In this document: positions 1-33,369 of the stretch, in pieces
Layout of the letters: every line of letters begins with the position of its first letter
Numbering within the stretch: the first letter of the stretch is position 1
NCBI GenBank assembly: GCA_022841645.1
Contig: JALHRC010000008.1
Span: 11,083-44,451, forward strand
DNA length: 33,369 bases
Reading direction: 5' to 3'
DNA from: Minisyncoccota bacterium
GTDB lineage: Bacteria > Patescibacteriota > Minisyncoccia > Phycocordibacterales > UBA918
Position numbers and translations under genes: made by a program
The notes under the pieces: generated by a model
What the model was told of the DNA's origin: nothing
Seen by the model: the letters and a program-made list of their open reading frames with translations, nothing else
Database searches by the model: none

Positions 1-1
1 C

Positions 2-277
2 TCTTTCTGGCATCAATGGTCCTGAGTATCAAGCACAACCCGCACCGCGACCGTCTGGCATCAATGGTCCCGAAGGTCAGACATTATCTCCAATTCTTTC
101 CGGAACTAATGGTCCTGAATACCAGGAACTTGCAGATATTCGCACAAACAGACCCCCAACTCTTTCTGGCATCAATGGTCCTGAGTATCAAGCACAACCC
201 GCACCGCGACCGTCTGGCATCAATGGTCCCGAAGGTCAGACATTATCTCCAATTCTTTCCGGAACTAATGGTCCTGA
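2..277 (+). repeat. Tandem repeat, period 159 bp (53 codons), about two copies
   Basis: 'tctttctggcatcaatggtcctgagtatcaagc...ggaactaatggtcctgaa' at 2-118 recurs at 161-277 with no difference seen by eye. Confidence 0.9.
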
Positions 278-2309
278 AGGTCAATCCATCCCACCTATAC
301 TTTCTGGCAATAATGGTCCTGAATACCAGGAACTTCTTGAAGGAGGAACCGGTGTTGCTGTACCCGACAACATTGAATACCGCGTACAGGAAGGTAACAA
401 ACTACAGCTAATAATTCGTGATCAGTATCGACAACTACCAGGAGCATCACTTGAAGGCATCCCCCGTGCTCGACTTAACACTATCTTACAAAATTTGACT
501 GACGCAGTGCAAAGAGATCCAGAGCTACGCAATCAGATTGGGCTGGAAGCGCGCGGTGGGCGTCCTCAGCATGTAGATCGTATTTACACTGGCCAGACAT
601 TGAAAGTTGATGAGCTGGTCCGTCGCTTCGATGCTGCTATTGCTGCTGAGCGTGCGCCCGTACTACCGCCACCACCGGACGCACCACCTTTTCCTGGTGG
701 TCCAGTCGCGGCTGTAGCGCCTTTACCTGAAGCACCGGTGGCCAGACCGGCTGGTGCTGCCACGGTGCGTTTAGAAGAAGCTTTTTCGCCCGCCGACCAG
801 ACCCCTGAAGCAGTGCGAGTAAGAGAGGCGGTGATCGATCGAATGGCTGATCAAGTACGAGCAGAAGGACGCGCTGCAGCAGCCCTTGATGAACGGCTGC
901 GTCGCGTTACGCCTGGGAGTGTACCTACCCCCGCAGCCGAAGAGAATCTTGCCGCTGCCGAGGCATCAAGAGCTGCGGTAATGGGGGAGTTAAATCGTGG
1001 CATTAGCAATCTTACGCGTGAACCCTTTGCGCCACTTCCGGAAGCTCGTGGTGGTGTAAATACAGAGCCCCCAACATATCAGCCCATGAGAATGGGGAGT
1101 GTTCCGTCCGGTGCCACGGGTAGTGAGACGCTGCCGAGGTTTAGGGGCGCTCCAACTCCACTTTCAGAAACTGCTACCAATGTTGGTACGCCACAACCAA
1201 TTGGCATGAGAGTAGTTCCCCCACCAGTGGCTGGGGAAGGGCCGGCTTTGTCTGTACCGCCACGGTCACTACCTGGTGTGCCCGGTGTAGAACTAGATAG
1301 CCCTGTTCCTGGTGCGCCTAGCGCAGTTCCAAGATTCTCGGAAGTTATTGACGCGTCTGCTGCGCCGGCGTATCCTCCTGCGGTTGCTCCACTCGAGGTG
1401 GCCAATACTTCGGTCGACTCTGTACCAAACCCTGCCTCTATCCCACCACCACCCACTGCAGGAATCTTTGAACCCCTTCGTAATCCCATCACAGCCAGTG
1501 AACTGAGAGTAACCGGGACAAATGTAGAAAACACTGTTGCTGTGGCTAGAGGCGTGCCCGAACTTCGCCACGGCCTTATTACTGACGCGGCCTATATACG
1601 GTATCTGACCGAGATGTCACAGCAGTTGCAGGACTCGACTGCACTCGAAGCCTATGAAGAGCGTTTGCAGAGCTTCACTAAAGTAAGCGAAACCGTTCTA
1701 TTTGAACTAGCGCGGAAAAATGACCTTGATACTCTTCCGCGGGCTGGAGAGAGCCAAGAGGCGCTGCGACAGCGTTTATTTAGTGACCTTCATGATCGCT
1801 TTCTTACGCCACAGAATCTGCTCATTCCTGATGAATTGCAATTAGGTAAACCAGATTTTGACTTTGCTGTAGCATTACGATATCCAGCACCAACTTTAGC
1901 GGAAAGCCTTGCCAAGTTTACAGAAGATCGTGTGGGATTTGATGCGCTATTCACTCCCCCTCGCGTAACTTTCTTTGATCGGTTATTCAATAATCGCTCA
2001 TATGGTGTTAGTCCTCTAGACTTCTTCCGCGAGTCACACGCTTTAGTAGATCTACGTGCGCTAGCCGAGATGTCAGCTGAGCAAATTGATGAAATCACCA
2101 CAAATCCAGTAGTGCGCGGATTTCCTGTGAATCGCGTTGCCCTGGAACGTTTTTTGGAAATGCTGCCAAAACTTTTAGAATTGTTGCCATCCACTTCGCC
2201 TCGTGACGAACAATACCTACACTATGACGAAATCATTAATTACCTATTAGTACACAAACCAAATGATATGTCACAGCTAATTAATGAAATAACTGCGATT
2301 GAAGATTAA
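3..2309 (+). CDS. Hypothetical protein, 5' truncated by the window edge; N-terminal SG(I/T/N)NGPE(Y/G)Q repeats, then a Pro/Ala-rich linker and a C-terminal domain
   Basis: Frame 3 is open from the window start through the repeat region into the listed ORF 495..2309; the Met at 495 is probably internal. Confidence 0.75.
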   Translation, partial: LSGINGPEYQAQPAPRPSGINGPEGQTLSPILSGTNGPEYQELADIRTNRPPTLSGINGPEYQAQPAPRPSGINGPEGQTLSPILSGTNGPEGQSIPPILSGNNGPEYQELLEGGTGVAVPDNIEYRVQEGNKLQLIIRDQYRQLPGASLEGIPRARLNTILQNLTDAVQRDPELRNQIGLEARGGRPQHVDRIYTGQTLKVDELVRRFDAAIAAERAPVLPPPPDAPPFPGGPVAAVAPLPEAPVARPAGAATVRLEEAFSPADQTPEAVRVREAVIDRMADQVRAEGRAAAALDERLRRVTPGSVPTPAAEENLAAAEASRAAVMGELNRGISNLTREPFAPLPEARGGVNTEPPTYQPMRMGSVPSGATGSETLPRFRGAPTPLSETATNVGTPQPIGMRVVPPPVAGEGPALSVPPRSLPGVPGVELDSPVPGAPSAVPRFSEVIDASAAPAYPPAVAPLEVANTSVDSVPNPASIPPPPTAGIFEPLRNPITASELRVTGTNVENTVAVARGVPELRHGLITDAAYIRYLTEMSQQLQDSTALEAYEERLQSFTKVSETVLFELARKNDLDTLPRAGESQEALRQRLFSDLHDRFLTPQNLLIPDELQLGKPDFDFAVALRYPAPTLAESLAKFTEDRVGFDALFTPPRVTFFDRLFNNRSYGVSPLDFFRESHALVDLRALAEMSAEQIDEITTNPVVRGFPVNRVALERFLEMLPKLLELLPSTSPRDEQYLHYDEIINYLLVHKPNDMSQLINEITAIED

Positions 2310-2320
2310 TTGGGTAATTT

Positions 2321-2743
2321 ATGCAACCTTCTAGGAGTATTCATGATGTTCTTGGTCTCTCTAACCTGTCTGATGAGGAACGGGAGGTGTTTTTGGCGGA
2401 AGTTGGAGAAACAGTTATTGAGTCTGCCTTGCTCAAGTTTACTCTCGACCTAGGTGAGCAGGAACATGGTGCCTTTGAAACATTTCTCGCCGAAGCTGGA
2501 GTCGGGGAAGAACTGATGATGGCGCTCATAGAAAAGTACCCCGCATTTGCCGATACACTCGCTAGTGAAATGCAGCGTTTTCGGGATGAAGCGGTCGAGG
2601 TTTTGGGGGATGGTGCGGTAAATGTGCCTGATGGTGCTGGCGCAGGGGCAGTGGGTACTACGGGCGAACATCACGACGAGGCGCGGCACGACCACGCTCA
2701 TCGCCACCACCGTGCCGATCGCAGTGGTATGGAGAGTGAATAG
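2321..2743 (+). CDS. Hypothetical protein, His/Asp-rich C-terminus
   Basis: 140-aa ORF directly downstream of and co-oriented with the previous CDS. Confidence 0.6.
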   Translation: MQPSRSIHDVLGLSNLSDEEREVFLAEVGETVIESALLKFTLDLGEQEHGAFETFLAEAGVGEELMMALIEKYPAFADTLASEMQRFRDEAVEVLGDGAVNVPDGAGAGAVGTTGEHHDEARHDHAHRHHRADRSGMESE

Positions 2744-2745
2744 TG

Positions 2746-2855
2746 CTGAATAGAGAAAAGAAAATAGAAACATAGAGGATAGAGAAAATAGAGAAGAGTG
2801 AAGAGAGAAAAGAAAATAGAGAAGAGAAGTGAAAGAAGAAAAATAAAGAGAAAGA
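2746..2855 (+). repeat. Low-complexity polypurine tract (AGAGAAAAGAAAATAGAGAA-type)
   Basis: About 110 nt almost entirely A/G with occasional T and a single C. Confidence 0.85.
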
Positions 2856-2868
2856 TGTTTCCCACAGA

Positions 2869-2897
2869 CACTGTGCGCGCCGTAGGCGCGCACAGTG
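2869..2897 (+). terminator. Perfect 13-bp GC-rich hairpin with 3-nt loop (terminator-like, no U tract)
   Basis: CACTGTGCGCGCC-GTA-GGCGCGCACAGTG. Confidence 0.55.
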
Positions 2898-2936
2898 CTA
2901 TGATGAAATTGTATGCCCCCAGGAGGTTCTTTAGGT

Positions 2937-4322
2937 ATGGGTAGTGGATTTGATTTAAATTCACAAACTGGCGTTATGGCGCTGCTCTATGCTGTGCGTC
3001 AAAGCGGCCTTTCGGCTGCTGAAAAAAGTGCAGTGCGCGACTTGGTGTTTCAATATAGTAACGGTGGTGGTGACGCCACCGTGCGGCGGGCACTTGAACA
3101 AAAAATTGCTGCTCACAGCCTTGCGCCCGTACCGTTTGGAGCGAAGGAAAAAAATGCACCACGTGGAGGCGAGCCAGCCAGCTTGGTAGCACCTTCTGCA
3201 CCGCGGCCATTTGGTAACCAGCGCCCCGCACCACGATTTGCTCCTGTTTCAACACAAAAAAAGGCTCCTGAAAAAGTTGAGGTAAAAGCTGCACCTGCAG
3301 TATCTGCTCCGGTACCCCCGTCAGCGGTGCCTCGTGCGCAAGTGGTACCGGAAGCTGCGCCACAGAGCGCTACGCCGCCAGCAGAGGTGGTACCGCAACC
3401 GGTAGCTCCACCAACTGATGCTTTTGCAGAGAGTGCGAGCGCAGCTTTGGCGCGTATCCAGGCTATCAAGCACGCGGTCAATGAAAAAGTTGGCAACCCA
3501 GTTAATTTGGTTGACATTAATAATGTGGTCGGACGCGAGTACATGGTAGCGCTACTCGAGGCAATGAAAAAAGCTGGTGGGGGAGTGAGTGGCGAGCTGT
3601 CTTCAGCGATGGTGCGGCTCGAAGCAGCCTACGCGGCAGTGGAAGAGGTACTGCAATCACAACCAGCGCCGGCAGTGCAGGCGACGCCCACGCCGATAAC
3701 GGCACCAGTTGTTCCACCGTCAGCGCCCCGAGTAGCGGAAATCCCTGTCCGTGCGTCTGCGCCAATGTCTGCCCCAGCGCCGACCCCGGAACCACTGCCA
3801 CCCCGACCAGTTGTGCCTACGCCACCCACCCCTCAGTCATCTACCCGAGCAGCACCGGTGTCAGAACGTCCCGCCCGCCCGAGCGAACCAACCAGTTTCC
3901 GCGCGGTACCACTTTCGCAGGATGGCGGACGACTCTTAACTCCGCAAGATCTCCCCGACGCCTCATCACTAGAAACCAGTAGCGTTACTGGCGACCCTTT
4001 GTTTACTGATCAGGTGGATAACGGTCTTGATCAACTCCTGTCTGAGTGGTCGATCTTTAAAAAGAGTGGGCTGTTTGGCACGGGCCCGAAAGGGCGAGAG
4101 CACCCGCTGTTTGCGGCGCTCGCACCCCTCACCATTCCACTTATTTTGGCTGGGCGCTATGATGGAGCCTCGCCCGAAACGCGTCAGAGCATTACCGACT
4201 ACATGAATGGTTGGCGCTACGAACAGGGAATTGTGCATGAACCAGAAGAAACCTTCGAGCACTATTTGCGTCGCGTCATTAAGCATATTCTCGATTTGCA
4301 AAACCGTCGTCGCCAGGCATAA
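2937..4322 (+). CDS. Hypothetical protein with long Pro/Ala-rich linker
   Basis: ORF 2913..4322; AGGAGG at 2921 with ~10-nt spacing favours the start at 2937 (MGSGFDLN...). Confidence 0.7.
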   Translation: MGSGFDLNSQTGVMALLYAVRQSGLSAAEKSAVRDLVFQYSNGGGDATVRRALEQKIAAHSLAPVPFGAKEKNAPRGGEPASLVAPSAPRPFGNQRPAPRFAPVSTQKKAPEKVEVKAAPAVSAPVPPSAVPRAQVVPEAAPQSATPPAEVVPQPVAPPTDAFAESASAALARIQAIKHAVNEKVGNPVNLVDINNVVGREYMVALLEAMKKAGGGVSGELSSAMVRLEAAYAAVEEVLQSQPAPAVQATPTPITAPVVPPSAPRVAEIPVRASAPMSAPAPTPEPLPPRPVVPTPPTPQSSTRAAPVSERPARPSEPTSFRAVPLSQDGGRLLTPQDLPDASSLETSSVTGDPLFTDQVDNGLDQLLSEWSIFKKSGLFGTGPKGREHPLFAALAPLTIPLILAGRYDGASPETRQSITDYMNGWRYEQGIVHEPEETFEHYLRRVIKHILDLQNRRRQA

Positions 4323-4331
4323 TCTTTCTGT

Positions 4332-4964
4332 ATGGCATTACATCACGCGCTCCTAACCTACGGGGCAGCGGAGGCGTTACCGTCTATCGCGGCTGCTATA
4401 ACGGCGGCAGGTGGAGCGTTATCAGTCACCGAGCGTATCGCGTGGAGTATCGATGATAGTCGAGCATTGTCGCTTGAAGCACACCGCACAGACGTGAGTG
4501 GCAAAGAGCGGCACTTTATCGTGGTGGCGACCTCACTCACCGTCGAGGCACAAAACGCGCTCCTCAAGCTTTTTGAGGAACCACCGCGAGGGGTGTTTTT
4601 TCACTGCCTATTTCCGTCGGGGGTGACACTTTTACCAACACTACGCTCACGACTACAGCTCACGACCGCAGTACTTCCTCAGGCTGACGACGCGGTGGCG
4701 GTCGCACTTTCGTGGTTGCGTCTCCCTATAGCTGAAAAGATCGCTGAAGCCGAGAGCCGCAGCAAAGCTAAGGACACTGTCTGGATTGAGGCAGTACGCC
4801 AAGGCGGGCTCGCTTACCTCTCGACTCGTCTCTCGGTGCTCCCGGCTGCCACTGCACAGCGTTTGGTGCACTCGCTCACGCTGCTTGGTACGCGTGGGGC
4901 TAGCAATAAAATGCTTCTCGAGGATGTTGCCCTGTCATTTCCGCTCTCGGCCCTCTCGCGGTAG
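4332..4964 (+). CDS. holB: DNA polymerase III delta' subunit-like protein
   Basis: 'HFIVVATSLTVEAQNALLKLFEEPPRGVFFHCLFPSGVTLLPTLRSRL' is the characteristic delta'/clamp-loader segment. Confidence 0.75.
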   Translation: MALHHALLTYGAAEALPSIAAAITAAGGALSVTERIAWSIDDSRALSLEAHRTDVSGKERHFIVVATSLTVEAQNALLKLFEEPPRGVFFHCLFPSGVTLLPTLRSRLQLTTAVLPQADDAVAVALSWLRLPIAEKIAEAESRSKAKDTVWIEAVRQGGLAYLSTRLSVLPAATAQRLVHSLTLLGTRGASNKMLLEDVALSFPLSALSR

Positions 4965-4990
4965 AATAGAGACGTATATCAATTTATTTT

Positions 4991-5533
4991 ATGGATGCTA
5001 CCTTTATTCCACGACTCAAAGAAATTACTGATTGGCTCGAGCGTGAGTTTGCCGCTGTGCGAACAGGTCGCGCTACGCCAGCGCTGTTAGATAGTGTGCG
5101 CGTCGAGGCGTACGGTAGTTATCTGCCGCTCAATCAAGTCGGTTCAGTGAGTGTCGAAGATGCACGGACAATTCGCATTGCCCCGTGGGATGCGACGCTG
5201 ATCGTTGCCCTCGAGCGCGCACTGCGCGAAGCCGATTTGGGCGTATCGGTGATGACCGACTCGGCCGGCGTGCGCGTGGTGTTTCCCGAGCTCACGAGCG
5301 AGCGCCGCACGCAACTCAAAAAAATTGCCAAGAGCAAGCTTGAAGACGCTCGTATTGCGGTACGTGGTGCACGTGACGAAGCGCAAAAAGATCTCGAGCG
5401 TCGCTTCAAAGAGGGAGGTATGGGTGAGGATGATAAATTTACCGAAAAGGAAACCATTCAAAAGCAGGTGGAAGAGACCAACCGCACCCTTGAAGTACTG
5501 TACGAGAAAAAAGAATCAGAACTTGATCAATGA
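4991..5533 (+). CDS. frr: Ribosome recycling factor
   Basis: 'FAAVRTGRATPALLDSVRVEAYGSYLPLNQVGSVSVEDARTIRIAPWD' RRF signature; ~180 aa. Confidence 0.95.
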   Translation: MDATFIPRLKEITDWLEREFAAVRTGRATPALLDSVRVEAYGSYLPLNQVGSVSVEDARTIRIAPWDATLIVALERALREADLGVSVMTDSAGVRVVFPELTSERRTQLKKIAKSKLEDARIAVRGARDEAQKDLERRFKEGGMGEDDKFTEKETIQKQVEETNRTLEVLYEKKESELDQ

Positions 5534-6636
5534 TTACTACCATTCTCCTTTTCCTGGCCGTACTGTTTGTGCTCGTGCTGGTGCACGAGTGGGGTCATTA
5601 CATTACCGCCAAAAAAACCGGCATGCGGGTGGATGAGTTTGGTATTGGCTTCCCACCGCGGCTGTTTGGTATGCGAAAGGGTGAGACTGAATACACCCTA
5701 AATGCCTTGCCACTGGGTGGCTTTGTACGTATTTATGGTGAGGCGCTTGTTCATGGCGAAGGGGAAGAGCAAGACCCTGATCATCACCGCGCGATGTGGG
5801 CTCGGCCCAAGTGGGCCCAGGCACTGGTGCTTGTTGCGGGCGTCACTATGAATGTGATCTTGGCGTGGGTACTCTACGTGGCCGTATTCATGCTGGGGGT
5901 ACCAACGGCGGTCGAAGAAGCGCAGGCTGGCCCTGAGGCCGAGCTCTACGTAGCGTCAGTGATTGCGGAGAGTCCACTGGCTGAGCGACTTTCTCCTGGT
6001 TCACGAATTATCGGTGCGCGTGTCGGTGAGCATACCCTCACGACACTCACTCCATCAGCTTTCACAGCTTTTGTGCAAGCGCATGTGGACGATACTATTT
6101 CTCTTACGGTCCGTGAGGGTGACGAAGAAAAGACGTTGACAGTTACCCCAATAGCGGGGCTTATTGAGGGAGAGCCCGACCGCAAAGCGGTCGGGCTCTC
6201 CCTCGCGCTTGTTGAGCAAAAACAGCAAAGCTTTTTCCCCGCACTTAAGAGCGCTACCGTAGCCACCTGGGAGGGACTGACTGCCATCACGGTGGGCATT
6301 GGCGTGCTCCTTAGTGGCATCGTGACCGGCGGGGCCGATCTTTCACAAGTAGCAGGCCCGGTGGGTATCGCGGGAATGGTGGGCGACGCTGCAGCCCTCG
6401 GTCTTACTTCACTATTTATGTTTGTAGCGGTGATTTCACTCAACCTCGCTATTATCAATATGCTGCCGTTTCCGGCCCTTGATGGCGGGCGCCTCCTTTT
6501 GCTTTTGGGCGAAGTGGTATTTCGGCGGCCGGCCAATCAGCGCTGGGTGACGCGGCTCAATGCTACCGGTTTTATTCTCCTCATGGTCCTCATGGTGATT
6601 GTCACCTATAACGACCTGGTGCGAATTTTCACTTAG
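5530..6636 (+). CDS. rseP: Site-2 intramembrane zinc metalloprotease (RseP family)
   Basis: HEWGH near the N-terminus, PDZ-like middle region, 'NMLPFPALDGGRLL' near the C-terminus. Confidence 0.93.
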   Translation: MITTILLFLAVLFVLVLVHEWGHYITAKKTGMRVDEFGIGFPPRLFGMRKGETEYTLNALPLGGFVRIYGEALVHGEGEEQDPDHHRAMWARPKWAQALVLVAGVTMNVILAWVLYVAVFMLGVPTAVEEAQAGPEAELYVASVIAESPLAERLSPGSRIIGARVGEHTLTTLTPSAFTAFVQAHVDDTISLTVREGDEEKTLTVTPIAGLIEGEPDRKAVGLSLALVEQKQQSFFPALKSATVATWEGLTAITVGIGVLLSGIVTGGADLSQVAGPVGIAGMVGDAAALGLTSLFMFVAVISLNLAIINMLPFPALDGGRLLLLLGEVVFRRPANQRWVTRLNATGFILLMVLMVIVTYNDLVRIFT

Positions 6637-6708
6637 TGACAATATGGTAGATACGTGTTATGATAGTAGTCGAACTAAAGAGCAAATCTTAACCCAAGGA
6701 GGTGTATC

Positions 6709-6909
6709 ATGAAGAGGTATGTCAGATTTATCGTGAGGGCGCTCGTAGTTGCCGTAGGCCTGTTATACGTCCTGGGCATCGTGATTTTTGTAGGGGGGAG
6801 CGGCTGGGTAACTGACGCTCCTTTCCTCCTTCTGGTGGTGATCCTATGTCCGTTCGCCATACTGTTAGTCGGTGGGTTTGCGCTCACCGAGCGCAGTTCG
6901 CCAAGGTGA
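6709..6909 (+). CDS. Small two-TM membrane protein
   Basis: 66-aa ORF with strong AAGGAGG ribosome binding site; two hydrophobic segments. Confidence 0.6.
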   Translation: MKRYVRFIVRALVVAVGLLYVLGIVIFVGGSGWVTDAPFLLLVVILCPFAILLVGGFALTERSSPR

Positions 6910-6924
6910 CAGAGAGTCATTACC

Positions 6925-6961
6925 AAGCCCTGCGACTTCGTGTCGCGGGGCTTAACTTTTT
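6925..6961 (+). terminator. Rho-independent terminator
   Basis: AAGCCC-t-GCGAC ttcgt GTCGC-g-GGGCTT followed by aacttttttt. Confidence 0.8.
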
Positions 6962-6999
6962 TGACCGCGAGCACCCTTTACCGCTACAATGTGGGGATT

Positions 7000-8265
7000 A
7001 TGCGACAAACACATCTCTTTACCAAAACGCGCCGTGAGGCACCGGCCGACGAAGTAGCAAAAAACGCCCAGCTCCTCATTCGAGCTGGTTATATTCATAA
7101 GGAGATGGCTGGCGTCTACGCCTACCTACCACTTGGTCTACGCGTCGTGGAAAAGATCAAGCAAATTGTCCGTGAAGAAATGAACGCCATCTTCGGCCAA
7201 GAACTTATCATGACAGCGCTCCAGCGCAAAGAACTCTGGGAGCGCACTGACCGCTGGAGTGACGAGATTGTCGACGTGTGGTTTAAGTCTGAGCTCAAGG
7301 CTGGTGGGGAAGTCGGTTTTGGCTGGAGTCATGAGGAGCCGATTGGTGAAATGATGAAGGCGCACATTGCAAGCTACAAAGATTTGCCTGTCTCGGTATA
7401 TCAGTTTCAGACGAAGCTCCGCAACGAACTGCGCGCCAAAAGCGGCATTATGCGCGGACGCGAGTTTGTCATGAAAGACATGTACTCGTTTGCCGCCGAT
7501 GAAGCGACGCATCTTTCGTACTACGAATCCACCAAGACTGCCTATATGAATGTTTTTACCCGTCTTGGGGTAGGAGAGGACACCTTCATTACCTTCGCCG
7601 CCGGAGGCGCTTTTACCAAATTTAGCCATGAGTTCCAGACGGTCTGTGAGGCCGGGGAAGATATCATTTACCTCAATCGTGAAAAGGGTATCGCTATCAA
7701 TGAAGAAGTGCTCAGTGACGAAACACTCACGTCACTTGGGGTGAAGCGAGAAGAGCTCGAAGCGGTAAAAACCGCCGAGGTGGGTAACATCTTTAACTTC
7801 GGCCAGCAGAAAGCAACCGACTTAGGGCTCGCTATTAAAAATGAACAGGGTGAAGATGTGCCGGTGTGGATGGGTTCCTATGGTATTGGCGTCACGCGGC
7901 TTATGGGCGTCATGGTTGAGAAGTTTTCTGACGAGAAGGGCATGGTGTGGCCAAAGAGCGTGGCACCATACGTTCTCCACCTCGTTGGACTGAATCTCGA
8001 AGATGCGGCGGTGCGCGACTGGGCCGATGGTCTCTACCAAAATCTGCGCGCCCGGGGTGTTTCCGTACTTTATGATGATCGCGATCTGCGTCCGGGAGAA
8101 AAATTTGCCGACAGTGATCTTATGGGCTTGCCGTATCGGGTAATTGCGAGTCGCAAGGCACGTGAGGAAGGGAAGTTTGAGGTAGTGACCCGCGCGGGAG
8201 GGCAGGTACGTCACCTCACCGAGGATGAACTCTACGCTGATTTTGATGCTAGCCCCCTGACGTAG
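7000..8265 (+). CDS. proS: Prolyl-tRNA synthetase, bacterial-type core without the insertion/editing domain
   Basis: 'MRQTHLFTKTRREAPADEVAKNAQLLIRAGYIHKEMAGVYAYLPLGLRVVEKI', 'GSYGIGVTRLMG', 'DLMGLPYRVIAS'; ATG at 7000 preferred over 6940. Confidence 0.92.
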   Translation: MRQTHLFTKTRREAPADEVAKNAQLLIRAGYIHKEMAGVYAYLPLGLRVVEKIKQIVREEMNAIFGQELIMTALQRKELWERTDRWSDEIVDVWFKSELKAGGEVGFGWSHEEPIGEMMKAHIASYKDLPVSVYQFQTKLRNELRAKSGIMRGREFVMKDMYSFAADEATHLSYYESTKTAYMNVFTRLGVGEDTFITFAAGGAFTKFSHEFQTVCEAGEDIIYLNREKGIAINEEVLSDETLTSLGVKREELEAVKTAEVGNIFNFGQQKATDLGLAIKNEQGEDVPVWMGSYGIGVTRLMGVMVEKFSDEKGMVWPKSVAPYVLHLVGLNLEDAAVRDWADGLYQNLRARGVSVLYDDRDLRPGEKFADSDLMGLPYRVIASRKAREEGKFEVVTRAGGQVRHLTEDELYADFDASPLT

Positions 8266-8281
8266 TAGAATGGTGGCCCTC

Positions 8282-9361
8282 ATGAGCGCGTTTTCCCGTC
8301 ACCTCAATAAACTCTTCGCGCTCGTCACTACCGACCTCGCTATTGATCTCGGTACCGCCAACACCCTCGTGTATGTAAAAGGGAAGGGCATTGTGCTCAA
8401 CGAGCCCACGATTGTGGCGGTCAATAAAAAAACCGGTCAACTGGTTGCCGTCGGAAACGACGCGAAGGTCATGCAGGGGCGTACCCCGGCCCACATCGAA
8501 GTCGTGCGGCCGCTTGTGGACGGCGTTATTTCTGACTTTGAAGTGACCGAGGAAATGTTGTCGTACCTTATTGGAAAAGTACGTGCGAGTGTGCGCATGC
8601 TGGTGGCGCCGCGCATGCTGATCGCGGTGCCGACCGGTATTACCAACGTCGAAATGCGGGCCGCACGCGACGCTGCCAAGAACGCTGGCGCACGTGATGT
8701 GTTTTTGGTAGAAGAGCCCATGGCGGCAGCCATCGGTGCCAAGCTCCCAGTAGGCAAGGCGCTCGGTAACATGATTATTGATATTGGTGGTGGTACGACT
8801 GATATTGCCGTGATATCGCTCAATGGCATCGTGGTGGCAAAAAATCTCCGAACAGCGGGCGATCATCTCAATGCCGCCATCATGAGCTACATCCGCGATC
8901 AATTTAAAGTCTACGTTGGAGAAAGAACAGCCGAGGACGCCAAGATTGCCTTAGCCTCGGTTACTCCGGGTGACAATATAAAAGATATGGTGGTGCGGGG
9001 CCGTGACGTGATGAGTGGCCTACCGCGGGAGGTGATTATTACCGAGAATGATATCCGCGATGCGATTGCTGGCCACCTCGATACGATAGTTGAGGCCTGT
9101 CGGACAGTTCTTGAAACCACACCACCTGAGGTGTTGGCCGATGTGATGCAGCGCGGCATCTTCCTTTCTGGTGGTGGAGCGCTTATTCCGGGTCTTTCTA
9201 AGGTGCTTGAGGAAGCGCTTCGAGTGTCGGTAATTGTGGTGCCCGATCCACTCCGTGCAGTTGTGCGCGGAGCTGGTATCATAATCGAGCAACTTGAGCA
9301 ATATGAAGAAGTTCTCATCGACAACGAAGGGGAACTTTCCCCGCAGCTTCTCCGTCCGTAA
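8282..9361 (+). CDS. mreB: Rod shape-determining protein MreB
   Basis: 'DLAIDLGTANTLVYVKGKGIVLNEPTIVA', 'GNMIIDIGGGTTDIAVISLNGIV' actin-like motifs. Confidence 0.96.
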   Translation: MSAFSRHLNKLFALVTTDLAIDLGTANTLVYVKGKGIVLNEPTIVAVNKKTGQLVAVGNDAKVMQGRTPAHIEVVRPLVDGVISDFEVTEEMLSYLIGKVRASVRMLVAPRMLIAVPTGITNVEMRAARDAAKNAGARDVFLVEEPMAAAIGAKLPVGKALGNMIIDIGGGTTDIAVISLNGIVVAKNLRTAGDHLNAAIMSYIRDQFKVYVGERTAEDAKIALASVTPGDNIKDMVVRGRDVMSGLPREVIITENDIRDAIAGHLDTIVEACRTVLETTPPEVLADVMQRGIFLSGGGALIPGLSKVLEEALRVSVIVVPDPLRAVVRGAGIIIEQLEQYEEVLIDNEGELSPQLLRP

Positions 9362-10250
9362 AGGGTGGGGGGTGGTTGTTGTCGTGGTGCTCGGCGTCCT
9401 TATTGTCCTCGTGCTCCCGAGCGTTTTGAGTCAAGTGGGCAGTGTGCTTATGAGTCCGTTTGCCGCCACTGCAAGGTGGGCACAAGAGTCACCGTCGGCC
9501 ATTCCGATGTATTTTAGGCAGCGGGCCGACTGGCTGCGGGAACGAGATGAACTGCAAGCCAAGATCGACCGCGAAGTGGGTGGTGCACTTACCGTGGCGC
9601 GCCTCACTGAAGAAAATATTGCGCTGCGCGCGTTTGTGGGAAACACCACCTCCGAGCGACTCCTCGTACGCATCATCGCGCGCCCACCCTTCTTAGCCTA
9701 CGACCGTATTCAGGTTGATAAAGGAGCCCGACACGGCGTTACGGTGGGGGCACCAGTATTTGCCGGGCGCGATGTGGTGGTCGGGAGTGTGGTGTCAGTA
9801 GCGGCCGACTATTCATTTATTGAGCTCGTATCGGCCCCAGGCTTCTTGTCCACCGTGTATGTGCCAGAGTTAGCGCTTTCGGCCACTATGGAGGGCGTAG
9901 GGGGCGGTGTAGCCCGTGTACGCGTGCCTCAGGGCGTGCGCGTGGTTTCCGGACAGACCGTTATTCTCCTCGCCTACGACCCGGGCATTTTTGGCGAAAT
10001 TACCCACGTGGAAGGAGACGCCACGAAGCCTGAGCAATACGCTTATGTGACGCTGCCGGTTTCGCTGCAGTCGCTCCGGTACTTAAGCGTGGGGCGAGAG
10101 CCGGTGACCCCGCGCCACCCGGAAGACATCGCTTCATCCACCCGCGCGCTTATAGCCGAATCATTCTTACTACCTGAGGCGGCGGCCCTCCTTGTGCCCA
10201 CCTCGAGCGCCACGTCATCCCTGGCCACGAGCACCATCCCCACACTATGA
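9303..10250 (+). CDS. mreC: Rod shape-determining protein MreC
   Basis: N-terminal TM, coiled-coil, 'ARPPFLAYDRIQVDKGARHGVTVGAPVFAGRDVVVGSVVSV'; overlaps the 3' end of mreB. Confidence 0.88.
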   Translation: MKKFSSTTKGNFPRSFSVRKGWGVVVVVVLGVLIVLVLPSVLSQVGSVLMSPFAATARWAQESPSAIPMYFRQRADWLRERDELQAKIDREVGGALTVARLTEENIALRAFVGNTTSERLLVRIIARPPFLAYDRIQVDKGARHGVTVGAPVFAGRDVVVGSVVSVAADYSFIELVSAPGFLSTVYVPELALSATMEGVGGGVARVRVPQGVRVVSGQTVILLAYDPGIFGEITHVEGDATKPEQYAYVTLPVSLQSLRYLSVGREPVTPRHPEDIASSTRALIAESFLLPEAAALLVPTSSATSSLATSTIPTL

Positions 10251-10504
10251 TTGGTCGCCTCGTTTCATTACTCATGATTGTAGTAGTCGCTTTCGCCCTG
10301 CCGTGGTGGGCGGTACTGATTGGCGTCGCAGTCTTTTGTATGCGCTTTTCTGGCTTTGAACTTATTCCACTTATGGCGCTCATCGACGGCTACTATGGTG
10401 TGCTCGGCGGCTGGCCACTTCTCACTATGGGGACAGTACTCCTCGTTGGTCTGCGGGTACTTTTAGTACGACGTGAACGCGGTGGCGCGACAACTTTTAT
10501 ATGA
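10247..10504 (+). CDS. Small multi-TM protein in the MreD position
   Basis: 85-aa hydrophobic ORF overlapping mreC and PBP2 by 4 nt; assignment by position only. Confidence 0.6.
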   Translation: MIGRLVSLLMIVVVAFALPWWAVLIGVAVFCMRFSGFELIPLMALIDGYYGVLGGWPLLTMGTVLLVGLRVLLVRRERGGATTFI

Positions 10505-12219
10505 TGTGGCCCTTTAAGCAGAGGCGTCGGGCCTCACCGGTGGAAGTGGAAGAGATCCTTCTCGACTCATCCAACATCCCTTCATTTGAGCGCGGGCGGC
10601 TTGAAGGCAAGCGCGAGATGCCACTGGCGCGCCATAGTGTGCTCCTGGTGGGTATTTCATTTACGCTCCTGACGCTCTTTTTTTTAGGCAAGGTGTATAT
10701 GCTGCAGGTGGTGCGGGGTGAGGAGTTTTCCGCCATTGCCGAAAACAACAGCGTGACCCAGACAGCCATCATTGCCGAGCGTGGAGTAATTTACGACCGG
10801 CAGGGGCAGCTCATTGCCTGGAACGAACGCGACGAACGTGGCCTCTACGACTTTCCTATTCGTGCCTACGCCGACCTTTTGGGTATTGGGCATGTGCTTG
10901 GGTATGTGAGCTACCCGCAGCGTGACCGGCGGGGCTTTTTCTACCGTACCGAGTACCTCGGTATTAGTGGTGTTGAGTCGGCCTACAATAATCAGCTGCG
11001 TGGCAATAACGGAAAGAAAATAGTGGTGGAGGACGCTCGCGGTGACATTGTCGCAGAGCATTCTATTGAACCAGCGACGGCTGGCAGTCCGGTCACGCTC
11101 TCGATCGATGCCGAGCTCTCCGAAGCGATGTACCAGATTATTTCGACCTCGAGTGTGCAAGCCGGGTTTCGTAGTGGGGCTGGCGCCATCATGGACGTGC
11201 ACACTGGCGAACTCCTCGCGCTCACGAGCTTTCCTTCCTATGATCCAGAAATCATGGCCGATGGTGACGATGTCGACACGGTTGAGCGCTACAACAACGA
11301 TGCCCGCTTGCCGTTTCTTAATAAAGTAGTCGGTGGTGTGTACACCCCCGGTTCGATCGTGAAGCCCTTTGTTGCCTACGCGGCCCTCGCGGAAGGGATT
11401 GTGAGTCCGGAAAAAGAGTTTGTGAGTACCGGTGAAATTGTTATTCCAAACCCGTACAACCCCGAAAATCCGTCGCGCTTTACCGACTGGCGGGCGCACG
11501 GTGTGGTGGATATGCGACGGGGCATTGCCTTTTCCTCAAACGTCTACTTCTACATTGTCGGAGGTGGTTTTGGTGACCAGCGTGGCCTTGGTATCACCAA
11601 AATGGCTGATCACTATCGGCGCTTTGGGTTGGGGAGCCTGACCGGTATTCGTCTTGGAGAAGAGCAGGCCGGTGTGGTGCCCGATCCGGCTTGGAAGGAG
11701 CGAGAATTTGATGACGAGTGGCGCCTCGGTGACACGTATTTCACTGCTATTGGTCAGTACGGCTTTCTGGTGACGCCACTGCAGATGCTGCGCGCGTATG
11801 GTGCAATTGCGACCGGTGGCACCCTCGTAACCCCACATGTACTAAAAGGTTATCAGGGTACTACAACCCAAATCACGCTTGAGCCAGGGGCGTTGCGGGT
11901 GATCCACGAAGGCATGCGCATGGCTACCAACTTCCCGGGCGGCACCGCTCGTTCGCTCGACCGGCAGAACGTAGCGATTGCCGCCAAGTCGGGCACGGCC
12001 GAGGTGGGTGCTGGGAACGCCTACGTCAACTCGTGGGCAGCGGGATTTTTCCCGTATGAAAATCCACAGTATGCGTTTATCATCATGATGGACCGTGCCC
12101 CACGCAGCAACATGCTGGGAGCCACCCGCATCATGGGGGACGTCGTCACCTGGATGGAGACGCACCGGCCGGAGTATCTTGGTCTAGCCACGTCGACCGA
12201 GGCCACGACCGCTGAGTAG
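10501..12219 (+). CDS. mrdA: Penicillin-binding protein 2 (peptidoglycan transpeptidase)
   Basis: 'GVIYDRQGQLIAWN', 'YTPGSIVKPFVAYAAL' (SxxK), 'SSNVYFY' (SxN), 'AAKSGTAE' (KSGT). Confidence 0.92.
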   Translation: MMWPFKQRRRASPVEVEEILLDSSNIPSFERGRLEGKREMPLARHSVLLVGISFTLLTLFFLGKVYMLQVVRGEEFSAIAENNSVTQTAIIAERGVIYDRQGQLIAWNERDERGLYDFPIRAYADLLGIGHVLGYVSYPQRDRRGFFYRTEYLGISGVESAYNNQLRGNNGKKIVVEDARGDIVAEHSIEPATAGSPVTLSIDAELSEAMYQIISTSSVQAGFRSGAGAIMDVHTGELLALTSFPSYDPEIMADGDDVDTVERYNNDARLPFLNKVVGGVYTPGSIVKPFVAYAALAEGIVSPEKEFVSTGEIVIPNPYNPENPSRFTDWRAHGVVDMRRGIAFSSNVYFYIVGGGFGDQRGLGITKMADHYRRFGLGSLTGIRLGEEQAGVVPDPAWKEREFDDEWRLGDTYFTAIGQYGFLVTPLQMLRAYGAIATGGTLVTPHVLKGYQGTTTQITLEPGALRVIHEGMRMATNFPGGTARSLDRQNVAIAAKSGTAEVGAGNAYVNSWAAGFFPYENPQYAFIIMMDRAPRSNMLGATRIMGDVVTWMETHRPEYLGLATSTEATTAE

Positions 12220-12225
12220 TGCGTT

Positions 12226-12253
12226 CGTGCTTGCGCACTCCGTATTTCTGCTT
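12226..12253 (+). repeat. Direct repeat copy 1 (CGTGCTTGCGCACTCCGTATTTCTGCTT)
   Basis: Exact 28-nt match to 12402-12429. Confidence 0.95.
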
Positions 12254-12401
12254 GGCGGCTCGCCGCCGTTACTTTCTACGCTCTGAAGCTTGAAAGTAAC
12301 GAGGCGCCCGCATAATCGTCCAGCGATTTGCTTATGGTAAACCAAATCGGGACATCAATGACCAATAGTCGCTACGCTCGTTTGGTCATTGAAAATATAG
12401 T

Positions 12402-12429
12402 CGTGCTTGCGCACTCCGTATTTCTGCTT
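12402..12429 (+). repeat. Direct repeat copy 2
   Basis: Exact 28-nt match to 12226-12253; abuts a TATAAT box. Confidence 0.95.
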
Positions 12430-12434
12430 ATAAT
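12407..12434 (+). promoter_or_regulatory. Putative sigma70-type promoter of greA
   Basis: TTGCGC - 16 nt - TATAAT, just upstream of the greA start. Confidence 0.5.
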
Positions 12435-12460
12435 AACCGCAACCTTTTTTAACTTACCCT

Positions 12461-12931
12461 ATGACAGATTCACAAGCGTTCTTGACCTCAGAAAAATTTG
12501 ACGAGCTAAAGAAAGAACTCGAACATCTGAAGACCGTCCGCCGTAAGGAAGTTGCTGAATCACTCGAATACGCGCGCAGCCTCGGTGATCTCTCGGAGAA
12601 CGCTGAGTACCAGGAAGCTCGCGATATGCAGGCTGCTATCGAGGAGCGCATAGGGTATCTCGAAAAGACCATCAAGGAAGCCAAGATTGTGGCTCACGAA
12701 AAGAAGGGTGGGGCAGTCGGGCTTGGTTCTGTCGTTTCCATTCAGAAAGAAAAGGACAAGGATAGCCGCACCTACACTATTGTGGGTTCCGACGAAGCCA
12801 ACATTCACGAACACAAGCTTTCGTACCTCTCACCACTCGGTGAGGCGCTCATGGGGAAGGCTAAGAGTGATGAGTTTACCTTTGATACGCCAGCGGGGAA
12901 GCAGAAGTATAAAGTGCTCAAGGTTGAGTAG
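12461..12931 (+). CDS. greA: Transcription elongation factor GreA
   Basis: 'LKKELEHLKTVRRKEVAESLEYARSLGDLSENAEYQEARDMQAAIEERI' GreA coiled coil; 156 aa. Confidence 0.95.
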   Translation: MTDSQAFLTSEKFDELKKELEHLKTVRRKEVAESLEYARSLGDLSENAEYQEARDMQAAIEERIGYLEKTIKEAKIVAHEKKGGAVGLGSVVSIQKEKDKDSRTYTIVGSDEANIHEHKLSYLSPLGEALMGKAKSDEFTFDTPAGKQKYKVLKVE

Positions 12932-13057
12932 CGCCTCCCAAAAAGCGCCAGGTACTTTGTCGTCATCGTCGCTCGTACCGCTCACCGTACCACTAAGTAC
13001 GACTCGGGCACTCGCTCCTCGGCTTCGCGTCCCTGTCAGCTTTTAGGAAGGCTTTGT

Positions 13058-13100
13058 CAAAAGAAAAGGGCGGCACCGTAGGTGCCACCCTTTTCTTTTG
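13058..13100 (+). terminator. Bidirectional terminator after greA
   Basis: CAAAAGAAAAGGG-c-GGCACC gta GGTGCC-a-CCCTTTTCTTTTG. Confidence 0.85.
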
Positions 13101-13128
13101 TTTTGATTCCCGTTACACTGTCACGCAT

Positions 13129-14613
13129 ATGTCGTCATTTGAGGAGATTAGGGAAGAGCGTGAGCGTAAGCGCCAGGCACTAGTGGCGGCCGGTGTCGAT
13201 GTCTATCCGGCTACCACCACGCGTACCCACGAAAACGCCGCTGTACTCTCTGATGTTGAGGGTTTTGTGGCGCGGGCGGAAGTGGTGACGCTCGCTGGTC
13301 GTATTATGGCGCTGCGCGTACATGGTGGCTCTGCGTTCGTTGATGTATTCGACGGCACGGGTAAGATCCAGCTGTTTTTCTCTGAGACAGAAGTCGGTCC
13401 GGAATCATACGCTCTGTTTGATACCGCAGTCGATCTGGGTGACTTCGCAGAGGCCACGGGTGTGATGTTTACTACTAAGCGTGGTACGCACGCCCTGGGG
13501 GTAACGGCCTGGCGGGTCCTGACAAAATCCCTGCAAACCATTCCCTCCGAACACTTTGGTATTAAAGATGAGGACGAGCGTTTTCGTAAGCGTTACCTAG
13601 ATTTGCTTCTTAATGATGAGTTGCGTGACCTAGTAGTAAAGAAGGCACGCTTCTGGCAAGTGACGCGAGCGTTTATGCAGCGGCACGGCTTTCTGGAGGT
13701 GGAAACTCCTACACTTGAGGTGACGACCGGTGGTGCTGAGGCCCGTCCTTTCCAAACACACCACAATGACTTCGATATGGATGTGTACCTTCGTATCTCC
13801 ATCGGTGAACTGTGGCAGAAGCGTTTAATGGCTGCCGGTTTTCCAAAAACATTTGAGATTGGCCGGGCGTACCGAAACGAAGGAACCAGTCCCGAGCACC
13901 TGCAAGAGTTTACCAACCTCGAGTTTTACTGGGCGTATGCCGACTATAGTGACGGCATGAAATTAGTGCGGGAACTCTATATCGAAATTGCGCGTGAAGT
14001 GTTTGGCACCACCGAATTTACGGCGCGTGGCCATACCTTTGATTTAGCACATGAATGGCCACTCATTGATTACGTTGGCCAAATTATGTTGGATACCGGC
14101 ATTGATATTATTGCTGCCAGTGAGGAGGATATGCGGAAGAAACTCGAGGAGCTTGGCGTATCCTTCGATGGTGTTACCCGCGAGCGTCTTATCGATACAT
14201 TATGGAAATACTGCCGTAAATCTATCACTGGCCCAGCATTTTTGGTCAATCACCCCACGCTCGTAGCACCGCTTGCAAAAGCGCATCCTGGTGGCAAGAC
14301 CGTACAAATGTTCCAGCCCATTATCGCCGGAAGTGAGGTGGGTCGTGGTTATAGTGAACTTAATGACCCTGTTGATCAGCGGGCACGCTTTGAAGCTCAG
14401 CAGCTACTACTCGATCGTGGCGACGAAGAGGCGATGATGCCCGATTGGGAGTTTGTTGAAATGCTCGAGTACGGCATGCCTCCTACCTGCGGTTTTGGCT
14501 TTGGCGAACGCCTTTTTGCCTTCTTGGCCGGGAAGCCATTGCGCGAGACACAGCTCTTTCCACTTATGAAGCCTAAATTATCTGATACTTCGGGTGGTGA
14601 AGGTATGCAGTAG
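13129..14613 (+). CDS. lysS: Lysyl-tRNA synthetase, class II
   Basis: 'RKRYLDLLLNDELRDLVVKKARFWQVTRAFMQRHGFLEVETPTLEVTTGGAEARPF', 'FEIGRAYRNEGTSPEHLQEFTNLEFYWAY'; ATG at 13129, since 13054 lies upstream of the terminator. Confidence 0.95.
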   Translation: MSSFEEIREERERKRQALVAAGVDVYPATTTRTHENAAVLSDVEGFVARAEVVTLAGRIMALRVHGGSAFVDVFDGTGKIQLFFSETEVGPESYALFDTAVDLGDFAEATGVMFTTKRGTHALGVTAWRVLTKSLQTIPSEHFGIKDEDERFRKRYLDLLLNDELRDLVVKKARFWQVTRAFMQRHGFLEVETPTLEVTTGGAEARPFQTHHNDFDMDVYLRISIGELWQKRLMAAGFPKTFEIGRAYRNEGTSPEHLQEFTNLEFYWAYADYSDGMKLVRELYIEIAREVFGTTEFTARGHTFDLAHEWPLIDYVGQIMLDTGIDIIAASEEDMRKKLEELGVSFDGVTRERLIDTLWKYCRKSITGPAFLVNHPTLVAPLAKAHPGGKTVQMFQPIIAGSEVGRGYSELNDPVDQRARFEAQQLLLDRGDEEAMMPDWEFVEMLEYGMPPTCGFGFGERLFAFLAGKPLRETQLFPLMKPKLSDTSGGEGMQ

Positions 14614-14637
14614 TTGTTTTTTAAAAAAAAGAAAGAT

Positions 14638-14662
14638 CGGGGACCCCTTGCGAGGGTCCCCG
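14638..14662 (-). terminator. Terminator between convergent genes
   Basis: CGGGGACCC cttgcga GGGTCCCCG between lysS (+) and the minus-strand ORF; A-rich run to the left gives a U tract on the minus strand. Confidence 0.75.
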
Positions 14663-14672
14663 GTAGCTGCGG

Positions 14673-15161
14673 TCAGGCCGCTTGCGCGTCCCTATTTCCT
14701 TCGCCCTGGTAGGCGCCGTACGGGTAGCCGCCTTCCCTCGGCTGCCTCCGGTACACGCGGCCGACGTTCTCCCCGCGGGGATTCGTGACGAACACCTCGC
14801 CGTAGTCCCTGAGACCCGTGATGAGCTGTGGCAGCTCGCACAAGGGGTCATTCTTGTCGCTGATGCGCCACCCCTCGGGGAGCACCAACCACACGTAGTG
14901 CTCGTCGGGATCCCGGTCGAGCATGAACGGGAAGGGCTTGGACTTGTCGTGGGGAATGAAATCCGCCCCTTGTGCCTCGAAGAACTTCTTCGCTGCGCCG
15001 AACCTCGAGGGCTCCCGTGGGTCGACATTCAGGAGCACGGCCCAGCGTTTCTTGTCCTTCGTCCGCCGGACCCACCCCAGCGATATCTGGGTTTCGAGCT
15101 CGTGCGCTGCTGTCGAAGTGGTCACTTGTCTCTCCTCTCCGTAGGCAAAATTGCCTTCCAA
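14673..15161 (-). CDS. Hypothetical protein (start may be the GTG at 15125)
   Basis: 162-aa ORF with own minus-strand promoter-like TTGACA-17-TATAAA; GGAGAG upstream of GTG 15125. Confidence 0.65.
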   Translation of the reverse strand: MEGNFAYGEERQVTTSTAAHELETQISLGWVRRTKDKKRWAVLLNVDPREPSRFGAAKKFFEAQGADFIPHDKSKPFPFMLDRDPDEHYVWLVLPEGWRISDKNDPLCELPQLITGLRDYGEVFVTNPRGENVGRVYRRQPREGGYPYGAYQGEGNRDAQAA

Positions 15162-15192
15162 ATTTATACTATCTTACTAAGTAGTTGTCAAC
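15160..15192 (-). promoter_or_regulatory. Putative sigma70-type promoter for the 14673-15161 gene
   Basis: Minus strand: TTGACA-ACTACTTAGTAAGATAG-TATAAA (17-nt spacer). Confidence 0.65.
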
Positions 15193-15245
15193 TAGAAGGC
15201 AACAGGCACCTTCAAACACAAAACACGGCCATTCGGCAAATGAAA

Positions 15246-15285
15246 GCACCTACTGCATTAAATACGTATTTAATGCAGTAGGTGC
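15246..15285. repeat. Perfect 40-nt palindrome without spacer
   Basis: GCACCTACTGCATTAAATAC|GTATTTAATGCAGTAGGTGC. Confidence 0.97.
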
Positions 15286-15349
15286 AGGCTGATGGGGCTT
15301 AAGTATGTGCTAGCATTAACCATACAATGATCAATAATTTGAAAGCATT

Positions 15350-16174
15350 ATGGAACCGCAACTAGATAAGCAAACAGTTGGATCAACCGTAACTCCAACT
15401 AAGTCGCCCACACCTCTTGCGCTATTATTAAAGGCTACTCCACGGTCTAAATATTTGTTAGTGGCCTTGTTGGTAATTATGCCCGTCTTAGGGTTTTTTC
15501 TTGGGGTACAACAACAACCGCAAGAGGCTGTTACTGTTAATGTGCCCGTTTCAACCTCAGAGGAAAACGAAAAAGAACTTGAGGCAGAGTTAGCTGTACT
15601 CCAGCAACAAATACAAGAGGTGCAAGTATTTCATCTTGCGTCTTCAAGCAGCATATTTGGAGCTGAAATTGATGATTTGACACCCGACCAACGAAAGGAA
15701 GTTTTTGGGCAGCAATTTACTAACCTTCTTACGTTCGAACCATACAAGAAAACCTTTACTAAATGGGAAACTCACGTTTCTTTTGTGCGTGTGGGCAATC
15801 GTAGTGATGTGGAGATTGCATTAAGTGGAAATGTAAGACTATTCCTTAATGAATTGTATGGTCGCTATATGTTGCAATTTACACCCGATGAAGCATCACG
15901 TAAAAAATTACCACTCATTTTGGAAAATTCACAAGCAGGTTTATCAAACAGTTTTGTTTTGGCAGGTGGAAGTGATTTCAATTTAGTTTCAACTCTGTGC
16001 GTAGATTTTAATTGCCCAACAATACCTTCGTCAGAGCTCACTAACGGTTTTTCACGGGAGTTTAAAATGGAAATTATTCCTACATCCATTAATTTAGTAG
16101 TTAAGCGGGCAGACTCAGATGCGGGATTGGGTGACTCAATTGAGGTTGCTACGTACCGTATCGTTAAGGAATAA
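15350..16174 (+). CDS. Hypothetical single-TM anchored protein with coiled-coil stalk
   Basis: 274-aa ORF; 'YLLVALLVIMPVLGFFLGV' TM followed by a Glu/Gln-rich segment. Confidence 0.65.
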   Translation: MEPQLDKQTVGSTVTPTKSPTPLALLLKATPRSKYLLVALLVIMPVLGFFLGVQQQPQEAVTVNVPVSTSEENEKELEAELAVLQQQIQEVQVFHLASSSSIFGAEIDDLTPDQRKEVFGQQFTNLLTFEPYKKTFTKWETHVSFVRVGNRSDVEIALSGNVRLFLNELYGRYMLQFTPDEASRKKLPLILENSQAGLSNSFVLAGGSDFNLVSTLCVDFNCPTIPSSELTNGFSREFKMEIIPTSINLVVKRADSDAGLGDSIEVATYRIVKE

Positions 16175-16300
16175 ATGTAAACCCCAATAAAGCAGGAGTG
16201 GTAGCCTGCATTTTTACACACTACCATTCAATCAGTCTTCTCTTTGCAGAGAGGCTGTTTTGTTTTGTGGTGCGTAAATATTCCTGTTATGTGTATAACG

Positions 16301-16366
16301 TGGAGACGAGTGGGATAGAGTGGTATATAGTGTGGGAGTGGTGGGAGATAGTGGGAAATCGGGAGA
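16301..16366 (+). promoter_or_regulatory. Array of 10-bp-phased TGG(G)-type direct repeats upstream of mraZ; likely MraZ operator
   Basis: TGGAGACGAG TGGGATAGAG TGGTATATAG TGTGGGAGTG GTGGGAGATA GTGGGAAATC GGGAG; MraZ is known to bind TGGGN repeats at 10-bp spacing. Confidence 0.75.
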
Positions 16367-16389
16367 AATTCCGGTAGACTTATCAAGAT

Positions 16390-16824
16390 ATGCTAATTGG
16401 TGAATACAACCACACGTTGGACCCCAAAAAACGGCTGTCCATTCCGTCTAAGTGGCGGAGGGATCTTGGGGAGACGGTTGTAATCACGAGAGGCCTTGAT
16501 AACTGTCTCTTTGTATATCCGCTCATGGAGTGGCAGAAGATCACCGACAAGGTGGGACAGCTGCCACTCGGGCAAGCGGATACAAGAAGCTTCAACAGAT
16601 TCTTCTTGGCTGGAGCGGTCGAAGTGGAGGTTGACTCAGTGGGACGTATTCTCGTGCCAGATTTTTTGAAAGATTTTGCCACGCTTGCGACAAATGTCGT
16701 ACTCGCTGGTATCCACAATCGCATCGAAATTTGGGATGAGAAGAAATGGAATGACTACAAACGTATGATTGAATCCGAAGCTGACAGCCTGGCTGAAAAA
16801 CTCGGATCAATCGGCGTCCTCTAA
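16390..16824 (+). CDS. mraZ: Transcriptional regulator MraZ
   Basis: 'MLIGEYNHTLDPKKRLSIPSKWR', 'VDSVGRILVPDFLKDFA'; head of dcw cluster. Confidence 0.95.
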   Translation: MLIGEYNHTLDPKKRLSIPSKWRRDLGETVVITRGLDNCLFVYPLMEWQKITDKVGQLPLGQADTRSFNRFFLAGAVEVEVDSVGRILVPDFLKDFATLATNVVLAGIHNRIEIWDEKKWNDYKRMIESEADSLAEKLGSIGVL

Positions 16825-16841
16825 CACTGTTATTGACCACC

Positions 16842-17738
16842 ATGCGCCACGTACCCGTGCTCCTTAAGGAAGCGGTCGACGCGCTCGGCCTTTCACCCCA
16901 AAGTGTCGTCATCGACGCCACCTTGGGAGCAGCCGGGCACGCACAGGCTATCTGTAGAGAGCTAGGGAAGCGCGGCCACTACATCGGACTTGATGCCGAC
17001 CCGCTCGCGGTTCGCGGTGCCCACGAGCACCTCACGGGGGTAGCCCCACAGGTAACGCTCCGTACAGCCAACTTTCGCCGGATCGGGGAAGTGGCGAGCG
17101 AGCATAATCTTGCCCGGGGCGAAGTATCTGCCATTCTGGCTGACTTAGGCTGGCGACTCGAGCAGTTTGCCGAAGGTGGGAAAGGTTTCTCCTTCCAGGT
17201 TGATGAACCACTCATCATGACCTTTGGGGATCCCTCGCAGTACTCGTACACCGCCTATGAGGTGGTAAACGAGTGGAGCGAGGCCCAACTCACTACCATC
17301 ATCAGTTCTTATGGTGAAGAACGCTTTGCTGGTCGGATTGCCGCCGCCATTGTAAAGGCGCGGCAGACTCGACCACTCGCAACCACCTTTGATCTGGTGA
17401 ACGTGATTGCCTCTGCGGTACCAGCGCGGCATCGTCATGGTCGTCTCCACCCAGCGACCAAGACCTTCCAGGCGCTGCGCATGGTGGTGAACGATGAACT
17501 CTCTGCCCTGGAAGAATTTCTTGAAGGAGCGGTGCCGCTACTCGCACCCTCGGGGAGGCTCGCCATCATTACCTTCCATAGTCTTGAAGACCGCATCGTG
17601 AAGCACCACTTTCGTGGACTCTCTGCTGCTGGGCGCGCCACTGTCCTTACCAAGCGTCCAATTGTTGCATCTGAAACTGAACTGCGGGAGAACCCGCGCG
17701 CCCGCAGCGCCAAACTGCGCATTATAAGCATTACGTGA
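16842..17738 (+). CDS. rsmH: 16S rRNA (cytosine1402-N4)-methyltransferase
   Basis: 'MRHVPVLLKEAVDALGLSPQSVVIDATLGAAGHAQAI', 'KTFQALRMVVNDELSALEEFLE', 'FHSLEDRIVKHHF'. Confidence 0.95.
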   Translation: MRHVPVLLKEAVDALGLSPQSVVIDATLGAAGHAQAICRELGKRGHYIGLDADPLAVRGAHEHLTGVAPQVTLRTANFRRIGEVASEHNLARGEVSAILADLGWRLEQFAEGGKGFSFQVDEPLIMTFGDPSQYSYTAYEVVNEWSEAQLTTIISSYGEERFAGRIAAAIVKARQTRPLATTFDLVNVIASAVPARHRHGRLHPATKTFQALRMVVNDELSALEEFLEGAVPLLAPSGRLAIITFHSLEDRIVKHHFRGLSAAGRATVLTKRPIVASETELRENPRARSAKLRIISIT

Positions 17739-17757
17739 TCACACTTTATTCCGCGAC

Positions 17758-18084
17758 ATGAAGCCTGTCTCTACTACTGCTCGACTCACTTCTTCAGCCA
17801 GCCTAAGCGTGGCACTGGTAGCTGTGTTGTGTGCGCTCGTGGCGGCCTACACGTACTGTGTGGCCGCCTCGGTGCTTGATGTGGTGTTGCGTAATGACGC
17901 TGACAAGCGAGCGGCCAGCCTGCGTTCGCAGATTGCCGCCTTTGAAAGCGAACTTATCATTGCGCAGCACACCGTGAGCGCTCGGGTAGCTCTCTCGGCC
18001 CAATTTGAGAGTGACGCGGAAAAGATTTTCGTTAGTCGTGATGGTACTGACAGCGTAGCGCTGCGACCCACTGAGGACGAGTAA
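17758..18084 (+). CDS. FtsL-like single-pass membrane protein
   Basis: 108-aa ORF with one N-terminal TM, between rsmH and ftsI; call is positional. Confidence 0.6.
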   Translation: MKPVSTTARLTSSASLSVALVAVLCALVAAYTYCVAASVLDVVLRNDADKRAASLRSQIAAFESELIIAQHTVSARVALSAQFESDAEKIFVSRDGTDSVALRPTEDE

Positions 18085-18099
18085 TTTTCATTCTATTGT

Positions 18100-19818
18100 A
18101 TGCGGCGAGTAATGGTGTTTCGGGTTCGGCTTATCGCAGGCTGCCTTATCACTATCGCCGTACTGATCGTTGCCCGCCTCTACTACATCCAGGTGCATGC
18201 CCATCAGCACTTTGAAGATCAGGCGGCCCGGCAGTATGTACACACCGTACGCGACCTCTATACGCGCGGCTCAGTTTTTTTTACCGCCAAGGACGGCAGT
18301 CATTTCTCAGCCGCCACCGTGCAGCAGGGGTATGTGCTCGCGTTTAATCCCAATCTGATTGTTGACCCGGTGGGCACCTGTGCAGCTCTTGCTGGTGTAA
18401 TGGTGAAGCTTGATGTGGCTCTGTGCACCGAGAAGGCGGGACTGCCCGAGCGAACGTACGTCGAGGTAGATACGCGCGTCTCGGACGAAGTGGGGGAGGC
18501 AGCTAAAAAGCTCTCACTGCCGGGGGTCCAGCTCTACCGCAACCAGTGGCGGTACTATCCGGGTGACACCCTGGCCTCACGTATGCTGGGCTTTGTGGGG
18601 TACACCGAACGCTCGGAGACCGAACTCCACGGCAAGTACGGGGTGGAGCGTCAGTACGACCAGGTGCTCTTTCGTCCTCGTGAGGTAAACACGGTGAATC
18701 TCTTTGCTGAATTATTTTCAAATTTAGGCGCGACGGCCGAAGGTGACACGCCGCCCCCGGGCGATCTTATACTGTCGGTCGAGCCGACCGTCGCCAACAT
18801 GGTCGACCGAGTGGTGGGCGAAGCTCATGATCGCTATAAAAGTGAAGTGACCGGAGCAATTGTGATGGATCCTCAGACGGGGGAAATCTATGCACTCTCG
18901 GTGGTGCCCAGCTTTGATCTCAACGATCGCCGCGACGCTACGGTCGAGGACTTCAAAAACCCGTTGATTGAAAGCGTCTACGAGTTTGGTTCAACGATAA
19001 AAGCCCTCACCATGGCAGCCGGGCTCGATAGTGGGGCAGTGACCCGCACCTCTACGTACTACGACGCTGGGTGTGTGGAGCTCAATACCGAGCGGTTTTG
19101 TAACTTTGACGGTAAGGGGCGTGGCACCGTATCGATGCAGCAAGTGCTCAACCAGTCGCTCAATACCGGTGTTTCCTACATTGTGACTACCATGGGGCGC
19201 GATCGTTTTCGTGATTATTTTGAAAACTTTAAACTCGGAAGTGAAACTGGTATTGATCTTCCAAATGAAGCCTCAGGCCTCATGGACAACCTCGAGTCAC
19301 CGCGCGACGTTGAGTATGCCACCGCCTCCTTTGGCCAGGGTATTGCCCTTACCCCTATCGCCGCCACGCGCGCCCTGGCGACGCTCGGAAACGGCGGATA
19401 CCTGGTTACCCCGCACCTCGTGCGCGCCATCAAGCAGCCCGACGGTAGCATAAAAGAGCTCCGCTACCCACGCGGAGCGCAGGTTCTCAAGCCTGAAACC
19501 AGTGAAGAAATCTCGCGTATGCTCACTACGGTCGTCGACGAGGCGTTGCGCAGTGGCCAGGTAGCGCTGCCGCACCACACCATTGCCGCCAAAACTGGTA
19601 CCGCCCAGATGTCCGACCCGGCCACGGGGAAGTATTCGGAAAACAACTACCTCCACTCATTTTTTGGCTATTTTCCGGCCTACGAACCACGATTTTTGGT
19701 CTTCATGTATACTGTAAAGCCACAAGGGGTGCAGTTTGCGTCTGAAACGCTCACTGAACCCTTCATGTCGATTGCGCAGTTTCTTATTAATTACTATTCG
19801 ATTCCGCCCGACCGCTAA
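18100..19818 (+). CDS. ftsI: Peptidoglycan transpeptidase, FtsI/PBP3-like
   Basis: 'EFGSTIKALTMAAGL' (SxxK), 'SLNTGVSY' (SxN), 'AAKTGTAQM' (KTGT); dcw context. Confidence 0.92.
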   Translation: MRRVMVFRVRLIAGCLITIAVLIVARLYYIQVHAHQHFEDQAARQYVHTVRDLYTRGSVFFTAKDGSHFSAATVQQGYVLAFNPNLIVDPVGTCAALAGVMVKLDVALCTEKAGLPERTYVEVDTRVSDEVGEAAKKLSLPGVQLYRNQWRYYPGDTLASRMLGFVGYTERSETELHGKYGVERQYDQVLFRPREVNTVNLFAELFSNLGATAEGDTPPPGDLILSVEPTVANMVDRVVGEAHDRYKSEVTGAIVMDPQTGEIYALSVVPSFDLNDRRDATVEDFKNPLIESVYEFGSTIKALTMAAGLDSGAVTRTSTYYDAGCVELNTERFCNFDGKGRGTVSMQQVLNQSLNTGVSYIVTTMGRDRFRDYFENFKLGSETGIDLPNEASGLMDNLESPRDVEYATASFGQGIALTPIAATRALATLGNGGYLVTPHLVRAIKQPDGSIKELRYPRGAQVLKPETSEEISRMLTTVVDEALRSGQVALPHHTIAAKTGTAQMSDPATGKYSENNYLHSFFGYFPAYEPRFLVFMYTVKPQGVQFASETLTEPFMSIAQFLINYYSIPPDR

Positions 19819-19826
19819 CCCCGCGT

Positions 19827-21116
19827 ATGTACGCCTTTCTCAAACACGTGATTGTGGTGATTCTCACTGCCGAGGCTCGCTTTCTCCTCGCACGTAAACG
19901 ACCGACTGTTATTGCCATCACTGGAAGTGTTGGGAAGACGTCGATGAAGGATGCTATTTATGCCATCGTCAAAGAACGCGTGCACGCGCGTAAGAGTGAG
20001 AAGAGTTTTAATTCAGAGCTGGGCATTCCACTCACTGTCCTTGGGCTTCCCAACGCCTGGAACAGCCCCGTGGGGTGGCTGCGCAACATCGTCGACGGGG
20101 CGTTCATTGCTATCTTCGCTCGCTCCTACCCGGAATTACTCGTTATCGAAGCCGGCGTGGATCGCCCCGGCGACATGCGCCGCTTGACGGCGTGGTTGCG
20201 GCCCAAGGTGGTGGTGCTTACGCGTCTTCCTGATGTGCCCGTCCATGTGGAGTATTTTTCGTCACCTGAAGCAGTCGCAGAGGAGAAGCTCCTCCTTCCG
20301 GCCGCGCTGTCGCGCGACGGTATCATCGTGTACAACCACGATGACCTGAAGCTTTCAGAGTACGCCAAAGACGTCCAGCAAAAAGCTATCGGCTACGGAC
20401 GCGATTTACCCACCGACGTGACGGCGCGCGCAGACGCCACCTACTACGAACATGGTGTGCCGGCTGGCTTTAAAGTGACTGTTGAACATGGTGGGGAAGC
20501 AGTGGAGGTGAAGGTTCCTGGCGTGTGTGGCTGGCAACTCTCCTATACGGTAGCCGGGGCTTTGGCAACGGCGGTAGCTACGGGTCTCCCGCTTATTGAA
20601 GCAGCTCGTGCTTTGAGCCAGAGTGTGCCTCCACCCGGGCGCATGCGCATCCTTGCGGGCATTAAGTCCACTGCCATCATCGACGATTCATACAATTCAT
20701 CGCCGGTGGCCGTGGCAGCGGCGCTCGAGACGCTGAACGAACTAAAAGTAACGGGACGTAAAATTGCCGTTTTAGGAGACATGCTCGAGCTCGGACGTTT
20801 TTCACTACGCGAGCATGAGCGGGCGGGGGAGCTCGCTGCGAAAGCAGTGGATGTTCTCGTAACGGTAGGGATACGCTCGCAAAAGACCGCCGAGGCGGCA
20901 CTCGGGAGCGGACTTTCCGAAGAGCAGATTTTGCAATATGAAGAGGTAGAAAAAGCCGGTCGCGAGCTACAAAATTTCATCAAGCCAGGTGACGTGCTTC
21001 TTATAAAGGGGTCGCAAGGCATGCGCATGGAGCGGATTGTGCTGGAACTCATGGCCGAGCCCGACCGGGCGAGCGAGCTCCTTCCGCGCCAGGACGACGC
21101 CTGGCAAGAGCGCTGA
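19827..21116 (+). CDS. murF: MurF-like ligase (UDP-MurNAc-tripeptide--D-Ala-D-Ala ligase)
   Basis: 'VIAITGSVGKTSMKDAI', 'NSELGIPLTVLGL', 'IIDDSYNSSPVAVAAALETL', 'AVLGDMLELG'. Confidence 0.9.
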   Translation: MYAFLKHVIVVILTAEARFLLARKRPTVIAITGSVGKTSMKDAIYAIVKERVHARKSEKSFNSELGIPLTVLGLPNAWNSPVGWLRNIVDGAFIAIFARSYPELLVIEAGVDRPGDMRRLTAWLRPKVVVLTRLPDVPVHVEYFSSPEAVAEEKLLLPAALSRDGIIVYNHDDLKLSEYAKDVQQKAIGYGRDLPTDVTARADATYYEHGVPAGFKVTVEHGGEAVEVKVPGVCGWQLSYTVAGALATAVATGLPLIEAARALSQSVPPPGRMRILAGIKSTAIIDDSYNSSPVAVAAALETLNELKVTGRKIAVLGDMLELGRFSLREHERAGELAAKAVDVLVTVGIRSQKTAEAALGSGLSEEQILQYEEVEKAGRELQNFIKPGDVLLIKGSQGMRMERIVLELMAEPDRASELLPRQDDAWQER

Positions 21117-21141
21117 TACAAAAGTGACTGGGGCAGGGAAG

Positions 21142-21184
21142 AAAAGCGGTCCAGACTGGCGGCGAGCCAGTCTGGACCGCTTTT
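21142..21184 (+). terminator. Strong bidirectional terminator at the end of the dcw cluster
   Basis: AAAAGCGGTCCAGACTGGC ggcga GCCAGTCTGGACCGCTTTT, perfect 19-bp stem. Confidence 0.93.
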
Positions 21185-21340
21185 CTTAATCCCCGCAGCC
21201 CTGTACAACCACCTATTGACATTGTGTAATTAATATAGTAAGGTAGCCAGGCTCTAGCTGATGGTCGGGTCCAAACCACTGTCAGTGATGAGTCGCGGCG
21301 GCAGTGTCGTCGTGATAACCAGGGTTAGTAAGGAGCTGCG

Positions 21341-21529
21341 ATGCCTAAGTTGATTCTCCTCGCCGTTGTTTGCACACTGGGAGCGTGTGCGGCGGCACCG
21401 GGGAACTGGTTAGAAGACCCGTCTCCCGGAACTAGTGGAGGAGACGCGCAGGGTCGGATGGTCCCCGCACCTGTCGAGTCCGCACCGGCCATGCCGATGT
21501 ACTCGCCAAGACGGATCTGGATGACCTGA
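21341..21529 (+). CDS. Small putative lipoprotein
   Basis: 62 aa, signal peptide with lipobox LGAC; AAGGAG upstream. Confidence 0.6.
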   Translation: MPKLILLAVVCTLGACAAAPGNWLEDPSPGTSGGDAQGRMVPAPVESAPAMPMYSPRRIWMT

Positions 21530-21540
21530 CGCAGCCTATC

Positions 21541-21597
21541 CCGGCGGCACGCCATCACTAGGGCGTGAGGAGGGGTCATAACCCCTCCGCCCGCCGG
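21541..21597 (+). other. Predicted three-way-junction RNA structure downstream of the lipoprotein gene
   Basis: Outer stem CCGGCGG/CCGCCGG; inner stems ACGCC/GGCGT and GGAGGGGT/ACCCCTCC. Confidence 0.5.
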
Positions 21598-21735
21598 AGC
21601 CTGGGCATAAGTGTAGTTGACCAAAAGGCAGAAGCATGATAGCTTCAAGGTACGGCCGATGAGCCTCCCCCCGTCGTCAGCCGCCTTGGGCTCGCAGCCC
21701 CCCCCGTTCCTTCGCCCGACCAGACGTGACGTGCC

Positions 21736-21780
21736 TCCAGCGGCGCCAACATTTCCCTCCACAAGGAATTTGGCGCCGCT
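21736..21780 (+). other. Hairpin AGCGGCGCCAA / TTGGCGCCGCT with ~20-nt apical region
   Basis: Perfect 11-bp inverted repeat seen directly. Confidence 0.75.
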
Positions 21781-21795
21781 TAATCGTTATCTCCC

Positions 21796-21824
21796 TTCAC
21801 ACTTTTATCATCACTTGCTATAGT
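21796..21824 (+). promoter_or_regulatory. Putative promoter of the tRNA-Glu locus
   Basis: TTCACA - 17 nt - TATAGT, ~34 nt upstream of the first tRNA-like segment. Confidence 0.55.
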
Positions 21825-21857
21825 GTGCGCGCAGAAAAGCAGCAAAGTTTAACAATA

Positions 21858-22248
21858 GGCCCCATCGTCTAGCGGCTACAGGAATGAAAAGCGGATAGCT
21901 TTTCATTCGGTTTGGACTTTTGTCCAGAATCGCCGATGTTCACGAGGTGATAGGAGGATTCTCATTCCTGTAACCGGGGCTGAAATCTGCACAAAGCGAT
22001 GAGCTTTGTAGCAAGCAAACTGCTTTGCTTGCGTGTAGATTTCAGGGTCGGAATTTGTCGCTCTGCGACCTTGAGATGGGTGAGAAGTGACTCAACGTCA
22101 CTTCGCAAGACTCATTATGGACTTTTTCGAGCATAGCGATGAAAAAGACCTAATGAGTGGACAGAATCTGTAGGATTAGCGAGATTTTTGTAGAAAATAC
22201 TCGTGACCGATTCTCAATCGAACCTGATAATGCGAGTAGAAGTAAAGC
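21858..22248 (+). ncRNA. Structured RNA region containing an interrupted tRNA-Glu pseudo-copy
   Basis: 21858-21878 matches the tRNA-Glu 5' half with one mismatch; 21956-21980 matches its anticodon arm/variable/T-stem segment exactly; rest has many stable hairpins and no ORF. Confidence 0.55.
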
Positions 22249-22320
22249 GGCCCTATCGTCTAGCGGCTAGGACACAGGATTCTCATTCCTGTAACCGGGG
22301 TTCGATTCCCCGTAGGGTCA
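22249..22320 (+). tRNA. tRNA-Glu (anticodon CTC); encoded CCA at 22321-22323
   Basis: GGCCCTA/TAGGGTC acceptor, CAGGA TTCTCAT TCCTG anticodon arm, GGGGTTCGATTCCCC T arm. Confidence 0.95.
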
Positions 22321-23815
22321 CCAAATTAGAAGAATCAGCATCATAAACCTCTTTAAGCTTGTAAATTAGCGCTATTTTATTAGTTCCAAATTTATTTCCA
22401 TCAAAGTGGGTATTTTCAGGGAATACAATTTTTTGGAACCTTAAGCGAAACTCAGGATACTTCTCTAGAAACCTCCATGTTTGAGCACTATCCCTTGTAA
22501 ATTCAAAGCAATAACTCAGGGCGTTCTCCATATTAAATTCCTCAATTTCCTTTTCTTTTAAAAGAGCCTTTTTATCTCTAACTTTGGCATTTATGTAGTT
22601 TTTTTGATCTAAAAACTCACGGTCATCATAAACACCATTCCTGTGAGAATCAAAAACCTTCTGACGATCACTTTCTAATGATTCTATTTCTTTCCTTATT
22701 CGAGCGTTATCATGGTCAAGTCGCTTATAATTTTCCTGCCAAACCTCGATCACAATAGCTTTTAGTAACTTTTCGTACTGTACCCCTTTTGGACTAACTG
22801 ACGTCAAATAGTTTGCAAAGACTTCTTCTAATTCATCCTTCTTGTGAAAAGAAGCTTTAGTACAACCTTGCTTATGGTGATGGTAGTAAGGATATCTCTT
22901 TCCGTTGTGACCGGTTGATGAGCTACCTGTTAAATGTCCGCCACAGTGAGTGCAGTAGACGGCCTTCTTTAGAGGAAACTTAGGATTAAGAGCCTCACGT
23001 CGCGATAACGCAATTTTCTTTCGGTTGTTTGGTTGGCATTTAAAGAATAGTTCTTCAGAAATCAATGGCTCAAAACTACCTTTAACTTCTAGGCCAAAAG
23101 CAACAATTAGTCCGAAATAAATAGGATTTCTAATCATTTTCTCAATTCCTTGTTGATAAACTTTCTTACCTCCTTTTGATCTAAAACCACATTCATATAG
23201 AAAATCTGCTAGTTTTCGGTAACTATAAGTACCCTTTGACCACTCTTCAAAAGCCACACGTATGTAGGGTGCAATATTTTCATCAATAATTAAGTTACCA
23301 CCTTTAACGAGACGCTTGTAACCATGTGGTGCACTCCAGACCCACACACCCTGTCGCACACGCTCTTCCATTCCGCTTTTAGACCGCTGAGCTCTTACGT
23401 TATTATCAAACTCTGCAAATACAGATAAAACACCCTCCATGGCTTTTCCTATTGCTGTCTCGTCAATAGGTTCTGTCACTGAGCGTAGTTTTGTATTAGC
23501 TTTTCTAAGCATTGCCTGCACGATTACATGGTCATTCTGATTTCTGGCAAATCTATCAAGTTTGTATACAACAAATTGATCTACTGGCCGCTTCTTATTA
23601 GTGCAAAACGCTAATGCTTTTTGAAACTCGGTTCTATTGGCTGACTTTGCTGATTCTCCTTGTTCAATAAAAATAGCCAGCACTTCAAGATTATTATGTT
23701 GTGCATACTCACGACAAAGTTTTTCTTGCATAGCAAGGCTGGTTCCTTGGATTTGCTCGTGAGTTGAAACCCTGCAATAAATAATAGCGGTCTTATCTTG
23801 TTCTCTCATATACAT
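22283..23815 (-). CDS. Large serine recombinase/integrase, zinc-ribbon type
   Basis: 'AIIYCRVSTHEQIQGTSLAMQE' catalytic domain, 'YKLDRFARN', Cys/His-rich 'YCTHCGGHLTGSSS'; C-terminus VTLRGIEPRLQE read from antisense tRNA. Confidence 0.95.
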   Translation of the reverse strand: MYMREQDKTAIIYCRVSTHEQIQGTSLAMQEKLCREYAQHNNLEVLAIFIEQGESAKSANRTEFQKALAFCTNKKRPVDQFVVYKLDRFARNQNDHVIVQAMLRKANTKLRSVTEPIDETAIGKAMEGVLSVFAEFDNNVRAQRSKSGMEERVRQGVWVWSAPHGYKRLVKGGNLIIDENIAPYIRVAFEEWSKGTYSYRKLADFLYECGFRSKGGKKVYQQGIEKMIRNPIYFGLIVAFGLEVKGSFEPLISEELFFKCQPNNRKKIALSRREALNPKFPLKKAVYCTHCGGHLTGSSSTGHNGKRYPYYHHHKQGCTKASFHKKDELEEVFANYLTSVSPKGVQYEKLLKAIVIEVWQENYKRLDHDNARIRKEIESLESDRQKVFDSHRNGVYDDREFLDQKNYINAKVRDKKALLKEKEIEEFNMENALSYCFEFTRDSAQTWRFLEKYPEFRLRFQKIVFPENTHFDGNKFGTNKIALIYKLKEVYDADSSNLVTLRGIEPRLQE

Positions 23816-23832
23816 GCTATACCGTCATTCTG

Positions 23833-24036
23833 CTAGAATGGCAATAACCCAGAGGGATTTTTGGAACTATAGTTCTCTTTAGAATAAACTTCCCATGCTA
23901 ACTGAGAAATTTCATAGATGCTATCAAGTATCTCCTGAAGCTCTTTATCAGGCATGTTTAAAAGACGAGGATCAATTTTCCTCGCAATATCTAAAGTGCA
24001 TTTTCTTTTTGAATTATTATCAGAAAATGGGGACAT
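23833..24036 (-). CDS. Small protein directly upstream of the recombinase (possible directionality factor)
   Basis: 67-aa ORF 18 nt upstream of, and co-oriented with, the recombinase; function inferred from position. Confidence 0.5.
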   Translation of the reverse strand: MSPFSDNNSKRKCTLDIARKIDPRLLNMPDKELQEILDSIYEISQLAWEVYSKENYSSKNPSGLLPF

Positions 24037-24037
24037 T

Positions 24038-24110
24038 AAAGCCCGCTCATGGCTTTGTAGGTGCTGAGAGAAAAACCCACAAAGCCAAAAACGGACTTTG
24101 CTCTCTCAGC
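24038..24110 (+). other. Interleaved inverted repeats (H-type pseudoknot topology)
   Basis: A TGGCTTTGT 24050-58, B GCTGAGAGA 24063-71, A' ACAAAGCCA 24079-87, B' TCTCTCAGC 24102-110. Confidence 0.7.
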
Positions 24111-24236
24111 TTTTATAAAAGATAACTCAATAGAGACCTTTTAAGGGTCTATTCTCCAAGCCGAGCGGACTCAACGAGAGATAGACCTTATCGGGTCGTG
24201 GCTCGTTTTGTCGTGTGGCTAGAAAACTTTATTTAA

Positions 24237-24266
24237 TTGGAATAATTATATAACTCACGGTATAAT
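24237..24266 (+). promoter_or_regulatory. Putative sigma70 promoter
   Basis: TTGGAA - 18 nt - TATAAT. Confidence 0.6.
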
Positions 24267-24269
24267 TTG

Positions 24270-24450
24270 CAAGCCTTAACGGCAGAGCCTAACCCTTAGG
24301 GTAAATCCTAAGGTATGGTTCAAAAACGCAACGAACGCAAAAAGCCCGTATCTAACGGCGTTCGTTGCGTTGCCAAGGGAAACTTTGGTAGAGGTTACCG
24401 TAAGGTGCCTTCTTTAGATACGGGCTTTGTGTTACCCGCTTAAATCGCAA
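24270..24450 (+). ncRNA. Structured leader / candidate noncoding RNA with interleaved long stems
   Basis: A AACGCAACGAACGC 24325-38, B AAAGCCCGTATCTAA 24341-55, A' GCGTTCGTTGCGTT 24358-71, B' TTAGATACGGGCTTT 24414-28; CCTTAGG/CCTAAGG hairpin upstream. Confidence 0.6.
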
Positions 24451-24455
24451 CGAAC

Positions 24456-24866
24456 ATGGAATTTATAAATGGAATTCAGTGGTGGCCGCTGTTATTTTTA
24501 ATTGTTGGTTCAGTAGCAATAAGTTACTTTGCAATAACGCTAATGCGTAAGAGCAAATCACCTGAACATTCAATCGAACTACCTTCGCCAGACACTAAAG
24601 CTGAAGCATCGTTTTCCAATAATTTAGGAGAGACTTTACTCGGATTTTTAATTATTGGAATTGTTATTGGATTTGTAAAAGCAGCACCTGAGTTCGCCGC
24701 GGAAGATTGGATGGAGTTATTTAAATGGGGTCTAATACTCAGCGGAATATTACTTTTTGTTTTTGCTGTAATTCATAGACAAAAAACTATGATGATCGTG
24801 CTGCTGTTGGCACTAGGAATAGTGCTATTTGCGGTACTAAAGTGGGCTGTTCTTTTTGTTTTTTAA
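24456..24866 (+). CDS. Four-TM membrane protein, unknown function
   Basis: 136-aa ORF with about four hydrophobic segments, downstream of the structured leader. Confidence 0.65.
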   Translation: MEFINGIQWWPLLFLIVGSVAISYFAITLMRKSKSPEHSIELPSPDTKAEASFSNNLGETLLGFLIIGIVIGFVKAAPEFAAEDWMELFKWGLILSGILLFVFAVIHRQKTMMIVLLLALGIVLFAVLKWAVLFVF

Positions 24867-24867
24867 A

Positions 24868-26778
24868 TTATCGCACCATCACTGTTTTTATCTTCGCATC
24901 TTTTAAAAACCTCGTAATGGTTCTTACTTCCTGTCCTCCTTTAGGTACCCTTCCCAAAAATTTCTGTTCATTAGTACGCCGTGAACAATAAGTTATGTAA
25001 AGTTGATGTTTAGCTCGTGTCATAGAAACGTATAAAAGCCGTCGTTCATCGCCCATACTTTCACCGTCATTCCGGCCCGGGATAAATTCATCTTCTGCTC
25101 CTACTATAAAACAAACATCAAAAGTAAGCCCTTTTGCTTGATGCATACTAAGTATACTTACTGCATTTTCTTCAGTTTCTTGTTCAATTTCTTCTGATGA
25201 GGTACTTACTGCACGTAATATATCTTCCAAAGTTTGATCTTCTTGTCCTGTAACAAGGCTTTGAAAATATGAGTTTATTTTGGTTCCCATGTCACCTGAA
25301 TTACAGTAAGCCTGTAAGACCATTTGTAGCTGGTCTGAAAGTAATGGAATTTCCTTCAGTGCACGTAGACGATTCGCAAGAGTGTCAAGATAAGCTTTGA
25401 TTGTTTCGCCACCTCTACTTATCAAATTGGGATTTTTTTGTACCTCTCCCAATACCGAACTTAGACGCGTATTTCTTTCTGCCGCAAGATTCCAAAGGGC
25501 ACTTATTTTTGTTTCCCCTATGTCGTTATTATCTAACTCAAGTAGTGTCCTTAGAGCTAGGTCATCATTGGGATTTGCTAGGATTCTAAGAACTGCTAAA
25601 ACACACCTAAAAGATTTATCGTTTTCTAGTTCACTTTCAAAACTGCTCGACACGCTTATTCCCAATGCCACAAGTCGAGCTTTTATAGGTTCTAGTATTT
25701 TGTTGCTACGAGACAAAATAACAATTTCTTTTGCTGGAGTACCCTCTTTTATTAGTGCATCTATTTTAGCCGCAATCGATTCAGCCTCTTTCTCTTGGTT
25801 TGAAAAGCAAATACGAGTAACAATTCCATTCTCAGCTTGGTCTCTAGGTCTAGTCTTTTTTGGTAAGCGCTGAATGTCCTGACTTGCAACAAACTCAGCC
25901 TGTTGCAATATTTCCTTGTCGCACCTAAAGCAAACTTCTAAATCTAGACGTTCTGCACCGTAGTCTTCCGGGAATCGTCTAATACCTACTGGATCAGCAA
26001 ATCTGAATCCATATATGCTCTGATCATCATCTCCGACTACAAATAGTTTTGCTTCATCTGTATTACTTGAAAGCGATCTCACTACAGCTAAATCACAGGC
26101 ATTTAAGTCTTGATATTCATCAATAAGCACATATTTATACTCGTGATCAAGTTTGAATTCACCACTTTGTTCTAACGCTCGTTTAAGTCTATACACCAAC
26201 TCTGACCTGAGAGTCTCCCCATAAACTGCCTTATGCTGCTCTAAAGCACCTAAGAACCTAGGATCAGGGAAACTATCTTCCCAACCGCCTTCTTCAGCCT
26301 TTAGTGTTTCCCAGTCAGCTGAAAGTCTTTGAATTAGGTCTTGCACTTTATCGATGCGAGGAAGCTCAAGTATTCGCTTTAAGTCTTCTTGAATAATGTG
26401 ACGCTCCTCCCAATCGTCTGCAACTCGTACTGGCGTAGGAAGTTCTCGTATACTTTGTTTATTATGAAGTATCTGTCGTAATGCAAACGAGTGCAAAGTT
26501 GAAACAGGAGGAGTTGAAAGCCCATGAGGATCTAATGCCTCTTTCAGCTTTTCCCTTAACTGTGCCGCGGCCAATCGTGTGAAAGTTAGAGCAATAATGT
26601 CAGAGGGCGCTATCCCTTCCTTAAGTACTAGCCACAACACCTTTCGAGTAAGTACATGTGTTTTACCGGTACCGGGGCCTGCCAGCAATCTAGCGTGTCC
26701 TCCTACATACTGAATAGCAAGCTTTTGATCAGGAGCCACCCCTTTTAAAATTTCATTTTCAATCTGATCTGCTGTCAT
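24868..26778 (-). CDS. UvrD/PcrA-family SF1 ATP-dependent DNA helicase
   Basis: 'ARLLAGPGTGKTHVLTRKVLWL' Walker A, 'VLIDEYQDLN', 'VVGDDDQSIYGFRFADP', 'LSMHQAKGLTFDVCFIVGAED'. Confidence 0.95.
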   Translation of the reverse strand: MTADQIENEILKGVAPDQKLAIQYVGGHARLLAGPGTGKTHVLTRKVLWLVLKEGIAPSDIIALTFTRLAAAQLREKLKEALDPHGLSTPPVSTLHSFALRQILHNKQSIRELPTPVRVADDWEERHIIQEDLKRILELPRIDKVQDLIQRLSADWETLKAEEGGWEDSFPDPRFLGALEQHKAVYGETLRSELVYRLKRALEQSGEFKLDHEYKYVLIDEYQDLNACDLAVVRSLSSNTDEAKLFVVGDDDQSIYGFRFADPVGIRRFPEDYGAERLDLEVCFRCDKEILQQAEFVASQDIQRLPKKTRPRDQAENGIVTRICFSNQEKEAESIAAKIDALIKEGTPAKEIVILSRSNKILEPIKARLVALGISVSSSFESELENDKSFRCVLAVLRILANPNDDLALRTLLELDNNDIGETKISALWNLAAERNTRLSSVLGEVQKNPNLISRGGETIKAYLDTLANRLRALKEIPLLSDQLQMVLQAYCNSGDMGTKINSYFQSLVTGQEDQTLEDILRAVSTSSEEIEQETEENAVSILSMHQAKGLTFDVCFIVGAEDEFIPGRNDGESMGDERRLLYVSMTRAKHQLYITYCSRRTNEQKFLGRVPKGGQEVRTITRFLKDAKIKTVMVR

Positions 26779-27151
26779 TTAACAATCGTACCAGAAATAA
26801 AGCTTAGTCCCAAACTGTTGTAAAATACCTATTTTAGACTGAGGGTAACTGATTTACATACCCCTATATGGCCACACGTTCGCCCACGTTCGCATGAAAT
26901 TGCTAAGTTGGTATATTCCACGTTACACAAGAAGATGTCGCCAGCACAAGGAATAGTCTAGAATCTAGTCTAAAAATATCGAAAAGCACTCCGTAAATTA
27001 GATCAAAACTGTCAAAATTCTAACTACCAAAAGTTAATACAGGGCTTAAATCCTAGACATTATTAAAATAATTTTTTGACATAGTACAAGCTAATTTATG
27101 GAGTCCGCCTAACCTACCCTTTAGTTCTAATATCAGGAGGTAATTAGCTGC

Positions 27152-27202
27152 ATGTGGGTGCTAGCTCCCTTAGTGAGCGGCCAAAATAATCCCATTGTTT
27201 AA
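27152..27202 (+). CDS. Very short ORF MWVLAPLVSGQNNPIV
   Basis: AGGAGG at 27135-27140, 11 nt before ATG; may be a gene remnant cut by the adjacent element. Confidence 0.3.
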   Translation: MWVLAPLVSGQNNPIV

Positions 27203-28620
27203 GCTCTGCCAACAATTCGTTCCAACTGTGTCCCACTTGGGTCACAAACAGACAAAAGTTTACTTTCAAAAGGCTTCATGCCAGTTGTAAGCTTAAATTT
27301 CAACGTATCTTCAGTCATATAGAGTTCGGAAAAGATAATCCGTGCTATTTTCTCTCGTTCAGGTGTTTTTGCATGTTCGTAATACCCTGTAATGTTTTTT
27401 AGTAGTTCGGAAAGTGTCACAATGTCTCTCATTGTTTCTAGCATTGCTTCTTCAGATACTACTTCCTCTTTGAGTAAGAGCTGTATCTCATTACTGATGC
27501 GAGTATCCTCCTCGATATAGCCAACAGGTGTGTATGCTCCAGCTTTAAGAAGAGTAAGTTTATTATCACGAAGATATTTTTGCTCCTCACGCAAACGCTT
27601 TTTCTTTTGCTCAATATCACGAAGATTCCTTTGTCGGCCAGCTTCCACCAAAGATAAATCTGTTTGTACTCGATATTCAAACTCCTCAAGTTCCTCAGGT
27701 GTGAAATATAATCGTGATAATAGTTCAGCTACTTTATTCTCAAGAACATCAGTATTGAAACTTGTTACCGAATTAACACAACCAGCCTTACACTTTGAGC
27801 CATAGTAAGTAGCCCCTTTCTTTTCGTAGGGCGTATAGAGTCGCTCACAATGAACACAACGTACTAGCTTCCGGTATGGATGGTCCAGACAGACAGAATA
27901 ATGTTGACTCACTTTCTTCTTTTTTAGCTTCTGTTGGACCGAATTGAATAGCTCTTCAGAAACAAGTGCTGTATGACTTACACTCTTAACGTCAAAACCA
28001 TCTGGACCAATAATGTAGCCCTTATAAAAGGAGTTAGAGAGTATCTTGTGGATGTTGCCGTATGTGACTGGTCGCTCAATCTTAGAAATTTTGTTTTCAC
28101 TGTCATCACTGTCACCAAGTAGCTCATCTTCTGTTCGTCTACGTCTTACCGCTGGCATAACAAACCCAACATCAGAAGCCCAACGAGCTAGTGAGTGTAG
28201 TGTCCACTCACCGGTATCGTATTTCTCAAATAAATCTTTAACTAGTGGCGCACGTACAGGGTCAAAAGGCTTTTCATGCATGTTGCCAGTGTTCAGGTAT
28301 CCTACAGGTGCTTTGTATGTACATACACCTTGCTCACGTAGGTTACGCGTAGTAATGCGAACCTTCTCACTAGTCACACGGGAGTGATGGACCGCAAACA
28401 TTCCATCAATATCCATATGTAATGCACCTGAGCTTGTATCGTCATAGCTCGCATAAACAAACTTAACTTCTACCCCTTGTCGCATCAGTTTGTCCAGCAA
28501 ATTGTTATCTGACTTGTTACGACTTAAACGGTCATAGCTAAGACACACCAGACCTTTAAAATACTTTTGATTCAAATACTGTGTAAGTAGACTGAATTTT
28601 GGTCGAGCAGATTTATATTC
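27199..28620 (-). pseudogene. C-terminal part of a second large serine recombinase, separated from its N-terminal part
   Basis: Reads ...EYKSARPKFSLLTQYLNQKYFKGLVCLSYDRLSRNKSDN... in frame to 27199; lacks the catalytic-serine segment; zinc-ribbon 'RCVHCERLYTPYEKKG'. Confidence 0.85.
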
Positions 28621-28774
28621 CTAAAACTTACCCCGTCTGCTCTGCAGCGGGGAGACGAGAAGCCACAAGGAAAGTTTGAAAACCTTGGTTTTCAATTAAA
28701 CTTACGAGCGAAGCTCCTGACGATACCCCGCCGTAGCGAAGCGGAGGGGACAGCTCTGCTGCGGGGAGTCTTCA
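28621..28774. mobile_element. 154-nt hairpin-rich insert splitting the serine recombinase (MITE-like)
   Basis: Recombinase reading is restored if 28621-28774 is removed (...DDGHIQ|EYKSARPKF...); subterminal hairpins CCCCGtCTGCtctGCAGCGGGG and CCCCgCCGtagcgaaGCGGaGGGG. Confidence 0.65.
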
Positions 28775-29053
28775 TTGAATATGACCATCATCAGTAATAT
28801 TTAGGTCAATACTGTCTTTAAACCCTGAGTGTTTTTCTGAAATGACACCATCCTGACAGAAATTCTTAATTGAAATATTAGCGACTTTTAACCGCTCGCG
28901 GTTAGCAAACTTTTGAGTCTCTCGAGCTTGATAAGACAACGAGTTTTTCTGATTATTGTCTTCATCAGTACTCTTTCTAGTATAAATAAGAAAACAATCA
29001 GCGTATGTACCACGCATGATTGATTCATGTAGTTTTTTATCATTCACTGGCAT
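28772..29053 (-). pseudogene. N-terminal catalytic fragment of the second serine recombinase
   Basis: 'YADCFLIYTRKSTDEDNNQKNSLSYQARE' resolvase motif; stops at the insert boundary. Confidence 0.85.
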
Positions 29054-29222
29054 GTCCTTTTGTAATAATACCATCCTTAATAGTGTAGCCCTCACTTATC
29101 AGTCGATTATGTATCCCCTCAAGTACACTCCCAAGCTCACGGATACTTTCAATTGTCGCAGGAGTAAAAAGCCAATCTCTGTTGGTTTTAACATTACTGT
29201 CTGTAACCTGAGATTGGCTCAT
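29040..29222 (-). CDS. Small protein translationally coupled to the recombinase
   Basis: 60 aa; its 3' end overlaps the recombinase ATG (29053) by 14 nt. Confidence 0.5.
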   Translation of the reverse strand: MSQSQVTDSNVKTNRDWLFTPATIESIRELGSVLEGIHNRLISEGYTIKDGIITKGHASE

Positions 29223-29248
29223 ACTCTCCTACGTTCGATTAAGAAGCC

Positions 29249-30814
29249 CTAGAACGTCTCACTATCGGCATCTGTTGCCGATTTGAGTGTACTAGCACTA
29301 AGGATACGAATAAGACGCTCTGAGCCACTGCGTTGTAAGAAGTCTATAGTGATACCTACGGCACTAAGACTATTCTCAAGCTCTCGCAGTTTCTTACCAA
29401 GACTAGCCGGATTTGTCGCCACTGTTTCATTCCACTCAGTGTCATTATCGGTGCGAGAATCCTTCAGTCCTTTAAGTAAATCCGTTATGGTCCCCTCAAA
29501 GTCATTGTTGCGGTCAAGGTAGTTCAACAACGCACGACCTGCACTAGAGCTATATATCGCATCAAAGGCGCGATTCTTGGTAGCTCTTTCAAGTGCCTGT
29601 TCGAAGTTTGTAGCCCCGTAACCAAGAGCCTGAGCGCAAGCGGCTCCCCACAGTGCGAAGTCATTCATACGAAACGAACTTCGTTGAGGTAGCTGGTCCT
29701 TAATTTTGATAGCTGAAACTAGCGTATCGAACAATGCACCAAGTAATTTCGGTTTAATAAGTTCAAATTCAGAAGCGATATCAGACCCGCTACGAACATC
29801 ATTAGATGGAACCGTTTCAGTCTTAAAAAGCATAATCCGACTCATCAAGTCACTCTTTGTAGCCTCGACGTTTACCCCTGTTATGTAAGTGGGATTCTTA
29901 ATCTTCAGTACAGTGAGTGCCGTATCTGTATACAGGGTACGTCGAGCATCCTCACCGCCTGTCGCTACCATACAGAGAACGTCAGACAGTTCATTATCAA
30001 TCTTACTGAGGTTGTCATTAGCAAACAGCCATGTTTGATTCAGAAGAGTCAACAAACTATCGACCTTACGAACAGGTAACGAGACACCTCCTGATGCTGG
30101 GTCAATCAGGTCTTTGACCATCCGTAACAGGGTGGTCTTGGCAGAACCGGCTGGTCCGAAGATGTATGTAATCGCTTGGTCAATATCTTGGATGAGACGG
30201 ACCGATAGCGTACTGATAAACAACATCTGTTCGTCTGGATTTTTAATGTTTATGAGATTAAGAAAATCTCGAAGATTGCCGCCACGCTCTGGGCTTACTT
30301 GTGGCTTACCGCAACCTTCTTTGAAAAGAAACGGCACTGACTTACTGCTTACAATGGTCCAGCCTTCACCAGTCATTTCAACTACTTCTCCTAGGTCGTT
30401 TTGTAGGTTGTAATAGAACGAACCATTTTTATGGGCTACACGGTGATACAGGTCATGCTGTAGCCCCTCATAGGTAGCTTTAGTAGCTAGAGTACCGGCT
30501 ATTTCCCGTATCTGAGCATCACTCACAATCTCTTTAGATTGCATATAGAGCTTATGTCGTAAGTGACCTGAAAACTCGTTACTGTTTATCGGTAAATTTA
30601 CCGACTTATTGCCCACATTGATGTGAGCAAACGGAGTGTTGTGCTGGTCCTTAAACAGAACCATGTCACCACCAGACAATATCTGATTGAGTAACTTACT
30701 TGCTTTAGATTTGTTGCCGTTATCTTGGCTCGCCTCTGTTTTTTCTGGTAAAGTGTTAGTGTTAGTTTCGGCATCAGTATTATCTACTGGTGCCGTATTG
30801 TTTGTTTCTAACAT
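29249..30814 (-). CDS. P-loop ATPase, primase-helicase/D5-like, mobile-element replication type
   Basis: 'YIFGPAGSAKTTLLRMVKDLID' Walker A, 'TWLFANDNLSKIDNELSDVLCMVATGGEDARRTLYTD'. Confidence 0.7.
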   Translation of the reverse strand: MLETNNTAPVDNTDAETNTNTLPEKTEASQDNGNKSKASKLLNQILSGGDMVLFKDQHNTPFAHINVGNKSVNLPINSNEFSGHLRHKLYMQSKEIVSDAQIREIAGTLATKATYEGLQHDLYHRVAHKNGSFYYNLQNDLGEVVEMTGEGWTIVSSKSVPFLFKEGCGKPQVSPERGGNLRDFLNLINIKNPDEQMLFISTLSVRLIQDIDQAITYIFGPAGSAKTTLLRMVKDLIDPASGGVSLPVRKVDSLLTLLNQTWLFANDNLSKIDNELSDVLCMVATGGEDARRTLYTDTALTVLKIKNPTYITGVNVEATKSDLMSRIMLFKTETVPSNDVRSGSDIASEFELIKPKLLGALFDTLVSAIKIKDQLPQRSSFRMNDFALWGAACAQALGYGATNFEQALERATKNRAFDAIYSSSAGRALLNYLDRNNDFEGTITDLLKGLKDSRTDNDTEWNETVATNPASLGKKLRELENSLSAVGITIDFLQRSGSERLIRILSASTLKSATDADSETF

Positions 30815-30897
30815 ACTGTCAAAATAGTTATTTAATAAAGAGCATCGTTGTGATGCTCTCCAATCCTAGCTAAGTTGATGTTGGTCAACGTTGACCA

Positions 30898-32004
30898 CTA
30901 ACGTAAATACTTGTCATTTATCCACAGTGTCTTTTTGCCCTCATAACAAACAAAATCTTTGACCGTTGTAGCCAGTGCAATATTTGTATTTAAGTCTCTT
31001 GAAGCATCGTACACAGCACGATGATTTGTTGTATTAAAATCACCCCAATCATCTGCAATTTCATCCTGTGACCAACGCTTTTCTGGATTCTTCATCATGG
31101 TTGAAAGAAGCATCTTGAATCGGGAACCCTCGTCGCGTGATTTCAGTTCAAAGACTTCACCATTAAAAAATAATTGTCCTGTTTTTGTATCAAGATAAAA
31201 ACTTGTGTCGATTTTCTGTGACTCTACCAGTGACAAAAGTTTATTATGAAATACCGTAAAATTACCTTCATCGAACAAGTTCAATAGCGTTAAATGACTA
31301 GAGTAGTGTTGTCCCGAGAATTCTTCGGTAGACACAAGGAGTTTAAAATAGTACTCAGTAAAATCTGTAGGCGTGTAATTGAAAGAACATGTATGTGTCT
31401 TACTTGCGCAATACTCACTAAACATAGCGGACCAGACTAAGACCGATGCCTGTAGCCCAACATGATTTGACTCAATACAGCTTCGTCTAATCTTATAAAA
31501 GTAATTTGTTAGGTCGCTATCATTTAAGACAAAGTCTCCAGTAGGTTGCCATTGGTGGTCAATACGTTCCGAAAGGAAGGCTGAGAACAGTTTCTTACTA
31601 CTAGTATCTTGCTTGTACAGAGTAATTGCGTATTGATGTAGCCACCCCAGAGCAAGCTCTGCTTTGAGTAATTTATTTAATCCGGCAACATCATGTAACC
31701 CGTCAATAAATTCTTGAAAATCCTTTGTGTTGCTGAAATGTTTTTCTGCTTCTATCTTTTTACTTTTACTCGCCTCTTTGTAGGTTTTAATAAGCATCTC
31801 GACAATCTCCTTAGAAACATCCTCATCAAAAACATTGTAACTGAAATCGTGAGCGGTATCGTAAATGTATTGTTGTAGCTTTTCTGAAGAACGTACGATT
31901 TTAAAATAAGCGTATAGCGCGTTTAAAAACGACCCTCCACCTAGCTGATAATTGGATTTTACAGCTTCATATGCATTTATCAGATTTGCTGTCATTCCTG
32001 TCAT
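30898..32004 (-). CDS. Hypothetical protein with a C-terminal winged-helix-like segment
   Basis: 368-aa ORF; C-term 'FKMLLSTMMKNPEKRWSQDEIADDWGDFNTTNHRAVYDASRDLNTNIA' resembles a wHTH. Confidence 0.6.
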   Translation of the reverse strand: MTGMTANLINAYEAVKSNYQLGGGSFLNALYAYFKIVRSSEKLQQYIYDTAHDFSYNVFDEDVSKEIVEMLIKTYKEASKSKKIEAEKHFSNTKDFQEFIDGLHDVAGLNKLLKAELALGWLHQYAITLYKQDTSSKKLFSAFLSERIDHQWQPTGDFVLNDSDLTNYFYKIRRSCIESNHVGLQASVLVWSAMFSEYCASKTHTCSFNYTPTDFTEYYFKLLVSTEEFSGQHYSSHLTLLNLFDEGNFTVFHNKLLSLVESQKIDTSFYLDTKTGQLFFNGEVFELKSRDEGSRFKMLLSTMMKNPEKRWSQDEIADDWGDFNTTNHRAVYDASRDLNTNIALATTVKDFVCYEGKKTLWINDKYLR

Positions 32005-32110
32005 TATAGCCCTATTTTTCTTGTATTACACCAGACAGACTGCTATCATGTCGAGACAACAAAGCCACCTAACCCGCTGTCGCAAGATACCGGCATGGTG
32101 CGAATAAATA

Positions 32111-32216
32111 AGCCCCGTCAGAGCTAAAGAACCCATCATATGGGGTTAGCTCTGACGGGCCGCATCGGGAAACCGGTGTGGTGGCCGAAAGGCCACACCC
32201 ATGTGGTGGGCTTTTT
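32111..32216 (+). promoter_or_regulatory. Structured 5' leader with terminator-like 3' end
   Basis: 14-bp stem CCCGTCAGAGCTAA (32114-27) / TTAGCTCTGACGGG (32146-59), GGCC-GAAA-GGCC hairpin, then GTGGTGGGCTTTTTG. Confidence 0.6.
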
Positions 32217-32229
32217 GTATATAAAAATT

Positions 32230-32865
32230 ATGAAACATATTCTATTGTTTGCGCTTCTTTTCACACCAACCTTTTTTGTTGGTGCAACCTCGTACAACTA
32301 TTTACCTAATGATGTGTACATAAAACAGCAAGAGGAAAAATCTGCTCTTGAGTACAGAATAAGCCAGCTTGAGGCCAGTATGAATGGCAGCCTTTCAAGT
32401 TCACTCAGAAATGTTGAATATCGTATTGATGAGCTAGAGCGTGAAATGGCGACTGAGATTAACTACATTACTGGTGTATATGGTGGTTATGGTATCGCTA
32501 ATCAACTACCATCAAAAATCAGTGAAGTTGAAGCTAAGTATGAAGGCCAAATTTCTAATCTTGAGGATGAACGAGACGAATTAAAAAAACTAATGAAAGA
32601 CGAAACGAGCGCACAAACTGAAATTAAGAGACTGGAAGCTGAACTTAAAGCACTAAATGAAAAGGTCCTTTCAACGCCTGAAACAGAGGTACAAAAACCC
32701 TCTGCACAGTCTATGTTTGAATACATTGATTCACTACCCCTGTCAGAGGCATCCACAGTCTACAGTGACCTGAAAATGTGGGACCCTGAGATGTATAGTG
32801 AGGTCCAATATTTAATCGAACAATTCCTCACCGCTTGCGGTGGGGTACCACACCACATACACTAG
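32230..32865 (+). CDS. Secreted coiled-coil protein; C-terminal codons derived from the inserted IS end
   Basis: Signal peptide MKHILLFALLFTPTFFVGA; coiled-coil body; end TACGGVPHHIH is read from the IS hairpin. ATG 32230 preferred over 32140. Confidence 0.65.
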   Translation: MKHILLFALLFTPTFFVGATSYNYLPNDVYIKQQEEKSALEYRISQLEASMNGSLSSSLRNVEYRIDELEREMATEINYITGVYGGYGIANQLPSKISEVEAKYEGQISNLEDERDELKKLMKDETSAQTEIKRLEAELKALNEKVLSTPETEVQKPSAQSMFEYIDSLPLSEASTVYSDLKMWDPEMYSEVQYLIEQFLTACGGVPHHIH

Positions 32866-33360
32866 ATAAATGGTCGACCACATAGTCAAACGACACAATA
32901 AAAGTCTCCTTATCTTCCACCTAGTCTGTCCAGTCAAATTCCGCAGAAAAGTCTTCACTGAAGCCTCCTCACAAACGCTGAAAGAAATTTGTTTGGAACT
33001 AGGTATCCGTTACGAGTATCGCTTCTTAGAGATCGGTATTGATCAAGATCATGTCCATTTTCTCATTCAAACAGTTCCTAACACATTGATTTCAGGGATG
33101 GTGAACACCATAAAAAGTATCACTGGGAGGCTTATCTTTGCCAAACATCCAGAGGTGAAGGAATTTCTGTGGAAGAAAAAGTTCTGGACAGACGGATACT
33201 ACATAAATACCGTGGGCCGCTATGGAGATCTCACAATGATTGAGAATTATGTTAAGAAACAAGGCGCCAAGGAGTATACACAAATCCATCAAGACCACCC
33301 CACGCTGTTTACCTAAAACAATCGAACGAAGTCACTGATACCTCACCGCTTGCGGTGGGG
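32826..33360 (+). mobile_element. IS200-type insertion sequence bounded by identical REP-like hairpins
   Basis: CCTCACCGC-TT-GCGGTGGGG at 32826-32845 and at 33341-33360, flanking a Y1 transposase ORF. Confidence 0.85.
32870..33316 (+). CDS. tnpA: IS200-like Y1 (HUH) transposase
   Basis: 'FHLVCPVKFRRKVF', HUH motif 'DHVHFLI', 'KFWTDGYYINTVG', 'IENYVKKQ' with candidate catalytic Tyr. Confidence 0.92.
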   Translation: MVDHIVKRHNKSLLIFHLVCPVKFRRKVFTEASSQTLKEICLELGIRYEYRFLEIGIDQDHVHFLIQTVPNTLISGMVNTIKSITGRLIFAKHPEVKEFLWKKKFWTDGYYINTVGRYGDLTMIENYVKKQGAKEYTQIHQDHPTLFT

Positions 33361-33369
33361 TGGTTCATT

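Follow-up and report, generated by a model that had tools for sequence, protein, structure and literature searches.

Integrative elements that target tRNA genes insert at the T-loop and restore the interrupted gene with a duplicated gene part. Small palindromes inside protein and RNA genes are known from the Rickettsia palindromic elements and other MITE-like inserts. A third point of comparison is provided by the REP/REPIN sequences with their RAYT, which are short palindromic high-copy repeats, mostly extragenic and non-autonomous, and form compound hairpins.

Here, we describe two small palindromic elements, E1 and E2, located upstream of a tRNA-Glu gene in a 33,369-nt stretch of DNA from a Minisyncoccota bacterium (the whole of this stretch is referred to as the window). 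E1 has in common with the tRNA-targeting integrative elements both the T-loop target and the restoration by a duplicated gene part, but it differs from them in its length of about 100 nt, in its dozens of copies and in its occurrence at the ribosomal-protein genes rplK and rplL; with a range of about 90–160 nt, it has no room for an integrase gene. Whereas a Rickettsia palindromic element is carried in frame, the gene that holds E1 is completed beside the insert. The resemblance to REP/REPIN lies in the small, palindromic, high-copy nature of E1 and E2, whereas the T-loop and gene-end sites and the duplicated gene ends set E1 apart. No GTAG or CGTC tag was found by eye in the E1 consensus or foot, and the combination of a tag with an associated RAYT is not seen for E1. 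Inspection by eye only also revealed no GTTRRRY box of the integron attC type in E1. An open literature search on palindromic elements and tRNA inserts of Patescibacteria found no account of the E1/E2 family; most subscription journals were outside its scope, and a prior description is possible.

If our reading is correct, the Patescibacteria, whose genomes are very small and of which few have been cultured, harbor an order-wide family of high-copy repeats, and E1 settles in the tRNA T-loop, among the most conserved sequences of a genome, without killing its host.

The interrupted tRNA-Glu copy

Positions 21858–22248 hold a partial tRNA-Glu gene (nt 1–21 and 28–52), which is interrupted in the D region by element A and at the T-loop by E1, with E2 nested in the latter (Table 1). 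E1 lies between GGGG, the 5' strand of the T-stem, and GATTC, where it replaces TTC. The 391 nt 5' of the intact tRNA have a predicted folding energy of -146.2 kcal/mol (z = -6.95), and none of 100 shuffles was as low. The partial copy does not combine a closed acceptor stem and T-arm with an ARAGORN or Rfam match, as a tRNA gene would. When positions 21560–22400 were compared with Rfam at the gathering threshold, the intact tRNA was the sole match, and at E-values up to 5 nothing credible appeared beyond it and a trivial overlap with the tRNA. E1 and E2 in nine related loci also gave no credible Rfam match, and the locus falls in no Rfam class.

Table 1. Features of the tRNA-Glu locus in window coordinates
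Feature	Position	Strand	Details
Promoter-like site 5' of the pseudo-tRNA unit	21796–21824	+	TTCACA-17-TATAGT, 10/12, TG before -10
Pseudo-tRNA-Glu nt 1–21	21858–21878	+	20/21 identity with intact tRNA
Element A in D region	21879–21954	+	Anticodon-loop antisense/sense hairpin, second hairpin, conserved hairpin
Conserved hairpin of element A	21929–21951	+	ATCGCC-11 nt-GGTGAT
Pseudo-tRNA-Glu nt 28–52	21955–21979	+	Anticodon arm to 5' T-stem strand; 25/25 identity
E1 hairpin H1	21980–22045	+	CTGAAATC...GATTTCAG, two inner hairpins; homologous H1 in L031, L032, L055
E1 stem P2	22046–22079	+	GGTCGGAA...TTGAGATGG; homologous positions in relatives
Nested element E2	22080–22178	+	GTGAGAA..TTCGCAA hairpin, ACTCATTA/TAATGAGT stem, AATCTGTAGGATT hairpin; replaces E1's usual GTC
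E1 stem P3, right part	22179–22208	+	GCGAGATTTTTGTAGAAAATACTCGTGACC
Promoter-like site 5' of the intact tRNA	22203–22231	+	GTGACC-17-GATAAT; weaker than the upstream site
GATTC (tRNA nt 56–60)	22209–22213	+	Sole piece of tRNA nt 53–75 in the pseudo unit
AATCGAACC	22216–22224	+	Antisense to T-arm (tRNA nt 51–59)
Intact tRNA-Glu(CTC)	22249–22323	+	Only tRNA called in the unit (ARAGORN/Rfam criterion)

Much of the initial annotation of this locus is borne out. Its tRNA-Glu-like start and its intact tRNA beginning at 22249 are both correct, and its 25-nt tRNA copy is exact, although it lies one nucleotide upstream of the positions given there (21956–21980). Every stem that it quoted is present, but TACTCG (22198–22203) had been assigned the wrong partner: it pairs with GCGAG (22179–22183) in the conserved P3 and not with CGAGTA (22233–22238). 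The statement that no third exon precedes the intact gene was nearly right, as only the five nucleotides of GATTC are present, and the conclusion that this is not a simple intron holds, since the sequence before the intact tRNA contains no 3' exon that could be joined. A single promoter had been proposed to drive one transcript across the locus. A promoter-like site does lie upstream, but since a second one precedes the intact tRNA, the two parts need not share one transcript.

A search of 59 relatives revealed the same arrangement of pseudo-tRNA and insert 5' of tRNA-Glu in other species, the named carriers being Candidatus Kaiserbacteria, Parcubacteria and Paceibacterota. The unit occurs in three forms: with insert A only, in the D region; with E1 only, in the T-loop; and with both, as in the window. 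A signature, GTGACC-GATTC-n-GAATCGAACC, with the antisense of the T-arm as its final part, is located about 45–55 nt 5' of tRNA-Glu in 7 of 397 genomes of the order, belonging to six genera, and also in several more named genomes. The conserved hairpin of element A shows double changes in relatives (ATCGCC/GGCGAT, ATCGTC/GACGAT, ATTGCC/GGTAAT and ATCGCT/AGCGAT). A MurF-like gene upstream of the unit is common to the window, L051 and L054/L061; at L010/L048 and L013, the MurF–tRNA-Glu synteny is kept, but there is an A-like 5' fragment only or no upstream unit. Because the unit is common to several families, sometimes at one MurF-like synteny, it resembles an ancient unit that has been kept more than it does a recent selfish arrival.

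The pseudo-tRNA half tracks the adjacent tRNA in some genomes (it is identical to it at L032, L036, L055 and L065) and is degraded at L054, L062 and L074. Since the degradation at L062 and L074 affects the anticodon arm, we dropped a functional tRNA mimic, which had been suggested for this locus; a decayed attachment site, suggested alongside it, fits in part only. At about 1445–1297 on the minus strand of L045, a long insertion interrupts a tRNA-like gene that lies upstream of a 5S rRNA gene and may be an intron-containing tRNA.

Fold, distribution and nesting of E1 and E2

E1 is composed of hairpin H1 followed by stems P2 and P3. A covariance model of P2 and P3, built from three gap-free copies, matches 83 of the 118 genomes of the order at a cut-off of 0.001, with a maximum of 41 copies per genome. 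Across a sample of the phylum, at a cut-off of 0.0001, it matches 16 of 192 genomes, some belonging to E1's own order. Near-identical copies are found at six loci of a single genome, G060. Among viral contigs, an exact 16-mer of E1 is present in 24, yet the model gave one weak match only.

In an alignment of 54 distinct copies, which was fitted to the structure, 97.7% of cells are paired and 21 of the 23 pairs have changed on both sides. The stems are backed by 198 compensatory cells, compared with 39.5 in shuffles, and the signal is destroyed when the partners are slid. Random decay does not account for the locus. In about 1000 cells outside three columns, wobble is limited to 8 GU and 3 AC, and the same near-wobble-free pattern is seen in another set of copies. 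Stems this poor in wobble suggest a DNA hairpin more than an RNA, and in this respect E1 is nearer to DNA palindromes than to RNAs of the usual kind, despite one conserved G-U pair in P3.

The E2 model, R2, matches 37 of the 38 genomes of the genus, with a maximum of 75 copies; its match at the locus (G000:C8:33157–33263) corresponds to window positions 22075–22181. E2 is nested within E1 at E1's own GGGG-GTC-G site, i.e. GGG-(GTC)-GCG, and the T-loop site GGGG-(TTC)-GATT has a pattern equal to this internal site. L034 and L062 contain an E2-like insert at the equivalent internal place of E1, and at L109, L117 and L118 of G060 further E1 copies are nested in E1 at the site that E2 occupies here. 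In another genome, G050, E1 lies inside other palindromic repeats, some of TGTCATTCCCGCGAAGG type (L121, L122, L123, L124, L125 and L126), and some of these insertions stand as inverted pairs.

Duplicated gene ends and their possible origin

To describe the genomic setting, we took 30 E1 loci, each the best match of its genome and picked by score only. A tRNA lies within 300 nt of E1 at 22 of these, and 16 have exact flanking duplications (nine on the 3' side of the gene and seven on the 5' side), mostly well above shuffles. T-loop and D-loop insertions occur in tRNA-Ile, Val, Ser, Tyr, Leu, Glu, Asp, Gly, Thr, Arg, Ala, Phe and Asn, and E1 is also found at the ends of rplK and rplL. In the 5'-side class, which includes the window and tRNA-Glu, Ala, Ser and Asn, an old 5' piece of the gene, in some cases together with the leader, stands first, and E1 separates it from the intact gene. 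In the 3'-side class (tRNA-Val, Leu, Tyr, Ser, Gly and Glu), the intact gene comes first, E1 lies behind it, and the 3' end of the gene is then present a second time; the 5' arm of H1 is the gene's own 3' end and the 3' arm its antisense. The downstream second gene ends range from identical to decayed. With E1 recurring at further tRNAs and at genes for ribosomal proteins, in most cases next to an intact gene of which a part is duplicated, the comparisons back the option, raised in the initial annotation, of a structured element that has integrated and rebuilds the tRNA it targets.

The antisense of the last codons is found 3' of the stop in 19 of 84 rplK genes; in most of these an element comes next, behind which the last codons occur a second time, in frame. 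Across 16 pairs of rplK ends, 23 codons differ, 17 of them synonymously, and third positions account for 22 of the 30 differences. Simulation under neutrality gave an expectation of 18.4 non-synonymous codons, compared with 6 seen, and 0 of 20,000 runs were as low; the pairs were picked by similarity, which biases toward few differences and not toward third positions. Mainly synonymous differences indicate that both ends evolved as coding sequence over most of their divergence, and this favors a gene-completing element that was gained, lost or transferred between species repeatedly over a gene end that was copied locally and then decayed. A displaced gene end that is still coding-like also makes the mechanism of E1 testable. 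The arrangement of rplK, antisense, structured element and second in-frame C-terminal copy with a stop is seen at L193, L204, L211, L217, L230, L244 and L247, and likewise at L248, L250, L254, L257, L269 and L278; third-position differences dominate in these second copies.

We consider it somewhat probable that E1 is a miniature palindromic mobile element of T-loop-like sites, which travels with or regenerates the end of its target gene, so that the gene survives. The observations behind this reading are the dispersal and copy number of E1, its conserved fold, its insertion positions, the duplicated ends, the nesting and the near-identical copies within one genome. E1 would be non-autonomous and would integrate at T-loop-like sites (GG-KTC-G) through transposition by an enzyme, together with a repair step. 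It would either arrive with the interrupted gene part or regenerate that part by copying, so that one intact gene would remain, the truncated original half would be left on the other side of E1, and the cost to the host would probably be small. No mobilizing enzyme for E1 was found when Y1/RAYT transposases (PF01797) were checked across the genomes of the order. A RAYT/Y1 transposase as the driver was rejected because its association with E1 is only weak (57 of 83 versus 17 of 35 genomes, Fisher p = 0.06); some E1-rich genomes are without Y1, and G052 has 21 E1 copies and no Y1 match.

The coding evolution of both rplK ends counts against this reading, because it would not be expected from simple local copying and subsequent decay, and so does the old, retained look of the tRNA-Glu upstream unit. 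More tentatively, E1 could be a gene-completing homing element: a hairpin of ~100 nt, as DNA or RNA, that recognizes T-loop-like sites in translation genes, brings its own copy of the gene end and passes from one species to another at tRNA genes and rplK with no coding gene of its own.

The main rival, which we regard as unlikely, holds that E1 and E2 function as RNA in genes related to translation, in the form of transcribed 3' (or 5') regulatory structures. They would act as a two-state switch that senses tRNA folding or ribosome arrival, with the gene-end antisense pairing either with its own gene end or with the second copy. The strong conservation of the E1 fold and its association with tRNA and ribosomal-protein genes would suit such a role, as would an antisense stretch that is able to pair partly with either gene-end copy. 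The conserved G-U pair of P3 also speaks for RNA, as do GU pairs that outnumber AC pairs overall and a better fold of the sense strand than of the reverse. However, the near absence of wobble is unlike a typical RNA family, the element is missing at the same genes in many genomes (as the proportion of rplK genes with antisense illustrates), and E1 copies also sit in other palindromes and within each other.

Less likely again is a plain tandem duplication of tRNA-Glu, in which the upstream copy decays, unrelated hairpins are gained by template switching and similarity is kept by gene conversion. Duplication of the leader and 5' fragment at L137 and L048 agrees with it, as do both the degraded and the identical pseudo halves described above. 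The existence of dispersed homologues already weakens this explanation. Homologous inserts sit at one and the same position in several families and are found again at numerous other genes, and their sequences show compensatory changes. An intron in the tRNA-Glu T-loop, whether self-splicing or spliced by protein, is highly improbable, for although it would suit the position in a tRNA loop and the tRNA halves on both sides of the intact gene at L054, no group I or II model matches even at an E-value of 5, neither a catalytic core nor two joinable exons are found, exact removal would lose the TTC of the T-loop, and the upstream element has no complete 3' half after it.

The region to the right of tRNA-Glu

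A serine-recombinase-like ORF (window 22283–23815, minus strand) ends within the 3' half of the intact tRNA-Glu, and its C-terminus, RGIEPRLQE, is read from the tRNA-Glu sequence. The region to the right of the tRNA looks like an integrative element that uses the intact tRNA-Glu. Within this presumed integrated element, there are two copies of LOOT RNA (RF03000), at 24286–24411 and 32066–32196; LOOT RNA is a structured element of a separate family, with no model overlap with E1 or E2. The latter copy is located shortly upstream of an IS200-like transposase gene (32870–33316). A second recombinase-like gene (27199–28575 and 28772–29095, minus strand) is seemingly split into two ORFs.
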